From: Solimonas sp. SE-A11
Lineage (GTDB): Bacteria; Pseudomonadota; Gammaproteobacteria; Nevskiales; Nevskiaceae
Direction: 5' to 3'
DNA length: 64,000 bases
NCBI RefSeq assembly: GCF_030345715.1
Contig: NZ_JAUASX010000008.1
Span: 124,001 to 188,000, forward strand
In this document: positions 1 to 64,000 of the stretch, piece after piece
Numbering within the stretch: the first letter of the stretch is position 1
Layout: each line of letters opens with the position of its first letter
The notes under the pieces: generated by a model
What the model saw: the letters and a program-made list of their open reading frames with translations, nothing else
Database searches by the model: none
Told to the model about the DNA's origin: nothing
Position numbers and translations under genes: made by a program

Positions 1-1
1 C

Positions 2-685
2 CTGCTGATTCGCTATGTCGCCCAGATCCCGGGCATCGAGCGCATCCGCTACACCACCTCGCACCCGGCCGAGTTCACGGATTCGCTGATCGAGGCTTAT
101 GCCGAGGAACCCAAGTTGGCGAGCTATTTGCACCTCCCCGTGCAATCCGGCTCCGACCGCATCCTGGGCATGATGAAACGCGGCTATACCCGTGCGCAGT
201 ACATCGACAAGATCCGCCGCATCCGCCAGGCGCGACCGGGCCTGTCGCTGTCGTCCGACTTCATCGTGGGGTTTCCCACCGAGTCGGAAGACGACTTCAT
301 GCGCACCATGGACCTGATCGCCGAGTGCGGCTTCGACTGCGCCTTCTCGTTCAACTACAGCCCGCGGCCGGGCACCCCGGCCGCCAACCTGCGCGATACC
401 GTGCCGGCAGAGGAGAAATCGCGCCGCCTGCACCTGCTGCAGCAGCGCATCCAGCAGCTCGACGACGCCTTCAAGCAGTCCCTGGTCGGCAGCACCCAGC
501 GCGTACTGGTGGAGAAGCACTCCAAGCGCGGCCGTGGCCAGATCGCCGGGCGCATCTCGCACAACCGCATGGTCAACTTCGACGGCCCCGAGTCGCTGAT
601 CGGCCATTTCGTGGATATCGAGATCACCGAGATGCAAACCAACTCCCTGCGCGGGCGTCTCTGCGCCGAAGCGGTGACGGCATGA
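2..685 (+). CDS. miaB: tRNA-2-methylthio-N6-dimethylallyladenosine synthase MiaB, C-terminal part
   Basis: This is the last 227 codons of MiaB, the radical-SAM methylthiotransferase that adds a methylthio group to i6A37 of tRNAs. The reading frame is open from base 2, so the N-terminal domain and the CxxxCxxC cluster lie upstream of the window. Visible are the conserved radical-SAM stretch with [12 protein letters not shown] and MKRGYT, the [13 protein letters not shown] motif, and a C-terminal TRAM domain (about the last 65 residues) for tRNA binding. Its TGA overlaps the ATG of ybeZ by four bases (ATGA). Identity is secure; only the truncation by the window limits the call. Confidence 0.96.
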
Positions 686-1683
686 AGAAGGCACCGGTGC
701 AGGCGCGGCTCGACATGGAGCTGCTGCCGGACGAAGCCCAGCGCATCGCCAACCTCAACGGCCCCTTCGACGCCCACCTGCGGCAGGTCGAGCTGCGCCT
801 GGGCATCGAGATTCGCAGCCGCGGCAACCGCTTCCAGTTGGTCGGCGCCCGCCCGGACATCGCTCGCGGCGAAGCCGTGCTGCGCGACCTGTTCGAGCAG
901 ACCGAGGACGACATCGTCACCACCGAGCACGTCCACCTGGCCCTGGCCGAGCACGGCCCGGATCCGGAGCTGGACGCAGCCGCGGCGGAAGAGGAGCGCG
1001 CGGCGACCGGCGAAGTGGTGGTGCGCACCAAGCGCGGTGTGGTGCGTGGCCGCAGCCTGCAGCAGAAGCACTACCTGAGGGCCATCGCCAGCAACGACCT
1101 CAACTTCGGCATCGGTCCCGCCGGCACCGGCAAGACCTACCTCGCCGTGGCCAGCGCCGTGCAGGCCCTGGAGCGCGACCGCGTGCGCCGCATTGTCTTG
1201 GTGCGTCCTGCGGTGGAGGCCGGCGAGAAGCTCGGCTTCCTGCCTGGCGACATGACCGAGAAGATCAACCCCTACCTGCGTCCGCTCTACGACGCGCTCT
1301 ACGAGATGATGGGCTTCGAGAAGGTTGCCCGCCTGCTCGAGAAGAGCGTCATCGAGATCGCACCGCTGGCCTTCATGCGCGGCCGCACGCTCAACGAGTC
1401 CTTCATCATCCTGGACGAGGCCCAGAACACCTCGGTGGAGCAGATGAAGATGTTCCTCACGCGCATCGGCTTCGGCAGCGTCGCCGTGGTCACCGGGGAC
1501 ATGACCCAGGTGGACCTGCCCAAGCACCAGATGTCCGGCCTGCGCCACGCCGAGCGCGTGCTCGGCGCCACGCCGGGTATCTCCTTCACCCGCTTCCAGA
1601 AGGAAGACGTAGTGCGTCATCCGCTGGTGCAGGCCATCGTGCACGCCTACGAGCTGTACGAGCTGCAGGAGAACCCGGCGTGA
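682..1683 (+). CDS. ybeZ: PhoH-like ATPase YbeZ
   Basis: The 333-residue protein is a PhoH-family ATPase that works with the endoribonuclease YbeY in rRNA and RNA metabolism. An N-terminal KH-like segment (about residues 10-85) precedes the P-loop ATPase, whose Walker A GPAGTGKT lies near residue 145 and whose Walker B is IILDEAQN. The ATG at 682 overlaps the miaB stop; the frame stays open upstream to 325, but that stretch lies inside miaB and has the wrong composition. The gene overlaps ybeY by four bases, the conserved arrangement in gammaproteobacteria. The true biochemical role of YbeZ is still not well defined in the family. Confidence 0.95.
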
Positions 1684-2123
1684 CGGCTGACATCAGCATC
1701 CAGCGCATGGTGCCTGCCGCCGGCATCCCGGCGCCGGCCTCGCTGCGTGCCTGGGCGCTGGCCGCCCTGGGCCGAGAGAAGGGCGAGCTCAACATCCGCA
1801 TCGTCGGCGACGAGGAATCGCGCCAGCTGAACCACCAGTACCGTGGCAAGGACAAACCCACCAACGTGCTGTCCTTCCAGGGCGAGCCGGAGCTGGAAAG
1901 CCTGCCGGTGCTGGGAGACCTGGTGATCTGTGCGCCGGTGGTGGCACGCGAGGCCGTGGAGCAGGGCAAGCCGGCCCGAGCCCATTGGGCCCACATGGTG
2001 GTCCATGGCTGCCTGCACCTGCTGGGGCACGATCACGAGCAGGACTCCGAGGCCCTGCGCATGGAAGCACTCGAAACCCGTATCCTGAAGCGACTGGGCT
2101 TCTCCAACCCCTATGAACGATAA
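1680..2123 (+). CDS. ybeY: endoribonuclease YbeY
   Basis: YbeY is a zinc-dependent single-strand endoribonuclease needed for 16S rRNA 3' end maturation and 70S quality control. The 147-residue product has the H3xH5xH metal motif at H109, H113 and H119 ([11 protein letters not shown]). Translation starts at a GTG that shares four bases with the ybeZ stop (GTGA), so the two are probably translationally coupled. It overlaps corC by 11 bases. Length and motif are typical of the family. Confidence 0.95.
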
Positions 2124-2979
2124 CGACGAACACAGTCCCAAGCCCGACGGCACCGCGCTGCAGCGCTGGTGGCGCCGGGTGACCCACAACTTCGGCGGTG
2201 GCCCGCAGACCCGAGAGGAGCTGCTGGAGGTGCTGCAGGAGGCGCGCGAGAGCGATCTGCTCGATGCCGACGCGCAGGAAATGTTCGAAGGAATCCTCGA
2301 CAGCGCCGATACCCAGGTACGTGAAGTGATGGTGCCGCGCGCGCAACTGGTCACGCTGGAGTCCGACTGGCGCCTGGACAAGATTCTCTCCGTGGTCGTG
2401 GAATCCGGCCACTCGCGTTTCCCCGTCACCGGCGATTCGCGCGACGAGATCCTCGGCATCCTGCTGGCCAAGGACCTGCTCAAGTTCTCCTCCGGTGTCG
2501 AGGGCTTCGACCCCGCCACCTTCGACCTGCAGCGCCTGCTGCGCCCGGCCGTGTTCGTTCCGGAGTCCAAGCGTCTCAACGTGCTGCTGAAGGACTTCCG
2601 CAAGTCGCGCAACCACATGGCGATGGTTGCCGACGAGTACGGCGGCGTCGCCGGCCTGGTCACCATCGAGGACGTGCTGGAGCAGATCGTCGGCGACATC
2701 GACGACGAATACGACGAAGCCGAAGGTGCCCTGATCCTCAAGCAGGACGAGCGCCGCTTCCTGGTCAACGCCCTGACCACCATCGAGAACTTCAACGCCT
2801 ACTTCGGCACCGAGTTCCCCACCGACGAGTTCGACACCATCGGCGGCCTGGTGCTGCACCGCTTCGGCCACATGCCCAAGCGCGGCGAAAGCGTGCGCAT
2901 CGAGCGCTTCAACTTCAATGTGCAGCGCGCGGACAGCCGCCGGGTGCATATGTTCCAGGTCACCCTCTCTCCCGCATGA
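2113..2979 (+). CDS. corC: CorC/HlyC family CBS-domain protein (YbeX)
   Basis: The 288-residue soluble protein has two CBS domains (about residues 70-190, beginning [14 protein letters not shown]) and a C-terminal CorC_HlyC transporter-associated domain (about 205-285). It lacks the N-terminal DUF21 membrane domain of larger relatives, as expected for CorC/YbeX. The family has been linked to Mg2+/Co2+ efflux, and YbeX to ribosome physiology; which applies here cannot be read from sequence. It lies in the ybeZ-ybeY-corC chain and its TGA overlaps the ATG of the next gene. Confidence 0.93.
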
Positions 2980-4199
2980 GCATGCTTCGCCGCATCGGGC
3001 TGGCTCTGATGCTGGCGCTGCTGTCCCTGCACGCCGCCCAGGCCCAGGAGCCCGCCCCGTTGGCCGCCGAGCGTCCGGCGCCACAGATCGTCCTGCTGAC
3101 CTTCGCCCCGGGTCCCGTCTACTGGCAGCGCTTTGGTCACAACGCCCTGCTGGTGCGCGACATCGCCAACGGCGAAGATCGCGTCTACAACTACGGCATC
3201 TTCGATTTCCACCAGAAGAACTTCTTCCTGAACTTCGCGCGGGGGCAGATGCAGTACCGCCTCGCGGCGGAGCCGCTGGCCGATACCCTGGCGCAGTACC
3301 AGTACGAAGGCCGCTGGGTCCATGCGCAGGAGCTGAACCTGGACGCCGCGCAGAGCCGCGAGCTGGCCGCGTTCCTGGAATGGAACGCCCGGCCCGAGAA
3401 CGCCGACTATCACTACGACTACTTCGTCTCCAACTGCTCCACACGTGTGCGCGACGCCATCGACCGCGTCACCGGCGGCCAGTTGCGGCGCCAGCTCGCC
3501 GGTCAGCCCACCGGCGTCAGCTACCGGTTCGAGGCCACGCGCCTGATCTCGCCGGTGCTGCCGCTGTTCCTGGGCATGGACGCCGTGGTGGGCGGCCGTG
3601 GCGACGGCCCCATCGATCGCTGGCAGCAGAGCTTCGTGCCGATGGTGCTGATGGAGTCCGTACGCAGCGCCCGCCTGTCCGCTGTCGACGGCAGTTCCCG
3701 CCCGCTGCTGCGAGGGGAGGCGAGGGTGCTCGCCGGTGGCCTGGCGGAGCCCCAGCACCCGCCGTCGCTGCTGGCGCCGATGGCGCTGCTGGGCCTGGGC
3801 CTGGCAGCCGTCCTGCTGCTGCTGGCGCGCTTCCGCGCGACGGCCGCCGCGCGCTGGAGCCTCTCCGGCCTGGCCCTGACGCTCAACCTGGTGGCTGGCC
3901 TGGGTGGCCTGGTGCTGCTGGCGACCTGGTTCCTGACCGACCACTGGATCATGTGGGAGAACCGCAACCTGCTGCTGTTCAGCCCCCTGTGCCTGCTGCT
4001 GCTGCCGGCCTGGGTCCGGCAGTTCCGGGCCGGCGTCGTGGCCGATGCGGGTGCCCGCTGTATCTCCCTGCTGGTCGTAGCGGGCGCGGTTCTTGCCCTG
4101 CTGCTCTTGCTGCTGCCTGGGGCACAGCAGAACCTGCACTGGATCGCGCTTTGGCTGCCCGTGCATGCGGCGCAGGCCTGGATCCTGCGGCGGCGATGA
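2976..4199 (+). CDS. DUF4105 (Lnb N-terminal periplasmic domain) membrane protein
   Basis: The 407-residue protein has an N-terminal signal peptide (cleavage near residue 23, AQAQ), a periplasmic DUF4105 domain to about residue 260, and four or more hydrophobic segments in the last 150 residues. H55 (RFGHNALLV) and C154 (FVSNCSTRV) occur in the order seen in permuted papain/NlpC-P60-like folds and could form a thiol catalytic pair. DUF4105 is the domain named after Lnb, a lipoprotein N-acyltransferase described in Bacteroides. The gene overlaps corC (ATGA) and occupies the position where lnt normally follows corC in gammaproteobacteria. An N-acyltransferase role is therefore attractive but inferred; an unrelated peptidase-like function is possible. 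Confidence 0.8.
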   Translation: MSMLRRIGLALMLALLSLHAAQAQEPAPLAAERPAPQIVLLTFAPGPVYWQRFGHNALLVRDIANGEDRVYNYGIFDFHQKNFFLNFARGQMQYRLAAEPLADTLAQYQYEGRWVHAQELNLDAAQSRELAAFLEWNARPENADYHYDYFVSNCSTRVRDAIDRVTGGQLRRQLAGQPTGVSYRFEATRLISPVLPLFLGMDAVVGGRGDGPIDRWQQSFVPMVLMESVRSARLSAVDGSSRPLLRGEARVLAGGLAEPQHPPSLLAPMALLGLGLAAVLLLLARFRATAAARWSLSGLALTLNLVAGLGGLVLLATWFLTDHWIMWENRNLLLFSPLCLLLLPAWVRQFRAGVVADAGARCISLLVVAGAVLALLLLLLPGAQQNLHWIALWLPVHAAQAWILRRR

Positions 4200-4272
4200 G
4201 GGAACGCCTGGCTCGCCGGGAGTGTCAGAATCCTGAGTGACGCCGGTCCTGCCCTACAAGCGGAAAGAAGCA

Positions 4273-6315
4273 ATGACGCAGAAACGCCCCCGGATTCGCT
4301 GGTTGCTGTATGCCGCGCTGCTGTTGCTGGCGACGCTGTTGCTGCTGGGCGACTGGAACTGGTTCCGGCCCCTGGTGGAGCGCCAGGCCTCGGCGGCCCT
4401 GGGCCGCCCGGTCAGCGTGCGCAGCCTGGATGTCGATCTGGGGCGCCACCCGCTGATCGTGCTCGACGGCATTGCCGTCGCCAATCCGGACGGGTTCCCC
4501 GCGGACAGCCGCATGGCCAGCATCGAGCGCCTGGCCATCCGCATCAACCCCTGGCGGTTGTGGCACCGTGAGATCCGTCTGCTGGACATCCAGATCGACA
4601 AGCCCGACGCCGACCTGTACGCGGGGCCGGACGGCAAGCCCAACTGGCAGCTGCCCCCGAGCGAGAAATCCGAAGGGGGCCGGCCCTGGGCCCTGGAGAT
4701 CGACCGCCTGGAGATCCGCAATGGCCATGCCCGGATCAAGGAGCCCCGCCTGCACGCCGACTTCGAGATCCGGGTAGGGACCGAGGACGCGGCCGACGGC
4801 GAGCCCCGCCTGCATGCCGAGGCGAGCGGCACCTACAACGCCGCACCGATCACGGCCCACTTCATCGGTGGCTCATTGCTGGGGCTGCGCCAGCCGGAGC
4901 GGCCCTATCCGGTGCGCCTGAGCGTGGTCAACGGAGCGACGCGGGTCATGCTCAAGGGCACGCTGCTGCAACCGACCAAGTTCGGCGGCGCCCAACTCGA
5001 CCTGCAGCTGAATGGCGATACCCTGGCCGACCTCTATCCCCTGACCGGCGTGCCGCTGCCGCCGACCGCGGCCTACAGCCTCCAGGGCCACCTCGACTAC
5101 GAACAGGGCCGCGTGCGCTTCCGCGACTTCCATGGCCGTGTCGGCCAAAGCGACCTGTCCGGCACCCTGGCGGTGGACCTCAGCGGCGAGCGCCGCCTGG
5201 TCACCGCCGACATGCGCTCGAGCAAGGTGGTGCTGGCCGATCTCGGCGGCTTCGTCGGTGTCACCCCTGGAAAGGCTGGCGCGGAAACCGAGAGCGAGGA
5301 GCAGAAAGCTCAGCGGGCCCAGGCGCAGGCGCGCGAGCGCGTGCTCCCGGACAAGCCGATCAACCTGCCGAAGCTGCGCGCCGCCGATCTCGACATCAAG
5401 TACCGCGCCGACCGCATCGAGAGCGACCTGCCCTTCGACGGCCTGTCCGCCCACCTGGTGTCCCGCGAGGGCGAGCTGCAGCTCAAGCCGCTGCAGTTCC
5501 GGATCGGCGAGGGCCGCATCGCCGGCAACATCGAACTCGACGGACGCAGCGACGTGGTGCACGTAGTCGGCGACATCGACTTCCGCCGCATCGACCTCAA
5601 GCGCCTGGTACGCGACAACCCCGCGCTGAGCGGCACCGGCCTGATCGGCGGCAGCGCGCGCATCGACAGCTACGGCAACTCCACCGCCCAGATCCTGGGC
5701 AGCGGCGACGGCGAGCTCAAGCTCTACATGAATCGTGGCCACCTCAGCGCACTGCTGGTGAACCTCGCCGGCCTGGAGTTCGGCAAGGCCCTGCTGTCAG
5801 CGCTTGGCCTGCCCTCGGAGACGGACGTACGCTGCGCCGTCGCCGACCTGGGCATGAAGGAAGGCCTGCTGGAGACGCGACTGCTGCTGGTGGACACCGG
5901 CGAGGCCAACATCCTTGGCGACGGCAGCATCAGCCTGCGCGAGGAGACCCTGGACTACCGCATCCACACCAAGCCCAAGCGCATCGGCCTGGCGTCGCTG
6001 CGCGCCCCGATCAACATCGGCGGAACCTTCGCCGCACCGAGCATCCGTCCGGATTGGGATCGCCTGGCGATCAAGGGCGGCGCCGCGATCGCCCTGGGCG
6101 CGCTGGTCGGCCCACTGGCGGCCCTGCTGCCCACCGTGGAACTCGGCCTCGGCGAGGACAACGACTGCAAGGCCCTGGTTGACGAGCTCAAGGCCCAGGC
6201 TGCGAACCTGCCGGCCGAGATGAAGCAAGAGGGCAAGGCCGCGGCGGCGAAGAAGCCGGCCGCTGCGGAGCCGAAGAAGGCAGAGCCGAGCAAAGCAGAG
6301 GCAAAGAAGCCCTGA
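4273..6315 (+). CDS. AsmA family / DUF748-like envelope protein
   Basis: The 680-residue protein has one N-terminal membrane anchor (about residues 8-26) followed by an AsmA-type beta-rich periplasmic body (DLGRHPLIVLDGIAVANPDGF; later LDYRIHTKPKRIGLASLRAPINIGGTF-type C-terminal AsmA motif). AsmA/TamB/YhdP-type proteins form bridge-like structures linked to phospholipid traffic to the outer membrane. The last 35 residues are Lys/Ala/Glu/Pro repeats. The ATG at 4273 is chosen because AAAGAAG lies at good spacing; a GTG at 4237 would add 12 residues that precede the membrane anchor without benefit. It follows the DUF4105 gene by 73 bases in the same direction. Confidence 0.85.
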   Translation: MTQKRPRIRWLLYAALLLLATLLLLGDWNWFRPLVERQASAALGRPVSVRSLDVDLGRHPLIVLDGIAVANPDGFPADSRMASIERLAIRINPWRLWHREIRLLDIQIDKPDADLYAGPDGKPNWQLPPSEKSEGGRPWALEIDRLEIRNGHARIKEPRLHADFEIRVGTEDAADGEPRLHAEASGTYNAAPITAHFIGGSLLGLRQPERPYPVRLSVVNGATRVMLKGTLLQPTKFGGAQLDLQLNGDTLADLYPLTGVPLPPTAAYSLQGHLDYEQGRVRFRDFHGRVGQSDLSGTLAVDLSGERRLVTADMRSSKVVLADLGGFVGVTPGKAGAETESEEQKAQRAQAQARERVLPDKPINLPKLRAADLDIKYRADRIESDLPFDGLSAHLVSREGELQLKPLQFRIGEGRIAGNIELDGRSDVVHVVGDIDFRRIDLKRLVRDNPALSGTGLIGGSARIDSYGNSTAQILGSGDGELKLYMNRGHLSALLVNLAGLEFGKALLSALGLPSETDVRCAVADLGMKEGLLETRLLLVDTGEANILGDGSISLREETLDYRIHTKPKRIGLASLRAPINIGGTFAAPSIRPDWDRLAIKGGAAIALGALVGPLAALLPTVELGLGEDNDCKALVDELKAQAANLPAEMKQEGKAAAAKKPAAAEPKKAEPSKAEAKKP

Positions 6316-6322
6316 TGCCTGT

Positions 6323-6436
6323 TCTCCCCTTTCCCGCATGCGGGAGAGGGTGGCCGAAGGCCGGGAGAGGGGCTCTGTAGACGGTGGCTTGACCCACCTG
6401 TAGCTTTTACAGAATTCCCAAGCCCCTCTCGCGGGC
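6323..6436. repeat. REP/BIME-like palindromic repeat between convergent genes
   Basis: Two arms of the GGGAGAGGG / CCCTCTCCC repeat family face each other here: a hairpin at 6330-6350 around TTTCCCGCATGCGGGAGA, then GAGAGGGGCT at 6364-6373 paired with AGCCCCTCTC at 6421-6430. Related copies occur at about 8.05, 37.1, 50.95 and 59.25 kb. Lying between two gene ends, it could fold in both transcripts and help end them. Confidence 0.7.
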
Positions 6437-6452
6437 AGCTCAGGGCCTGACG

Positions 6453-7208
6453 TCAATCCCCGTAGCCCGGATTCACCCGATCCAGCTTGCGCAGCAGCCC
6501 CGGCCAGGCCAGCGCGCCGCCCAGCCCTCGCGTCACCATCTGCACCTGCTTCTGGATGCCGTCCAGGATCGGCTGCGCAATGGGGATCAGCTCGCCGCCG
6601 CCGGACTGCGCCCGCACCTGGATCATGCAGGCCGCCTCGAAGATGTACATCTGCAGGAAGGCATCGGCAATGGTGTTGCCCAGCGTCAGCAGGCCATGGT
6701 TGCGCAGCATGTAGAAGACCTTGTCGCCCAGGTCCGCCACCAGGCGCGGCTTCTCGTCCTCGTTCAGCGCCACGCCCTCGTAGCTGTGGTACGCCAGCGA
6801 CGACAGCACGAACAGCGACTGCTGCGAGATCGGCAGCACGCCTTCCTTCTGCGCCGACACCGCCACGCCGTTGAGCGAATGCGTGTGCATCACGCACTGG
6901 ATGTCGTGCCGCGCCGCATGGATCGCGCTGTGGATCGTGAATCCGGCCGGATTCACCGGGTGCGGCGAGTCCATCACCTTGCGGCCCTGCAGGTCGATCT
7001 TCACCAGCGAGCTGGCGGTGATCTCCTCGAACATGAAGCCATAGGGGTTGATCAGAAAATGTTCCTCCGGCCCCGGCACCCGCGCCGAGATATGGGTGAA
7101 CACCAGGTCGTCCCAGCCGTACAGCGCCACCAGCCGGTAGGCCGCCGCCAGGTTGACCCGCAGTTCCCACTCCTCTGCCGACACCTGCTCGCGTACATCC
7201 TGTGCCAT
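6453..7208 (-). CDS. class II aldolase/adducin family protein
   Basis: The 251-residue protein belongs to the class II aldolase/adducin fold. The zinc-binding histidines are present: H108 and H110 (MHTHS) and H171 (RNHGLLTLG). The residue that aligns with the catalytic glutamate of L-fuculose-1-phosphate aldolase (four before H93) is Gly89, so classical aldol cleavage is doubtful; the PAGFTIHSAIH motif is that of the adducin-like branch, whose substrates are largely unknown. The start at 7208 has AGGAG seven bases upstream. It is transcribed away from DUF2461 across an 89-base gap and no pathway neighbour suggests a substrate. Confidence 0.9.
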   Translation of the reverse strand: MAQDVREQVSAEEWELRVNLAAAYRLVALYGWDDLVFTHISARVPGPEEHFLINPYGFMFEEITASSLVKIDLQGRKVMDSPHPVNPAGFTIHSAIHAARHDIQCVMHTHSLNGVAVSAQKEGVLPISQQSLFVLSSLAYHSYEGVALNEDEKPRLVADLGDKVFYMLRNHGLLTLGNTIADAFLQMYIFEAACMIQVRAQSGGGELIPIAQPILDGIQKQVQMVTRGLGGALAWPGLLRKLDRVNPGYGD

Positions 7209-7297
7209 TGCCCGCTCCTGGAAGTTTTCGTGCCGCCAACTTGCGCCAGACGCGCAGCCTTGGCAAGTTGGAGGAATCACTCCTGACAGGGAAGGCC

Positions 7298-8029
7298 ATG
7301 GCCAAGGCAGAGGCATACTTCACCCCCGAGCTGTTCAAGTTCCTCAAGGCGCTCAAGCGCAACAACAGCCGCGAATGGTTCCACGCCAACAAGGACCGCT
7401 ACGAGGAGCAGGTGCGCGTCCCGGCGCTGCGCCTGATCTCCGCCATGGAGGGGCCCCTGCGCTCGCTGAGCGAGCAGATCGTGGCCAACCCCAAGCCGGT
7501 CGGCGGCTCCCTGTTCCGCATCCACCGCGACACGCGCTTCGCCTCCGACAAGACGCCCTACAAGACCCACGTCGGCATCACCTTCTACCACGCCGCCACC
7601 AAGGCGATGCAGCGTGGCGATGCCGGCAATGCCGCCATGGGCCGGCTCGATGCCCCGGTGCTCTACCTCCACCTGGAGCCGGGGGAGTGTTTCACCGGCG
7701 GCGGCATCTGGCACCCCCAGCCCGACAGCCTCAAGCGCATCCGCAACTACCTGCTCAACAACCCCGCCAGCTGGAAGCAGGCCACCCGCTCGGTCGCCTT
7801 CCGCAGGCACTGGGAGATGGGCGGCGACTCGCTGTCGCGCCCACCCAAGGGCTACGACCCGACCCACGAACTGATTGACGACCTCAAGCGCAAGGACTTC
7901 ATTGCCAGCACGCCCCTGTCCGACGAAGACATCCTCTCGCCGGGCCTGCCGCAGTTGCTGATGAAGCGCTACAAGGATGTCGTGCCGTTGTGCGACTGGC
8001 TGTGTGGCGCGCTGGACCTGGATTTCTGA
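7298..8029 (+). CDS. DUF2461 family protein
   Basis: The 243-residue protein matches DUF2461 (TIGR02453): FLKALKRNNSREWFHANKDRYEE near the N-terminus and the central SLFRIHRDTRFASDKTPYKTHVG signature are diagnostic. No catalytic mechanism is established for the family; members have no signal peptide and this one appears cytoplasmic. The ATG at 7298 follows GGGAAGG; a longer frame from 7202 would run into the promoter region of the divergent gene and encodes an atypical extension. Confidence 0.92.
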   Translation: MAKAEAYFTPELFKFLKALKRNNSREWFHANKDRYEEQVRVPALRLISAMEGPLRSLSEQIVANPKPVGGSLFRIHRDTRFASDKTPYKTHVGITFYHAATKAMQRGDAGNAAMGRLDAPVLYLHLEPGECFTGGGIWHPQPDSLKRIRNYLLNNPASWKQATRSVAFRRHWEMGGDSLSRPPKGYDPTHELIDDLKRKDFIASTPLSDEDILSPGLPQLLMKRYKDVVPLCDWLCGALDLDF

Positions 8030-8404
8030 GGTGACGGCGCCACAATCTTGTTTCCCTCTCCCTGCATGTGGGGAGAGGGCTGGCGAGGGCACGGATGCCC
8101 GAGGCAGGGCAACGCATGGAGCAGTTGCCGAGGTGAGGGGCGCTCGCTCTCCGTGAGTGACTGAAGAGGGGATGCCGTCGACTGCGCCGGGCAGATGTCG
8201 CGGACCCCTGATGGTCGGTTTCGCCTAAGGCGAGTTACTTCTCTTTATGGCCTTGAGCTCGATGGTTTCGAGTTTGTTCATGGGAGGCCCCGCGGCCTGG
8301 CGCCTCTGTCCGACCATACGGTCTCGTCGGGCCGGCGAGCGGATTGCTGATATCAAGGCCTGCCCACTTGCGCTAGGCTCAAGTCATCCCTGAAGGAATA
8401 TGGC
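8030..8404. repeat. gene-free stretch with dispersed repeat modules
   Basis: No credible gene is seen in these 375 bases. They hold a CCTCTCCC...GGGAGAGGG hairpin (8053-8079), one copy of a 49-base repeat (8084-8132) that recurs inverted at 50856-50904 with four differences, and a GTAACTCGCC/TTAGGCG module (8219-8245, complement) that recurs at 51281-51300. The DUF4197 ribosome-binding site GAAGGA is at the right edge; no clear promoter is visible. Confidence 0.7.
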
Positions 8405-9142
8405 ATGTACAAGCAGATCGCCGTTGTCGCCCTGTCTCTTTGCCTGGCCGGCTGCGCGAGCACCGACTGGGAGCAGGGCATGGGCCAGGTACTGGGGGCC
8501 ATCCAGCAGCCCGGCACCCAGGCGGCGCTGGGGGAGAACGAGATCATCGGCGGCCTGCGCGAGGCGCTGGCGGTCGGAACCACCAAGGCGATCAACCAGC
8601 TCGGCCGCCCCGACGGCTACTGGGCCAACGCCGGCGTGCGCATCCCGCTGCCCCCGGAGATGGTCAAGCTGGAAAAGAGCCTGCGCCAGTTCGGCCAGGA
8701 CAAGCTGGTGGACGACTTCCACCTGACCCTCAACCGCGCCGCCGAGCAGGCCGTGCCGCAGGTGGCGGACATCTTCGGCAACGCCGTGCGCCAGATGAGC
8801 ATCCAGGACGCCCGCGCCATCCTCAACGGCTCGCCGGACGCCGCCACGCAATTCTTCCGACGCACCACCAGCGAGTCGATCTACGCCAAGGTCTATCCCA
8901 TCGTGCAGACCAGCACGCAGCGGGTCGGGGTGACGCAGCAGTACAAGAAGCTGGCCTCGTCCTACGGCCCGCTATTGAAGATGGCCGGCGTCAAGAACCT
9001 GGACCTTGACAGCTACGTCACCGAGCAGGCGCTGGCGGGACTGTTCACCACCATCGCCCAGGAAGAGGCGCGCATCCGCCAGAACCCGGCTGCCCGCACC
9101 AGCGACATCCTCAAGCGGGTGTTCGGGGCGCAGGGGCGGTAG
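8405..9142 (+). CDS. DUF4197 lipoprotein
   Basis: The 245-residue product begins with a lipoprotein signal peptide whose lipobox is LAGC, giving lipidated Cys17 followed by Ala-Ser, consistent with outer-membrane sorting. The mature part matches DUF4197, with GLREALAVGTTKAINQLGRPDGYW, IPLPPEMVKLEKSLRQFG and the C-terminal YVTEQALAGLF. The family is common in proteobacteria but has no known function. The gene stands alone between two repeat regions, with GAAGGA upstream of the ATG. Confidence 0.92.
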   Translation: MYKQIAVVALSLCLAGCASTDWEQGMGQVLGAIQQPGTQAALGENEIIGGLREALAVGTTKAINQLGRPDGYWANAGVRIPLPPEMVKLEKSLRQFGQDKLVDDFHLTLNRAAEQAVPQVADIFGNAVRQMSIQDARAILNGSPDAATQFFRRTTSESIYAKVYPIVQTSTQRVGVTQQYKKLASSYGPLLKMAGVKNLDLDSYVTEQALAGLFTTIAQEEARIRQNPAARTSDILKRVFGAQGR

Positions 9143-9182
9143 AACAGTCAGCCGTCGGCTGCCTAAAGGGCCTCATGATGGC

Positions 9183-9265
9183 CGTCATACCGGCGGAAGC
9201 CGGTAGCCAGTCGTAGATGGGCTACTCCTGATCGGGACTGGAAGTCGGCTTCCGCCGGGATGACG
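9183..9265. repeat. inverted repeat between convergent genes
   Basis: Twenty-base arms at 9183-9202 and 9246-9265 (CGGCGGAAGCCG / CGGCTTCCGCCG core) pair with one mismatch around a 43-base loop that itself contains CCAGTC...GACTGG. The pattern is that of the GTCAT-CCGGCGGAAGCCGG dispersed repeats known in other high-GC gammaproteobacteria. It sits between the ends of the DUF4197 gene and rsmI. Confidence 0.75.
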
Positions 9266-9306
9266 AGTGGCTTGCCCAAGCCTGGATCAAGCGCCCCAGT
9301 GCAGCC

Positions 9307-10203
9307 TTATTCGTCTTCGGGCTTTCCACCCAGGCCCAGCGACATCTCATAAAGATCCCGCTTTTTCAGCCCGGTGATCTCCGCCGCCAGCTTCGCGCCC
9401 TGCGAGGCGCCGAGTTCGCGCACCAGCACCCGCAGGATGCGCTGCACGTCGACACCTACCGCCGCGGTCTCGCGACGCGGCGCGCCTTCCACCACCAGCA
9501 CGAACTCGCCTTTCTCGCGGTTGGCGTCGGCGGCGATCCAGGCAGGCAGATCGGCGGCGCTCATCACCTCGCTCTGCTCGAACAGCTTGGTCAGCTCGCG
9601 TGCGATGCAGACACGCCGCCCGCCCAGCACGGCGGCGAGGTCCGCGGCGCAGTCGGCGATGCGGTGGCTGCTCTCGTAGAGCAGCAGCGTCGCCGGCTCG
9701 GCCGCCAGTTCCTCCAGCGCCGCACGGCGCTGGCTGCCCTTTGCCGGCAGGAAGCCCACGAACAGGAAGCGGTCGCTGGGAATGCCGGAGACCGACAGCG
9801 CCGCAATGGCGGCGCAGGGGCCGGGCAGGGCGATCACCGGCAGGCCGGCGTCGCGGGCGGCGCGCACCAGCCGGAAACCCGGGTCCGAGACCAGGGGCGT
9901 GCCGGCGTCGGAGACCAGCGCCAGGGACTCGCCGGCAGCGAGCCGCCCCACCAGCCCCGCGGCCATCTGCTCCTCGTTGTGGTCGTGCAGGGCCAGCAGC
10001 GGCTTGCGCAGGCCGAAATGGTTGAGCAGGGCCGCCGTGTTGCGGGTGTCTTCCGCGCAAATTGCATCCACGCCACCCAGCACCGCCAGGGCGCGGGGCG
10101 CCAGGTCACCAAGATTGCCGATCGGCGTGGCGACGACATAGAGATGGCCGGGCTGTACGGCGTTGGCGGCGGTGTTCAAGGGCGGCTCCACAGGGGACTG
10201 CAT
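9307..10203 (-). CDS. rsmI: 16S rRNA (cytidine1402-2'-O)-methyltransferase RsmI
   Basis: RsmI 2'-O-methylates C1402 in the decoding centre of 16S rRNA. The 298-residue protein shows the tetrapyrrole-methylase fold signatures LYVVATPIGNLGDLAPRAL, AEDTRNTAALLNHFGL and LVSDAGTPLVSDPG, and the usual length. The start at 10203 has GGAG eight bases upstream. It diverges from lpoA across 37 bases, the arrangement conserved in many gammaproteobacteria (yraL/yraM). Confidence 0.96.
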   Translation of the reverse strand: MQSPVEPPLNTAANAVQPGHLYVVATPIGNLGDLAPRALAVLGGVDAICAEDTRNTAALLNHFGLRKPLLALHDHNEEQMAAGLVGRLAAGESLALVSDAGTPLVSDPGFRLVRAARDAGLPVIALPGPCAAIAALSVSGIPSDRFLFVGFLPAKGSQRRAALEELAAEPATLLLYESSHRIADCAADLAAVLGGRRVCIARELTKLFEQSEVMSAADLPAWIAADANREKGEFVLVVEGAPRRETAAVGVDVQRILRVLVRELGASQGAKLAAEITGLKKRDLYEMSLGLGGKPEDE

Positions 10204-10240
10204 GTCATACTCCGCCCATTATCGTTTGCCGCGAAGCGAC

Positions 10241-11842
10241 ATGCCCAAGTTCAACCCGCCCTGTGCCCTGCTGTTCCTTGCGCTGGCCGCGGTGCTTCTG
10301 CCGGCCTGCGCCAGTACGCCGGTAGCCGAAGGCGCCGCGCTGCCGGGTGCCCCTGGACCGGCACCGGCCCTGGACGAAGCGCGCAGCGCTTGGCTACGTG
10401 GCGACTTTGCCGGGGCCTCCGCCGCCTACGAGCGCGCCGCGCTGGAACAGCCCCCAGCCCAGGCCGCGGAATTCTGGCTGGCCGCGGCCGAGGCCGCGGT
10501 CGGCGCGCGCGATCCCGATCGCGCCCTGGGTCTGGCCCAGCACATCCCGGCCAACGCCCTGGGTGGCGAGAAGTTCGGCCGCCTGCAGTTGCTGCGTGCC
10601 GAAAGCCTGATGCTGAAGAACCAGCCTTTCGAAGCCGCCAAGGCCCTGCCGGCCTCCACCCAGGGCCTGCCCAGCCTCGCCGCGCGCATCGAGGAACTGC
10701 GCGCCCGCGCGCTGTTCGGCAGCAACGAGGCCGCCGCCATCCCTGCCACCGCACCCGCTACGTTGCCGGTGGCGGTGCAGGCGCCTCTGGGCGAGGTCGT
10801 TCCGGTGGCCGAGCCGGTGAACGCCGGCGGCACCGCGCTGCTGCTGCCGTTGAGCGGCTCCTTTGCCGCCAGTGCGGAGGCGGTGCGTGACGGCTACCTC
10901 GCTGCGCATTTCCGCAATGGTGCTTCGGGCCGCGTGCGCGTCTACGACGTGGGCAGCGCCGCCAATGCCGACGCCACGCTGAGTGCCTACTCCCAGGCGC
11001 TGCGGGACGGCGCCGCCGTGGTCGTGGGGCCGCTGCGCAAGGAGAGCGTCGCCGCCATGGCGCAGCAGGGCGCGCCGGCCGTGCCGGTGCTGGCGCTGAA
11101 CTACATGGACGAGTCGCAGATGGCGCCGCCGCGCTTCCTGCAGTTCGGCCTGGCGCCGGAAGACGAGGCGCGCACCGCGGCCGAGCACGCGGCCGGGCAG
11201 GGACTGCGCCGCGCCATCGTGCTGACGCCGGGCTCCGACTGGGGCGAGCGCACCTACACCGCGTTCCGGCAGCGCTTCCAGGCGCTGGGCGGACAGGTGG
11301 CGGAGGTTTCGCGCTACCCGGTCAACCAGAAGGATTTCTCCACCACCGTGCGCAACTTGCTGCGCGCGCAGAAGGACGCCGGAACCCGCCGGACCGACGT
11401 GGACATGATCTTCGTCGTCGCGCGCAACATCGACGCGCGCCTGATCGGCGCCATGCTGCGCTTCTACTTCGCCGGCAACCTGCCGATCTACAGCACCGCG
11501 GCGGCCTATGGCGGCAAGCCCGACAACGACACCGCCGGCATGCGCTTCTGCGACATGCCCTGGGTTCTCGCGCCGGGCAGCTTTCCCGTCGAGCGCGCCG
11601 AGGCTGCGGAACTGCCGGCCCAGCGTCGCGAGCCGCGCCTGTTCGCCTTCGGCTATGACGCGCAGGCCATCGCGGCCACGTTGCGTCCGGGGGCTTCGCT
11701 GTCGCGCATGCCCGGCATGACCGGCCTGCTCAGCGTCGGCGGCAACGGCGCGATCCGCCGCGGCCTGCAGTGCGCGGAAATCCGCCCCGAGGGCCTGGTC
11801 CTGCTGGAGACGCCACCGGCGCCGGTCGGCGCTGTGCAGTGA
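10241..11842 (+). CDS. lpoA: penicillin-binding protein activator LpoA (LppC/YraM)
   Basis: LpoA is an outer-membrane lipoprotein that activates the peptidoglycan synthase PBP1A from the periplasm. The 533-residue protein has a lipobox LPAC with Cys23, an N-terminal TPR-like helical region (about 40-200) and a C-terminal periplasmic-binding-protein fold (LLLPLSGSFAASAEAVRDGYLAAHF, then VVVGPLRKESVAAM). The ATG at 10241 is chosen because it places the signal peptide at the N-terminus; in-frame starts at 10163 and 10202 would bury it. The stop overlaps the yraN start. Confidence 0.93.
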   Translation: MPKFNPPCALLFLALAAVLLPACASTPVAEGAALPGAPGPAPALDEARSAWLRGDFAGASAAYERAALEQPPAQAAEFWLAAAEAAVGARDPDRALGLAQHIPANALGGEKFGRLQLLRAESLMLKNQPFEAAKALPASTQGLPSLAARIEELRARALFGSNEAAAIPATAPATLPVAVQAPLGEVVPVAEPVNAGGTALLLPLSGSFAASAEAVRDGYLAAHFRNGASGRVRVYDVGSAANADATLSAYSQALRDGAAVVVGPLRKESVAAMAQQGAPAVPVLALNYMDESQMAPPRFLQFGLAPEDEARTAAEHAAGQGLRRAIVLTPGSDWGERTYTAFRQRFQALGGQVAEVSRYPVNQKDFSTTVRNLLRAQKDAGTRRTDVDMIFVVARNIDARLIGAMLRFYFAGNLPIYSTAAAYGGKPDNDTAGMRFCDMPWVLAPGSFPVERAEAAELPAQRREPRLFAFGYDAQAIAATLRPGASLSRMPGMTGLLSVGGNGAIRRGLQCAEIRPEGLVLLETPPAPVGAVQ

Positions 11843-12180
11843 ACGGTAGCGAGGCCGAGGATCGCGCGCTGCGCCACCTGCAATCGCGCGGCCTCAAGCT
11901 GCTGCAGCGCAACTATCGCTGCCGCGGCGGCGAGCTGGACCTGGTGATGCGCGACGGCGACACGCTGGCCGTGATCGAGGTGCGCAGCCGCAGCAACCCC
12001 GGCTTCGGCACCGCCGCCGAGTCCGTGGATGCGCGCAAGCAGCAGCGCATCGTGCTGGCCACGCAGATGTACCTGCTGGCGCACCCCGAGCACGGCAGCC
12101 TGCCGGTGCGCTTCGACGTCGTCGCCTTCGACGGCAGCGGCAAGCCGGACTGGATCACCGCCGCCTTCGACGCCGTGTAA
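11839..12180 (+). CDS. yraN: YraN family (UPF0102) nuclease-like protein
   Basis: The 113-residue protein matches UPF0102, with AEDRALRHLQSRGLKLLQRNYRCRGGELDLVMRDGDTLAVIEVRSRS. The GExDLVxxD...EVRxR pattern is a restriction-endonuclease-like (Holliday-junction-resolvase-type) core; the family's cellular role is not firmly known. A GTG at 11839 that overlaps the lpoA stop (GTGA) gives the usual family length and is preferred over the in-frame ATG at 11770 inside lpoA. Confidence 0.92.
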   Translation: MNGSEAEDRALRHLQSRGLKLLQRNYRCRGGELDLVMRDGDTLAVIEVRSRSNPGFGTAAESVDARKQQRIVLATQMYLLAHPEHGSLPVRFDVVAFDGSGKPDWITAAFDAV

Positions 12181-12224
12181 GCTGGATCTGCGATGCTGGG
12201 ATTATTCATAGAACTTTATTTACA

Positions 12225-12247
12225 AAATGTGATTAAAAATCACATTT
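12225..12247. promoter_or_regulatory. CRP-like palindrome upstream of the FAD-linked oxidase
   Basis: A perfect 10-base inverted repeat AAATGTGATT / AATCACATTT with a 3-base centre ends 13 bases before the ATG at 12261. The arms carry TGTGA and TCACA, the half-sites of CRP/Vfr-family regulators, but separated by 7 bases rather than the standard 6. It lies in an A+T-rich patch (12200-12247) that contrasts with the surrounding DNA. A site so close to the start codon would most likely repress. Confidence 0.55.
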
Positions 12248-12260
12248 CCGGAGCCGGCGC

Positions 12261-13649
12261 ATGACACCGCTGGCGCCCGCCCTGCTGCGCCGCCTCGGCG
12301 AGATCTTCGGTGACCAGCGCCTGCTGACCGATCCGGCAGACTGCTTGTCCTACGGCTACGACAACTCCAAGCGCACGGTGCCGCCGCAGGCCGTGGTGTT
12401 CGCGCAGACGCATGAGGAAGTGCAGGCCCTGGTGGCCGCCTGCAACGAGTTCCGCACCGTGCTGGTGACGCGAGGCCGCGGCACCAACACCACCGGCGCC
12501 ACCGTGCCGATCCACGGCGGCGTGGTGCTGTCGCTGGAGCGCATGAACCGCATCCTGCGCATCTCGCCGGGTGACCGCCTGATCGAATGCGAGGCTGGCA
12601 CGCTCAACGGCGAGGTCCAGGCCGAGGCGGCGAAGCACGGCTTGTTCTGGGCGCCGGATCCCACCAGCGCCGGCTACTCCACCGTCGGCGGCAACCTGGC
12701 CTGCTGCGCCGGCGGGCCGCGCGCCGTGAAGTACGGCACTGCCCGAGACAACGTGCTGGGCCTGCGTGCCGTCACCGGTGCCGGTGTGTCGCTGAAGACC
12801 GGCTGCACCACCACCAAGGGCGTGGTCGGCTACGACCTCACGCGCCTGCTGGTCGGCAGCGAGGGCACCCTGGCGGTGATCACCCAGGCCACGCTCAAGC
12901 TTCTGCCGCAGCCCCAGGCGCGCCGCATGCTGCGCGCCTGCTATGCCGACGTCTCCGCCGCCGCGGCCGCGGTGTCGCGCATCATGGGGCAGCCCGAGAC
13001 CCCCTGTGCCCTTGAACTGATGGACGGCGAGGCCGTGCGCCTGGCCGAGGAATACCAGCGCACCGGCGTGCCTGCCGGCACCGACGCGCTGCTGCTGATC
13101 GAGGTCGATGGCAGCCCCGAGTCGCTGGAGGCGGCCGTTGCGGCGGTCAGCACCGCCGCATCCGGCCCCGGCCTGGTGGAGCTGAAGGCCGCCGCCACCG
13201 AGGCCGAGGCCGAGGCGCTGTGGGCCTGCCGCAAGGTGCTGTCACCCTCGCTGCGCAAGATCGCGCCCAAGAAGGTCAACGAGGATGTGGCGGTGCCGGT
13301 GACGCGCATCCCCGAGCTGATCGATGGCCTGCGCGACCTGTCGCGACGCCATGCCATCCGCATCGTCAACTTCGGCCATGCCGGCAATGGCAACATCCAC
13401 GTCAACCTGCTTGCCGATCCCGAGGACCCGGCGCAGATGCGAGCCATCACCGCCTGCCTGCACGACGTGTTCCGCCTGGTGCTGTCGCTGGAGGGCACGC
13501 TCTCCGGCGAGCACGGCGTGGGTATCGAGAAGCGCGACTACGTCGGCTGGGAGATCGCGGCGGACACGCTGGAGACCATGCGCGCCCTCAAGCGCACGCT
13601 GGACCCGCTGGGGATTCTCAACCCGGGCAAGTGCCTGCCGGGCATCTGA
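12261..13649 (+). CDS. FAD-binding 2-hydroxyacid oxidase/dehydrogenase (GlcD/D-lactate dehydrogenase-like)
   Basis: The 462-residue flavoprotein has a PCMH-type FAD-binding domain (RGRGTNTTGATVPIHGGVVLS; GGNLACCAGGPRAVKYGTA; VGSEGTLAVITQ) and an FAD-oxidase C-terminal cap with FGHAGNGNIHVNLL and the terminal GEHGVGIEKRDY. This architecture is shared by D-lactate dehydrogenases and the GlcD subunit of glycolate oxidase; no glcE or glcF is adjacent, so a stand-alone D-2-hydroxyacid dehydrogenase is likelier. No membrane segment is seen. A CRP-like palindrome lies just upstream, suggesting carbon-source control. Confidence 0.9.
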   Translation: MTPLAPALLRRLGEIFGDQRLLTDPADCLSYGYDNSKRTVPPQAVVFAQTHEEVQALVAACNEFRTVLVTRGRGTNTTGATVPIHGGVVLSLERMNRILRISPGDRLIECEAGTLNGEVQAEAAKHGLFWAPDPTSAGYSTVGGNLACCAGGPRAVKYGTARDNVLGLRAVTGAGVSLKTGCTTTKGVVGYDLTRLLVGSEGTLAVITQATLKLLPQPQARRMLRACYADVSAAAAAVSRIMGQPETPCALELMDGEAVRLAEEYQRTGVPAGTDALLLIEVDGSPESLEAAVAAVSTAASGPGLVELKAAATEAEAEALWACRKVLSPSLRKIAPKKVNEDVAVPVTRIPELIDGLRDLSRRHAIRIVNFGHAGNGNIHVNLLADPEDPAQMRAITACLHDVFRLVLSLEGTLSGEHGVGIEKRDYVGWEIAADTLETMRALKRTLDPLGILNPGKCLPGI

Positions 13650-13758
13650 GCGCGGCCATGGCGCCGGGCGCCGGCAGGGAAGGATGAAGCACGATCCTGT
13701 TGCCCGGGGTGGATCGCGACCTGCGTCGCTCCCACGGAGGCGGGGTTCGCCGGGCGGG

Positions 13759-14172
13759 CTACTTCACCACGCGCAATTGCGGGCGGCCCGGCTTGGGGCG
13801 TGTCGGCTCGGGCGGCTCCGGCGGCGTGCCGCCTTCCTCCTGCGCCGCGGCCGGCTCCACCTCGCCGAACACCACGCCTTCGCCGTTCTCGCGGGCGAAG
13901 ATCGCCAGCACCGCGCCGCTGGGCACCTGCACGTCGAAGGCACGGCCGGAGAAGCGCGCAGAGAACCAGATCGGCTCCTGCTCCAGGCCCAGGTTCTGGA
14001 TCGCCATGGGGCTGATGTTGAGCGTGATGCGGCCGTCCTGCACGTGCTCGCGCGGCACCACCACGCCAGGGTAGTCGGCCTGCACCAGCAGGTGCGGCGT
14101 GTGGCCGTTGTCCACGGCCCACTGGTAGATGGCGCGGATCAGATAGGGGCGGCGGGAACTCGATGTGCTCAT
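13759..14172 (-). CDS. sspB: ClpXP protease specificity-enhancing factor SspB
   Basis: SspB binds ssrA-tagged proteins and delivers them to ClpXP. The 137-residue product has the substrate-binding domain at residues 1-100 (RPYLIRAIYQWAVDNGHTPHLLV; GRITLNISPMAIQNL; FSARFSG), a Pro/Glu-rich flexible linker (105-128), and the C-terminal ClpX-binding motif GRPQLRVVK. It lies 98 bases downstream of sspA in the same direction, the usual pairing. Confidence 0.96.
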   Translation of the reverse strand: MSTSSSRRPYLIRAIYQWAVDNGHTPHLLVQADYPGVVVPREHVQDGRITLNISPMAIQNLGLEQEPIWFSARFSGRAFDVQVPSGAVLAIFARENGEGVVFGEVEPAAAQEEGGTPPEPPEPTRPKPGRPQLRVVK

Positions 14173-14270
14173 GGCGCTATGGTAGCAGCCGGGGGAGACG
14201 CTGGTGGCGCCATCCCTAGCCGGGCATGCGATGAGGCGAAGGTCGTGTCAGGACATCCGCCAGATCCGTC

Positions 14271-14906
14271 TCAGCCGATCGCCTTGCGCACCGCCGGCCG
14301 ATGCAGCAGGCGTTCGGCGTAGCGGATCAGCGGTTGCACGTCGCCGGACAGTTTTAGGCCCATCTGCGGCAGTTGCGAGAACAGCGCCGCCCAGGCGCAG
14401 TCGGCCAGGTTGTACTCCAGCCCCAGGAACCAGCCGCGGGCGGGGAACATGCGCTGGCTGGCCAGCAGCGCCTCGCCCAGGGCCTGCTTCGCCGCCTTGC
14501 CCTCGGTGCCCTTGTCGGACAGCGCACGCTGCGCCATCGGCAGCAGGTCGCGCTCCAGCCGGATCAGGGCCATGCGCAGGCGCGCGCGCGCCGCCGGATC
14601 GGGCGGGCTGAGCTTGGGGTGGGGAAAGCGCTCGTCGAGGTATTCGTTGATGACCGCCGCCGGGTGGATCACCGTCTCGCGGTCGGCCAGGGTCGGCAGT
14701 TCCAGCGTCGGGTTGAGCACCAGTAGGTCATGGTTGGGCCGGCCGGGATTGACCCACTCGATACGGGCGCCGTCCACGTCTTTCTCGGCCAGCACGATGC
14801 GCGTCCACAGGCAGGCAAGGCTGTCGCGGCTGCAGAACAGCGTCAGCCCGGCGCGGGGCGCGGGCTTGGCGTCCATCACGTACTTGCTGCGGGCACGCAG
14901 GGTCAT
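14271..14906 (-). CDS. sspA: stringent starvation protein A (GST-fold RNA polymerase-associated factor)
   Basis: The 211-residue protein has the glutathione-S-transferase-like fold of SspA, a regulator that binds RNA polymerase and is needed for acid and stationary-phase adaptation. Diagnostic stretches are TLFCSRDSLACLWTRIVLAEK, NPTLELPTLADRETVIHPAAVINEYLDERFPHP and LEYNLADCAWAALFSQLPQMGL. The ATG at 14906 gives a length close to the 212 residues of the E. coli protein; an in-frame TTG at 14933 and ATG at 14876 are alternatives. It follows petC after a terminator-like hairpin and precedes sspB. Confidence 0.92.
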   Translation of the reverse strand: MTLRARSKYVMDAKPAPRAGLTLFCSRDSLACLWTRIVLAEKDVDGARIEWVNPGRPNHDLLVLNPTLELPTLADRETVIHPAAVINEYLDERFPHPKLSPPDPAARARLRMALIRLERDLLPMAQRALSDKGTEGKAAKQALGEALLASQRMFPARGWFLGLEYNLADCAWAALFSQLPQMGLKLSGDVQPLIRYAERLLHRPAVRKAIG

Positions 14907-14924
14907 GGGCTCAACCGTGCAGCG

Positions 14925-14967
14925 CACAAACAAAAGCGCCGATCATGTATCGGAACATGACCGGCGC
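14925..14967 (-). terminator. rho-independent terminator after petABC
   Basis: On the minus strand, 13-base arms (GCGCCGGTCATGT and ACATGATCGGCGC, one G-T pair) form a hairpin around a six-base loop and are followed by TTTTGTTTG. It separates petC from sspA. Confidence 0.8.
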
Positions 14968-14996
14968 CGAAAGACAACCTCTGGGGTGTCAGGACT

Positions 14997-15752
14997 TCAG
15001 TGGACGTCCTTCCACCACTCCTTTTTCATCAGGTAGGCCAGGATGGTGAAGAGGAACAGGAACAGCATCACCTTGTAGCCCAGCGAGATGCGGGCATTGC
15101 GGCCCGGCTCGGCGGCGTAGTGCATGAAGTTCACCGTGTCGGCCACGAACTTCTTGTACTCGTCAGGCGACAGCTTGCCCGGCTGCACCAGCTCGAACTT
15201 CGGGCCGGCGTGACCGCCGCCGTGGCCGGCTTCGCCATGGCCCTCGGCCTTCTCTTCCACCTTCACCTGCACGCCCTGCAGATCCATCAGCACGTGCGGC
15301 ATCGACGCGCCCGGCAGGGTCAGGTTGTTCACGCCGGAGGGCTTGGCGCCATCGACGTAGAAGGTCATCAGGAAGTTGTAGACCCAGTCCGCGCCGCGCA
15401 TGCGGGTTTCCACCGTCAGGTCCGGGGGGGGCTGGCCGAACCACTTGGCCGCTTCCATCGCCGGCATCGACGAGATGATGTGGTCACCCGGCTTCTCGCT
15501 GGTGAACATCAGGTTGGCCTTGAGCAGGTCTTCCGGGATGTTCAGGTCATTGGCGAGGCGGCCGTAGCGCAGGTGCTTCATGGAATGACAGCCGGAGCAG
15601 TAATTCATGAAGTTACGCGCGCCGCGCTGGGCCGACTGGACGTTGTTGCTGTCGGGCGTGAACTTGTAGGTCAGCGCGTGGCCGCCGGCCGCGTAGGCCG
15701 GGGCGGCAGCGGACAGCGCGACCGCGATCAGGAAGGTCTTAATGCGCTGCAT
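14997..15752 (-). CDS. petC: ubiquinol-cytochrome c reductase, cytochrome c1 subunit
   Basis: Cytochrome c1 of the bc1 complex takes electrons from the Rieske protein and passes them to soluble cytochromes c. The 251-residue precursor has a Sec signal peptide (cleavage near A21-A22), the haem c motif CSGCH at 52-56, and a C-terminal membrane anchor (about residues 223-243, VMLFLFLFTILAYLMK). A Gly/His-rich insert (GHGEAGHGGGHAGP) lies around residues 175-190 and is not a usual family feature. The start overlaps the end of petB by 14 bases. Confidence 0.96.
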   Translation of the reverse strand: MQRIKTFLIAVALSAAAPAYAAGGHALTYKFTPDSNNVQSAQRGARNFMNYCSGCHSMKHLRYGRLANDLNIPEDLLKANLMFTSEKPGDHIISSMPAMEAAKWFGQPPPDLTVETRMRGADWVYNFLMTFYVDGAKPSGVNNLTLPGASMPHVLMDLQGVQVKVEEKAEGHGEAGHGGGHAGPKFELVQPGKLSPDEYKKFVADTVNFMHYAAEPGRNARISLGYKVMLFLFLFTILAYLMKKEWWKDVH

Positions 15753-16989
15753 GGGTCACGCGCTCCGGTTCGGTCTTGGTCTTTTCTGCCCGGGTGTACC
15801 AGGGCATCAGGAGGAAGTAGGCGAAGTAGATGACGGTGCCGACGCGCGAGACCCAGGTACCCACCGGGGTCGGCGGCTGCATGCCGTAGTAGCTCAGCAG
15901 CACGAAGCTGATGGTGAACAGCGTCAGCGCGATCTTCGACAGCATGCCCTTGTAGCGGATCGACTTGACCGGCGAGCGGTCCAGCCAGGGCACGAAGAAG
16001 ATGATCACCACCGCGGCGCCCATGGTCAGCACGCCCAGCAGCTTGTCCGGAACCGCACGCAGCATCGCGTAGAAGGAGCCGAAGTACCAAGCCGGGGTGA
16101 TGTGCTCCGGCGTGGCCAGCGGGTTGGCCGGGGTGAAGTTCGGCTTCTCCAGCAGCCAGCCGCCGCCATCCGGGGCGAAGAACACGATGCCCAGGAAGAT
16201 GATGAGGAAGACGCCCACGCCGACCACGTCCTTCACCGTGTAGTACGGGTGGAAGGGGATGCCGTCGAGCGGGATGCCAGTCTTGGGGTCCTTGTGCTTC
16301 TTGATCTCGACGCCGTCGGGGTTGTTCGAGCCGACTTCATGCAGGGCGATCAGGTGGGCGACCACCAGGGCGACCAGCACGAACGGCAGGAAGATGACGT
16401 GCAGCGAGAACAGGCGACCCAGGGTCGCGTCGGACGGGAAGTAGTCGCCCTGGATCCAGATCACCAGGTCGTTGCCGATCACCGGGATCGCGCCGAACAG
16501 GTTGATGATCACGCTGGCGCCCCAGTACGACATGTTGCCCCAGGGCAGCACGTAGCCGGCGAAGGCTTCGGCCATCAGCACCAGGAAGATCAGCGCGCCG
16601 AACAGCCACACCAGTTCACGGGGCTTGCGGTAGGACCCGTAGAGCAGGCCGCGGTACATGTGCAGGAACACCACCACGAAGAACGCCGAGGCGCCGGTGG
16701 AGTGCAGGTATCGCAACAGGTCGCCGTAGGGCACGTCGCGCATCAGCGCTTCCACGGAGTCCCAGGCGATCGAGGCTTCGGGCTTGTAGTGCATCACCAG
16801 CCAGATGCCGGTCAGCAGCTGGTTGACCAGCACCAGCAGGGCCAGCGAGCCGAAGTAGTACCAGAAGTTGAAGTTCTTCGGCGCGTAGTACTCGGACAGG
16901 TGGTCCTTGTACAGTTTGGTCAGCGGGAAGCGGTCATCGATCCAGCCGAGCAGGCCGGTCGTCTTGTGCGGATTGGGGACGATCGCCAT
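15739..16989 (-). CDS. petB: ubiquinol-cytochrome c reductase, cytochrome b subunit
   Basis: Cytochrome b carries the two haems b and the quinol oxidation and reduction sites of the bc1 complex. The 416-residue protein has the expected eight hydrophobic helices and the haem-ligand helices (LHSTGASAFFVVVFLHMYRGLLYGSY; LHVIFLPFVLVALVVAHLIALH). The Qo-site motif is PAWY at 299-302 in place of the PEWY found in mitochondria and alphaproteobacteria. It sits between petA (one-base overlap) and petC. Confidence 0.97.
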   Translation of the reverse strand: MAIVPNPHKTTGLLGWIDDRFPLTKLYKDHLSEYYAPKNFNFWYYFGSLALLVLVNQLLTGIWLVMHYKPEASIAWDSVEALMRDVPYGDLLRYLHSTGASAFFVVVFLHMYRGLLYGSYRKPRELVWLFGALIFLVLMAEAFAGYVLPWGNMSYWGASVIINLFGAIPVIGNDLVIWIQGDYFPSDATLGRLFSLHVIFLPFVLVALVVAHLIALHEVGSNNPDGVEIKKHKDPKTGIPLDGIPFHPYYTVKDVVGVGVFLIIFLGIVFFAPDGGGWLLEKPNFTPANPLATPEHITPAWYFGSFYAMLRAVPDKLLGVLTMGAAVVIIFFVPWLDRSPVKSIRYKGMLSKIALTLFTISFVLLSYYGMQPPTPVGTWVSRVGTVIYFAYFLLMPWYTRAEKTKTEPERVTHAAH

Positions 16990-17582
16990 TACGCAGCTCC
17001 CTGGTCTTCGCCAACGAGAATGGTGTTGTTGTCGACGTAACGGTGCGGCGGCACGGCCATGTTCAGCGGGGCGGGCACGCCCTTGTAAACGCGGCCGGCG
17101 AGGTCGAACTTGGAACCGTGGCAGGGGCAGTAGAAGCCGCCCTGCCAGTTGGCGTCGACTTCCGGCGCCGGATGATCCGGGCGGAAGGTCGGAGCGCAGC
17201 CCAGGTGGGTGCAGGAGCCGACCATGACGAGGATTTCCGGCTTGATCGCGCGGGCCTCGTTCTTGGCGTACTCGGGCTGCTGCGGCTCCGCGGAGGCGGC
17301 GTCGCGCAACTCACCGGTGACCTTGGCCAGGCTGGCGACCATTTCCGGAGTGCGCTTGATGACCCACACCGGCTTGCCGCGCCAGGCGACGGTCAGCTTC
17401 TGTCCGTCCTCGAGATGGGTGATGTCGATGCTGACGGGGGCGCCAAGGGCCTTGGCGCGTTCGCTGGGCTTGAGCGATGCCAGAAAGGGCCAGGCTGCTG
17501 CCGCGACACCCACGCCGCCCACGACCGTCGTGGAGAGCGTCAGGAACCGGCGGCGATCCGGATCCACGCCTTGATTACTCAT
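16989..17582 (-). CDS. petA: ubiquinol-cytochrome c reductase, Rieske iron-sulfur subunit
   Basis: The Rieske protein carries the 2Fe-2S cluster that accepts the first electron from quinol. The 197-residue product begins with a Tat-type anchor (DRRRFLT, then one hydrophobic helix to about residue 36). Cluster ligands are C124/H126 in CTHLGC and C152/H155 in CPCHGS, with the disulfide pair C129 and C154. The ATG at 17582 follows AAGGGGC; an upstream in-frame start at 17621 would displace the Tat motif from the N-terminus. First gene of petABC. Confidence 0.96.
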   Translation of the reverse strand: MSNQGVDPDRRRFLTLSTTVVGGVGVAAAAWPFLASLKPSERAKALGAPVSIDITHLEDGQKLTVAWRGKPVWVIKRTPEMVASLAKVTGELRDAASAEPQQPEYAKNEARAIKPEILVMVGSCTHLGCAPTFRPDHPAPEVDANWQGGFYCPCHGSKFDLAGRVYKGVPAPLNMAVPPHRYVDNNTILVGEDQGAA

Positions 17583-17677
17583 TGAACAATGCCCCTTGAG
17601 AGGATGAATTTCTGATGTCAAAAGGCATGAGCGACTGGGTCGAACCGGCGCAGGGCCGTACTCTGCCTATCCCTACT

Positions 17678-17706
17678 AGTATACCGGCCGACTTCCCGGA
17701 TCGTAA
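17678..17706 (-). promoter_or_regulatory. candidate sigma-70 promoter for petABC
   Basis: On the minus strand TTACGA (17701-17706) and TATACT (17678-17683) are separated by 17 bases, about 96 bases before the petA start. The -10 is a strong match and the -35 weak. It reads away from the end of the alpha/beta hydrolase gene. Confidence 0.5.
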
Positions 17707-17734
17707 TAGGTTCCGTGCGATTGAAGCCCCTGAA

Positions 17735-18604
17735 TCAGGTCAAAAAATCGCCAATCCGGCGTGCCGTCTCTTCCGGCGCGTCGAAATGCAGCATGTGGCC
17801 GGCGTCCGGGATCAGCTCCTCCCGGCGGTTCTGGAAGCAGGCCAGGCGTTGAGCGCGCTCCTGGCTGCCGATGGATTTGCCGAAGTGCGACAGCCCGGCA
17901 TCCAGGAACAGGGTAGGGCAGGTGACCTGCTTCCATACCGCCTCGGACTCGGCTGAACGGTAATTCTGCGGGCTGTTCATGCGGTGCTTGGGGTCGGCCA
18001 GCAGGCGGATCCGGCCGCGGCCGTCCTCCTGGCCCCAGCAATGGGCGATGAACAGGGCCTTATCCGCCGAAAGCTGCGGGTGCTGGGCCTGTACCCGCGA
18101 GGCCAGGACCTCGAAAGACTCATAGGTCTTGTCCCGGGCCGGCGCCTTGACCTCCTCCATCCAGCGCAGCAGGCGCCGCGGAGCGCCCGGGGCCGGCATG
18201 TCCGGCAGGAACAGGCCGTCCAGGCAGACCAGCTGCTTGACCCGGTCGGGTCGCAGGCCGGCATAGAGGCTCAGGATCTGGGCGCCCATGCTGTGGCCGA
18301 CCAGGGTCAGCGGCTGGTCCGGCGAATAATGGTCCGCGATGGCGTCGAAATCGGCCACGTAGTCAGGAAACCAGTACCCGTCCTGCGGCCACTGGCTGTG
18401 GCCGAAGCCGCGCCAGTCCGGCGCCAGCACCTGGAAGCGCCGGGCCAGCAGGCGGGCCACCGGGTCGAAGGTGGCGGAGACGTCCAGCCAGCCATGGCCC
18501 AGGAACAGCAGTGGCAGGCCGGGCGCCCCCCAGCGGCGGATGTGGATGCGCAGTCCGCGGACGCGGATGAACTCGGAGCGGGAGGGTTGTTCCAGGGTCG
18601 TCAT
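17735..18604 (-). CDS. alpha/beta-fold hydrolase
   Basis: The 289-residue protein is a cytoplasmic alpha/beta hydrolase. The oxyanion motif HGWLDVSATF lies at 37-46, the nucleophile is S105 in GHSMGA, and H270 in DAGHMLHFDAPE is the catalytic histidine. The DWRGFGHSQW stretch and overall length match esterase or haloalkane-dehalogenase-like members, but the substrate cannot be told. It is upstream of petABC in the same direction yet separated by the probable petABC promoter, and diverges from the transglutaminase gene by 63 bases. Confidence 0.88.
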   Translation of the reverse strand: MTTLEQPSRSEFIRVRGLRIHIRRWGAPGLPLLFLGHGWLDVSATFDPVARLLARRFQVLAPDWRGFGHSQWPQDGYWFPDYVADFDAIADHYSPDQPLTLVGHSMGAQILSLYAGLRPDRVKQLVCLDGLFLPDMPAPGAPRRLLRWMEEVKAPARDKTYESFEVLASRVQAQHPQLSADKALFIAHCWGQEDGRGRIRLLADPKHRMNSPQNYRSAESEAVWKQVTCPTLFLDAGLSHFGKSIGSQERAQRLACFQNRREELIPDAGHMLHFDAPEETARRIGDFLT

Positions 18605-18667
18605 GCCGACAGTCTATATTGGCACCGCTTTTGCCAGTGAAACGCCGCTGACCGGATAACGATACCA

Positions 18668-21600
18668 ATGACCATTCATGCCGCCCTGCATCACGTCACG
18701 GCCTACCGGTATGACCGGCGGGTGGGGATGTCGCCGCAGATCATCCGCCTGCGCCCGGCGCCGCATTCGCGCACGCGGGTGCTGAGCTACTCGCTCAAGG
18801 TGGATCCGCAGCCCAACTTCATCAACTGGCAGCAGGACCCCTTCAGCAACTGGCAGGCGCGCGTGGTGTTCCCCGACCAGGTGACCGAGTTCAAGGTCAC
18901 GGTGGACCTAGTCGCCGACATGGCGGTCTACAACCCCTTCGACTTCTTCGTCGAGCCCTCGGCGGAGAAGTTTCCCTTCGAGTACGACCCCGTCCTGAAG
19001 GAAGACCTCAAGCCCTTCATGCGGCCGCTGCCGGCCGGGCCGCTGCTGCAGGGCCTGCTGGCGGAGCTGCCGAAGGAAGCGCCGAACACGGTCAATTTCG
19101 TGGTCGATCTCAACCGCGAGCTGCAGCAGCGCATCGGGTATCTCATCCGTATGGAGCCCGGCGTGCAGACGCCAGAGGAAACCCTGCAGAAGGCCTCCGG
19201 CTCCTGCCGCGACTCGAGCTGGCTGCTGGTGCAGATGCTGCGCCACCTCGGCCTGGCCGCCCGCTTCGTGTCGGGCTACCTGATCCAGCTCACGCCGGAC
19301 GTGAAGTCGCTGGACGGCCCCAGCGGCACGGAAGTGGACTTCACCGACCTGCACGCCTGGTGCGAGGTCTACGTGCCCGGCGCCGGCTGGATCGGCCTGG
19401 ACCCGACCTCCGGCCTGCTGGCGGGCGAGGGCCACATCCCGCTCTGCGCCACGCCGGAGCCGCAGACCGCCGCGCCGATCACCGGCGCGGTGGACGAGTG
19501 CGAGGTCGAATTCGGCCACGAGATGAAGGTGACACGCCTGTATGAGTCGGCGCGCGTCACCAAGCCCTACAGCGAGGAGCAGTGGCAGGAGGTCGACGCC
19601 CTGGGCGAGGCGGTGGACGCCAAGCTCAAGGCCGGCGACGTGCGCCTGACCATGGGCGGCGAGCCCACCTTCGTCTCCATCGACGACATGCAGGGCGCGG
19701 AGTGGAACACCGCCGCCGTCGGCCCGGCCAAGGAAGCGCGGGCCTATGAGCTGGCGCTGCGCATGCGCAACCATTTCGCCCCGCAGGGCCTGCTGACCTA
19801 CGGACAGGGCAAGTGGTACCCAGGCGAGTCGCTGCCGCGCTGGGTCTACACCTTGTATTGGCGCCGCGACGGCAAGCCCACCTGGCGCCTGCCGCCGTCG
19901 CGCGCCGACCGCGTCAACCCGCCGACCAACGACGAGGCCAGGCACTTCCTGGGGGCCCTGGCCGAGCGCCTGGAAATCGACCCGCGCAATGTGCTCGACG
20001 CCTACGAGGACACGCTCCATTACCTGGTGCGCGAGCGCAAGCTGCCGGTCAACGTCGATCCCACCGACCCGCGCCTGAAGGACGCCGAAGAGCGTGCCCG
20101 CATCCTGCAGGTGTTCGATCGCGGCCTCGGCACTCCTCGTGGCTTCGTGCTGCCGGTGCAGCGCTGGCAGGCCGAGGCACGCTGGATGTCGGAGCGCTGG
20201 CAGGTCCGCACCGGTCGCCTGCTGCTGATCCCCGGCGACTCGCCGGTGGGCCTGCGCCTGCCGCTGGAATCCCTGCCCTGGCTGCCGGCTGCACAGCGGC
20301 CTCAATTCATCCCCGCCGATCCCGGCGCGCTGCCGGCACTGGGCGCCACCGACCCGCGGCGTCAGCCCTTCCTGCAGCGCCACGGCGTGAAGGAAGAGGA
20401 CCCGCAACGCCGCCGCGCCGCCCAGCGCGTCACGCCGGAATCGCGCCAGCCGCCCCCGCGCCGCCACGGCAGCTATGTGCAGGGCGGCAACGTCCGCACC
20501 GCGATGTCGGCCGAATCGCGTGACGGCTTCATCAACCTGTTCCTGCCGCCCACCGAACGCAGCGAGGATTTCCTCGACCTGGTGGCGGCCATCGAGGACG
20601 TGGCTGCCGAAACCGGCCTGCCGGTGCGCATCGAGGGCTACGGCCCGCCGGCCGACCCGCGCCTGGAGATCATCAAGATCACGCCGGACCCGGGCGTGAT
20701 CGAGGTCAACATCCACCCGGCGCACAACTGGCAGCAGTTGCGCGACAACACCCTGGCGATCTACGAGGAGGCGCGCCTGTCGCGCCTGACCACCGAGAAA
20801 TTCCTGATCGACGGCCGCGCCGTCGGCACCGGTGGCGGCAACCATGTGGTGGTGGGCGGCGCCACGCCGGCGGACTCGCCGTTCCTGCGGCGGCCGGACG
20901 TGCTGGCCAGCCTGTTGCGCTACTGGCAGAACCACCCCGCGCTGTCCTACGTCTTCTCCGGCCTGTTCATCGGCCCCACCTCGCAGCACCCGCGCGTGGA
21001 CGAGGCCCGCGACGGCCAGCTCTACGAGCTGGAGATCGCACTGGCGCAACTGCCGCCCAAGGCGGCGCAGGTACCGCCCTGGCTGGTGGACCGTGTCCTG
21101 CGCAACCTGCTGGTGGACCTCACCGGCAACACCCACCGCGCCGAGTTCTGCATCGACAAGCTCTATTCGCCGGATTCCGCCACCGGCCGCCTCGGCCTGG
21201 TGGAACTGCGCGGCTTCGAGATGCCGCCGCATGCGCGCATGAGCCTGGTGCAGCAGCTGCTGGTTCGTGCGCTGATCGCGCGCTTCTGGGATGAGCCCTA
21301 TACCCAGCCGCTGGTGCGTTGGGGCACCCAGCTGCAGGACCGCTGGATGCTGCCGCATCACAACTGGGCCGACCTCTGCGACGTGGTGGACGACCTGCGC
21401 CGCGCCGGCTACCCCTTCCGCCGCGAGTGGTTCCTGCCGCACTTCGAGTTCCGCTTCCCGATCCACGGCTCGGTCACCCACGAGGGCATCACCCTGGAAC
21501 TGCGCCAGGCCCTGGAAGCCTGGCCGGTGCTGGGCGAAGAGCCTGCCGGCGGCGGTACCACGCGCTTCGTCGACTCCTCCATCGAGCGCTTGCAGGTGCG

Positions 21601-22000
21601 CGTCACCGGCATGACCGGGGAGCGCCACCATGTCACCTGCAACGGTCGCAAGCTGCCGCTGCAGCCCACCGGCACTCAGGGCGAATTCGTCGCCGGCCTG
21701 CGCTATCGCGCCTGGCAGCCGGCGTCCTGCCTGCATCCCACCATCGGCGTGCACACGCCGCTGATCCTGGACCTGTACGACGCCTGGAACCGGCGCTCGG
21801 TCTCGGGCTGCACCTACCACGTTGCGCACCCGGCAGGCCGCAACTACGACACCTTCCCGGTCAACAGCTACGAGGCCGAGGCACGCCGCCTGGCCCGCTT
21901 CGAGCCGCAGGGCCACAAGCCCGGCTGGTACGAGCCGCCGGCGGAGGCGCCGAACCCCGAATTCCCCTGGACCCTGGACCTGCGCCGGCCGACGCTTTAG
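18668..22000 (+). CDS. transglutaminase-like protein with C-terminal DUF2126
   Basis: The 1110-residue protein joins an N-terminal bacterial transglutaminase region (Bact_transglu_N at about 1-85, catalytic core with C180 in SGSCRDSSW, H229 in DLHAWCEVY and D245 in GLDPTSG) to a large DUF2126 region (from about 310 to the end, including MGGEPTFVSIDDMQGAEWN and RIEGYGPPADPRLEIIKITPDPG). Such fusions occur in many proteobacteria, often beside circularly permuted ATP-grasp and alpha-E genes, and are thought to take part in a peptide-ligation or crosslinking pathway that is not resolved. Those partners are not in this window. No signal peptide is seen. Confidence 0.9.
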   Translation: MTIHAALHHVTAYRYDRRVGMSPQIIRLRPAPHSRTRVLSYSLKVDPQPNFINWQQDPFSNWQARVVFPDQVTEFKVTVDLVADMAVYNPFDFFVEPSAEKFPFEYDPVLKEDLKPFMRPLPAGPLLQGLLAELPKEAPNTVNFVVDLNRELQQRIGYLIRMEPGVQTPEETLQKASGSCRDSSWLLVQMLRHLGLAARFVSGYLIQLTPDVKSLDGPSGTEVDFTDLHAWCEVYVPGAGWIGLDPTSGLLAGEGHIPLCATPEPQTAAPITGAVDECEVEFGHEMKVTRLYESARVTKPYSEEQWQEVDALGEAVDAKLKAGDVRLTMGGEPTFVSIDDMQGAEWNTAAVGPAKEARAYELALRMRNHFAPQGLLTYGQGKWYPGESLPRWVYTLYWRRDGKPTWRLPPSRADRVNPPTNDEARHFLGALAERLEIDPRNVLDAYEDTLHYLVRERKLPVNVDPTDPRLKDAEERARILQVFDRGLGTPRGFVLPVQRWQAEARWMSERWQVRTGRLLLIPGDSPVGLRLPLESLPWLPAAQRPQFIPADPGALPALGATDPRRQPFLQRHGVKEEDPQRRRAAQRVTPESRQPPPRRHGSYVQGGNVRTAMSAESRDGFINLFLPPTERSEDFLDLVAAIEDVAAETGLPVRIEGYGPPADPRLEIIKITPDPGVIEVNIHPAHNWQQLRDNTLAIYEEARLSRLTTEKFLIDGRAVGTGGGNHVVVGGATPADSPFLRRPDVLASLLRYWQNHPALSYVFSGLFIGPTSQHPRVDEARDGQLYELEIALAQLPPKAAQVPPWLVDRVLRNLLVDLTGNTHRAEFCIDKLYSPDSATGRLGLVELRGFEMPPHARMSLVQQLLVRALIARFWDEPYTQPLVRWGTQLQDRWMLPHHNWADLCDVVDDLRRAGYPFRREWFLPHFEFRFPIHGSVTHEGITLELRQALEAWPVLGEEPAGGGTTRFVDSSIERLQVRVTGMTGERHHVTCNGRKLPLQPTGTQGEFVAGLRYRAWQPASCLHPTIGVHTPLILDLYDAWNRRSVSGCTYHVAHPAGRNYDTFPVNSYEAEARRLARFEPQGHKPGWYEPPAEAPNPEFPWTLDLRRPTL

Positions 22001-22454
22001 CGCTGAGCAGCCCTCGATCACCGCACCCCTGTAGGAGCCGGCCCGCCGGCGACGCAAAGCCCGCTGTAGACAGCACGCCGGCTCCTGCAAGAAGCAGGGC
22101 GCGTCGTATGCAGGCCTGCAGCGGTCATACTCTCCCCAGCCATGGGGAGCGCCATGCACGATGCCGGAGGGCAGGGGGGCGATGGAGCCCCGGGCCTGGG
22201 CCACCGCCCTGTGGCCCCTGCTGGCCGCACGGCGCCTACGCCATCTCCCTGAACGCCGGCCTGGTTCCCGCCTGCATTCCCCAGCGGTTTCCGGCTGGAC
22301 TTCAGCCTGCTCAAGCGCTGACGTAAACCCGTCGCGGGCACTTGCAGGAATGCCCGCCGGCTTTCCGTCGGGTGTTTCCGCAGGCGCGCGGCGGAAACCC
22401 GTCCTTCCCACCCAGGTGATTGTCTCCAAAGGGATTTGACCGCGCCTGAAGCCA
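22001..22454. repeat. gene-free stretch with a REP-type hairpin upstream of the fliL operon
   Basis: No gene is supported here. GTAGGAGCCGG (22031-22041) and CCGGCTCCTGC (22078-22088) form the arms of a REP-type inverted repeat of the family seen perfectly conserved at 63269-63322. Further right are a GTTTCCGC...GCGGAAAC hairpin (about 22373-22398) and the DNA leading to a sigma-54-like site. This region separates the transglutaminase gene from the flagellar operon. Confidence 0.65.
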
Positions 22455-22470
22455 TGGCACATGGCTTGTA
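22455..22470 (+). promoter_or_regulatory. sigma-54-like promoter of the fliL operon
   Basis: TGGCAC-N5-TTGTA matches the -24/-12 consensus with the right GG-to-GC spacing, but the -12 dinucleotide is GT instead of GC. Transcription would start near 22481, leaving a short leader that still contains the AGGAG of fliL (22489-22495). Position and the presence of rpoN-fleQ in the same locus support it; the -12 mismatch weakens it. Confidence 0.5.
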
Positions 22471-22500
22471 TCCATGCCTGCGTCCACAGGAGCAGCAAGC

Positions 22501-23016
22501 ATGTCGGCAGCAGCAGACGAAGGCGGTATTCCCCAGGCGGCGCCGGTCCCCAAGGCCAAGGCACCGGTGCTGGCGATCATCGTCGCGGTGGTGATGTCCG
22601 CCGCCGCCAGCGGGGGCGCCGCCTTCTGGTTCTCCAGCCACGGCGCCCCGGCCGCCGCCCACGGCGCGGAAGCCAAGCCGGAAGCCGCGCCCAAGGCGCC
22701 GGCCCAATACCTGGCGCTGGAGCCGGTCTTCACCGTCAACCTCGAGGACCCGGATGCCTCGCGCTTCCTGCAGGTGGAGATCCAGGTCATGGCCCGCGAT
22801 GCCGCCACCCTGGAGGCCCTGAAGAACCACCAGCCGCGCATCCGCAACGCCCTGCTGCTGCTGCTGGGCCAGCAGAAGAGCGCGCAGATCGCCGACCGCG
22901 CCGGCAAGGAAAAGCTGCAGGCCGCCGTGCTGGCGGAGATCCAGAAGATCCTCAAGGACGAAACCGGCAAGCCCGGCGTCGAGGCCGTCTACTTCACCAG
23001 CTTCGTGACCCAGTAA
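22501..23016 (+). CDS. fliL: flagellar basal body-associated protein FliL
   Basis: FliL is a single-pass inner-membrane protein that surrounds the stator and supports torque. The 171-residue product has a membrane helix at about residues 18-40 (VLAIIVAVVMSAAASGGAAFWF), a low-complexity Ala/Pro/Lys stretch, and the FliL domain (YLALEPVFTVNLEDPDASRFLQVEI to the C-terminus GVEAVYFTSFVTQ). The ATG at 22501 has AGGAG at eight bases; an in-frame ATG at 22474 lies too near the predicted transcript start. First gene of fliLMNOPQR-flhB. Confidence 0.95.
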   Translation: MSAAADEGGIPQAAPVPKAKAPVLAIIVAVVMSAAASGGAAFWFSSHGAPAAAHGAEAKPEAAPKAPAQYLALEPVFTVNLEDPDASRFLQVEIQVMARDAATLEALKNHQPRIRNALLLLLGQQKSAQIADRAGKEKLQAAVLAEIQKILKDETGKPGVEAVYFTSFVTQ

Positions 23017-23022
23017 ACGACC

Positions 23023-24003
23023 ATGTCCCGCGACCTGCTCTCACAAGATGAAATCGACGCCCTGCTGCACGGTGTCGACAGCGGTGCCGTCGACACCCAG
23101 CCGCCCCCGGCCGCCCCCGGCGAGGCGCGCAGCTTCAACTTCGCCTCGCAGGACCGCATCGTGCGCGGCCGCATGCCGACGCTGGAGATGATCAACGAGC
23201 GCTTCGCGCGCCTGTTCCGCATCTCGCTGTTCAACATGCTGCGCCGCACGCCGGAGCTGTCGGTGGCCGGCATCGAGATGGTCAAGTTCAGCGAGTACAC
23301 CCACTCTCTGTTCGTGCCCACCAGTCTGAACCTGATCCGCGTCAAGCCGCTGCGCGGCACCGCGCTGTTCATCTTCGAGCCGCGCCTGGTGTTCACCGTG
23401 GTGGACAACTTCTTCGGCGGCGACGGCAAGCTCGCCACCAAGATCGAGGGCCGCGAGTTCACGCCCACCGAGATGCGCGTGATCCAGCTGCTGCTGCGCC
23501 AGGCCTTCACCGACCTGCAGGAAGCCTGGTCGCCGGTGATGCCGCTGGAGTTCGAGTACATGAACTCCGAGGTCAACCCGCATTTCGCCAACATCGTCTC
23601 GCCCAGCGAGATCGTAGTGGTCTGCAAGTTCAAGATCGAGCTGGAGGGTGGCTCGGGCCACCTGCACGTCACCTTCCCGTACTCGATGCTGGAGCCGATC
23701 CGCGAGCAGCTCGACGCCGGCATGCAGTCCGACCGCGTCGAGAAGGACGAGCGCTGGTCGCAGTCGTTGCGCGAGCAGATCAAGGACGCCGAGCTGGAAT
23801 GCGAGACCGAGCTGGTGCGCACGCAGATCAGCCTGCGCCAGCTGATGAACCTCAAGGCCGGCGACGTCATCCCCATCAACATGCCCAAGGTGCTGGAGCT
23901 CTGCGTCGAGAAGATGCCCCTGTTCCGCGGCACCCTCGGCGTCGCCAACGGCCACCACGCGCTGCAGATCACCGAAACCATCCGTCGCCCCAGCTTCCAC
24001 TAG
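23023..24003 (+). CDS. fliM: flagellar motor switch protein FliM
   Basis: FliM forms the middle ring of the C-ring and binds phospho-CheY through its N-terminal segment, here LLSQDEIDALLHG (residues 5-17). The middle CheC-like domain includes FASQDRIVRGRMPTLEMINERFAR and the C-terminal SpoA domain follows from about residue 250. At 326 residues it has the normal length. The gap from fliL is six bases. Confidence 0.97.
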   Translation: MSRDLLSQDEIDALLHGVDSGAVDTQPPPAAPGEARSFNFASQDRIVRGRMPTLEMINERFARLFRISLFNMLRRTPELSVAGIEMVKFSEYTHSLFVPTSLNLIRVKPLRGTALFIFEPRLVFTVVDNFFGGDGKLATKIEGREFTPTEMRVIQLLLRQAFTDLQEAWSPVMPLEFEYMNSEVNPHFANIVSPSEIVVVCKFKIELEGGSGHLHVTFPYSMLEPIREQLDAGMQSDRVEKDERWSQSLREQIKDAELECETELVRTQISLRQLMNLKAGDVIPINMPKVLELCVEKMPLFRGTLGVANGHHALQITETIRRPSFH

Positions 24004-24010
24004 AGCCCCC

Positions 24011-24346
24011 ATGAACACGACCACCAACAACACGGCAGCCGGCAAGACCATCGAACCCGGCGAAAGCCACCCGGCCCACACCGGCGACTTCAACCTCGAC
24101 GTGATCCTCGACGTGTCGGTGACGCTGTCGATGGAAGTGGGCCGCGCCCGCGTGCCGATCCGCAACCTGCTGCAGCTCAACCAGGGCTCGGTGGTGGAGC
24201 TGGAGCGTGCCGCCGGCGAGCCGCTGGACGTCTACGCCAACGGCACCCTGATCGCCCATGGCGAGGTGGTGGTGGTCAACGAGAAGTTTGGCATCCGCCT
24301 GACCGACGTGGTCAGCCCGGCCGAGCGCATCCGCAAGCTCAAGTAA
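24011..24346 (+). CDS. fliN: flagellar motor switch protein FliN
   Basis: The 111-residue protein is the FliN ring subunit. After a variable 25-residue N-terminus comes the SpoA domain (LDVILDVSVTLSMEVGRARVPIRNLLQLNQGSVVELERAAGEPLDVYANGTLIAHGEVVVV), which contacts FliM and FliH. It begins seven bases after fliM. Confidence 0.97.
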   Translation: MNTTTNNTAAGKTIEPGESHPAHTGDFNLDVILDVSVTLSMEVGRARVPIRNLLQLNQGSVVELERAAGEPLDVYANGTLIAHGEVVVVNEKFGIRLTDVVSPAERIRKLK

Positions 24347-24352
24347 GACCGC

Positions 24353-24811
24353 ATGTCCGACACCGCCCCGACGCCGCAGGCCGTGATCACCGTGGAAGGC
24401 GCTCCCGCGCCGGCCGCGCCCCTGACCGGCAAGCCCATGGTCCATGCCGCTCCCTCGTACTCCGGCACCGGCAGCAGCCTGGCCTCGATGGCCGGCAGCC
24501 TGGTGGTGGTGCTGGCGCTGATCTTCGCCTTCGCCTGGCTGATGCGCCGCGTGCAGGGCCTGCGCCCGACCCGCGGCGATTCGCTGCGGGTCGAGGGCGG
24601 CCTGCAGTTGGGCGCCAAGGAGCGCTTGGTGATCGTGCAGGCCGGCGACACCCGTCTGCTGCTGGGCGTGACCGCCGGCGGCATTTCCCTGCTGCATCGC
24701 CTGGGCGACGCGCCGGCGGAGCCGCGGGCCCAGGAAGCCGAGGCGGCCGCGCTGCCGAGCTTCCAGCAGGCCTTCGGTGAGCAGATCAACAAGCTGCTGG
24801 GGCGCAAGTGA
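24353..24811 (+). CDS. fliO: flagellar biosynthesis protein FliO
   Basis: FliO is a small membrane protein that helps assemble the FliP ring of the export gate. The 152-residue product has a single membrane helix at about 42-63 ([22 protein letters not shown]) and the cytosolic part with [28 protein letters not shown] typical of FliO. The N-terminus before the helix is Pro/Ala-rich and weakly conserved. It overlaps fliP by one base at TGATG. Confidence 0.93.
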
Positions 24812-25563
24812 TGAAGAAATTCCTGAATCCCGGCACCGTCCTGCTGCTGGCCGGCCTGTTGCTGCTCCCCGGCCTGTCGCAGGCCGCCGGCCTGCCGGCC
24901 GTGACGGTGGCGCCTGCGCCCGGCGGCGGCCAGCAGTACTCGCTGAGCATCCAGGTACTGTTCCTGATGACGGCGCTGACGCTGCTGCCGGCGGCGCTGC
25001 TGATGACCACGTCGTTTACCCGCATCATCATCGTGCTGGGCCTGCTGCGCCAGGCGCTGGGCACCGGCCAGACGCCGTCCAACCAGATCCTGATCGGCCT
25101 GTCGCTGTTCCTGACCTTGTTCATCATGTCGCCGGTCTACGAGCGCATCTACGACGAGGCCGCGCAGCCCTACCTGGACGGCCAGATGGAATTCCAGCCG
25201 GCCCTGCTGAAGGCCGCCGAGCCGGTGCGCAAATTCATGCTGGCCCAGACCCGCGAGGCCGATCTGATGACCTTCGCCAAGATCGCCGGCAAGGGCCCCT
25301 TCGCCAACGCCGACGAGATCCCCTTCACGGTGCTGGCGGCCTCCTTCGTCACCAGCGAGCTGACCACCGCCTTCCAGATCGGCTTCCTGCTGTTCATCCC
25401 CTTCGTCATCATCGACCTGATCGTGTCCAGCGTGCTGATGAGCATGGGCATGATGATGCTGTCGCCGATGCTGATCTCGCTGCCCTTCAAGCTGATGCTG
25501 TTCGTGCTGGTGGATGGCTGGTCGCTGGTGATGGGCTCGCTGGCCGCCAGCTTCTCGATGTAG
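24811..25563 (+). CDS. fliP: flagellar export gate protein FliP
   Basis: FliP is a core subunit of the type III export gate. The 250-residue protein has a cleavable signal peptide ([14 protein letters not shown]), then [44 protein letters not shown]-type first membrane segments and the C-terminal pair ending in [24 protein letters not shown] three bases before the ATG at 24811 is an alternative start. Part of the fliOPQR block. Confidence 0.97.
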
Positions 25564-25573
25564 GGCCGCCGCC

Positions 25574-25843
25574 ATGACCCCCGAAGACGTGATGAGCTAC
25601 GGCCGCGAGGCCCTGACGCTGGCGCTGATGATCTCCGCGCCGCTGTTGCTGACCGCGCTGGCGGTGGGCGTGATCGTCGGCCTGTTCCAGGCCGCCACGC
25701 AGATCAACGAGATGACGCTGAGCTTCATCCCCAAGGTGCTGGCCATGGCCGCCGTGCTGGTCATCACCGGTCCCTGGATGCTGCGCCTGCTGGTCGAATA
25801 CACCCGGCGCCTGATCGAAGGCATCCCCGGACTGGTGACCTGA
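25574..25843 (+). CDS. fliQ: flagellar export gate protein FliQ
   Basis: The 89-residue protein has two membrane helices and the family signature VIVGLFQAATQINEMTLSFIPK. FliQ forms part of the FliPQR export gate with fliP upstream and fliR downstream. Confidence 0.97.
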   Translation: MTPEDVMSYGREALTLALMISAPLLLTALAVGVIVGLFQAATQINEMTLSFIPKVLAMAAVLVITGPWMLRLLVEYTRRLIEGIPGLVT

Positions 25844-25852
25844 AACCCGGTC

Positions 25853-26635
25853 ATGGAAATCACCCAGGCCCAGCTCGATTCCTGGCTACTGCAGTTCTTC
25901 CTGCCCTTCGCGCGCATTGCCGGCATGCTGATGGTGGCGCCGGTGTTCGGCACGCGCGGCGTGCCGGCGATGACGCGGTTGCTGCTGGCCCTGCTGATCT
26001 GCCTGCTGATCGCGCCACAACTGCCGGCGCCGGCGCCGATGCAGCCCTTCGGTGCCGCCTGGTGGCTGTCGGTACTGCAGCAGGTGGGCCTGGGCATCGT
26101 CATGGGCTTCGTGCTGCAGCTGGTGTTCGAGACCATCATGATGGGGGGCGAGCTGATCGCCTTCAGCATGGGCCTGTCCTTCGCCCAGATGGCCGATCCG
26201 ATCCGCGGCAGTTCCTCGCCGGTGGTGGGCCAGTTCCTGCTGACCCTGGCGATGCTGATGTTCCTGGCCCTGAACGGCCACCTGATCGCGCTGGAGCTGC
26301 TGGCCGATTCCTTCCGCACCCTGCCACCGGGCCCCACCGGCCTGGACGCCGAGCGCTTCCGCGCACTGGCGCTGCTGGGAGGCCAGATCTTTTCCGGCGG
26401 CTTGCGCCTGGCCCTGCCGGTGATGGTGGCCCTGCTCACCGTGAACCTGGCCTTCGGCATCATGTCGCGCGCCGCGCCGTCGCTGAACCTGATGTCGGTG
26501 GGCTTCCCCGCCGCCCTGATCGCCGGCCTGCTGCTGGTGCACTTCAGCCTCGAGGGCCTGCGGCCGGTGCTGCAGATGCTGCTGGAGAACGCCTGGGGCT
26601 TCCTCGGCTCACTCATGGAGGCGCCCGGTGTCTGA
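25853..26635 (+). CDS. fliR: flagellar export gate protein FliR
   Basis: FliR completes the FliPQR export gate. The 260-residue protein has multiple hydrophobic segments and FliR features such as FARIAGMLMVAPVFGTRGVPAMTRLLLALL and SFAQMADP. Its stop overlaps the flhB start by eight bases, so the two are likely coupled. Confidence 0.97.
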   Translation: MEITQAQLDSWLLQFFLPFARIAGMLMVAPVFGTRGVPAMTRLLLALLICLLIAPQLPAPAPMQPFGAAWWLSVLQQVGLGIVMGFVLQLVFETIMMGGELIAFSMGLSFAQMADPIRGSSSPVVGQFLLTLAMLMFLALNGHLIALELLADSFRTLPPGPTGLDAERFRALALLGGQIFSGGLRLALPVMVALLTVNLAFGIMSRAAPSLNLMSVGFPAALIAGLLLVHFSLEGLRPVLQMLLENAWGFLGSLMEAPGV

Positions 26636-27776
26636 AGCCAGCGGACAGGAGAAGACAGAACGCGCCACACCCAAACGACAGCGCGACGCGCGCAAGCGCG
26701 GCGATGTGCCGCGCTCGCGCGAGCTGGGCACGGCGATGGTGCTGGCGGTGGGCGTGGGGGCCCTGTGGGCCTTCGGCGGCGCCATCGCGCAGCGCTGCGC
26801 CAGCCTGATGAGCGAGGGCCTGCGGATCGACCCGGCCGTGCTGGAGAGTCCCCAGCGCCTGCCGGCGCTGTTCGGCGAGGCCCTGGTGTCCTCGCTGTGG
26901 GTGCTGCTGCCGCTGATGGTGGCGGTGATGGGGGCGGTGTTCGCCGCGCCGATCCTGCTCGGCGGCTTCAACTTATCGGTAGAGTCGCTCAAGCCCGACT
27001 TCGGCCGCCTGAACCCGGTGGCCGGCTTCGGCCGCATCTTCTCCAAGAACAGCCTGATGGAACTGGTGAAGGCCCTGATCAAGTTCGCCCTGCTGGGCGG
27101 CCTGGCGGCCATGTTCCTGTGGCTCAGCCACGACGAGTTCCGCGGCCTGAGCCTGGAAGACCCGCGCGCGGCGATCGGCCACGGACTGAAGCTGCTGTTG
27201 CACTGCTCATTCTGGCTGCTCGGCGGCCTGCTGCTGCTGGCCTTCATCGACGCGCCCTACCAGTGGCTGGCCTACCAGAAGAAGCTGCGCATGACCCGCC
27301 AGGAAGTGCGCGAGGAAATGAAGGAAAGCGAGGGCCGGCCCGAGGTCAAGGCCAAGATTCGCCAGATGCAGCATCAGATGTCCTCGCGCCGGATGATGGA
27401 GCAGGTGCCCACGGCGGACGTCATCGTCACCAACCCGACCCATTACGCCGTGGCCCTGAAGTACAGCGCCGGCGAGATGCGCGCTCCCAAGGTCATCGCC
27501 AAGGGCGCCGACGAGATCGCCGCCACCATCCGCCAGCTGGCCGCCGAGCACCGCATCCCGGTGGTGTCGGCGCCGCCGCTGGCCCGTGCGCTGTACCGCA
27601 GCACCAAGCTCGACCAGGAGATCCCGGCCCAGCTCTACGAGGCCGTGGCCCAGGTGCTGACCTACATCTATCGCCTGCGCCAGTGGAGCAGCGGCCCCGC
27701 GCCGACGCTGCCGGCGATCATCGATGTGCCGGGCGGCGAGCCGGATTCGGTGGTCCGGGAACCCGCTTCCCACTGA
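26628..27776 (+). CDS. flhB: flagellar export switch protein FlhB
   Basis: FlhB switches export from rod/hook to filament substrates. The 382-residue protein starts at a GTG (SGQEKTERATPKRQRDARKRGDVPRS is the family N-terminus), has four membrane helices to about residue 210, and a cytosolic domain with the autocleavage motif NPTH beginning at N269 (VTNPTHYAVALKY). The next flagellar gene, flhA, is not adjacent: a DUF1800-DUF1501 pair lies between. Confidence 0.97.
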   Translation: MSEASGQEKTERATPKRQRDARKRGDVPRSRELGTAMVLAVGVGALWAFGGAIAQRCASLMSEGLRIDPAVLESPQRLPALFGEALVSSLWVLLPLMVAVMGAVFAAPILLGGFNLSVESLKPDFGRLNPVAGFGRIFSKNSLMELVKALIKFALLGGLAAMFLWLSHDEFRGLSLEDPRAAIGHGLKLLLHCSFWLLGGLLLLAFIDAPYQWLAYQKKLRMTRQEVREEMKESEGRPEVKAKIRQMQHQMSSRRMMEQVPTADVIVTNPTHYAVALKYSAGEMRAPKVIAKGADEIAATIRQLAAEHRIPVVSAPPLARALYRSTKLDQEIPAQLYEAVAQVLTYIYRLRQWSSGPAPTLPAIIDVPGGEPDSVVREPASH

Positions 27777-27839
27777 ACGGCCTGACGGCGCTTGATCTGC
27801 TATGGCAAGCTAATGACTGCCGTCCGGATTCCTGCGCCC

Positions 27840-29210
27840 ATGATTCGCTGCCTGCCACTGCTGCTGGTCTTCCTGTGCTTCCCCTTCGGAGCCTCGGCGC
27901 TGTCCGCTGCCGACACCCGGCATCTGCTGGAGCGAGTGGCATTCGGCTTGCAGCCAGGTGACGTGAAGCGATTCGAGAAGCTGAGCCGGGAGCAGGCAGT
28001 CGACCTGCTGCTTGCCGAGTCTTCCCAAGTCGAGCCGGCGAACTTCCCATTGGCGTCGGCTCGCCCCTGGGAAATGGACTACTGGCAGCGCCCACCCGTG
28101 AATTCCAACTGGCGCAAGCAGCGCTCGGAGGACTGGGGCGCGCTGCACGCCTGGTACTTCGACCGGGTGCTCCGGACCCGGACACCCCTGCGCGAGCGCA
28201 TGGTCCTGTTCTGGCATGCACACTACGCCAACGCGGACATCGACGTCGCTCCGATGATGGCCTGGCAGGACCAGACCTTTCGCGAAAAGGCGCTCGGCAA
28301 CTACGTGGAGCTTCTGCGTGCCTTCAGCCGTGACAGCGCGAACATGCGCAACCTCAACCTGTTCACGAATCGCCGCCAGCACATCAACGAGAACTTCGGC
28401 CGCGAGCTGTTGGAGCTGTATTCGATCGGCATCGGCCAATACCGCGAAGCGGACATCTACGAGGTTTCGCGGGCTTTCACAGGCTGGCGGACCTGGCGCG
28501 CCGGCGGGATCTTCGTGAAATGGTACCCCTGGCATGATTTCGGTGAGAAAGCCGTTCTCGGCCATACCGGTCGATTCGATGGGGATGATGTCATCGATCT
28601 GCTTGCCTCCCATCCACGCTTTGCCGAGTTTCTCGTGGAGAAACTCTGGCGTGAGTTCGTGTCGCCGAATCCGGATCCTGCAGAGGTCCAGCGCCTTTCG
28701 GCTTCGTTCCGCCGCGACTATCGCGTGGATGGCCTGCTGCGCGCACTGTTGACCAGCCCATCTTTCTGGGCGCCCGGTAACCGGTTCGTCCTGGTCAAGT
28801 CGCCAGTGGAACTGGTGGTGGGAGCACTCCGGGAGATGGGGTTGCCGCAGACCCCGGGCTCCTTCGGCCCCGAGATCGGCGTTTGGTGCTCAGCCATGGG
28901 TCAGAACATGTTCCTGGCTCCGGACGTGAAGGGGTGGCGTGGCCATACGGACTGGCTGTCGGTGGCGACTCTGCCCGTGCGCTACCAGTTCCTGCATGGT
29001 TTGCGGGAGGGCTTCGATCCCGCCATGCTGGACCGGCTCGCAGGCGTGCTGAACCTGAATGAGATGAATTCGATGTACCGCGACGAGGACTTTCGGCGTG
29101 ATACGTCCGCCCTTTGGATGCGCATCGAGCGGGTGGGCACCATGGGTGGCGCCAATACGTCGGCGATGGCCAGTCCGCGCTTCGTCGACCTCACCTACAA
29201 CCTGCGCTGA
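27840..29210 (+). CDS. DUF1800 family secreted protein
   Basis: The 456-residue protein matches DUF1800: RHLLERVAFGLQPGDV, RERMVLFWHAHYAN, NFGRELLELYSIG and the C-terminal KGWRGHTDWLS motifs are characteristic. An N-terminal signal peptide (hydrophobic to about residue 20, cleavage near ASALS) points to export. The ATG at 27840 is chosen for the signal peptide; ATG at 27813 is possible and neither has a strong ribosome-binding site. It forms a pair with the DUF1501 gene 11 bases downstream, a widespread pairing of unknown biochemical role. More A/T-ending codons than its flagellar neighbours suggest separate history. Confidence 0.88.
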   Translation: MIRCLPLLLVFLCFPFGASALSAADTRHLLERVAFGLQPGDVKRFEKLSREQAVDLLLAESSQVEPANFPLASARPWEMDYWQRPPVNSNWRKQRSEDWGALHAWYFDRVLRTRTPLRERMVLFWHAHYANADIDVAPMMAWQDQTFREKALGNYVELLRAFSRDSANMRNLNLFTNRRQHINENFGRELLELYSIGIGQYREADIYEVSRAFTGWRTWRAGGIFVKWYPWHDFGEKAVLGHTGRFDGDDVIDLLASHPRFAEFLVEKLWREFVSPNPDPAEVQRLSASFRRDYRVDGLLRALLTSPSFWAPGNRFVLVKSPVELVVGALREMGLPQTPGSFGPEIGVWCSAMGQNMFLAPDVKGWRGHTDWLSVATLPVRYQFLHGLREGFDPAMLDRLAGVLNLNEMNSMYRDEDFRRDTSALWMRIERVGTMGGANTSAMASPRFVDLTYNLR

Positions 29211-29221
29211 GGTCGGGACCG

Positions 29222-30382
29222 ATGCATCGTCGCGCATTCCTGCAAGCCGTGGCCACCTGGGCGGGCCTGCAAGTCATCGCATTTCCGGTGGTTGCGGCCC
29301 GCGCCGCGCCGCGCCGCGCTCTGATCCTGATCGAGCTGAAGGGTGGAAACGACGATCTGTACTCGTTTCCCCTGGTCAGCGATCCGGTCTGTGCCAAGCT
29401 GCGTCCGACGCTCGATGTCCCGGCTCGCAACATCCTGCTCATGGACGCCCGGCGTGGTCTGCACCCGAATCTGGCACCCCTGATGGACTGCTGGAATGCC
29501 GGAGAGTTGGCTCTCGTGCAGGGCCTCTCCGCAGGGCCGCTGGAGTACTCGCATTTTGCCTCCGGCCAACGCTGGGAGACCGGTACGGTGGATCGCCCCA
29601 GCGAACGCCTGGGCTGGATTGCCCGTGCCTGGAAGGAGGGCGGGGTGGAGCCGCTGCCGGGCCGCTTCGATGCCACGGTCCTGGGGTTCAATCCGGGCTC
29701 GCTGATCGGTGGCAATCTCCGCCTGCTGGAGATCGACAGCGCCGAGATGATCGGCGCTGCGCCCGAGCTCGGGGGCGCGACCGCGCCGTCCGGCAATCCG
29801 ACCCTGGATCACCTGCGCCGGGTGGCCTTCGACTGGGGCGCGACGCAGCATGTGCTGGCCGAGGCGGGGCGGCGGATGCCGGCACCCGCGCTGGCGTTCA
29901 ACCGTCACTATACCGGCAAGGCCCTGCTGGGCGCGGCCGCCTTGCTGCATTCCGAAACGCCTCCGGCCATCGTCAAGCTGACGGTCGGCGGGTTCGACAC
30001 CCATGTGGCGCAGCAGGACAGGCAGCACAAAATCTGGCGCCCTTTTGCCGAGAATCTGCTTGCCTTCCGCTCGGTGCTGCAGCAATCGGGGCTGTGGGGG
30101 CGGACGACGCTGGCCACTTACTCGGAATTTGGCCGCAGGGTTGCGGAGAACGGCGGTGGCACCGATCACGGCGGTGCCAGCACGCAACTGCTCCTCGGGG
30201 GCGCGGTACGGGGCGGGCTGTATGGCGATTCGCCGGATCTTTCGGACCTGGATGGCGGAAATGTCCGTGGGACCCTGGATTTTCGTCGTTATTACAACAG
30301 TTTATGGAGTGAAGTCCTCGCCCTGCCGACAGTGGCCTTCGACCCTGCCCGCTATTCTCCGCTGGGCCTGATCCGCCGCTGA
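29222..30382 (+). CDS. DUF1501 family Tat-exported protein
   Basis: The 386-residue protein belongs to DUF1501 (sulfatase-like/alkaline-phosphatase-superfamily-related). The start MHRRAFLQ is a Tat-type signal, with a hydrophobic stretch to about residue 28. Family motifs are LILIELKGGNDDLYSFPLVSD, VQGLSAGPLEYSHFASGQRWETG, and the C-terminal TLATYSEFGRRVAENGGGTDHGGAS. It is the usual partner of DUF1800; such pairs have been connected with surface or extracellular functions but no reaction is proven. Confidence 0.9.
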   Translation: MHRRAFLQAVATWAGLQVIAFPVVAARAAPRRALILIELKGGNDDLYSFPLVSDPVCAKLRPTLDVPARNILLMDARRGLHPNLAPLMDCWNAGELALVQGLSAGPLEYSHFASGQRWETGTVDRPSERLGWIARAWKEGGVEPLPGRFDATVLGFNPGSLIGGNLRLLEIDSAEMIGAAPELGGATAPSGNPTLDHLRRVAFDWGATQHVLAEAGRRMPAPALAFNRHYTGKALLGAAALLHSETPPAIVKLTVGGFDTHVAQQDRQHKIWRPFAENLLAFRSVLQQSGLWGRTTLATYSEFGRRVAENGGGTDHGGASTQLLLGGAVRGGLYGDSPDLSDLDGGNVRGTLDFRRYYNSLWSEVLALPTVAFDPARYSPLGLIRR

Positions 30383-30498
30383 GCAACGGCGGGCCCAGGG
30401 CTGGCCCCTCGCAGAGGGGTGACGGGCTTCCGATGATCGCCTGCATCAGGCGTGTCGGATTCCCGGCACGGATGCAGGGAAACGCCCGGCCCCACGCC

Positions 30499-30514
30499 TA
30501 GCCCGGTTCTTGCA
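30499..30514 (+). promoter_or_regulatory. possible sigma-54-like site before flhA
   Basis: TAGCCCGGTTCTTGCA matches the consensus at 14 of 16 positions with correct spacing and a perfect TTGCA, but -24 reads AG instead of GG. The predicted start of transcription (near 30525) falls at the flhA ATG itself and would exclude the CAGGGGG ribosome-binding site, so this may be fortuitous. Confidence 0.3.
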
Positions 30515-30525
30515 CCCAGGGGGTC

Positions 30526-32595
30526 ATGAACCTTGATCTGAAATCCATCCTGGCCCGCCTGCGCGGCATCGAGCGCAGCGGCATCGCCGCGCCGGTGCTG
30601 CTGCTGGTGATCCTGGGGATGATGGTGGTGCCGCTGGCGCCGGTGGTGCTCGACGTGATGTTCTCGCTGAACATCACGTTGTCGATGGTCATCCTGCTGG
30701 CGGTGATCTATGTCATGCGGCCGATGGAGTTCAGCTCCTTCCCGACCGTGCTGCTGTTCGTCACCCTGATGCGCCTGGCGCTGAACGTGGCCTCCACCCG
30801 CGTGGTGCTGATGCACGGCCACGAGGGCCCGCATGCCGCCGGCCAGGTGATCGCGGCCTTTGGCGAGTTCGTGATCGGCGGCCACTACATGGTCGGCTTC
30901 ATCGTCTTCGCGATCCTGACCATCATCAACTTCATGGTCGTCACCAAGGGCGCCGAGCGCGTCTCCGAGGTTTCCGCCCGCTTCGTGCTGGACGCCCTGC
31001 CGGGCAAGCAGATGGCGATCGACGCCGACCTCAACGCCGGCGTGCTGACCCGCGAGGAGGCCAAGGAGCGCCGCAATGAGGTGCGCGAGGAGGCCGACTT
31101 CTACGGCTCCATGGACGGCGCCAGCAAGTTCGTCCGTGGCGACGCCATCGCCGGCATCCTGATCCTGTTCATCAACATCGTCGGCGGCATCCTGATCGGC
31201 AGCATCGAACACGGCATGCCGGTGGGCGAGGCGCTGAAGACCTACACCCTGCTGACCATCGGCGACGGCCTGGTGGCGCAGATTCCGGCGCTGCTGCTGT
31301 CGGTGGCGGTGGCGGTGCTGGTAACGCGCATGTCGCGCGCCACCGACATGACGCAGATGGTCACCAAGCAGGTCTTTGGCGAGCCCAGGGTGCTGGGCAT
31401 TGCGGCCGCCATGCTGGGCCTGATCGGCATCGTGCCCGGCATGCCCAACCTGATGTTCCTGACCCTGGCAGCCGCCTGCGGCGGCATGGCCTGGCTGCTG
31501 TCCAAGCGCAAGCAGAAGGCGCTGGAAGCGCCGGTCCCGGCCGAGGCGGCCCCGGCCAAGCCGGCCGAGCTGTCCTGGGAGGACGTGGCGCCGGAGGACG
31601 TGCTGGGCCTGGAAGTGGGCTTCCGGCTGATCCCCATGGTGGATGCCCGCCAGGGCGGCGAGCTGATGGCGCGCCTCAAGGGCGTGCGCAAGAAGCTCAC
31701 GCAGGAGCTGGGCTTCCTGGTGCCGCCGGTCCACATCCGCGACAACCTGGAGCTGCCACCCGGCGGCTATCGCATCACGCTGCACGGCGTGCCGCTGGCC
31801 ACCGGCCAGGTCTACCCCGACAAGGACATGGCGCTGAACCCGGGCCGCGTGTTCGGCACCATCGAAGGCATTCCCGGCAAGGACCCGGCCTTCGGCATGG
31901 AGGCGCAGTGGATCGAGCGCGGCGCCCGCGACCACGCCCAGACCCTGGGCTACACCGTGGTGGACGCCTCGACGGTCGTCGCCACGCACCTGTCCACGCT
32001 GATCAAGAACCACGCCGCCGAGCTGCTCGGCCATGACGAGGCGCAGCAGCTGCTGACGCAGCTCGCCCGCAGCGCGCCGAAGCTGGCCGAAGACCTGGTG
32101 CCCAAGCTGCTGCCGCTGGGCCTGTTCGCCAAGGTGCTGCAGCAGCTGCTGGCCGAGCGCGTGCCGGTGCGCAACCTGCGCGTGATCGCCGAGGCGCTGG
32201 CCGAGGCCGCGCCGCGCAGTCAGGAACCCGTCGCCCTGGCATCCGCCGTACGTGTCGCGCTGGGCCGCCAGATCGTTCAGGAAATCAATGGCATGGACGC
32301 CGAGCTGCCGGTGCTGACGCTGGCGCCGCCACTGGAACAGGTGTTGCAGGACTCCCTGCGCAACGGCGGTGCGGTGATCGAGCCCGGTCTTGCCGAACGC
32401 ATGCACCGCTCCATTGCGGACAGCGCCAGGAAGCAGGAAGCGAGCGGTCAGCCGGCGGTGCTGCTGGTACCCCCGGGGTTGAGGCCCCTGCTGGCGCGGT
32501 TCACGAGGCAAACGATACCGGGGCTGCACGTGCTGGCCTATGACGAGGTCCCGGACAGCAAGCAGATCCGGATTGCAGGAGCGGTTGCTTTCTAA
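30526..32595 (+). CDS. flhA: flagellar export apparatus protein FlhA
   Basis: FlhA is the large export-gate component: an N-terminal domain of about eight membrane helices (residues 15-325) and a cytosolic nonameric domain that docks chaperone-substrate complexes. The 689-residue product shows the FHIPEP-type region (RPMEFSSFPTVLLFVTLMRLALNVASTR; FVRGDAIAGILILFINIVGG) and the cytosolic LEVGFRLIPMVDARQGGEL. The ATG at 30526 has CAGGGGG upstream. First gene of flhA-flhF-flhG-fliA-che-mot. Confidence 0.97.
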   Translation: MNLDLKSILARLRGIERSGIAAPVLLLVILGMMVVPLAPVVLDVMFSLNITLSMVILLAVIYVMRPMEFSSFPTVLLFVTLMRLALNVASTRVVLMHGHEGPHAAGQVIAAFGEFVIGGHYMVGFIVFAILTIINFMVVTKGAERVSEVSARFVLDALPGKQMAIDADLNAGVLTREEAKERRNEVREEADFYGSMDGASKFVRGDAIAGILILFINIVGGILIGSIEHGMPVGEALKTYTLLTIGDGLVAQIPALLLSVAVAVLVTRMSRATDMTQMVTKQVFGEPRVLGIAAAMLGLIGIVPGMPNLMFLTLAAACGGMAWLLSKRKQKALEAPVPAEAAPAKPAELSWEDVAPEDVLGLEVGFRLIPMVDARQGGELMARLKGVRKKLTQELGFLVPPVHIRDNLELPPGGYRITLHGVPLATGQVYPDKDMALNPGRVFGTIEGIPGKDPAFGMEAQWIERGARDHAQTLGYTVVDASTVVATHLSTLIKNHAAELLGHDEAQQLLTQLARSAPKLAEDLVPKLLPLGLFAKVLQQLLAERVPVRNLRVIAEALAEAAPRSQEPVALASAVRVALGRQIVQEINGMDAELPVLTLAPPLEQVLQDSLRNGGAVIEPGLAERMHRSIADSARKQEASGQPAVLLVPPGLRPLLARFTRQTIPGLHVLAYDEVPDSKQIRIAGAVAF

Positions 32596-32607
32596 CGAAG
32601 CGATGAC

Positions 32608-33852
32608 ATGAAGATCAAAAGATTCCTGGCGAAGAACATGCGCGAAGCCATCCGGCTGGTGCGCGAGGAACAAGGACCCGACGCGGTGATCCTGTCGAAC
32701 CGCCGTATCGACGGCGGGGTCGAGGTGGTCGCTGCGGTGGACTACGACGCCGCGTTGATGCAGCAGGCGCAGCGCGTGGCTCCGGTCATCGCCGAGCCGG
32801 TGGCAGCGCCGCCGGTCGCCGCGCCCGCCCCGCAACCGGCCCCGCGCCGCGCCGCCGCGGCGGTTCCCCCGCCGGCCCCGGTTACCCCGCGCCCGACCGC
32901 GCCGCTGACCCCGGTCGCCGCGCCGGAACTTCAGCAGCTGCGCCGCGAGATTGGCGGTGTGCGCCGCATGATGGAACAGCAGTTCGCCAGCCTCAGGTGG
33001 AAGGACTTGCACGAGCAGCAGCCGGAGCGCATGGGCGCCCTGCGCGCCCTGGCCAACATCGGCATCGATCCCGAACTGGTCCGCTCCATCCTCGACGAGA
33101 TGCCGGCCCAGGCTGACGGCGAGCGGGCCCGCTTCCTGCCGCTGGGCCTGCTGTCGCGCCGCATCCCGGCGGTCAAGAAGGACTTTATCCTCGACGGCGG
33201 TATCTTCGCGCTGGTGGGTCCTACCGGTGTCGGCAAGACCACCACCATCGCCAAGCTCGCCGCGCGCTACGCCGAGCGTCACGGCGTGCGCGACATCGCC
33301 CTGGTCACCACCGACCACTACCGTGTCGGCGCCCAGGAGCAGCTTTTCACCTACGGCCGCCTGCTCGGCGTGCCGGTACACACCGCCGCCAACGGCGAGG
33401 AACTGGCCCGCACCCTGTTCCGCCTGTCCGATCGCAAGCTGGTGCTGGTGGATACCGCCGGCCTGTCGCCGCGTGACCAGCAGCTGCAGGCGCAGTTCGC
33501 CGAACTGCACGGCAGCCGCAGCCCGATGCGCGTGCTGCTGACGCTCAGCGCCACCCAGCAGGCCGGCGACCTGGAAGAGATCGTGCGCCGCTTCAAGCCG
33601 GCCAAGCCGGAAGGCCTGATCCTGACCAAGCTCGACGAAGCCACCCGTATCGGTGGCGCCCTGTCGGTGGCCATCCGCCACCGCCTGCCCGTGGGCTATA
33701 TCGCCGACGGCCAGCGCGTGCCGGAAGACCTGCACCTGGCCCGCCCCGACCAGCTGGTGCTGCGCGCCATGCAGCTCACCCGCCAGAACCCCGCGCTGCC
33801 GCAGGACGGCACGCTCGCACTGCAGTACGGAGTCCTCAATGCCGGTTCCTGA
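32608..33852 (+). CDS. flhF: flagellar placement GTPase FlhF
   Basis: FlhF is an SRP-type GTPase that marks the pole for flagellar assembly. The 414-residue protein has the basic N-domain (MKIKRFLAKNMREAIRLVREEQGPDAVILSNRRI is split over the first 34 residues), an Ala/Pro-rich linker (about 65-105), the N/G domain with P-loop GPTGVGKTT near residue 203, TTDHYRVGAQEQL, and DTAGLSPRD. Its end overlaps flhG by 14 bases. Confidence 0.97.
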   Translation: MKIKRFLAKNMREAIRLVREEQGPDAVILSNRRIDGGVEVVAAVDYDAALMQQAQRVAPVIAEPVAAPPVAAPAPQPAPRRAAAAVPPPAPVTPRPTAPLTPVAAPELQQLRREIGGVRRMMEQQFASLRWKDLHEQQPERMGALRALANIGIDPELVRSILDEMPAQADGERARFLPLGLLSRRIPAVKKDFILDGGIFALVGPTGVGKTTTIAKLAARYAERHGVRDIALVTTDHYRVGAQEQLFTYGRLLGVPVHTAANGEELARTLFRLSDRKLVLVDTAGLSPRDQQLQAQFAELHGSRSPMRVLLTLSATQQAGDLEEIVRRFKPAKPEGLILTKLDEATRIGGALSVAIRHRLPVGYIADGQRVPEDLHLARPDQLVLRAMQLTRQNPALPQDGTLALQYGVLNAGS

Positions 33853-34714
33853 ACATCAGGCCTCGGGCCTGCAGCGCCTGCGCCAGCCGCGGCCGGTGCA
33901 GGTGATCGCGGTCACCAGTGGCAAGGGCGGCGTCGGCAAGACCAACGTCTCGGTGAATCTCGCCGTGGCGCTGGCCGCCGAGGGCAAGCAGGTGATGCTG
34001 CTCGACGGCGACCTGGGCCTGGCCAATGTCGATGTGCTGCTCGGCCTGCAGCCCACCCACAACCTCTCGCACGTCATCGAGGGCGTCTGCTCGCTGGAAG
34101 ACACCATCCTCAATGGCCCTGCCGGGCTGATGGTGATCCCGGCGTCTTCCGGCAAGCGCCGCATGGCGGAGCTGACGCCGGTGGAGAACGCCGGGCTGGT
34201 GCATGCCTTCAGCGAGCTCAAGCGCCCGCTGGACGTGCTGATCGTGGACACTGCCGCCGGCATCGCCGACAGCGTCATCACCTTCAGCCAGGCGTCGCAG
34301 GAGGTGGTGGTGGTGGTCACCAACGATCCGTCCTCCCTGACCGACGCCTACGCCCTGATCAAGGTGCTGAACCGCGACCACGGCGTGAAGCGCGTGCACG
34401 TGCTGGCCAACATGGTCGCCAGCGGCAACGAGGCGCGTGAACTGTTCGACAACCTGCGCCGGGTGGCCGAGCGCTTCCTCGACGTGACCCTGGACTTCAT
34501 GGGCATGGTGCCCGCCGACGACTGGTTGCGCCGTGCGGTGCGGCGCCAGCGCTCCGTGGTGGACGCCTACCCGAACTGCCCCTCCAGCCATGCCTTCAAG
34601 ACGCTGGCGCGCAAGATCGAGGGCTGGGGACGCCCCGAGGGCGCCCGCGGCAACCTGGAATTCTTCGTGGAGCGGCTGGTCTCCCAGCTTCGCCCCGCCG
34701 GAGTGCCGGCGTGA
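33839..34714 (+). CDS. flhG: flagellar number regulator FlhG (FleN)
   Basis: FlhG/FleN is a MinD-like ATPase that stimulates FlhF and restrains FleQ to limit flagellar number. The 291-residue protein begins with an HQASGLQRLR helix resembling the DQAxxLR activator motif, then the deviant Walker A SGKGGVGKTN, LLDGDLGLANVDVLLGL, and VDTAAGIADSV. The ATG at 33839 lies within the end of flhF and gives the normal length. fleQ, the expected partner, is 23 kb downstream. Confidence 0.95.
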   Translation: MPVPEHQASGLQRLRQPRPVQVIAVTSGKGGVGKTNVSVNLAVALAAEGKQVMLLDGDLGLANVDVLLGLQPTHNLSHVIEGVCSLEDTILNGPAGLMVIPASSGKRRMAELTPVENAGLVHAFSELKRPLDVLIVDTAAGIADSVITFSQASQEVVVVVTNDPSSLTDAYALIKVLNRDHGVKRVHVLANMVASGNEARELFDNLRRVAERFLDVTLDFMGMVPADDWLRRAVRRQRSVVDAYPNCPSSHAFKTLARKIEGWGRPEGARGNLEFFVERLVSQLRPAGVPA

Positions 34715-35436
34715 ACGCCCAGCTGCGGCCGCTGCCGCCCGCCGACGAGGCTCAGCTGATGCAGACGCATGCCGGCCTTGTGCGGCGCATCGCCCTGCAT
34801 CTGGCGGCACGCCTGCCGTCGCACGTGGATCTGGATGACCTGATCCAGGCTGGTGTGATCGGCCTGCTGGAGGCCGCGCGCCATTACAGCGGCGAGCGTG
34901 GTGCCTCCTTCGAAACCTACGCCGGCATCCGCATCCGCGGCGCCATGCTCGATGAGCTGCGCCATACCGACTGGGCACCGCGCTCGGTGCATCGCCGCCA
35001 GCGCGAGGTCAGCGACGCGATCCGCCAGATCGAACAGGCCACCGGCCGCGAGGCCCGCGACAAGGAAGTGGCGGATCGCCTGAACCTGCCGCTGTCCGAG
35101 TACCACGAGATCGTGCAGGACGCTGCCCGCTGCCAGGTCATCAGCCTCGATGCCCAGCGCGACGAGGATGACGGCGAGGCGATGGACTACGCCGACCCCG
35201 GCGACGGTCCCTCCGACCTGCTGCAGCGCGAGGAATTCCGCGGCGCCCTGGCCACCGCCATTGCCGGCATGCCGGAGCGCGAGCGCCTGGTCATGTCGCT
35301 GTACTACGACGACGAACTGAACCTGAAGGAAATCGGCGCGGTGCTCGACGTGAGCGAATCGCGCGTCTGCCAGATCCACGGACAGGCGCTGCTGCGCCTG
35401 CGCTCGCGACTGGCTGAATGGACCGCCAAGGCCTGA
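34711..35436 (+). CDS. fliA: flagellar sigma factor FliA (sigma-28)
   Basis: FliA directs late flagellar and chemotaxis transcription. The 241-residue protein has sigma regions 2 ([45 protein letters not shown]), 3 (the [18 protein letters not shown] segment) and 4 ([37 protein letters not shown]). It starts at a GTG overlapping the flhG stop (GTGA). No convincing sigma-28 promoter was found in the window. Confidence 0.97.
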
Positions 35437-35470
35437 TCCAAGAACAAGCAATACCGGAGCACACACCCCC

Positions 35471-35863
35471 ATGAATCCGAACATGAAAATACTGATCGTC
35501 GATGACTTCTCGACCATGCGCCGCATCGTCAAGAACCTGCTGGCGGACCTGGGCTACACCAACACCACCGAGGCCGACGACGGCAAGAGTGCCTGGCCGC
35601 TGCTGCAGGCTGGGGACTTCGAGTTCGTCGTCACCGACTGGAATATGCCGGGCATGACCGGCATCGACCTGCTCAAGAACATCCGCGCCGACGCCCGTCT
35701 GGCCAAGCTGCCGGTGCTGATGGTGACCGCCGAGGCCCAGCGCGACCAGATCATCGAGGCCGCCAAGGCCGGTGTGAACGGCTACATCATCAAGCCCTTC
35801 ACCGCGGTGACGCTCAAGGAGAAGATCGACAAGATCTTCCAGCGCGCGGCGGAGGCGGCGTAA
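35471..35863 (+). CDS. cheY: chemotaxis response regulator CheY
   Basis: The 130-residue single-domain receiver has acidic residues D11-D12, the phosphorylation site D56 ([11 protein letters not shown]), and the conserved T and K (MVTAEA; YIIKPF). The N-terminus [24 protein letters not shown] is the form typical of motor-binding CheY beside cheZ. Its TAA overlaps the cheZ ATG by one base. Confidence 0.96.
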
Positions 35864-36525
35864 TGAACGCCGCGGTGGCCTCAGACGAGCGCCTGCGCCT
35901 GGCCTCCGGCCTGCGCAAGCTGCTGGCAGCGGTCGAATCCGGCGACGATGCCGCAGTGGAGACCGGCCTGGCCGAGCTGCTGCGTGCCCGCGAGGAGGGC
36001 CTGTTCGTGCACCTGGCGCGCCTGACGCGCGAGCTGCACCGCGCCCTCGGTGAACTGGGGCTGGACTCGCGCCTGTCGGACCTGGCCGGCAGCGGCATTC
36101 CCGACGCCTGCGGCCGCCTGGACTATGTCGTGCAGGTCACCGAGCAGGCGGCCCACCGCACGCTGGACCTGGTCGACAGCAGCCGCGTGCTGGCCGCCGA
36201 CATCCTGACCCATGCCACGGCCCTGCCGAAGTCCCCGGCACGCCAGACGATCCTGGACGATACCGAGAAGCTGCGTCACCAGCTCACCGAGCTGGCCCAG
36301 GCGCAGGAGTACCAGGACATCGCCGGGCAGACCATCAAGCGCGTGATCGGCCTGGTGCGCAGCGTCGAGCAGGCGCTGCTGGACCTGCTGCGCGCCGCCG
36401 GCACCCGTCCATCCACCGCAGCGATGAAGCCGGTGGCGCCGCGCGGCCTGGAGGGCCCGGCCATGCCGGGCACCGGCCACAGCCAGCAGGACGCCGACGA
36501 CCTGCTCGCGAGCCTGGGGTTCTGA
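35863..36525 (+). CDS. cheZ: chemotaxis phosphatase CheZ
   Basis: CheZ dephosphorylates CheY-P. The 220-residue protein has the long helical hairpin with the catalytic stretch EYQDIAGQTIKRVIGLV and a C-terminal CheY-binding tail DADDLLASLGF joined by a flexible linker. It sits between cheY and cheA, as in Pseudomonas. Confidence 0.95.
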   Translation: MNAAVASDERLRLASGLRKLLAAVESGDDAAVETGLAELLRAREEGLFVHLARLTRELHRALGELGLDSRLSDLAGSGIPDACGRLDYVVQVTEQAAHRTLDLVDSSRVLAADILTHATALPKSPARQTILDDTEKLRHQLTELAQAQEYQDIAGQTIKRVIGLVRSVEQALLDLLRAAGTRPSTAAMKPVAPRGLEGPAMPGTGHSQQDADDLLASLGF

Positions 36526-36527
36526 CC

Positions 36528-38420
36528 ATGGGCACTGGCGTCGACGACGATATCAAGCGTGACTTCCTGCAGGAGGCGGGTGAGCTGGTGCAGCGCCTGT
36601 CCGAGCAGCTGATCGACCTGGAGAAATCCCCGGACGATCCCGAACTACTGAATGCGGTGTTCCGGGCCTTCCACACCGTCAAGGGTGGTGCAGGCTTCCT
36701 GGAGCTGCATCCCCTGGTGGAGCTGTGCCACGTCACCGAGGACGTCTGCAACGGCCTGCGCAGCGGCCAGGTAAAGCTCGACAGCACCATGATGGACTGC
36801 CTGCTGCAGTCGCTGGACCAGGTGCAGCTGATGCTGGACAGCGTCGCCAAGGACGAAGCCCTGCGGGCCGCACCGGAAGACCTGGTCGATGCCCTGCGCA
36901 CGCTGGCGGCCTGCGCCGCCGCGCCGGCACCGCAGATGGTGGTGGCCGCGCCCGTGGCCCCGGCGGCCGCGCCGGCTAGGGACATGATCACCGACGACGA
37001 ATTCGAGGCGCTGCTGGACCAGTTGCAGGGCAAGGCGCCTGCGGTAGTAGCTGCTGTGCCTGCGGTTGAACACCCCTCGCCCGCTTGCGGGAGAGGGGAG
37101 GGGGAGAGGGTTTCTGTAAATGTCGGCGGCTCCTCACAGGCAAGCTCTACAGCGCCCTCTCCCCCCGCCCCTCTCCCGCAAGCGGGCGAGGGGAGCAAGA
37201 AAGAACCCGCCGAGACCCAGGTCCGTGTCGACACGCAGAAGCTGGACCGCATGATGAACCTGGTCGGTGAGCTGGTACTGGTGCGCAACCGCCTGAAGTC
37301 GCTGCAGCAGCGCTCCTCCTCCGACCCGGTGTCGCGGGCGGTGGCCGAGCTGGACTTCATCACCCGATCGCTGCAGGGCGCGGTCATGCAGATCCGCATG
37401 CAGCCGATCAAGCGCGTGTTCTCGCGCTTCCCCAAGCTGGCGCGCGACGTCGCCCGTGGCCTGGGCAAGCAGATCGAGGTGGAGCTGCAGGGCGAGGACA
37501 CCGACCTGGACAAGAACCTGGTCGAGGCCCTGGCCGATCCGCTGGTGCACATGGTGCGCAACAGCGTGGACCACGGCATCGAGCTGCCGGACGTGCGCCA
37601 GCGCGCCGGCAAGCCGGCGGCGGGCCGCCTGATGCTGGCGGCGCAGCAGCAGGGAGACCATATCCTGATCACGGTGCGCGACGACGGTGCCGGTATCGAC
37701 CCTGACCGGCTGCGCCAGAAGGCCGTGCAGAAGGGCCTGGTCGATCCCGCCGCGGCGCAGCAGATGACGCCGGAGGAATGCCTGGACCTGATCTTCCTGC
37801 CGGGCTTTTCCACCAAAGAGCAGATTTCCGACCTTTCCGGCCGCGGCGTCGGCATGGACGTGGTCCGCTCGCGCATCCGCGAGCTCAACGGCCACGTCGT
37901 CATCGAATCCAAGGTGGGGCAGGGTACCTGCTTCCGCATTCGCGTGCCGCTGACGCTGGCGATCCTGTCGGCGCTGATGGTCCACGCCGGCGGCCGTCGC
38001 TACGCGTTGCCGCTGAGCCCGGTGCGCGATGTGTTCGTGCTGGACGAGACCAAGGTGCGCAAGCTGGATCGCTGGGACGTGGTGATGGTCCGCAACGAGC
38101 CGCTGCGCCTGGTCTACCTGGACCCCTGGCTGCAGGCTGCCGCCAGCGACGCCCCGCGCCATGTCGCCGTGGTCACGGTGGATGAGGAACGCTACGGCTT
38201 CGTCGTCAGCGAGGTGCGGGGCCGCGAGGAAGTGGTCATCAAGCCGCTGGGCGCCTCGCTGCGCGGCCTCAGCGGCGTGGCCGGCGCCACCGTGATGCCC
38301 GACGGGCAGGTGGCGCTGATCCTGGACCTGAGCGGCCTGGTGCAGGCCTATCGTCAATCGCTGATCTCCGCACAAACGGCCGCCCCACGGCCATCAAACC
38401 TGGAAAACGGGCATGGATAA
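36528..38420 (+). CDS. cheA: chemotaxis histidine kinase CheA (first system)
   Basis: The 630-residue kinase has an HPt P1 domain with phosphorylatable H49 (AFHTVKGGAGF), an Ala/Pro linker with the conserved DDEFEALLDQLQGKAP patch, then P3 dimerisation, P4 ATPase ([29 protein letters not shown]) and P5 CheW-like domains. No clear P2 domain is seen. Residues 182-222 are encoded by a REP-type inverted repeat inserted in frame in the linker. It overlaps motC by eight bases, likely giving coupled expression. It should phosphorylate the adjacent CheY. Confidence 0.95.
   Translation: MGTGVDDDIKRDFLQEAGELVQRLSEQLIDLEKSPDDPELLNAVFRAFHTVKGGAGFLELHPLVELCHVTEDVCNGLRSGQVKLDSTMMDCLLQSLDQVQLMLDSVAKDEALRAAPEDLVDALRTLAACAAAPAPQMVVAAPVAPAAAPARDMITDDEFEALLDQLQGKAPAVVAAVPAVEHPSPACGRGEGERVSVNVGGSSQASSTAPSPPAPLPQAGEGSKKEPAETQVRVDTQKLDRMMNLVGELVLVRNRLKSLQQRSSSDPVSRAVAELDFITRSLQGAVMQIRMQPIKRVFSRFPKLARDVARGLGKQIEVELQGEDTDLDKNLVEALADPLVHMVRNSVDHGIELPDVRQRAGKPAAGRLMLAAQQQGDHILITVRDDGAGIDPDRLRQKAVQKGLVDPAAAQQMTPEECLDLIFLPGFSTKEQISDLSGRGVGMDVVRSRIRELNGHVVIESKVGQGTCFRIRVPLTLAILSALMVHAGGRRYALPLSPVRDVFVLDETKVRKLDRWDVVMVRNEPLRLVYLDPWLQAAASDAPRHVAVVTVDEERYGFVVSEVRGREEVVIKPLGASLRGLSGVAGATVMPDGQVALILDLSGLVQAYRQSLISAQTAAPRPSNLENGHG
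37073..37193. repeat. REP-type inverted repeat inside the cheA reading frame
   Basis: Perfect 26-base arms (37073-37098 and 37168-37193, core CTCGCCCGCTTGCGGGAGAG) flank a 69-base centre. Copies of the same family are intergenic elsewhere in the window. Here the frame stays open and encodes PSPACGRGEGE...PAPLPQAGEG in the P1-P3 linker. Confidence 0.85.
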
Positions 38421-39153
38421 GCTCTCAGCCATCGGCGTGGTACTCGCCTTCGTCGCCATCGTTGGCGGCAGCATCCTCAAGGGCAGCGGTGTCTCCTCGC
38501 TGTTCGGTGCGGCCGCCTTCGTCATCGTCATCCTGGGCACGCTGGCATCCATCTTCATCCAGACGCCCGGGGCGGTGTTCAAGCACGCCATGAAGATCGT
38601 GCGCTGGGTGTTCAAGCCGCCGCAGCAGGACCCGGAGGCGCTGATCGGTCGCATCGTCGACTGGAGCGGCATCGCCCGCAAGCAGGGCCTGCTGGCACTG
38701 GAAGGGGTGGTGGAGGGCGAGAGCGACAGCTTCATCAAGAAGGGCTTGCAGATGCTGGTGGACGGCGCCGAGCCGGACGCCATCCGCAACATCCTGGAGG
38801 TGGAGCTGTCCAGCAAGGAGCATTTCGACACCCAGGGCGCCAAGGTCTTCGAGGGCATGGGCATCTACTGCCCGACCCTGGGCATCATCGGCGCCGTGCT
38901 GGGCCTGATGTCGGTCATGAAGAACCTGGCCGATCCGAGCAAGCTCGGCCCCGGCATCGCCGCGGCCTTCATCGCCACGATCTACGGCATCGCCTTCGCC
39001 AACCTGTTCTTCCTACCGATGGCGTCCAAGCTCAAGGCGGTGATCGCCGACCAGACGCGCGTGCGCGAGATGATCATCGAGGGCCTGATCTCGATTTCGC
39101 AGGGTGAGAACCCGCGGAATATCGAATCGAAGTTGAAGGGGTATCTGCATTGA
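38413..39153 (+). CDS. motC: flagellar stator protein MotC (MotA family)
   Basis: The 246-residue protein has the four membrane segments of MotA-type stators and the C-terminal proton-channel helices (GMGIYCPTLGIIGAVLGLMSVMKNL; AAFIATIYGIAFANLFFLP). It matches MotC, the second stator type of Pseudomonas, by position after cheA and before motD. With MotD it conducts ions to turn the rotor. Confidence 0.95.
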   Translation: MDKLSAIGVVLAFVAIVGGSILKGSGVSSLFGAAAFVIVILGTLASIFIQTPGAVFKHAMKIVRWVFKPPQQDPEALIGRIVDWSGIARKQGLLALEGVVEGESDSFIKKGLQMLVDGAEPDAIRNILEVELSSKEHFDTQGAKVFEGMGIYCPTLGIIGAVLGLMSVMKNLADPSKLGPGIAAAFIATIYGIAFANLFFLPMASKLKAVIADQTRVREMIIEGLISISQGENPRNIESKLKGYLH

Positions 39154-39156
39154 ACG

Positions 39157-39237
39157 CGGGAATCGGGAATCGGGAATCGGGGATCGTGGAAGCGGGTCCG
39201 TCTTTGACGATTCCCGATTCCCGATTGCCCATTCCCG
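39157..39237. repeat. GGGAATC-type inverted repeat between motC and motD
   Basis: Tandem heptamers CGGGAATCGGGAATCGGG (from 39157) face their complement CGATTCCCGATTCCCGATT (from 39208), giving a long imperfect stem in the motC-motD message. It is a dispersed-repeat type and fills almost the whole 104-base gap. Confidence 0.75.
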
Positions 39238-39257
39238 TCAGTGCGGAGCACTGATTC

Positions 39258-40178
39258 ATGGCCCGCAAGCATAAACATGAAGACCATCTCAACCACGAAG
39301 CCTGGGCCATCCCCTACGGCGATCTGGTGACGCTGCTGTTGGCGCTGTTCGTGGTGATGTATGCCGTATCCTCGGTCAACGAGGGCAAGTACCGCGTGCT
39401 GGCCGACGCCCTGAGCGAGGCCTTCGGCGGTCCGCCGCGTTCGATGAAGCCGATCCAGATGGGCACCCAGCAGCGCGGCGACGAGCAGAGCCGCATCCAG
39501 GTGATGCCGCCGCGTGGCGCCGAGAAGGCCAATGCCGTCGGCGGCGAGGACCCCGCCATGCGCAACCGCTTCGTGCAGCCGCCGCGTGCCCCAGGCGCCC
39601 CGAGCGCGGGCGAAGCGCAGGCCCGCGAGCACCTGCAGCGCATGGCCGCGGCGGTGGAGAAGGCACTGGGCGACCTGATCAGCCGCGACCTGGTGGTGGT
39701 CAAGCGCACCGATTTCTGGCTGGAGATCGAGATCCGCACCGACATCCTGTTCTCCAGCGGCTCCGCGGGTGTCGCGGAAACCGCCTGGCCGGTGCTGTCG
39801 CGCCTGGCCGGCATCCTCCAGCCCTTCGGCAACCCGCTGCGCATCGAAGGCCATACCGACGACATTCCGATCAACACGCCGACCTTTCCCTCCAATTGGG
39901 AGCTGTCGGCGGCGCGTGCGGCCAGCGTGGTGCACCTGTTCATGCGCGAGGGCGTGGATCCCCGGCGCATGACCGTGGCCGGCTTCGGCCAGTATCACCC
40001 GGTGGGTGACAACAGCCAGGCCGAGGGCCGCAACCGCAATCGCCGCGTGGTCATCGTGGTGCTGGCCGACGAGAGCCAGCCGGCGCCGGAGCTGGGTGAT
40101 CAGGCCCTGCGCAAGACCGGCACGGTGGTGGTACCGGAGGGCACGCTGGAGCGGGTCAAACAGGAGTCGGGAGCATGA
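39258..40178 (+). CDS. motD: flagellar stator protein MotD (MotB family)
   Basis: The 306-residue protein has one membrane helix (about residues 19-39) with the channel aspartate D22 (PYGDLVTLLLALFVVMYAVS), a plug/linker, and a C-terminal OmpA-like peptidoglycan-binding domain (RIEGHTDDIPINTPTFPSNWELSAARAASVV; GRNRNRRVVI). It anchors the stator to the cell wall. A four-base overlap joins it to cheW. Confidence 0.95.
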   Translation: MARKHKHEDHLNHEAWAIPYGDLVTLLLALFVVMYAVSSVNEGKYRVLADALSEAFGGPPRSMKPIQMGTQQRGDEQSRIQVMPPRGAEKANAVGGEDPAMRNRFVQPPRAPGAPSAGEAQAREHLQRMAAAVEKALGDLISRDLVVVKRTDFWLEIEIRTDILFSSGSAGVAETAWPVLSRLAGILQPFGNPLRIEGHTDDIPINTPTFPSNWELSAARAASVVHLFMREGVDPRRMTVAGFGQYHPVGDNSQAEGRNRNRRVVIVVLADESQPAPELGDQALRKTGTVVVPEGTLERVKQESGA

Positions 40179-40633
40179 GCGGAGCGCGACGCGATGACCA
40201 GGTGCTGAGCCGCTGGGTCTGTTTCGAGATGTCCGGCCAGGTCTATGGCCTGCCGATCTCCGCGGTGCAGGAGGTGCTGGCCGATACCTGCATCGAGCCG
40301 GTGCCGGGCACCACGCTGCTGGTGCTGGGCGTGATCAACCTGCGCGGCAGCGTCGTCACCGTGGTGGACCTGCGCCGGCACTTCGGCTTCGAGCCGGAGG
40401 CTGATGCCCAGACCCGTATCATCGTGGTGGACCACGGCAGCGAGTCCCTGGGGCTCTGCGTGGACCGCGTGGCCGACGTACGCAAGCTGTCCGACGGCGC
40501 CATCAAGCCGGCACCGGCAACCGGCGGCGGCCAGGCCGAGGCCGGCATCCGCGGCATGGTCTCGCGCTCCGGCGAACTGTTGACGCTGCTCGATCCTGCC
40601 CGCCTGCTGGCGGACCTGCCACTGCTGGCCTAG
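40175..40633 (+). CDS. cheW: chemotaxis coupling protein CheW (first system)
   Basis: The 152-residue CheW-domain protein (YGLPISAVQEVLADTCIEPVPGTTLLVLGVINLRGSVVTVVDLRRHFGF) couples receptors to CheA. It closes the first chemotaxis set and is followed by a strong terminator. In Pseudomonas two cheW-like genes follow motD; here there is one. Confidence 0.93.
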   Translation: MSGARRDDQVLSRWVCFEMSGQVYGLPISAVQEVLADTCIEPVPGTTLLVLGVINLRGSVVTVVDLRRHFGFEPEADAQTRIIVVDHGSESLGLCVDRVADVRKLSDGAIKPAPATGGGQAEAGIRGMVSRSGELLTLLDPARLLADLPLLA

Positions 40634-40652
40634 TCGCCCTTGCTGCACTCCC

Positions 40653-40685
40653 CGAACGGCGCCCCAGTGGCGCCGTTCGTTCTTC
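40653..40685 (+). terminator. rho-independent terminator after the first che/mot operon
   Basis: A perfect 11-base stem CGAACGGCGCC / GGCGCCGTTCG with a five-base loop is followed by TTCTT. Confidence 0.8.
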
Positions 40686-40749
40686 CGCGGCTGCCGTTCG
40701 TCCCCGGACTTGAGCCGGGCAAATCGCCGGAAAGCCGGCAGGCCGTGCG

Positions 40750-40765
40750 GGGAACGGGACTTGCA
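40750..40765 (+). promoter_or_regulatory. sigma-54-type promoter of the second chemosensory operon
   Basis: GGGAACGGGACTTGCA has GG and GC exactly ten bases apart and a perfect TTGCA. It is almost the same as the site before fliE (13 or 14 of 16 bases), including a CTACCCC run just after. The predicted start near 40776 leaves a leader that holds the GGAG of the STAS gene. Confidence 0.7.
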
Positions 40766-40798
40766 CCTACCCCCTCGTCCGCTCACCGGAGTGCATCC

Positions 40799-41116
40799 AT
40801 GTCCGAACCCAATACCGGAAACCCGTCAGCCTCATCGGCCGGGACCTCGATCTCCCTGCCCGCCGAGCTCGGCATCGACGTCGCCGCCAGCCTGTACCAG
40901 GACCTGCTGTCGCAGGTCGACCACCCCGGCGCGGTGACCCTCGACGCGCAGGACGTCGCGCGCATCCACACCGCCGCGCTGCAGTTGTTCTGCATGTTCT
41001 GCCAGGACCGTCGCGCCGCCGGCCGCGAAACCCATTGGCGCCATCCCACCGAAGCCTTGCGCAGCGCCGCCGCGCTGCTGGGCGTTACCACCCTTCTGCA
41101 GATCGCGAGGCAGTAA
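40799..41116 (+). CDS. STAS-domain protein (MlaB/SpoIIAA-like)
   Basis: The 105-residue protein is a single STAS domain: GAVTLDAQDVARIHTAALQLFCMFCQDRR corresponds to the region that holds the phosphorylatable residue of SpoIIAA, here T58. Small STAS proteins of this kind lead chemosensory operons in several beta- and gammaproteobacteria, but their function there is unclear. The ATG at 40799 follows GGAG at eight bases; a longer frame upstream crosses the terminator and is rejected. Confidence 0.8.
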   Translation: MSEPNTGNPSASSAGTSISLPAELGIDVAASLYQDLLSQVDHPGAVTLDAQDVARIHTAALQLFCMFCQDRRAAGRETHWRHPTEALRSAAALLGVTTLLQIARQ

Positions 41117-41118
41117 GC

Positions 41119-41481
41119 ATGAGCCGGATTCTCGCCGTGGACGATTCCACCTCCATGCGGCAGATGGTCAGCTTCACGCTGAAATCCGCCGGCTACGACG
41201 TGGCGGAGGCCGAGGACGGCCTTGCCGCGCTGGCGCTCGCACAGAAGGAGAAATTCTCCCTGGTGCTGGCCGACGTCAACATGCCGAACATGGATGGCCT
41301 GTCGCTGGTGCGCGCGCTGCGCGGCATGGCGGACTACAAGTTCACGCCGCTGCTGATGCTGACCACCGAGTCCACCCCGGAGAAGAAGCAGGAGGGCAAG
41401 GCGGCCGGCGCGACCGGCTGGCTGGTCAAGCCCTTCAACCCGGAGCAGCTCGTCGCCACCATCCAGCGCGTTCTGAGCTGA
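41119..41481 (+). CDS. cheY: response regulator CheY (second system)
   Basis: The 120-residue receiver has D8-D9, phosphorylation site D52 (LADVNMPNMDGL), MLTTES and LVKPF. It differs from the first CheY and resembles CheY2 of the P. aeruginosa che2 cluster by position before cheA and cheW. Its TGA overlaps the cheA ATG by one base. Confidence 0.94.
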   Translation: MSRILAVDDSTSMRQMVSFTLKSAGYDVAEAEDGLAALALAQKEKFSLVLADVNMPNMDGLSLVRALRGMADYKFTPLLMLTTESTPEKKQEGKAAGATGWLVKPFNPEQLVATIQRVLS

Positions 41482-43469
41482 TGTCCAACATCGACCTGAG
41501 CCGGTTCCACCGGACGTTCTTCGATGAGAGCGCCGAAGGTCTCGACGCGATGGAGGCCGCCTTGCTGCGGCTGGACGTCGGACAGGCCGATGTCGAGACG
41601 ATCAATCTCATTTTTCGTTCTGCCCACTCGATCAAGGGTGGCGCTGGCACCTTCGGCTTCACCGCCGTGGCCAGCTTCACCCACCTGCTGGAAACCCTGC
41701 TGGAGCGCGTGCGCTCGGGGCAGCGCCAGGTCACCCAGCCGGACGTGGATCTGCTGCTGCGTTCGGTGGACCTGACCCGCGCCATGCTGCGCGCCGCCGA
41801 CGGCGGCGATGCCGCGGACGTGGACGCGGTGGCCCGCCTCAGCGCCGAGCTGGAGCAGACGCTGGAGATGAGACCCGCTGCAATAGCGGTGGTGGCTGCC
41901 GCATCGGCGGCTGCCGGCTGGAAGATCCGCTTCCTGCCAAAGTCCGACATCTTCGCCAGCGGCAACGATCCCCTGCGCATCCTGCGCGAGCTCGACCGCC
42001 TGGGCGAGGCTCATATCGCTTGCGACAGCGAGGCCCTGCCGATCCTGGCCGACGCTACCCCGGAGACCTGTTATCTGTCCTGGACCGTGGAGCTGCGCGG
42101 TGACTGCGACGAGGGCGCGGTCCGTGACGTCTTCGCCTGGGTCGAGGATGAGTGCGAGCTGCATGTCGAGCCCTTGGTGCCAGCGGTCCAGGTCAAGGCC
42201 GCCGCCGAGCCTGAAACGCCTGCGGCTACCGTCAAGCCGGCGCTGCGGGTCGTGGAGGGCGGCCGTGAACCAGCGCAGGAGCGCCGCTCCGGCGACGCCA
42301 GCAGCATCCGGGTGGGCACCGAGAAGATCGATGCCCTGATCAACCTGGTGGGTGAGCTCGTCATCACCCAGGCCATGCTGCAGCAGATCGCCGGCAACCT
42401 CGATCCGGTGCAGAACGAGAAACTCCTGCAGGGCCTGTCCCTGCTGGATCGCAACACCCGCATGCTGCAGGAGGCGGTAATGGCCACCCGCATGCTGCCG
42501 GTGGATGCGGTGTTCAGCCGCTTCCCGCGGATGGTCCGGGACCTCTCCACCAAGCTCGGCAAGCAGATCCGCCTGGAGACCGTGGGCGAGGGTACCGAGC
42601 TGGACAAGGGCGTGATCGAGCGCATCGCCGATCCGCTGACGCACCTGGTGCGCAACTCCCTGGACCATGGCCTGGAGAATGCCGAGCAGCGCCTGGCTGC
42701 CGGCAAGGATGCCACGGGCACCATCACGCTGCGGGCCGCCCACCAGGGCGGCCATATCGTCATCGAGGTGGCCGATGACGGTCGTGGCCTGGATCGCGAG
42801 CGCATCCTGGCCAAGGCCGCCGAGCGCGGCATCCCGGTGCCGGCCAACCCGGCCGACGCCGATGTCTGGCAGCTGATTTTCGCACCCGGCTTCTCCACCG
42901 CCGAGCAGGTCACCGACGTCTCCGGCCGCGGCGTCGGCATGGACGTGGTCAAGAAGAACGTGCAGGCCCTGAGCGGCCAGATCGAGATTTCCACCAACCC
43001 CGGCAAGGGCACCTGCGTCACCATCCGCCTGCCGCTGACGCTGGCGATCCTCGACGGCATGTCGGTGCGTGTCGGCGACGATGTCTTCATCGTGCCGCTG
43101 AACTGCGTGGTCGAGTCGCTGCAGCCGCAGTCGGGCCAGGTACGCACCCTGTCCGCCGGCGCGCGGGTGGTCAAGGTGCGCAACGAATACCTGCCGCTGG
43201 CACCGCTGCACGAGCTGTTCAATATACGCACCGATGCCCCCGAGCCGGAGGCCGGCATCCTGGTGCTGCTGGAGTCGGAGGGCCGCAAGGTCGCCGCCCA
43301 GGTCGACGAACTCGTCGGCCAGCAGCAGGTGGTGATCAAGTCGCTGGAAGCCAATTACCGCCGCGTCGGCGGCATCTCCGGGGCCACGATCCTCGGCGAT
43401 GGCCGTGTCGCGCTGATTCTCGACGTCGCCGAACTGGTGCGGGGCTATGCCCGCGCCGCAGCGGCCTGA
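41481..43469 (+). CDS. cheA: chemotaxis histidine kinase CheA (second system)
   Basis: The 662-residue kinase has P1 with H49 ([14 protein letters not shown]), a P2-like domain (about 135-235, [29 protein letters not shown]), P3 beginning [24 protein letters not shown]4 ([33 protein letters not shown]) and a P5 CheW-like domain. Unlike the first CheA it retains P2. Partner receivers are the adjacent CheY and CheB. Confidence 0.95.
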
Positions 43470-43483
43470 AACAGGAAGAAACC

Positions 43484-43999
43484 ATGACCGCACCCACGAC
43501 CCATCATCCGGAATCCCGGCCGGCCACCGGCCCGCTCGACGAGATTCCCAACGAGTTCCTGACGTTCACGCTTGGCACCGAGGAATACGGCGTCGACATC
43601 CTCAAGGTGCAGGAGATCCGCGGGTATGACACCGTCACCAAGGTGCCCAACGCGCCGTCCTTCATCAAGGGCGTGATCAACCTTCGCGGCACCATCGTGC
43701 CGGTCATTGATCTGCGGCTGAAATTCAGCCTCGAGCGCGCCGACTACAACGAGTTCACGGTGATGATCATCCTCAACGTCGCCCGGCGCATCGTCGGCGT
43801 GGTGGTCGATGGCGTCTCCGACGTGATGCAGCTCGCCGCCGAGCAGATCAGGCCCGCCCCGGAGTTCGGGGCCGGCATCAATACCAAGTTCATCACCGGC
43901 ATCGGTGCGCTGGAGCAGCGGATGCTGATCCTGATCGACATCGAGAAGCTGATGAGCAGCGAAGACATGGCGCTGATGGACAGCGCCGCCGTGCACTGA
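43484..43999 (+). CDS. cheW: chemotaxis coupling protein CheW (second system)
   Basis: The 171-residue CheW has [58 protein letters not shown], the canonical form that binds classical receptors and CheA P5. It follows cheA by 14 bases and precedes the receptor gene. Confidence 0.95.
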
Positions 44000-44022
44000 A
44001 CCCCCGCCGCAAGGACAACCCC

Positions 44023-46632
44023 ATGAAAGCCAAATCCGCCAAACCCGCTGCCAAGTCCACGGCCAAGCCGACGTCCAAGTCGCGTCGTGCCGCCCCCGCC
44101 GCCCGGAAGCCCGCCTCCTCGGCGGTCGCTGCCCGCGACATGGCCGACCTGCGCGGCCAGCTCGCCGCCATCAGCAAGTCGCAAGCCGTCATCGAGTTCT
44201 CCCTCGACGGTCATATCCTGAACGCCAACGAGAATTTTCTCTTGGCAACTGGCTATGCGCTGGAGGAGGTCCGAGGCCAGCATCACTCCATGTTCGTCGA
44301 TGCAGCCTGCCGCCAGAGCCTCGAGTACCGCATGTTCTGGGACAAGCTGGAGCGTGGCGAGTACGATTCCGGGCAGTACAAGCGCGTCGCCAAGGGCGGC
44401 CGCGAGATCTGGATCCAGGCCAGTTACAACCCGATCTTCGACAGCAGGGGCAAGCCCTTCAAGGTGGTCAAGTACGCCAGTGACATCACCGCCCAGAAGC
44501 AGCAGACCGCTGATTTCGCCGGACAGCTCGCAGCACTGAGCAAGGCACAGGCTGTCATCGAATTCACGCTGGAAGGCAAGATCATCTCGGCCAACGAGAA
44601 CTTCCTCAAGACCGTGGGCTACACCCAGGAAGAGGTGTTCGGCCAGCATCACCGCATGTTCGTGGACCCGGACTATCGCGAAAGCGTCGAGTACCGGGTG
44701 TTCTGGGAGAAGCTGGGCCGCGGCGAGTACGATGCAGGCCAGTACAAGCGATTCGGCAAGAACAGCCGCGAGATCTGGCTGCAGGCCAGCTACAACCCGA
44801 TCCTCGATCTCAACGGCAAGCCCTTCAAGGTGGTCAAGTACGCCACCGATATCACGGCCCAGATCCACGCCGCGCAAGCCCTGCAGACCTCGGTGGAGCA
44901 GACCCAGGGGGTCGTCTCGGCCGCCAAGCAAGGAGACCTGTCGCGCCGCATCCCGATGGAGGGTAAGGCCGGCCAGATCCGCTCGCTCTGCGAGGGCGTC
45001 AACTCCATGCTCGACGGCATCGTCACGGCACGCGAGGAAGAGCGCAAGCTGGCCAATGAGAACCTGCGCATCAAGAACGCGCTGGACAACGTGTCCGGCA
45101 ACGTGATGATCGCCAACAACGATCGCGAGATTGTCTACATGAACGCGGCCGTCAGCGACATGCTGCTCAAGGCCGAGAGCGAGTTGCGCAAGGCCCTGCC
45201 GCATTTTGATGCGCGCCGCCTGATGGGTGCCAGCATCGACGTGTTCCACAAGAACCCGGCCCACCAGCAGGGCATGCTGTCCAACCTGCGTAGCTCATAC
45301 CGTACCCAGATCAAGGTGTCAGGCCTCACCTTCGGCCTGATCGCCAGCCCCATCATCAACGACAAGGGGGAGCGCCTGGGAACGGTGGTGGAGTGGGCCA
45401 ACCGCACCACTGAAGTGGCGGTGGAGAACGAGGTGGCCGATATCGTCGGCGCCGCCGCCAACGGCGATTTCACCCGCCGCGTGGCGCTGGAGGGCAAGGA
45501 CGGCTTCTTCAAGATGCTGGCCGAGAACATCAACCAGCTGCTGCAGACCAGCGAGGTCGGGCTCAACGAGGTAGTCCGGGTGCTGGCCGCGCTGGCCAAA
45601 GGGGACCTCACCGAGACCATCACCGCCGACTACAAGGGCACCTTCGGCCAGCTCAAGGACGACGCCAACAAGACCGTGGAGCAGTTGACCGCCATCGTCA
45701 GCCAGATCAAGGGCGCCACCGACACCATCAACATCGCCTCGCGCGAGATCAGCGCCGGCAACACCGACCTGTCGGCCCGCACCGAGCAGCAGGCCGCGAG
45801 CCTGGAGGAGACCGCCTCCAGCATGGAGGAGCTGACCTCCACCGTGAAGCAGAACGCCGAAAACGCCAAGCAGGCCAACCAGCTGGCGATCGGTGCCAGC
45901 GACATCGCCGTCAAGGGCGGGCAGGTGGTCAGTGAAGTGGTGACGACGATGGCGGCGATCAACGAATCGTCCAAGAAGATCGTCGACATCATCAGCGTCA
46001 TCGATGGCATCGCCTTCCAGACCAACATCCTGGCGCTGAACGCCGCGGTGGAGGCCGCCCGCGCCGGCGAACAGGGCCGCGGCTTCGCGGTGGTGGCAGC
46101 CGAGGTGCGCAGTCTGGCGCAACGCTCCGCCGGTGCCGCCAAGGAGATCAAGAGCCTGATCGGCGACTCGGTCGAGAAGGTCGGCAACGGCTCCAAGCTG
46201 GTCGAGCAGGCCGGCAAGACCATGGACGAGATCGTCACCAGCGTGAAGCGGGTGACCGACATCATGTCGGAGATCACCGCTGCTTCGCAGGAACAGAGCC
46301 AGGGTATCGAGCAGATCAACCAGACCATCACGCAGATGGACGAGGTGACCCAGCAGAACGCCGCGCTCGTGGAGGAGGCTACCGCCGCCGCCCGCTCGCT
46401 GGAAGAGCAGGCCGGAGGCCTGGCCACCTCGGTCAGCCGCTTCCGCCTGGACGAACAGGCCACCGGGTTCGGAGTGGTGGCAGTTGCCGCTCCCGCCCGC
46501 CCGGTCGCCAAGCCGGCACCGGCCCGTCCGGCCACGCGGCCTGCCGCCCCGGCGCCCCGCCGCCCCGCGGCGGCGGTGTCCCGCGGCAACGGCGCCGGCG
46601 AGCGTCACGACGAGCAGTGGACCGAGTTCTAA
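44023..46632 (+). CDS. soluble multi-PAS methyl-accepting chemotaxis protein
   Basis: The 869-residue receptor has no membrane helix. It starts with a Lys/Ala/Pro-rich tail (residues 1-38), then two closely similar PAS domains repeating every 122 residues ([17 protein letters not shown] and [17 protein letters not shown]), a HAMP-like segment, a third PAS (about 350-460), two more HAMP-like segments and the MCP signalling hairpin ([37 protein letters not shown]). The twin PAS resemble those of P. aeruginosa BdlA. It ends QWTEF, matching the xWxxF pentapeptide that tethers CheR. Position between cheW and cheR parallels McpB/Aer2 of the che2 cluster. Ligand or redox cofactor unknown. Confidence 0.92.
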
Positions 46633-46656
46633 GCGACCGGACCACGGAGAGCCGCC

Positions 46657-46857
46657 ATGTCGATCGCAATCCAAGCGGAAGCCGTGATGTCCGAGCCGGG
46701 CCCCTGGCTGCGCCTGCTGGCCAACTGGGGCCTGGCCCTGAGCGAAGCCGGCTGCGTGCTGCCGGTGGAGCCCCGCGGCCAGTGCCCGCTGCGGCCGGTG
46801 CTGGCGCGGCTCACGGGTGAGAACGTAAAGGGGAGAGGTGCCGATGACCGTCGCTGA
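46657..46857 (+). CDS. small hypothetical protein between mcp and cheR
   Basis: A 66-codon frame lies in the 211 bases between the receptor and cheR, with GGAGAG at seven bases before its ATG and its end overlapping the cheR start by 14 bases. The product (WLRLLANWGLALSEAGCVLP, then CPLRPVLARL) matches no family I recognise. It may be a real small protein or a leader that couples translation into cheR. Confidence 0.45.
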   Translation: MSIAIQAEAVMSEPGPWLRLLANWGLALSEAGCVLPVEPRGQCPLRPVLARLTGENVKGRGADDRR

Positions 46858-47680
46858 GAGCCGCGAGTTCGCCTTTGCGCGCAGCGACTTCGAGCGCGTT
46901 CGCTCGCTGATCCACGCCCGCGCCGGCATCTCGCTGGCGCCTGCCAAGCGCGACATGGTCTACAGCCGCCTGGTGCGGCGCCTGCGGGCGCTGCGCCTGG
47001 ATTCCTTCGGCGAATACCTGTCGCGCCTGGACGACCCTTCCGACCCCGAGTGGGAGGCGTTCACCAACGCGTTGACCACCAACCTGACGGCCTTCTTCCG
47101 TGAGCCCCATCACTTCGAAATCCTGGCGGAGCATCTGCGCTCACAGCCGCGAGGAGCGACGCTGCGGCTGTGGTGCTCGGCCTCGTCCACCGGCGAGGAG
47201 CCGTATTCGATGGCGATGACCGCGATCGAGGCTTTCGGCCGTGACGATCCGCCGGTGCGCATTCTAGCCACCGATATCGACACACAGGTGCTGGCCACTG
47301 CCGAGCGCGGGGTCTACCCGCTGGAGCGCATCGAGCGTCTCGACGAGGCACGCCGCCAGCGCTTCTTCCGCCGTGGCACGGGCGCGATGGAAGGCTACTG
47401 CCGCGTGACCGAGCCGCTGCGGCGCCTGGTGAGCTTCCGTCCGCTGAACCTGCTGACGGAGCACTGGCCGATGCGTGGCCCCTTCGAGGCCATCTTCTGC
47501 CGCAACGTGATGATCTACTTCGACAAGCCGACCCAGCATCTCCTGCTGGCGCGGATGGCGCCCCTGCTCACGCCGGACGGACTGTTCTTCGCCGGCCATT
47601 CGGAGAGCTTCTTCCACGCCGCCGACGTCGTGTCGCCCTGCGGGCGCACGGTATACCGGCGCGCAAAGGCCGGTAACTGA
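46844..47680 (+). CDS. cheR: chemoreceptor methyltransferase CheR
   Basis: CheR methylates receptor glutamates using S-adenosylmethionine. The 278-residue protein has the N-terminal helical domain (FERVRSLIHARAGISLAPAKRDMVYSRLVRRLRAL), TNLTAFFREPHHFEIL, the SAM-binding WCSASSTGEEPYSMAM, LATDIDTQVLATAERGVYP and CRNVMIYFD. The ATG at 46844 follows GGGAGAGG; a GTG at 46838 is possible. It is the only cheR in the window. Confidence 0.96.
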   Translation: MTVAESREFAFARSDFERVRSLIHARAGISLAPAKRDMVYSRLVRRLRALRLDSFGEYLSRLDDPSDPEWEAFTNALTTNLTAFFREPHHFEILAEHLRSQPRGATLRLWCSASSTGEEPYSMAMTAIEAFGRDDPPVRILATDIDTQVLATAERGVYPLERIERLDEARRQRFFRRGTGAMEGYCRVTEPLRRLVSFRPLNLLTEHWPMRGPFEAIFCRNVMIYFDKPTQHLLLARMAPLLTPDGLFFAGHSESFFHAADVVSPCGRTVYRRAKAGN

Positions 47681-48297
47681 TGTATGCGATGCGAAGAGCC
47701 CGCAGCACCGTCTCCGAGGCGGCCGTGCCCTACTACGATCCGCGCTACAGCGCGCAAGTGGTCAAGGTGCTGCCCGGTGAGTTCGTCGTGACCACCCAGG
47801 ACTGCATCCTGACCACCCTTCTGGGCTCCTGCGTGTCGGCCTGCATCCGCGACCCGCTGACCGGTGTCGGCGGCATGAACCACTTCATGCTGCCCGACAG
47901 CGAGACCGGCGGTGCTGCCAGCGAGTCGGCGCGCTACGGCGGCTATGCCATGGAAATGCTGATCAACGAACTGCTCAAGCACGGCGCCGCGCGCGGCCGC
48001 CTGGAGGCCAAGGTGTTCGGTGGCGGGGCCATGCTGCCGAGCTTTCAGTACAACAAGGTGGGTGAACGCAACGCCGCCTTCGTGCTGGAATACCTGGAGC
48101 GCGAGAGCATCCCGGTGCTGTCGCAGGACCTGCTCGACAACTGCCCGCGCCACGTCCACTACTTCCCGCGCAGCGGCCGCGTGATGCTGCGCAAGCTGCC
48201 GGCCTTCGAGCGCGGCCAGGTGGCGGCGGACGAGACGCGCTACTTCAGCCGCTTGCGCCAGGAGCCCAAGGGCGGTTCCGTGGAGTTGTTCGAATGA
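47680..48297 (+). CDS. cheD: chemoreceptor glutamine deamidase CheD
   Basis: CheD deamidates receptor glutamines. The 205-residue protein has the catalytic cysteine in [13 protein letters not shown] and the histidine in [10 protein letters not shown], followed by the [17 protein letters not shown] and KVFGGGAML elements. It overlaps cheR and cheB, in the order cheR-cheD-cheB. Confidence 0.96.
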
Positions 48298-49331
48298 ACC
48301 GTATCCGGACCCTGGTGGTGGACGACTCCGCGCTGGTACGCAGCCTGATGAGCGAGATCCTGTCCGGCGATCCCGAGATCGAGGTGGTGGGCACCGCCTG
48401 CGATCCCTACGTGGCACGCGACAAGATCAAGCAGCTCAAGCCCGACGTTCTGACACTGGATGTGGAAATGCCGCGCATGGACGGCCTCACGTTCCTGGAA
48501 AACCTGATGCGCCTGCACCCGCTGCCGGTGCTGATGGTGTCCTCGCTGACCGAGCGTGGCGCCGAGATCACGCTGCAGGCCCTGGAACTGGGGGCGGTGG
48601 ACTTCGTCACCAAGCCCAAGATCGACGTCTCTCACGGCCTGCACGAATACGCCGACGAACTGCGTACCAAGCTCAAGGCCGTGGCCCGGGCCCGCCCGCG
48701 GGGCCCGGCGGGCGCCCGTCCCGCAGCGGTGGTCCCGGCGCGGCGTAGCACGCCGTTCCGCACGACCGAGCGGCTGATTGCCATCGGCGCCTCCACCGGC
48801 GGCACCGAGGCGATCAAGGTAGTGCTGGAGCAGATGCCGCCGGACGCCCCGGCGATCGTCATCACCCAGCACATTCCCGCCGCCTTCAGCGCGCCCTTTG
48901 CGGAGCGCATGAACCGCAGCTCCGCGATGTCGGTCTGCGAGGCTGCCGACGGCCAACTGATCGTGCCCGGGCATGCCTACATCGCCCCCGGCGGCCGCCA
49001 CCTGACGGTGGTACGCGACGGCGCCCGCTATGTCTGCCGGCTCACCGACGCGGCGCCGGAGAACCGTCACCGTCCGAGCGTGGACGTGCTGTTCCGCTCG
49101 GTCGCCAAGAACGCCGGCGGCAACGCCGTGGCCGCCATCCTCACCGGGATGGGCGACGACGGCGCCCGCGGCATGCTGGAACTGCGCAAGGCCGGCGCCC
49201 ACACCCTGGTACAGGACGAGGCCAGCAGCGTGGTCTGGGGAATGCCCGGCTCCGCCGTGCGCCTCCAGGCCACGGAACAGGTCTTGCCTCTGGACCGTAT
49301 AGCCGGGCAGTTGCTTGCCTGGACCCAATGA
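48294..49331 (+). CDS. cheB: chemoreceptor methylesterase/response regulator CheB
   Basis: The 345-residue CheB has a receiver domain (D10-D11, phosphorylation site D56 in [12 protein letters not shown]), a linker, and the methylesterase domain with the Ser-His-Asp triad in [20 protein letters not shown] and [11 protein letters not shown]. It would be phosphorylated by CheA and, with CheR and CheD, set receptor adaptation. The ATGA overlap with cheD suggests coupled translation. It is the only cheB in the window, and the first che operon has none. Confidence 0.96.
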
Positions 49332-49347
49332 ACCACAGGATCGCCCC

Positions 49348-50469
49348 ATGAACCTGAACAAGACACTCTTCCCCGCACTGGTCCTGACCGCCGTGCACAT
49401 TGCAGCCCTGCTGGCCTCGTTGCCGGCGGTGGCCGACGTCGCCAGCCTGCTGCTGATGGCCGGCGGCTGGGCCTGGGCCGGCCGCGAGTTCTGGCGCGAG
49501 CGCCAGGCGGCGCAGGCCGAGCTGAAGGCGCTGCAGGCATCGGGCGAATCGCAGCGCCAGCTGCTGGCGGAACTGCGCCGCGGCATGGGCGGCGAGATGC
49601 AGGGCATGCAGCAGGAGATCGGCCGGGTGCGCCAACTGGTCACCGAGGCCACGCGCCAGCTCGGCGGCAGCTTCGAGGAGATGAACCGCCAGGCGCAGGT
49701 GCAGGCCAGCGCGGTCGGCCGCATCCTGAGCCGCAACGGCGAGCAGGAGGGTGGCGGCGTGCGCCACTTCACCGGCTCCGCCGGCACGTTGATGAACAAC
49801 CTGGTGGAGTCACTTGCCCAGGCCAGCCGCCAGAGCGCCGCCAGTGCCGGCCAGATCGACGAGATGGTGAAGCACCTCGACGCGATCTTCGACCTGCTGG
49901 GCGACGTCAAGACCATTGCCGACCAGACCAACCTGTTGGCCCTGAACGCGGCCATCGAGGCGGCGCGTGCCGGAGAGGCGGGCCGCGGTTTCGCGGTGGT
50001 GGCCGAGGAGGTGCGCAATCTCTCCGAGCGCTCTACCAGCTTCAACGAACAGATCCGCAAGCTGGTCTCCAGTTCGCGGGACGCGGTGGCCAAGGTCCGT
50101 GAGACCGTCGGCGAGATGGCCTCGCGCGACATGAGCGCCAGCGCCGATGCGCGCGACGAGGCCGGGCGCCTGCTGCGCCAGGTGGAGGAGGTCAACGGCA
50201 GCCTGACCGCCGGCATCCGCGAGGTTTCGGCCTCACAAGAGCATATTGCACAGTCGGTAGGCCAGGCCGTGCGCTGCCTGCAGTTCGAAGACATCGTGAC
50301 GCAGGCGCTGGGCTCGGCCGAACGCCACCTGCGTCGCATCGAATCGATCCAGTCCGAGGGCACCGGCCAGCCGGCCCCGGCCGCCGCCGCCAGCGAGAAC
50401 TGGCGCCAGCCGGTGCACAAGCCGGTGGCCCAGCAGTCCATGCAGGCGGGAGCGATTGAGCTTTTCTGA
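49348..50469 (+). CDS. membrane-bound methyl-accepting chemotaxis protein lacking a periplasmic sensor
   Basis: The 373-residue protein has two hydrophobic stretches at the N-terminus (about 7-25 and 30-46) with almost no periplasmic loop, a coiled-coil region, and an MCP signalling hairpin ([42 protein letters not shown]). No ligand-binding domain or C-terminal pentapeptide is seen. It probably senses a membrane or cytoplasmic cue, or works with another receptor. The ATG at 49348 follows AGGA. Last gene of the second chemosensory operon. Confidence 0.9.
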
Positions 50470-50501
50470 AGAATCCACTGTCCAAGAGTGGGGTGTACTT
50501 G

Positions 50502-50527
50502 GCGCCGGTCTTCCCGGCGCTTTTTTT
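50502..50527 (+). terminator. rho-independent terminator of the second chemosensory operon
   Basis: A seven-base G+C stem GCGCCGG / CCGGCGC with a TCTTC loop is followed by seven T residues. Confidence 0.9.
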
Positions 50528-51465
50528 ATTCCCTGGGGAAATAACCTGCCGCACCGGGCCCTTGCAGGCCCGGCGGGCAGTACCTCTAACTTGTCAAAGA
50601 GACAGACCATCCCAGGACCCTTTCGCGGATGCGTGAGCAGAGCCCTACTTGGTTGTCTGCCGGATGATCTGAGTCGGCGCGGAGCCCTGCGCCTGTAGCC
50701 CGAGGTGCACCTGGGCTCATGGGGATATTTTGCGCTTGTGGGTGCGGGGTTCCTAACGGAGTTCCGTATTTCTGCGTGGGTTTGGTTGGAGGGTCGCGTT
50801 CACCCTTCGACAGGCTCAGGGCGAACGGTTAGGTTGATCGTTGCGGGCTCCCCCTCTCGGCAATTGCTCCATGCATTGCCCTACCTCGGGCATCCATGCC
50901 CTCGTCGGCAACTGCTCCTGGGTTACTTAACTCAGGCATCCCCCTCTCCCCAACCCCTCTCCCGCAAGGGGAGAGGGACTTAGAGGCTTTTCTCTGATCT
51001 GGCAGAGATCAGCCAAGGCTCATTCGGAATCACTCTTCCGAATCTTGGTGAGCGGAAGCGAATGTTTTTGATTTATGGGCCCCTGTTGCCCGGATGCCTG
51101 ACCGGTGGTCGAGCGCAGGGTCGAGCCGGACAGGATGTCCGGCCGAGGGGCCTCAGGCCATGGATGGCCTGTGGGCCCGACCCGTCGCGCTCGACCGCCG
51201 GTCAGGTTGCCCCGCCTCAGCGGGGCCGTCCGGGCCCAGGGTGTGTTTCTTTGGTTACTTTCTTTTCACAAGAAAAGAAAGTAACTCGCCCTTAGGCGAA
51301 ATAACCCCTCAAAGAACCAAAGCCGCTGACCGGCGTCGTCGCCGGCACCACCAGCTAGCGACAGTGCGTGCCTCGATACACCGCTACGCGGCACTCGGCA
51401 TGAACGGTTTAGGAGAATGGATATGGTTATCCGGTAACATCCCTGAATTGCCAGCCCCGCCCGCC
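50528..51465. repeat. gene-free region built of dispersed repeats and hairpins
   Basis: No credible gene is seen in these 938 bases; short frames have repeat-derived translations. In order: a CCGGGCC...GGCCCGG hairpin (about 50552-50572), the TTCGACAGGCTCAGGGCGAA repeat (50803-50827), the 49-base repeat (50856-50904) plus a degenerate partial second copy, a CTCTCCCGCAAGGGGAGAG module (about 50957-50979), a run of hairpins with the AGGAT or ATGGA loop motif (51070-51240: GGCCGGACAGGATGTCCGGC, CAGGCCATGGATGGCCTG), a perfect 14-base hairpin (51254-51285) and the GTAACTCGCC/TTAGGCG module. Confidence 0.7.
51254..51285. repeat. A+T-rich perfect hairpin
   Basis: GTTACTTTCTTTTC and GAAAAGAAAGTAAC pair perfectly over 14 bases around an ACAA loop. 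Followed by CTCGCCCTTAGGCGA, a module also found in complement at 8219-8245. Such elements are scattered through xanthomonad-like genomes. Confidence 0.8.
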
Positions 51466-51801
51466 ATGCCCACCAAGTCCCGCCTCTACCGTATCCAGTT
51501 CACCAACCGCGACCAGGTCTACGAGGTTTATGCTCGTGAGGTCAGCCATGGGTCCATGCTGGGTTTCGTGGAGATCGGCAAGCTGGTGTTCGGCGAGCGC
51601 AGCAGCATCGTGGTGGACCCGGGCGAGGAAAAGCTCAAGAACGAATTCGAGAACGTGGAGCGCTTCTACGTGCCGGTGCATGCGGTGATCCGCATTGACG
51701 AGGTCAACAAGCAGGGCACGGCGCGCATCCTGGGCGAGGGCGGCAAGGTCACGCCGTTTCCGTCGCCTTATAGCTTCGGCGGCGGCGAGCCGCGCAAATA
51801 A
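51466..51801 (+). CDS. DUF1820 family protein
   Basis: The 111-residue protein matches DUF1820 throughout: LYRIQFTNRDQVYEVYAREVSHGSMLGFVEIGKLVFGERSSIVVDPGEEKLKNEFENV and the C-terminal KVTPFPSPYSFGGGEPRK. The family is restricted mostly to gammaproteobacteria and has no known function. An upstream-extended frame runs through the repeat region and is not credible. An NTF2-like gene follows after 21 bases and may be co-transcribed. Confidence 0.9.
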   Translation: MPTKSRLYRIQFTNRDQVYEVYAREVSHGSMLGFVEIGKLVFGERSSIVVDPGEEKLKNEFENVERFYVPVHAVIRIDEVNKQGTARILGEGGKVTPFPSPYSFGGGEPRK

Positions 51802-51822
51802 TCAGACCCACAGGAGATGACG

Positions 51823-52218
51823 ATGCCCTTGGACACCATTGCGACCTGGCACAAGGTGGCAGAAAGCCGCGATATCGCCGGGCTCGATAAGCTGCTGGCT
51901 GAAAACGCCGTGTTCCACTCGCCGGTGGTCCATACGCCGCAGGTGGGCAAGAAGATCACCAAGCTGTATCTCGCGGGTGCCTTCCATGTGCTCTTCAACG
52001 AGACCTTCCGCTACGTGCGTGAGGTGGTCGGCGAGCGCGAGGCGGTGCTGGAGTTCGCCGTGACCATTGACGACATCGAGGTCAACGGCGTCGACATGAT
52101 CCGCTGGAACGACGAAGGCCAGATCGAGGACTTCAAGGTGATGCTGCGGCCGCTGAAGGCGATCAACCTGGTGCACCAGAAGATGGGTGCCATGCTGGAG
52201 AGCATGAAGCGCGGTTGA
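51823..52218 (+). CDS. NTF2-like (SnoaL-type) protein
   Basis: The 131-residue protein has the NTF2/SnoaL cone fold pattern: an N-terminal helix (ATWHKVAESRDIAGLDKLLAENAVFHSPVV), then a beta-sheet with AVLEFAVTIDDIEVNGVDMIRWNDEGQIEDFKVMLRPLKA. Members range from isomerases to orphan small-molecule binders; the activity is unknown. ATG at 51823 is preferred because AGGAG lies six bases before it, whereas the ATG at 51817 abuts that site. A terminator follows. Confidence 0.85.
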   Translation: MPLDTIATWHKVAESRDIAGLDKLLAENAVFHSPVVHTPQVGKKITKLYLAGAFHVLFNETFRYVREVVGEREAVLEFAVTIDDIEVNGVDMIRWNDEGQIEDFKVMLRPLKAINLVHQKMGAMLESMKRG

Positions 52219-52233
52219 TCCGCGGATGGCCAC

Positions 52234-52269
52234 AACGAAAAAGCCCGCCGATCGGCGGGCTTTTTCGTT
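52234..52269. terminator. bidirectional rho-independent terminator
   Basis: A near-perfect palindrome AACGAAAAAGCCCGCCG / CGGCGGGCTTTTTCGTT gives an A-tract, G+C stem and T-tract in both directions, between the NTF2-like gene and the convergent hydrolase gene. Confidence 0.92.
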
Positions 52270-52284
52270 ACTGCGGTCCCTGTA

Positions 52285-54663
52285 TCAGGGCGACGGGTCG
52301 AAGCCGCGAACGGCGCAGGGCTCGTTGCCGCAGACGTTGATGACGCGGCCGTTGGACTTCAGGAACTCGCCCTTCTGGTCCTGGGCGTGCGGGTCCTTGC
52401 GCGGGAAGCTGTGCGGGTCGGCGCCGTAGCCGAGTTCTGGACGCGGCGGGCGGTTGTCGATCGGCGGCGTGGCGACGCCGTCGGGGTTGGAGGTGCCGTC
52501 CATCTTCAGCAGCGGGCCGCTGTCCCAGACCACCAGGGCCGAGCCGTTGTGCGGGTAGCTCATGCAGGGGATGCCGTAGTAGGGCTCGTCGTCGTGGTGG
52601 CGGCGGTGGATGCCCAGGCCGTCCGGCTCCATCTCCACCAGCGGATGCACGCCGGGGAACACGGCGGGACCGCGCTGGGTGCGCGAGCCGCCGACCACGG
52701 CAGGGCAGTGGACCTTGGCGCCGATCGTGCGGGCGGCGACCTCGGCGGTGGTCATCGATACCTGGTGGTCGCCGAAGGCTGGGTGCAGCAGCACGCGCTT
52801 GGGCGGCGTGTTGGGGTAGGGTTCGTCGGCGCGCAGGTGTTGGGCGTAGCCGTTCATCTCCGAGCGGTCCCACAGCATCTGGATCAGGGCCAGCGTGAAG
52901 GCCTGGTCCAGCGAGGCGGGGTAGGCGGTGTAGAAGAACGCGGCGTAGGTGTCGAAGTCCACCGAGCGCTGCAGCAGCGTCGAGTAGTTCATGCCGGGTA
53001 CGCCGAGCACGCCGGCGCGGATGTCCGGCGACAGGGCCACCAGCGAGCCGCCCATGATGCCGCCCTGCGAGTTGCCGTCGTAGAACAGTTCGCCGCGGTC
53101 GATCACGCAACGGTCGCCGACGCGGAAGGCGGCGTTGCTGCAGAAACCCTGCTCGTTGATCAGCGCGCGGCCGATGAACATCCAGTTGAGGAAGCCTTGC
53201 TGGCCGCGGTCGGTCAGCGTGGTGAAATTGCTCATGTCCAGCAGCAGCGTCAGCACGTTGAAGACGTCGCCTTCGGACATGCCGATCCAGTCGGCGGCGC
53301 AGAACATCAGACGCTGGTTCTGGGCGGTGTCGCCGATGTGGCCGCCGCCGACTTCGCCCTGGCTGCCGAGCAGGCCGTGGCCGTAGAGCGAGGGGCGCAC
53401 GGTGTTGACCGTGGTGGCTTCCGCGGCATTGGCGGCGTTGCCGAAGGCCACGCGCGGGATGCGGCAGGTGTAGGTGGCGCTCATCGTGCCGTTCTGCGTC
53501 GGCAGGCCGTCGCTGCTGCCGCTGTAGTTGAAGCGCGAGCCTGGAGCGCCGGAGCCGGTGAGGAACTTGGGCACGGTGACGGTGCCCTTGACCTGGCGGG
53601 CGATGGTGGCGTTCTGCTCGACGTTGAAGTCGGTGACTTCATCGACGGTGAACGGCGGCGCGGCGTTGCCGAGATCGGCGAAGGCAGTGTCGCGGATCTT
53701 CAGCGCGCGTTCGCTGAGGTTGCGCTCGCTGGCCACGGTGAAGTCCCAGGCCAGGTAGAGCTCGGAGCGCTTGATGCCGGCCTTGCCGAGCTTGGCGAAC
53801 AGATCTTCCATGTGCGGGCGGCGCTCGTTGATGGCGGCGCGTCCGCTCTTGTGGTTGTCGCGGTAGATGCGGAAGGCGGGGGAGGGCTCGATGATCTCGC
53901 CCGCGGCGTTCTTCATGTTGCGCATGGCCACGATGTAGCGGTGGCCTTCCTCGAAGTTCTTGGCGGGGCGCACGATCAGCGCCGGGCCCGGATCGGCCAG
54001 CGGGTTCTCCGGCAGCGGGATCGTGTCGCAGATCGATTCCACGGTGCGCAGCAGGCTGGTGAGCTGGTCCAGCTCAAGCAGGCCGGTAACGACCGTGAGC
54101 GGGTCCGGCAGGTCGCAGACGCCGGACTTGGTGAGGTTGGCATCCATCTCCGACCAGATCAGGTGGCGCTCCAGCGTGTCGGCATCGATCACCACGATCG
54201 GCTGGTCGGCGCGCAGGCTGGCCTCGATGTCGGTGATGGGCACGGCGCCGGTCTTGGCCAGGTCCACGCCGGGGATGCGGGTAAGGATCGCGTTGCCGGG
54301 CGAGAAGCCGTCGTTCTTGTTCCAGTCGGTCGGGGTGATCGGCTTGAGCAGGACGTTGCGCGGCATGGCGGCCAGCTGCAGGTTCAGGCGGCGGCCGGTG
54401 TCCATGCTGGCGTCGGCCACGGTGAAGAAGTCGTTGGGCCAGGGGAAGGTGCAGTAGTTCGGGTCCAGCGGATCGCAGGTGCCGGGCAGCAGATCCAGGC
54501 CGAGCTGACTGTCGATGGAAGGCTTCTCCTCGGGGATCGGCTCGGGATTGCCGGTCTGGCCGCCCGGGGCGACGGAGGAGCTGTTGTGGCAGGCGGCGAG
54601 GCCTGCCAGCAGGAATGCGAGCGCGAGACGGCCGCAGCCATCGGGGATGAACCTGGACACCAT
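52285..54663 (-). CDS. large lipoprotein with alpha/beta-hydrolase nucleophile motif
   Basis: The 792-residue protein begins with a lipoprotein signal peptide (lipobox LAAC, then HNSSS) and has a long N-terminal region starting CDPLDPNYCTFPWPNDFFTV, followed by an alpha/beta-hydrolase region with the nucleophile elbow GNSQGG (S532) and a later HPAFGDHQVSM that could hold the catalytic histidine. The N-terminal pattern recalls surface lipases of the VolA/bacterial virulence-factor-lipase type, but I cannot confirm this. The start at 54663 has GAGGAG. It diverges from a secreted protein gene. Outer-membrane or surface esterase is the best guess. Confidence 0.75.
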   Translation of the reverse strand: MVSRFIPDGCGRLALAFLLAGLAACHNSSSVAPGGQTGNPEPIPEEKPSIDSQLGLDLLPGTCDPLDPNYCTFPWPNDFFTVADASMDTGRRLNLQLAAMPRNVLLKPITPTDWNKNDGFSPGNAILTRIPGVDLAKTGAVPITDIEASLRADQPIVVIDADTLERHLIWSEMDANLTKSGVCDLPDPLTVVTGLLELDQLTSLLRTVESICDTIPLPENPLADPGPALIVRPAKNFEEGHRYIVAMRNMKNAAGEIIEPSPAFRIYRDNHKSGRAAINERRPHMEDLFAKLGKAGIKRSELYLAWDFTVASERNLSERALKIRDTAFADLGNAAPPFTVDEVTDFNVEQNATIARQVKGTVTVPKFLTGSGAPGSRFNYSGSSDGLPTQNGTMSATYTCRIPRVAFGNAANAAEATTVNTVRPSLYGHGLLGSQGEVGGGHIGDTAQNQRLMFCAADWIGMSEGDVFNVLTLLLDMSNFTTLTDRGQQGFLNWMFIGRALINEQGFCSNAAFRVGDRCVIDRGELFYDGNSQGGIMGGSLVALSPDIRAGVLGVPGMNYSTLLQRSVDFDTYAAFFYTAYPASLDQAFTLALIQMLWDRSEMNGYAQHLRADEPYPNTPPKRVLLHPAFGDHQVSMTTAEVAARTIGAKVHCPAVVGGSRTQRGPAVFPGVHPLVEMEPDGLGIHRRHHDDEPYYGIPCMSYPHNGSALVVWDSGPLLKMDGTSNPDGVATPPIDNRPPRPELGYGADPHSFPRKDPHAQDQKGEFLKSNGRVINVCGNEPCAVRGFDPSP

Positions 54664-54876
54664 GACTCTCCTCAAGGGTGGCAGCGAGGCTTGCTGCACC
54701 GGTCTTTCTGGCGACGGCGGGGATCGCCGTGCCGGCCTGCCGTACACCGCGGCGGCTTGTCACAGAATGGTAATGATCGAACCCCGGGGGCGCAGTGGTA
54801 GTTTTTGCCCTCCGGGACCCGGCCGGGGCAGTATGGGAGGCTGCAACGTCGTGGCTGCAGGTCGGGGGAGCTGCAG

Positions 54877-55551
54877 ATGAAGAATATTTTGCTCATGGCG
54901 CTGTCGCTGCTGCTGCCGGCGGTTGCTCAGGCCCAGGTGCCCAAGCCGGTGGTGAAGCTGGACCTCGATCCGCAGATCGAGTGGCGGCGGCTGGGCGAAG
55001 TGGTGACCGCGCGCTGGAGCGTCCGCCGCGCCGGCAACTGCGTGTTGAATTCCAGCGTGCCGGCCAGCGACTACGTGCTGCCCGCGGCGCCCGGCGCCGA
55101 CGGCAGCCAGACCATGACGCTGCAGCACACCGGCACCTACGGCTACCGCCTGACCTGTGACGGCAATGACGGCGTGACCTATGTCGTCCTCAAGGATTTC
55201 CGTGTCACCGACGGCAGCGAGGTGGGCACGCGGCCGCCGCAGGTTGAGAGCTATTTCATCTTCGCCAGCGATGTTTTTGTCGGCAATCCCGGCGTGCCGG
55301 TGGCGGATCTGCGCTTCGGCGTCGTCGTCAGCGGCGAACTGGTCTGGAGCTTCCCCTACGCGGCCAATTGCGTCGCGTCCAGCGGCGGCAAGGCCGCCCT
55401 GTACCAGCCCTGGTCCGGGGTGGTGGATACGCGCGGGCGCCAGCGCATCAGCTTCGTGCGCCCGCTGGGGCCGCTGTCGGCGGAGTACGAGTACACCCTG
55501 AGCTGCAGCAATGCCCTGGGTACCGTCGGGCGCTCGGTGAAACCCTGGTAG
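54877..55551 (+). CDS. hypothetical secreted protein
   Basis: The 224-residue protein has a Sec signal peptide (MKNILLMALSLLLPAVAQAQ) and a beta-rich mature part that looks like two Ig-like repeats, each with a cysteine pair (GNCVLNSS...YRLTCDGNDG; AANCVASS...YTLSCSNALG) and ending in GTVGRSVKPW. I do not recognise a family. The ATG at 54877 follows GGGGGAG. It diverges from the lipoprotein hydrolase gene across 213 bases, so joint regulation is possible. Confidence 0.7.
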   Translation: MKNILLMALSLLLPAVAQAQVPKPVVKLDLDPQIEWRRLGEVVTARWSVRRAGNCVLNSSVPASDYVLPAAPGADGSQTMTLQHTGTYGYRLTCDGNDGVTYVVLKDFRVTDGSEVGTRPPQVESYFIFASDVFVGNPGVPVADLRFGVVVSGELVWSFPYAANCVASSGGKAALYQPWSGVVDTRGRQRISFVRPLGPLSAEYEYTLSCSNALGTVGRSVKPW

Positions 55552-55908
55552 CAGGGCCCGCCGTGGCGCGGTGACGCCTTTCCGCCGTCGCGGTCGCGGC
55601 CCGGAACCTGCACCGGCGTATCACGGCAGCAAATGCGCGACCCGTACGCCGCAAATACTCAACCCCGACCAGTAGTTTTTTCCGACAAGGCCGGGGTGGT
55701 CCGTGGCACGGACCACTTTGCTGCATTGCGATCTTCAATCCAGACAAGCACTTGAAAGGCCCCGGCTTTTCCCACCCCGCTCCGGGGTGTGACGGAAAAC
55801 CGTCATGGGTAAGGTAAACCCCTACATTGAGTAGGGAATGTTCCGCTACGGACGTAATCCATCCTCGCCAAATATGGCCTCACGGTGAACGAGGCGAGGA
55901 GAGAACGA
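55552..55908. other. intergenic region upstream of rpoN with several hairpins
   Basis: No gene is supported. Hairpins lie at 55696-55716 (GTGGTCCG / CGGACCAC), about 55773-55790 (CACCCCG / CGGGGTG), about 55791-55804 (GACGG / CCGTC) and about 55819-55836 (CCCTAC / GTAGGG). The first could end the secreted-protein transcript; the last is close enough to rpoN to be a regulator site. No convincing -35/-10 or -24/-12 promoter was found. Confidence 0.5.
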
Positions 55909-57360
55909 ATGAAGCCCAACATGCACATGCGGACCAGCCAGAACATGGCGATGACGCCGCAACTGCTGCAGTCGATCCGGCTGCTGCAGCTGTCCTCGCT
56001 GGAGCTCGAGCAGGAGCTGCGCGAGGCGCTGGAAAGCAATGTGATGCTGGAGCAGGAGGAGGGTGAATCCTCCGCCGACGAGTCCGCCCCGCTGGAAGTC
56101 GCGCCGGCCGCCGAGACCCACGAGGAAGTCACCGGCATGGATGCCGGCGCCCACGACAAGGTCGAGGCCGACTTCGACTGGAGCAGCGCCGAGAGCTGGT
56201 CCGGCGGCGAGCCCTCCGACGACGACGACCGCCCCTGGGAGGAGCGCCACGCCGCCGCCTCCCATACCGACGCCCGCATGTCCGCGCTGGAGCAGCTGCG
56301 CCTGACCATCGAGGGCCGCCGCGAGGCCCTGATCGCCGAGGCCATCATCGAGGCCATCGACGACAACGGCTACCTGGAGCAGCCGCTGGATTCGATCATC
56401 GCCCGCCTGGGCCCTAACTTCGCCGCCGGCCTGGACGAGGTGGAGATGGTGCTGGAGAAGGTGCAAGGCGTGGAGCCCACCGGCTTCGCCGCGCGCAATC
56501 TCGCCGAATGCCTGTGTCTGCAGATCCGCATGCTGCCGGAGCGCACCCCCGGCCGTGACCTGGCCGAGTTCCTGGCTGCCGGCGCGCTGGAGCTGCTGGC
56601 CGCCAGCCGCACGCAGGAGCTGCAGCAGTTGCTGGGCGTGAGCCGCGCCGAGATCGGCCAGGCCGTGGCCCTGATCCGCACCCTGAACCCGAAGCCGGCC
56701 GCCGCGCTGTCCGCGCCGGCCGAGGCCGTGACCCCCGACCTGGTGGTGACTGGCATGGCTGGTGCCTGGAAGGTGGAGCTGAACGCCGACCGCCTGCCGC
56801 GCGTGCGGGTGAACAAGCTGTACGAGCGCCTGCTGACCCAGACCGGCACCCACAAGGGCCTGCGTGACCAGTTGCAGGAAGCGCGCTGGCTGGTGCGCGG
56901 CCTGGAAATCCGCCACCAGACGCTGCTGCGCACGGCGCGCGTGATCTTCCAGCGCCAGCAGGCCTTCCTGGAGCGCGGTGAAGTGGGCATGGCGCCGCTG
57001 ACGCTGCGCGAGGTGGCCGAGGCCATCGCCATGCACGAGTCCACCGTGTGCCGCGTGACCAGCAACAAGTGGGTGCAGACCCCCTGGGGCGTGTACGAAC
57101 TGAAGGCCTTCTTCCCCAGCCAGATCACCGGCCTGGCCGGCGAGACCTCCGGCACCGCGGTGAAGGCCATGATCCGCCGCATCATCGACGGCGAAGGCCG
57201 CGGTGCACCGCTGTGCGACGGCGATATCGCCGCGCTGCTGGCCCGCCAGGGCATCCGCGTGGCCCGCCGCACCGTCGCCAAGTATCGCGAAGCCATGAAG
57301 ATCGCCCCCGCCAAGGAGCGCGCCGCACCCTCACCCCGAGCCGCCGGATGGGCGGGCTGA
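55909..57360 (+). CDS. rpoN: RNA polymerase sigma-54 factor RpoN
   Basis: The 483-residue protein has region I (MRTSQNMAMTPQLLQSIRLLQLSSLELEQELREALESN), an acidic region II (about 45-120), the core-binding domain, the helix-turn-helix (TLREVAEAIAMHESTVCRVTSNKWVQTPWGVYELKAFF) and the RpoN box ARRTVAKYRE at 452-461 that reads -24. The ATG at 55909 has AGGAG. Its place before vemR and fleQ, not beside lptB/hpf, matches the second rpoN (rpoN2) of Xanthomonas flagellar loci, so another copy may exist in the genome. Confidence 0.96.
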   Translation: MKPNMHMRTSQNMAMTPQLLQSIRLLQLSSLELEQELREALESNVMLEQEEGESSADESAPLEVAPAAETHEEVTGMDAGAHDKVEADFDWSSAESWSGGEPSDDDDRPWEERHAAASHTDARMSALEQLRLTIEGRREALIAEAIIEAIDDNGYLEQPLDSIIARLGPNFAAGLDEVEMVLEKVQGVEPTGFAARNLAECLCLQIRMLPERTPGRDLAEFLAAGALELLAASRTQELQQLLGVSRAEIGQAVALIRTLNPKPAAALSAPAEAVTPDLVVTGMAGAWKVELNADRLPRVRVNKLYERLLTQTGTHKGLRDQLQEARWLVRGLEIRHQTLLRTARVIFQRQQAFLERGEVGMAPLTLREVAEAIAMHESTVCRVTSNKWVQTPWGVYELKAFFPSQITGLAGETSGTAVKAMIRRIIDGEGRGAPLCDGDIAALLARQGIRVARRTVAKYREAMKIAPAKERAAPSPRAAGWAG

Positions 57361-57391
57361 CACCACAGAAGCAGGACGCAAGGAGCAGGAC

Positions 57392-57772
57392 ATGACCACT
57401 CTCAGGACATTGCTGATCGACGACAACAAGGCCTTCGTCGTGCTGGCACGCCATCTTCTGGCCGGTACGCAGGTCGAGGTCGTCGGCGAGGGCTACGACG
57501 GCTACGACGCCGTGCGCCTGGCCGAGGAAATCCGCCCCGATCTGATCATCATGGACCTGGCCATGCCCGGCATGGGTGGCCTGCAGGCCACGCGCCTGAT
57601 CAAGGCCCAGGATCACCCGCCGCGCGTGGTGATCGCCAGCCACTACGACGATGCCGCGCATCGCGAGTTCGCTGCCCAGTCGGGTGCCGACGGTTTCATC
57701 AACAAGCAGGATTATGAGCACAACATCGCCCAGCTCCTGCGTGAGTTCTCCCGCGGAGAAGCCCATGTCTGA
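57392..57772 (+). CDS. vemR: single-domain response regulator, VemR-like
   Basis: The 126-residue protein is a stand-alone receiver with D10-D11, phosphorylation site D55 (IIMDLAMPGMGGLQA), a serine in VIASHYDD and lysine in FINKQD. Its place between rpoN and fleQ matches vemR of the Xanthomonas rpoN2-vemR-fleQ operon, where VemR affects motility and virulence by acting on FleQ and FliM. Eight-base overlap with fleQ supports coupling. The symbol rests on context more than on sequence. Confidence 0.82.
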   Translation: MTTLRTLLIDDNKAFVVLARHLLAGTQVEVVGEGYDGYDAVRLAEEIRPDLIIMDLAMPGMGGLQATRLIKAQDHPPRVVIASHYDDAAHREFAAQSGADGFINKQDYEHNIAQLLREFSRGEAHV

Positions 57773-59234
57773 ATCCCGCGTACTGGTGGTTGATTCCGAT
57801 GCCTCGCGCTTGCAGACGCTGGGCGCCATCCTGCAGTTCATCGACCACAGCCCCGTGATGGTGGAGTCGGTCGCCGAGCTGAACCTGGCACAGCAGCGCC
57901 AGCAGGACTGGCTGGCGGTGGTGGTGGGCGATACCGCCGACGAGGCCGGTTTCGGCGCCTTCGTCGACTGGCTCAAGCGCGACCGCTACCACCCGCCGTT
58001 GCTGGTGCTGCAGCCGCGCCACGAGACGACCCTGCAGCGTCACAACCTGGATGCCAGCGCCTGCATGTCGCTGGACTACCCGGTGAAGTACCCGCAGCTG
58101 CACGAGATCCTGCGCCGCGCCAGCCTGCTGCGCATGGACCTGCACCAGCAGTCGATGCGCCTGGCCGGCCCCACCGGCAATTCGCCGGCGATCCGCCGCA
58201 CGCGCCGCCTGATCGAGCAGGTCGCCGGCTTCGACACTACCGTGCTGATCACCGGCGAGTCCGGCACCGGCAAGGAAGTGGTGGCTCGCGCCGTGCACTC
58301 CTGCTCGGCGCGCCGCGACAAGCCCTTCGTTGCCGTCAACTGCGGCGCGATCCCGTCCGAGCTGCTGGAAAGCGAGCTGTTCGGCCACGAGAAGGGTGCC
58401 TTCACCGGCGCCATCACCTCGCGCAAGGGCCGCTTCGAGATGGCCGACGGCGGCACGCTGTTCCTGGACGAGATCGGCGACATGTCGCTGCCGATGCAGG
58501 TGAAGATCCTGCGCGCCCTGCAGGAGCGCACCTACGAGCGCGTCGGCTCCAACCGCAGCGTGCGCTGCGACGTGCGCGTGATCGCCGCTACCCATCGCAA
58601 CCTCGAGGACTCCATCGTCAAGGGCACGTTCCGCGAGGACCTGTTCTACCGCCTGAATGTGTTCCCGATCGAGATGCCGCCGCTGCGCGAGCGCCTGGAG
58701 GACCTGCCGCTGCTGATCGACGACCTGATCGCCAGCAACGAGCGGAACGGCCACGGCTCGGTGCGCCTGGCGCCGGACGCGGTGCATGCGCTGCGCGCCT
58801 ACCACTGGCCGGGCAACGTTCGCGAGTTGTCCAACCTGGTCGAGCGCCTGGCGGTGCTGCATCCCAGCGCCACCGTCGGTGCCCAGCTGCTGCCGCAGCG
58901 CTACCGCGTGGGCCAGCCCACGCTGACCCCGGCCGAGGAACCGGCCGAGGAGCGCCACGAGGCGATGCTGGCCGCCGCCGGCCTGCTGCCGCCGCCGTCC
59001 ACCGCCAGCGCGATCGCCGCCCTGAGCACGCTGCCGCCGGAAGGCGTCAACCTCAAGGACCACATCGAAGGCATCGAGCTGGCGCTGATCCGCCAGGCGC
59101 TGGCCCAGTCCCAGGGTGTCGTCGCCCACGCCGCCAAGCTGCTCAACACCCGCCGCACCACGCTGGTGGAGAAGCTGCGCAAGTACGGCCTGACTCGCGA
59201 GCTGGCGGGTGAGGGCGAGCAGCTGAGTGCCTAG
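57765..59234 (+). CDS. fleQ: sigma-54-dependent flagellar master regulator FleQ
   Basis: The 489-residue enhancer-binding protein has a degenerate receiver-like FleQ domain (1-115, [18 protein letters not shown]) in which no proper phosphorylation site is seen, an AAA+ domain with Walker A GESGTGKE (164-171) and the sigma-54 contact loop GAFTGA (211-216), and a Fis-type helix-turn-helix ([26 protein letters not shown]). FleQ activates flagellar operons with RpoN and in Pseudomonas binds c-di-GMP and FleN. An in-frame ATG at 57651 lies inside vemR and is rejected. Confidence 0.94.
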
Positions 59235-59240
59235 CCAGGA

Positions 59241-59270
59241 CTCCTCTCTCCTGCTGGCGGGAGAGAGGAG
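59241..59270 (+). terminator. GGGAGAGAGG hairpin after fleQ
   Basis: CTCCTCTCTCC / GGAGAGAGGAG form an 11-base stem with an eight-base loop right after the fleQ stop. There is no T-tract, so it may be a repeat of the GGGAGAGG family that weakly terminates or protects the fleQ message. Confidence 0.5.
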
Positions 59271-59332
59271 CAAAGGTGCCAGAACCTTGACGAACCACTA
59301 CCCGAAAACCGCGCCATAAACCCGTTTCCCGC

Positions 59333-59348
59333 GGGAACAGGTCTTGCA
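59333..59348 (+). promoter_or_regulatory. sigma-54-type promoter of fliEFGHI
   Basis: GGGAACAGGTCTTGCA has GG and GC ten bases apart and a perfect TTGCA. The predicted start near 59359 leaves a 22-base leader with GGAAG six bases before the fliE ATG. Almost identical to the site at 40750-40765. Confidence 0.75.
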
Positions 59349-59380
59349 ACCTACCCCGAAAACCGGACCGGAAGCCCGAG

Positions 59381-59710
59381 ATGAACGAGATCGGAATCAA
59401 CAACGTGCTGTCGCAGATCCGCGCGATGCAGGCCCAGACCGCCCAGCGGCCGGCCGGTGTCGCGGCGGCACAGCCGGTGGCCCAGAAGGCCGGGTTCGAT
59501 TCGGTGCTGAAGTCCGCCGTGGAAAGCGTCAACCAGGCGCAGCAGGACAGCTCGCGCCTGCAGACCGCCTTCGCCATGGGCGACAAGAGCGTCGACCTGG
59601 CTTCGGTGATGGTGGCCGGCGCCAAGTCGCAGGTGCAGTTCAAGGGCATGGTCGAAGTCCGCAATCGCCTGGTCAGTGCGTACCAGGACATCATGAACAT
59701 GCCCATCTAA
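59381..59710 (+). CDS. fliE: flagellar hook-basal body protein FliE
   Basis: The 109-residue protein joins the MS ring to the rod. Family features are the N-terminal INNVLSQIRAMQAQ helix, FDSVLKSAVESVNQAQQDSSRLQTAFAMGD and the C-terminal VMVAGAKSQVQFKGMVEVRNRLVSAYQDIMNMPI. First gene of the operon and well placed behind the sigma-54 promoter. Confidence 0.96.
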   Translation: MNEIGINNVLSQIRAMQAQTAQRPAGVAAAQPVAQKAGFDSVLKSAVESVNQAQQDSSRLQTAFAMGDKSVDLASVMVAGAKSQVQFKGMVEVRNRLVSAYQDIMNMPI

Positions 59711-59724
59711 GGGGCTGATCCGCC

Positions 59725-61386
59725 ATGGCCGAACTCGCGCTTCCCTCTCCCGCCCGCAGCCTCAAGGACATCCCCGCCCTGCGCCAGCTGATCATGCTGG
59801 TGGGCGTGGCCGTCGCGGTGGCGGCCGGCTTCACCGTATTCAACTGGTCGCAGAAGCCGGACTTCGCGCCGCTGTACGGCAACCTGGCCGACAAGGACGC
59901 CGCCGAGATCGGCGAGGCCTTGCGCTCGGCCAAGATTCCCTTCCAGGTGGACACCGGCAGCGGCGCCGTGTCGGTGCCGGCCGAGCAGGTGCATGAGGCG
60001 CGCCTCAAGCTGGCCTCGCAGGGCCTGCCGCGCGGCAGTGCCCAGGGCTTCGAACTGATCCAGCAGGAGCAGGGCTTCGGCACCAGCCAGTTCATCGAGA
60101 CCGCTCGCTACCAGCATGCGCTGGAGACCGAGCTGGCGCGCAGCGTCTCCACCCTGCAGCCGGTGCGTGCCGCGCGCGTGCACCTGGCGCTGCCCAAGGC
60201 CTCTGCCTTTGCCCGCAACCGCGAGGCTGCCAGCGCCTCGGTGCTGGTGGAACTGCACTCTGGCCGCACGCTGGAGCCCGACCAGGTCGCCTCCATCGTC
60301 CACATGGTGGCCAGCAGCGTCTCCAACCTGCAGCCCTCCGCCGTCACCGTGGTGGACCAGAACGGCCGCCTGCTGACGCGCGACGACGGCGGCAGCCCGC
60401 TGGGCCAGAGCAGCGAGCAGTTCGAATACGCGCGCCGCGTGGAAGCCGACTACGTGCGCCGTATCGAGCAACTGCTGACGCCGATGCTCGGCGCCGGCCG
60501 TGTCAGCGCGCAGGTCACCGCCGACCTCGATTTCTCGGTCACCGAGGAGGCGCGCGAGAGCTACAAGCCCGACTCCGCCACCGTGCGCAGCGAGCAGACC
60601 TCCGAGGAGCAGCAGCGCTCGCCGGCCGGCCCGGCAGCTGGCATCCCCGGCGCCACCAGCAACCAGCCGCCGCCGCAGACCGCCAACCCGCCGCTGAACC
60701 AGCTCAGCGGTGCCAGCGGCAGCACCGATGCGCCGCTGTCGCAGAGCAAGCAGAGCTCGCGCAGCTACGAGATCGACCGCACCCTGAGCCACACGCGCCA
60801 GCCGGTCGGCAGTGTGCGCCGCCTCTCGGTGGCGGTGCTGGTGGACTACGTGCCCCGTGTCGGTGCCGACAAGAAGGTCACGATGGTGGCGCTGGGCAAG
60901 CCCGAGCTGGACAAGGTCAATGCCCTGGTGCGCGAGGCCGTGGGTTTCAGCGACCAGCGCGGCGACAGCCTCAGCGTGCAGAACGCGCCCTTCGTGCAGC
61001 CCGACGCCGTCACTCCCGACGAACTGCCGATCTGGCAGAACCCGCAGCTGCGCGACGGCCTGCGCCATGTCGGCGGTGCGCTGATCGTGCTGGCCCTGAT
61101 CTTCGCGGTGCTGCGCCCGGTGCTGAAGCAGCTGCTGGCCGCGCCGCTGACACCGCGCGGCACGCTGGCGGCCTCGCCAGGCGTCGCCGCCGGCCCTGGC
61201 GGTATTGGCGATGATGTTCGCGTGGTGTCCGATGGGCCGGTTGCCCTGGGCCGCGGGCCGGGCGGGCAGGCGATGGCAGCCCTGCCGGACCCCTACGATG
61301 AAAAGCTGCAGACCGCGCGCAGCGCCGTCACGCAGGATCCCAAGCGCGTGGCGCAGGTCGTCAAGAACTGGATCGGACAAGAGTAG
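59725..61386 (+). CDS. fliF: flagellar MS-ring protein FliF
   Basis: The 553-residue protein has an N-terminal membrane helix (about 20-38), the ring-building motifs (FAPLYGNLADKDAAEIGEALRSAKIPFQV; RGSAQGFELIQQEQGFGTSQFIETARYQHALETELARSVSTL), a Ser/Pro-rich periplasmic loop, a second helix (about 447-468) and a C-terminal FliG-binding tail (VAQVVKNWIGQE). Fourteen bases after fliE. Its stop codon forms the left edge of an inserted element. Confidence 0.96.
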   Translation: MAELALPSPARSLKDIPALRQLIMLVGVAVAVAAGFTVFNWSQKPDFAPLYGNLADKDAAEIGEALRSAKIPFQVDTGSGAVSVPAEQVHEARLKLASQGLPRGSAQGFELIQQEQGFGTSQFIETARYQHALETELARSVSTLQPVRAARVHLALPKASAFARNREAASASVLVELHSGRTLEPDQVASIVHMVASSVSNLQPSAVTVVDQNGRLLTRDDGGSPLGQSSEQFEYARRVEADYVRRIEQLLTPMLGAGRVSAQVTADLDFSVTEEARESYKPDSATVRSEQTSEEQQRSPAGPAAGIPGATSNQPPPQTANPPLNQLSGASGSTDAPLSQSKQSSRSYEIDRTLSHTRQPVGSVRRLSVAVLVDYVPRVGADKKVTMVALGKPELDKVNALVREAVGFSDQRGDSLSVQNAPFVQPDAVTPDELPIWQNPQLRDGLRHVGGALIVLALIFAVLRPVLKQLLAAPLTPRGTLAASPGVAAGPGGIGDDVRVVSDGPVALGRGPGGQAMAALPDPYDEKLQTARSAVTQDPKRVAQVVKNWIGQE

Positions 61387-61654
61387 GAGCTTATCCGTGA
61401 GCAAAACACGCACGCGTTGCTGCCAGAAATCGCGCCAGGCAAGTCGGCCGATGCGAGGTTTGGTGGCTCCAAATAAGCAGCGGCCGGCGCCGCATGGCGC
61501 GATTTCTGGCGCAACCCTTCGGGACGGGGCCATTTTCGCGCCCCGCGGCCCCTATCGCCCCTCATGTACTCGTGTACACCGCGGGCCGATAGGGTTTGCG
61601 GGACACGAAAATGGCACGCCGTCGCGTGCGCGTTTTACTCACGGATAAGCTCCT
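61385..61654. mobile_element. 270-bp MITE-like element between fliF and fliG
   Basis: The segment has 32-base terminal inverted repeats (61385-61416 and 61623-61654) differing at two positions; the ends read AGGAGCTTATCCGTGAG and CTCACGGATAAGCTCCT. Nested inside are a perfect 16-base inverted repeat GCCAGAAATCGCGCCA / TGGCGCGATTTCTGGC, GCCATTTTCG / CGAAAATGGC, and a loop around GTACTCGTGTAC. No coding capacity is seen. It exactly fills the fliF-fliG gap, and its right end supplies GGATAAG before the fliG ATG. No target-site duplication is evident, so mobility is inferred. Confidence 0.75.
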
Positions 61655-62668
61655 ATGGGCGACGCAACTCCAGCCAGCGGAATCAGCGGTGCCGAGCGTG
61701 CCGCGATCCTCCTCATGTCGCTCGGCGAGGCCGAGGCGGCGGAGGTGCTCAAGCACATGGGCGCCAAGGACGTGCAGAAGGTCGGCCAGGCCATGGCCTC
61801 GCTGACCAATGTCTCGCGCGAGCGTGCCAACGAGGTCATGGACCGCTTCGTGATGGAGCTGGACAACCAGACCGCGCTGGGCGTGGGCGCCGACGACTAC
61901 GTCCGCCGCGTGCTGGTCGGGGCGCTGGGCGAGGACAAGGCCTCGGGCCTGATCGATCGCATCCTGCTGGGCCGCAACAGCAAGGGCCTGGAAGCGCTCA
62001 AGTGGATGGAGACCCGCGCGGTCGCCGACCTGGTGCGCAACGAGCATCCGCAGATCGTCGCCATCGTGCTGGCCTACCTGGACCCGGACCAGGCCGCCGA
62101 AGTGCTGGAGCTGCTGCCCGAGCGCATGCGCGGCGACGTGCTGATGCGCATCGCGCGGCTTGACGGCATCCAGCCGGCGGCACTGCGCGAGCTCGACGAG
62201 ATCATGGAGAAGCAGTTCTCCGGCGGCACCAACCTCAAGTCCTCCAGCGTCGGCGGACTCAAGGTGGCGGCCGGCATCCTCAACCTGATGGACTCCTCGA
62301 TGGAGCAGACCATCGTCGCGCGCATCGGTGAAGTGGACGCCGACCTGTCGCAGCGCATCCAGGACCTGATGTTCGTGTTCGACGATCTCGGCGAGGTCGA
62401 CGACCGTGGCATCCAGACCCTGCTGCGCGACCTGTCCACGGAAACCCTGGGCATGGCGCTGAAGGGCGCCGACGCCCGCATCAAGGACAAGTTCGTCAGG
62501 AACATGTCCAAGCGCGCCGGCGAGATGCTGCTGGAAGACATGGAGGCCAAGGGCCCGGCCCGCGTCTCCGACGTCGAGGCGGCTCAGAAGGAAATCCTGG
62601 CGGCCGCCCGCCGCCTGGCCGATGCCGGCACGATCTCGCTGGGCGGCAAGGGAGAAGACTTTGTCTGA
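61655..62668 (+). CDS. fliG: flagellar motor switch protein FliG
   Basis: FliG forms the top of the C-ring and interacts with the stator. The 337-residue protein has the N-terminal FliF-binding domain (ISGAERAAILLMSLGEAEAAEVLKHMGAKDVQKVG), the middle domain with EHPQIVAIVLAYLDPDQAAEVLELLPE, and the torque domain (LMFVFDDLGEVDDRGIQTLLRDLSTETLGMALKGAD). Only the 270-bp element separates it from fliF; its ribosome-binding site is within that element. Confidence 0.97.
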   Translation: MGDATPASGISGAERAAILLMSLGEAEAAEVLKHMGAKDVQKVGQAMASLTNVSRERANEVMDRFVMELDNQTALGVGADDYVRRVLVGALGEDKASGLIDRILLGRNSKGLEALKWMETRAVADLVRNEHPQIVAIVLAYLDPDQAAEVLELLPERMRGDVLMRIARLDGIQPAALRELDEIMEKQFSGGTNLKSSSVGGLKVAAGILNLMDSSMEQTIVARIGEVDADLSQRIQDLMFVFDDLGEVDDRGIQTLLRDLSTETLGMALKGADARIKDKFVRNMSKRAGEMLLEDMEAKGPARVSDVEAAQKEILAAARRLADAGTISLGGKGEDFV

Positions 62669-63254
62669 GACCTTTGCTACGGCCCGTTGGGAGCCGCCGG
62701 TTTTCGCCGCCCCGGGCCGCTGCCCGGAAGACGTGGTGCTGCATACCGCGCAGCAGTTGGACGAGATGGAAGCCGCCGCCTACCAGGAGGGCTTTGCCCG
62801 CGGTCATGGCGAAGGCTATGCCGCAGGCCTGCAGCAGGCACGCAACGAGGCCGCGCGGCTGCGCGAACTGGTCACGCACCTGGCACGCCCGTTGGCGCAG
62901 ATCGATGAGGAAGTGGAACGTACCCTGGTGGCGATGACCGTGGAGGTCGCGCGCCGCCTGGTGCAGCAGGAGCTGGAGCTGGATCCCACGCGCGTGCTCG
63001 GCGTGGTGCGCGAGGCCATCGGCGCGCTCGATGGGGCGGGCCGCGAGCTGCGCGTGATGGCGCATCCCGAGGATGCTGAACTGCTGCAGCAGCACCTGGT
63101 GGCGCCACCGGAGGCCAGCTCGCTGCGCGTGATCGCCGACCGCAGCCTGATGCGCGGCGATTGCCGCGTTTCCAGCGAGTTTGCACAAGTGGATGCGCGC
63201 CTGGATACGCGCCAGGCCAACCTGGCGCAGAGCATCATGGGAGAGTCGGAGTGA
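62661..63254 (+). CDS. fliH: flagellar assembly protein FliH
   Basis: FliH regulates the FliI ATPase and docks it to the C-ring. The 197-residue protein has the Gly/Glu-rich helix EGFARGHGEGYAAGLQQARNEAARLRELV and the C-terminal V-ATPase-E-like domain (VERTLVAMTVEVARRLVQQELELDPTRVLGVVREAI). The best start is a TTG at 62661 that overlaps the fliG stop and follows GGGAGAAG; the in-frame ATG at 62622 lies within fliG and is less well placed. Confidence 0.9.
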   Translation: MSETFATARWEPPVFAAPGRCPEDVVLHTAQQLDEMEAAAYQEGFARGHGEGYAAGLQQARNEAARLRELVTHLARPLAQIDEEVERTLVAMTVEVARRLVQQELELDPTRVLGVVREAIGALDGAGRELRVMAHPEDAELLQQHLVAPPEASSLRVIADRSLMRGDCRVSSEFAQVDARLDTRQANLAQSIMGESE

Positions 63255-63268
63255 AGCCTGCGCTCGAT

Positions 63269-63322
63269 GTAGGAGCGGCCGTTGGCCGCGATAGCGCCTT
63301 CGCGGCCAACGGCCGCTCCTAC
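63269..63322. repeat. perfect REP-type hairpin between fliH and fliI
   Basis: Twenty-three-base arms beginning GTAGGAGCGGCCGTTGGCC and their complement flank an eight-base loop. The family is the GTAGGAGCGGC REP known from Pseudomonas-like genomes; a degenerate copy is at 22031-22088. It lies inside the predicted fliEFGHI transcript. Confidence 0.9.
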
Positions 63323-63339
63323 GATTTACGGATGGGCAG

Positions 63340-64000
63340 ATGAGCGAATTCGCCGAAGCCCGCAACAAGTTCCTGTCCCGCCGCCTGAAGGCGCAGTCCG
63401 CGCAGGTGTCCCATGCGCGCACGCTGATGGTGGAGGGCACGCTCAAGCGCGTCGTCGGTTTGACCCTGGAAGCCGTAGGCTGCCAGGTGCAGATCGGCGC
63501 CCGCTGCCGCGTGGCCAATGCCGACGGTACCGGCCTGGAGGCCGAGGTCGTGGGTTTCTCCGGCGACCGCACCTTCCTGATGCCCACCGGCGACATGCAG
63601 GGTCTGAAGCCCAATGCCCGCGTGATTCCGATCCGCCACGCCGCCGAGGTGGCGGTGGGCGAGGGCCTGCTGGGCCGCGTGCTCGATGGTGAGGGGCGCC
63701 CCCTGGACGGCAAGGGCCGGCTCGACTGCAACGGCTACGCGCGCCTGCAGGGTGCGCCGATCAACCCATTGGCGCGCACGCCGATCAGCGAGCCGCTGGA
63801 CGTGGGCGTGCGCACGATCAACTCGCTGCTCAGCGTGGGCCGCGGGCAGCGCCTGGGCCTGTTTGCCGGAACCGGCGTGGGCAAGTCCACGCTGCTGGGC
63901 ATGATGACCCGCTTCACCAAGGCCGACGTCATCGTGGTGGGCCTGGTGGGCGAGCGCGGCCGCGAAGTGCGCGACTTCCTCGATCACAACCTAGGCCCCG
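63340..64000 (+). CDS. fliI: flagellum-specific ATPase FliI, N-terminal part
   Basis: The first 220 residues of the export ATPase are present; the gene runs off the window. An N-terminal beta-barrel domain (about 25-95) leads to the RecA-like ATPase core: GEGLLGRVLDGEGRPLDGKG, TPISEPLDVGVRTINSLLSVGRGQRLGLFAG, and the Walker A GTGVGKS at 177-183. The ATG at 63340 begins MSEFAEARNKFLSRRL; the preceding ribosome-binding site is weak, and a REP hairpin lies just upstream. Confidence 0.96.
   Translation, partial: MSEFAEARNKFLSRRLKAQSAQVSHARTLMVEGTLKRVVGLTLEAVGCQVQIGARCRVANADGTGLEAEVVGFSGDRTFLMPTGDMQGLKPNARVIPIRHAAEVAVGEGLLGRVLDGEGRPLDGKGRLDCNGYARLQGAPINPLARTPISEPLDVGVRTINSLLSVGRGQRLGLFAGTGVGKSTLLGMMTRFTKADVIVVGLVGERGREVRDFLDHNLGP

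Follow-up and report, generated by a model that had tools for sequence, protein, structure and literature searches.

A non-coding, MITE-like element of 268 bp sits between fliF and fliG in the genome of Solimonas sp. SE-A11, having been inserted there. The element is multicopy, and its sites are found empty in related genomes. It is a member of a family in which a three-arm core is conserved and the ends vary. This is, of course, an ordinary event (a MITE insertion) at a striking place; the family behind it is less ordinary. Taken jointly, the explanation that we prefer, and consider probable, is that a MITE-like element was mobilized in trans by an IS5-type transposase, that its core is kept while its ends vary, and that at this site it would now serve as a fliG leader coupled to the translation of FliF.

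The element between fliF and fliG

The window (the whole stretch of DNA that was analysed, 64,000 nucleotides) holds the following features at this locus. The identities of FliF and FliG rest on TIGR00206 and TIGR00207, which are NCBIfam equivalog models.

59725-61386, + strand: fliF (553 aa), stop codon TAG at 61384-61386; TIGR00206, 337 bits; ORF listing
61386-61653, + strand: MITE-like element, 268 bp, GGAGCTTATCC...GGATAAGCTCC, TA on each flank; inverted repeats, three further full-length genomic copies, empty sites in sisters
61384-61416, + strand: left arm of the terminal inverted repeat (stem P1), fliF stop codon included; inverted repeats and fold
61416-61515, + strand: conserved core hairpin P2; pairs of the consensus fold, counted in 32 elements, coordinates taken by hand from alignment A1
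61516-61522, + strand: CC-N3-GG mini hairpin in the motif CAACCC-N3-GGG; alignment A1, CC/GG nearly invariant, loop bases variable
61523-61623, + strand: conserved core hairpin P3; pairs of the consensus fold, counted likewise, coordinates taken by hand from alignment A1
61623-61655, + strand: right arm of the terminal inverted repeat, its last base being the A of the fliG ATG; SD-like GGATAAG at 61643-61649
61655-62668, + strand: fliG (337 aa), ATG at 61655-61657; TIGR00207, 338 bits; ORF listing

The original prediction described a non-coding segment running from the fliF stop to the fliG start, with near-perfect inverted ends of 32 bases at 61385-61654 and nested palindromes inside. Such a segment is indeed present. 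The element proper reads GGAGC...GCTCC over 61386-61653, with TA at both flanks. Its arms stand as described, except that they reach slightly further, from 61384 to 61655: each is 33 nt long, 31 of 33 positions are complementary (94%), and 206 nt separate them. Here, the arms take in the fliF stop TAG and the first base of the fliG ATG. The internal palindromes are two inverted repeats between the arms, one at 61422-61440/61492-61510 (95%) and the other at 61529-61561/61583-61615 (82%). Positions 61370-61670 fold with an energy of -192 kcal/mol, whereas 100 dinucleotide shuffles average -120 (sd 5.6), which gives a z of -12.8; none of the 100 is as stable.

No plausible gene lies within the element; the ORFs listed over its 268 bp are short, or are out-of-frame overlaps with fliF or fliG. 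The frames of FliF and FliG are unaltered by the insertion, and fliF, fliG and the next reading frames are open. No sigma-70-type promoter was found in 61200-61800. A known RNA family was considered as the identity of the element and rejected: Rfam gave five matches over window positions 61000-62000 (E up to 10), all under their gathering scores, and the best of these, a microRNA family with an E of 8e-5, reached 33 bits where 76 are needed.

Copies and empty sites

Searching the element against its own genome gives nine matches. Four are full-length sites, these being the query itself and three more at 87-89% identity; the remaining five are opposite-strand, palindromic matches to the same copies. 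Across the four genomes of the genus, 17 full-length copies (4, 5, 4 and 4) align end to end.

FliG is present in all four of these genomes. In each of the three sisters, fliF and fliG meet in a TGATG stop/start overlap that is free of the element. One sister (G002) reads GACAAGAGTGATGGGCGAC at the junction and has a FliG 99% identical to that of the window. Another (G001, taken as Solimonas fluminis HR-BB, placed in Nevskiales, Gammaproteobacteria, and read on locus L038) has a counterpart to which the window FliG is 98% identical. A wider set of 80 relatives was fetched by FliG, the sister locus L038 among them. The fliF stop could be measured in 79, and from there the first aligned FliG residue was never more than 81 nt away; no large spacer appears.

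The original prediction of a MITE-like insertion had asked for further copies with the same ends and for the junctions of sister species, and would have given way to an old regulatory spacer had the same segment stood in all relatives with no other copy in the genome. The copies and the empty junctions contradict this. A regulatory spacer long resident in the flagellar operon would account for the exact fit from stop to start codon. It is, however, missing in three of three sisters, including the one whose FliG is 99% identical, and in the 79 measured relatives (one sister among them), and the same element stands at other sites of its own genome. The empty sites refute the old-spacer reading, which we regard as barely credible.

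The insertion reading extends to other sites. When joined flanks were searched in the four genomes (30 loci read), an element-free counterpart was found for 11 of 14 other Solimonas insertion sites. The clearest is locus L151, where the empty site reads CATTC TAA ATG and the filled site reads CATTC TAA, element, TCA ATG; this is a 3-bp TNA duplication with one base changed. Several empty sites resemble stop/start junctions (TGATG, TAAATG, TAGTG). The flanks of the window copy can be read as TA/TA or as TAG/CTA, and are no clean duplicate of the TGA in the sisters. Many relatives with GGG ends carry CTAG at both flanks, which provides TAG stops at the element ends for genes on either strand. 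Three loci (L205, L269 and L175) have elements between convergent genes, and there the flanking CTAG gives both genes stop codons at the element ends.

The preference for stop codons should not be overstated. The window has 1603 TNA sites, 33 of which are stop codons at close tandem junctions. Only 155, however, lie outside genes, so that the excess at stop codons over tolerated sites is a few-fold, well short of what a figure of 1e-11 would suggest. Nor are all insertions young: one copy in G002 (L145) and one in the window's own genome (L138) are a single insertion at an orthologous site in two species, and therefore some copies predate the species split.

We thus view the segment as a probable non-autonomous, MITE-like transposable element, which would have inserted between fliF and fliG in the present lineage after it split from the sister species. 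It would have entered a stop/start overlap, which in the sisters reads TGATG, without altering either protein sequence.

A family with a common core and variable ends

Alignment A1 holds 32 elements in 285 columns, 20 of its rows coming from the four genus genomes. The ends of these elements vary, GAGCYTATCC, GGGYCTGTT and GGGCTCGTAA being among the types; the core is common to all. Sequences matching the interior occur in genomes across the order. A covariance model was built on 126 positions of the core. At an E of 1e-3 it matched in 70 of 85 genomes of the order, and at 1e-4 in 62 of 274 genomes of the class and in 66 of 299 genomes of a phylum sample. Within that last sample, 47 of the 66 matching genomes lie outside the class, 36 of them in a single family (f195). 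Five loci from outside the class were read, all from f195, and all five are elements of 266-272 bp with inverted ends. Weak matches may include false positives, as overlapping matches on both strands occur.

The window's own genome has at least 15 core matches, the copy numbers from covariance searches being lower bounds. Six further elements there (L457-L462, on contigs C12, C1 twice, C23, C41 and C37) have the same core and ends of the GGG or GGA type. A single genome thus carries at least two end types side by side. In another genome (G061), a core match at C25:152578-152718 spans 141 nt rather than the usual 126 or so, which suggests a small internal insertion.

The loci read were mostly the best-scoring matches. 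From 200 given, 179 were kept, those dropped being duplicate sites and 12 at contig edges or with short flanks; 13 of the 179 had weak inverted ends and were dropped in turn, as were one duplicate and three weak loci among 29 new ones. Elements bounded by strong inverted ends measure 265-273 bp in 171 of 191 loci, a spread that is limited by ends having been sought only within about 14 nt of the model ends. An element of near-constant length, with a covarying three-arm fold and differing ends, is the reverse of the usual MITE.

No match for the window element was found in phages, nor for the element itself in plasmids; other family members do match plasmid records of Azotobacter, Halomonas and Pseudomonas. 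In one plasmid search, which listed 20 of 50 records, 4 of those listed match the element and 16 match a ppiC gene in the query flank. The members in the four plasmid records have no feature annotated there (the gene table is incomplete). Together with the lack of an Rfam match above threshold, this implies that members may be missed in many genomes. In the open-access literature we recognized no paper describing the family; subscription journals fell mostly outside that search, and a prior description elsewhere is possible.

Probable mobilization in trans

An element that has no plausible gene is not an insertion sequence (IS), and is at most the substrate of one. Among ten genomes searched, one (G205) carries five copies of an IS of 807-808 bp ending in GGGCGTGTTAACACTA, with [CT]TA on its left flank and TA[AG] on its right. 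Its two ORFs match the two halves of the NCBIfam model transpos_IS5_3, scoring 104 and 101 bits where the whole protein needs 110. In the same genome, four of the seven elements read carry GGGCCTGTTAACACTA at one or both ends, which is identical to the IS tip at 15 of 16 positions. Elsewhere, 8 of 185 loci match that tip at 15 of 16 and 30 more at 14 of 16. The match is commoner in the elements of G205, which are mutually related, and is not confined to them.

The idea that the element is an internal deletion derivative of this IS was rejected. The IS lacks the core: when it was compared by blastn with 179 elements, the matches listed were only the tips (best E 0.03) and others at chance level. 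This holds for the one IS that was tested.

Sequences of the CTAG and TNA types are the targets of IS5 subgroups. Flanks of these two types occur in the window family, and this, with the tips that several G205 elements share with the 808-bp IS, is its likeness to the IS5 family (transpos_IS5_3; PF13340 and PF01609). The difference is that the element has no transposase gene, and that no IS5 partner was found with the ends of the window copy. In the four genus genomes (G000-G003), the exact 14-mer end GAGCYTATCCGTGA occurs at element ends only. A 13-mer of the window ends has 53 matches in 85 genomes of the order; 13 inverted pairs are formed, all at element spacing, and 27 matches are unpaired. 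Neither the 14-mer search in the genus nor the 13-mer pairs in the order gave an autonomous partner with GAGCYTATCC ends. Neither PF13340 nor PF01609 finds a match in two of the element-bearing sisters (G001 and G003). One unpaired match to the end motif AGAGCYTATCCRT lies in the window at 38413-38425 on the - strand; similar unpaired matches recur in the three sisters, and the sequence there may thus be coding and conserved for that reason.

Most simply, these elements would be moved by IS5-family transposases that act on their tips. The transposases would work in trans and recognize only the terminal 15-20 bp, and the G205 IS is likely to be the mobilizer of those elements that share its tips. 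The core, absent from the matching IS, would persist independently and change its tips over time; we infer that different lineages acquired different tips. Movement by some other system, of the Tn3 type for example, by a RAYT or by another transposase, would explain why the searches in the genus gave no IS5-type partner having these ends. The short TNA or CTAG-type flanks, and the tips shared with an IS5-family IS in G205, make a system other than IS5 quite improbable.

Orientation within operons

The final orientation set comprises the earlier loci, 20 more fetched regions and nine loci from searches, with genes predicted by a simple caller (whose call at one locus, L144, conflicts with a plain ORF reading). 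In 18 Solimonas loci, the right end lies within 25 nt upstream of a predicted start in 16 and the left end in none; the left end lies within 10 nt of an upstream stop in 11, and the right end in one. As one insertion is counted twice (L138 and L145), the 16 orientations are about 15 events. For other GAG-ended loci (n = 33), counted in the same way, the starts give 16 v 8, which is not significant, and the stops 14 v 3, with p = 0.013. GGG-ended loci (n = 126) give 30 v 22 for starts (not significant) and 39 v 27 for stops, and the remaining loci (n = 14) give 2 v 3 (not significant) and 3 v 7. An earlier scoring, which used other end classes, had given 15 v 0 of 17 Solimonas loci and 14 v 6 of 28 other GAG-ended loci.

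A ribosome site borne on an arm cannot explain this bias, since the terminal arms are nearly identical. Terminator-like hairpins differ between the strands. At a looser setting, the antisense strand carries more than the sense strand in 14 of 18 Solimonas loci, with the reverse in none, in 12 v 3 of 36 other GAG-ended loci, and in 39 v 17 of 129 GGG-ended loci, the end classes in this count being slightly unlike those used for orientation. At a stricter setting, antisense v sense is 11 v 1 for Solimonas, 5 v 4 for other GAG-ended and 17 v 10 for GGG-ended loci. Solimonas operons may keep the sense orientation because the antisense strand has more of these hairpins, and selection against terminators inside operons would fit the bias. 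In the window, a short GC-rich hairpin at 61614-61629, about 25 nt before fliG, scored as terminator-like on both strands. A member on a plasmid of P. aeruginosa PA83 (L387, about 2394-2660) lies with no listed feature between genes for an acyl-CoA dehydrogenase and a CaiB/BaiF CoA-transferase, and is antisense to both of these same-direction neighbours.

The core fold: RNA or DNA

The consensus fold consists of stem P1, formed by the terminal repeats, hairpins P2 and P3, and the CC-N3-GG mini hairpin. In 77 of its 96 pairs, both sides have changed in at least one sequence. Within P2 and P3, 94.1% of cells are paired, and double changes occur in 50 of the 66 pairs, where shuffles average 25.7 and controls with slid partners give 14-20; the fold was derived from the same 32-row alignment on which it was scored, and the controls remove relatedness only partly. 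In P1, double changes are seen in 27 of the 30 pairs, where shuffles give 22.8.

Conservation of the structure as sense RNA predicts that G-U mismatches outnumber A-C mismatches, and these were counted in 82 non-redundant elements at pairs having a Watson-Crick majority. For P2 the counts are 90 v 40, for P1 71 v 74 and for P3 49 v 70. Where there is no G-U excess, in P1 and P3, palindromic DNA or copying from arm to arm explains the pattern equally well. The evidence for selection on the fold at the RNA level is thus mixed.

These counts bear on a different view of the family, in which the conserved unit is mainly a structured RNA that functions in the regulation or processing of the mRNA, and mobility is secondary. 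The strong covariation in P2 and P3, the G-U excess in P2 and the sense orientation of the Solimonas copies (16 v 0) all speak for it. Against it are P1 and P3 with their missing G-U excess, the GGG-ended copies with no significant bias on the start side, and the absence of any Rfam family at gathering score over the window element. A mainly functional RNA seems unlikely to us.

Translation of fliG

The original prediction that the right end provides the ribosome-binding site of fliG is borne out by position: the right arm supplies the 30-odd nt immediately upstream of fliG, a weak GGATAAG included. In the predicted fold of the filled junction, every base of GGATAAG has an unpaired probability of 0.00. 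If a ribosome is assumed to stand on the fliF stop with a footprint of -12 to +14, the mean rises to about 0.55 for GGATAAG and 0.8 for the ATG, the first two G of GGATAAG still being paired (0.08 and 0.09); shorter or longer footprints change the computed exposure. At the empty junction of G002, the computed unpaired probability over the 15 bases that precede the ATG is about 0.57 on average.

In this model, the right arm would serve as the leader of fliG. Stem P1 would hide the ribosome site until it is loosened by a ribosome that terminates on the fliF stop, located at the base of the left arm. Translation of FliG would in this way stay coupled to that of FliF, and the computed folds suggest that the insertion may keep, or even tighten, this coupling. 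The original prediction also allowed that the long hairpin could shift the FliF:FliG ratio; the effects on FliG given here are computed ones.

The same folds could be read to mean that the insertion blocks fliG translation, and that the strain is becoming non-motile. The ribosome site is nearly all paired (0.00 over GGATAAG), and its two G remain paired even with a ribosome on the fliF stop. Yet fliF, fliG and the following frames are open, FliG shares 98% identity with that of S. fluminis, and the terminating ribosome is predicted to open the stem in part. A block of fliG is, for these reasons, rather unlikely, and a leader that is coupled to FliF is the reading that we retain.

Relation to known elements, and significance

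As a rule, MITEs keep their ends, whereas their interiors either derive from an IS or vary freely. In the window family it is the core that stays conserved from order to order and the ends that change, and the matching IS does not contain this core. The ERIC, Correia/NEMIS and RUP elements are short and palindromic; they lie in intergenic DNA that is transcribed, and can affect the mRNA. The window family is like these in being short, palindromic and placed in transcribed intergenic DNA; it differs in length, sequence and host range from their usual descriptions. Correia elements are also treated in PMC10969869, a review that describes bacterial MITEs as short, non-coding and multicopy, with inverted ends and a transcript that folds into a stable hairpin, and that presumes them to be moved in trans by IS elements. 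The window family has the same traits: it is short, non-coding, inverted-ended, multicopy and hairpin-forming.

A wider proposal can be made. The element might represent a proteobacteria-wide, non-autonomous family of about 268 bp, whose structured core has its own origin, outlives its ends and survives by repeatedly taking on the tips of any IS5-family IS available, and which couples translation when it enters stop/start overlaps, so that operons stay functional. In this full form the proposal is doubtful, though worth entertaining.

What the original prediction saw was one insertion with its ends. Beyond this, the core is part of a family found across the class and outside it, and the ends are its variable part. 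If the core is truly independent of the IS that donates its tips, these elements are hitch-hikers that switch vehicles, and what conserves a non-coding core across orders becomes a testable question. The insertion into a stop/start overlap is, in turn, a natural experiment in how well an operon tolerates a hairpin of 268 bases between the genes of two partners in the flagellar rotor.
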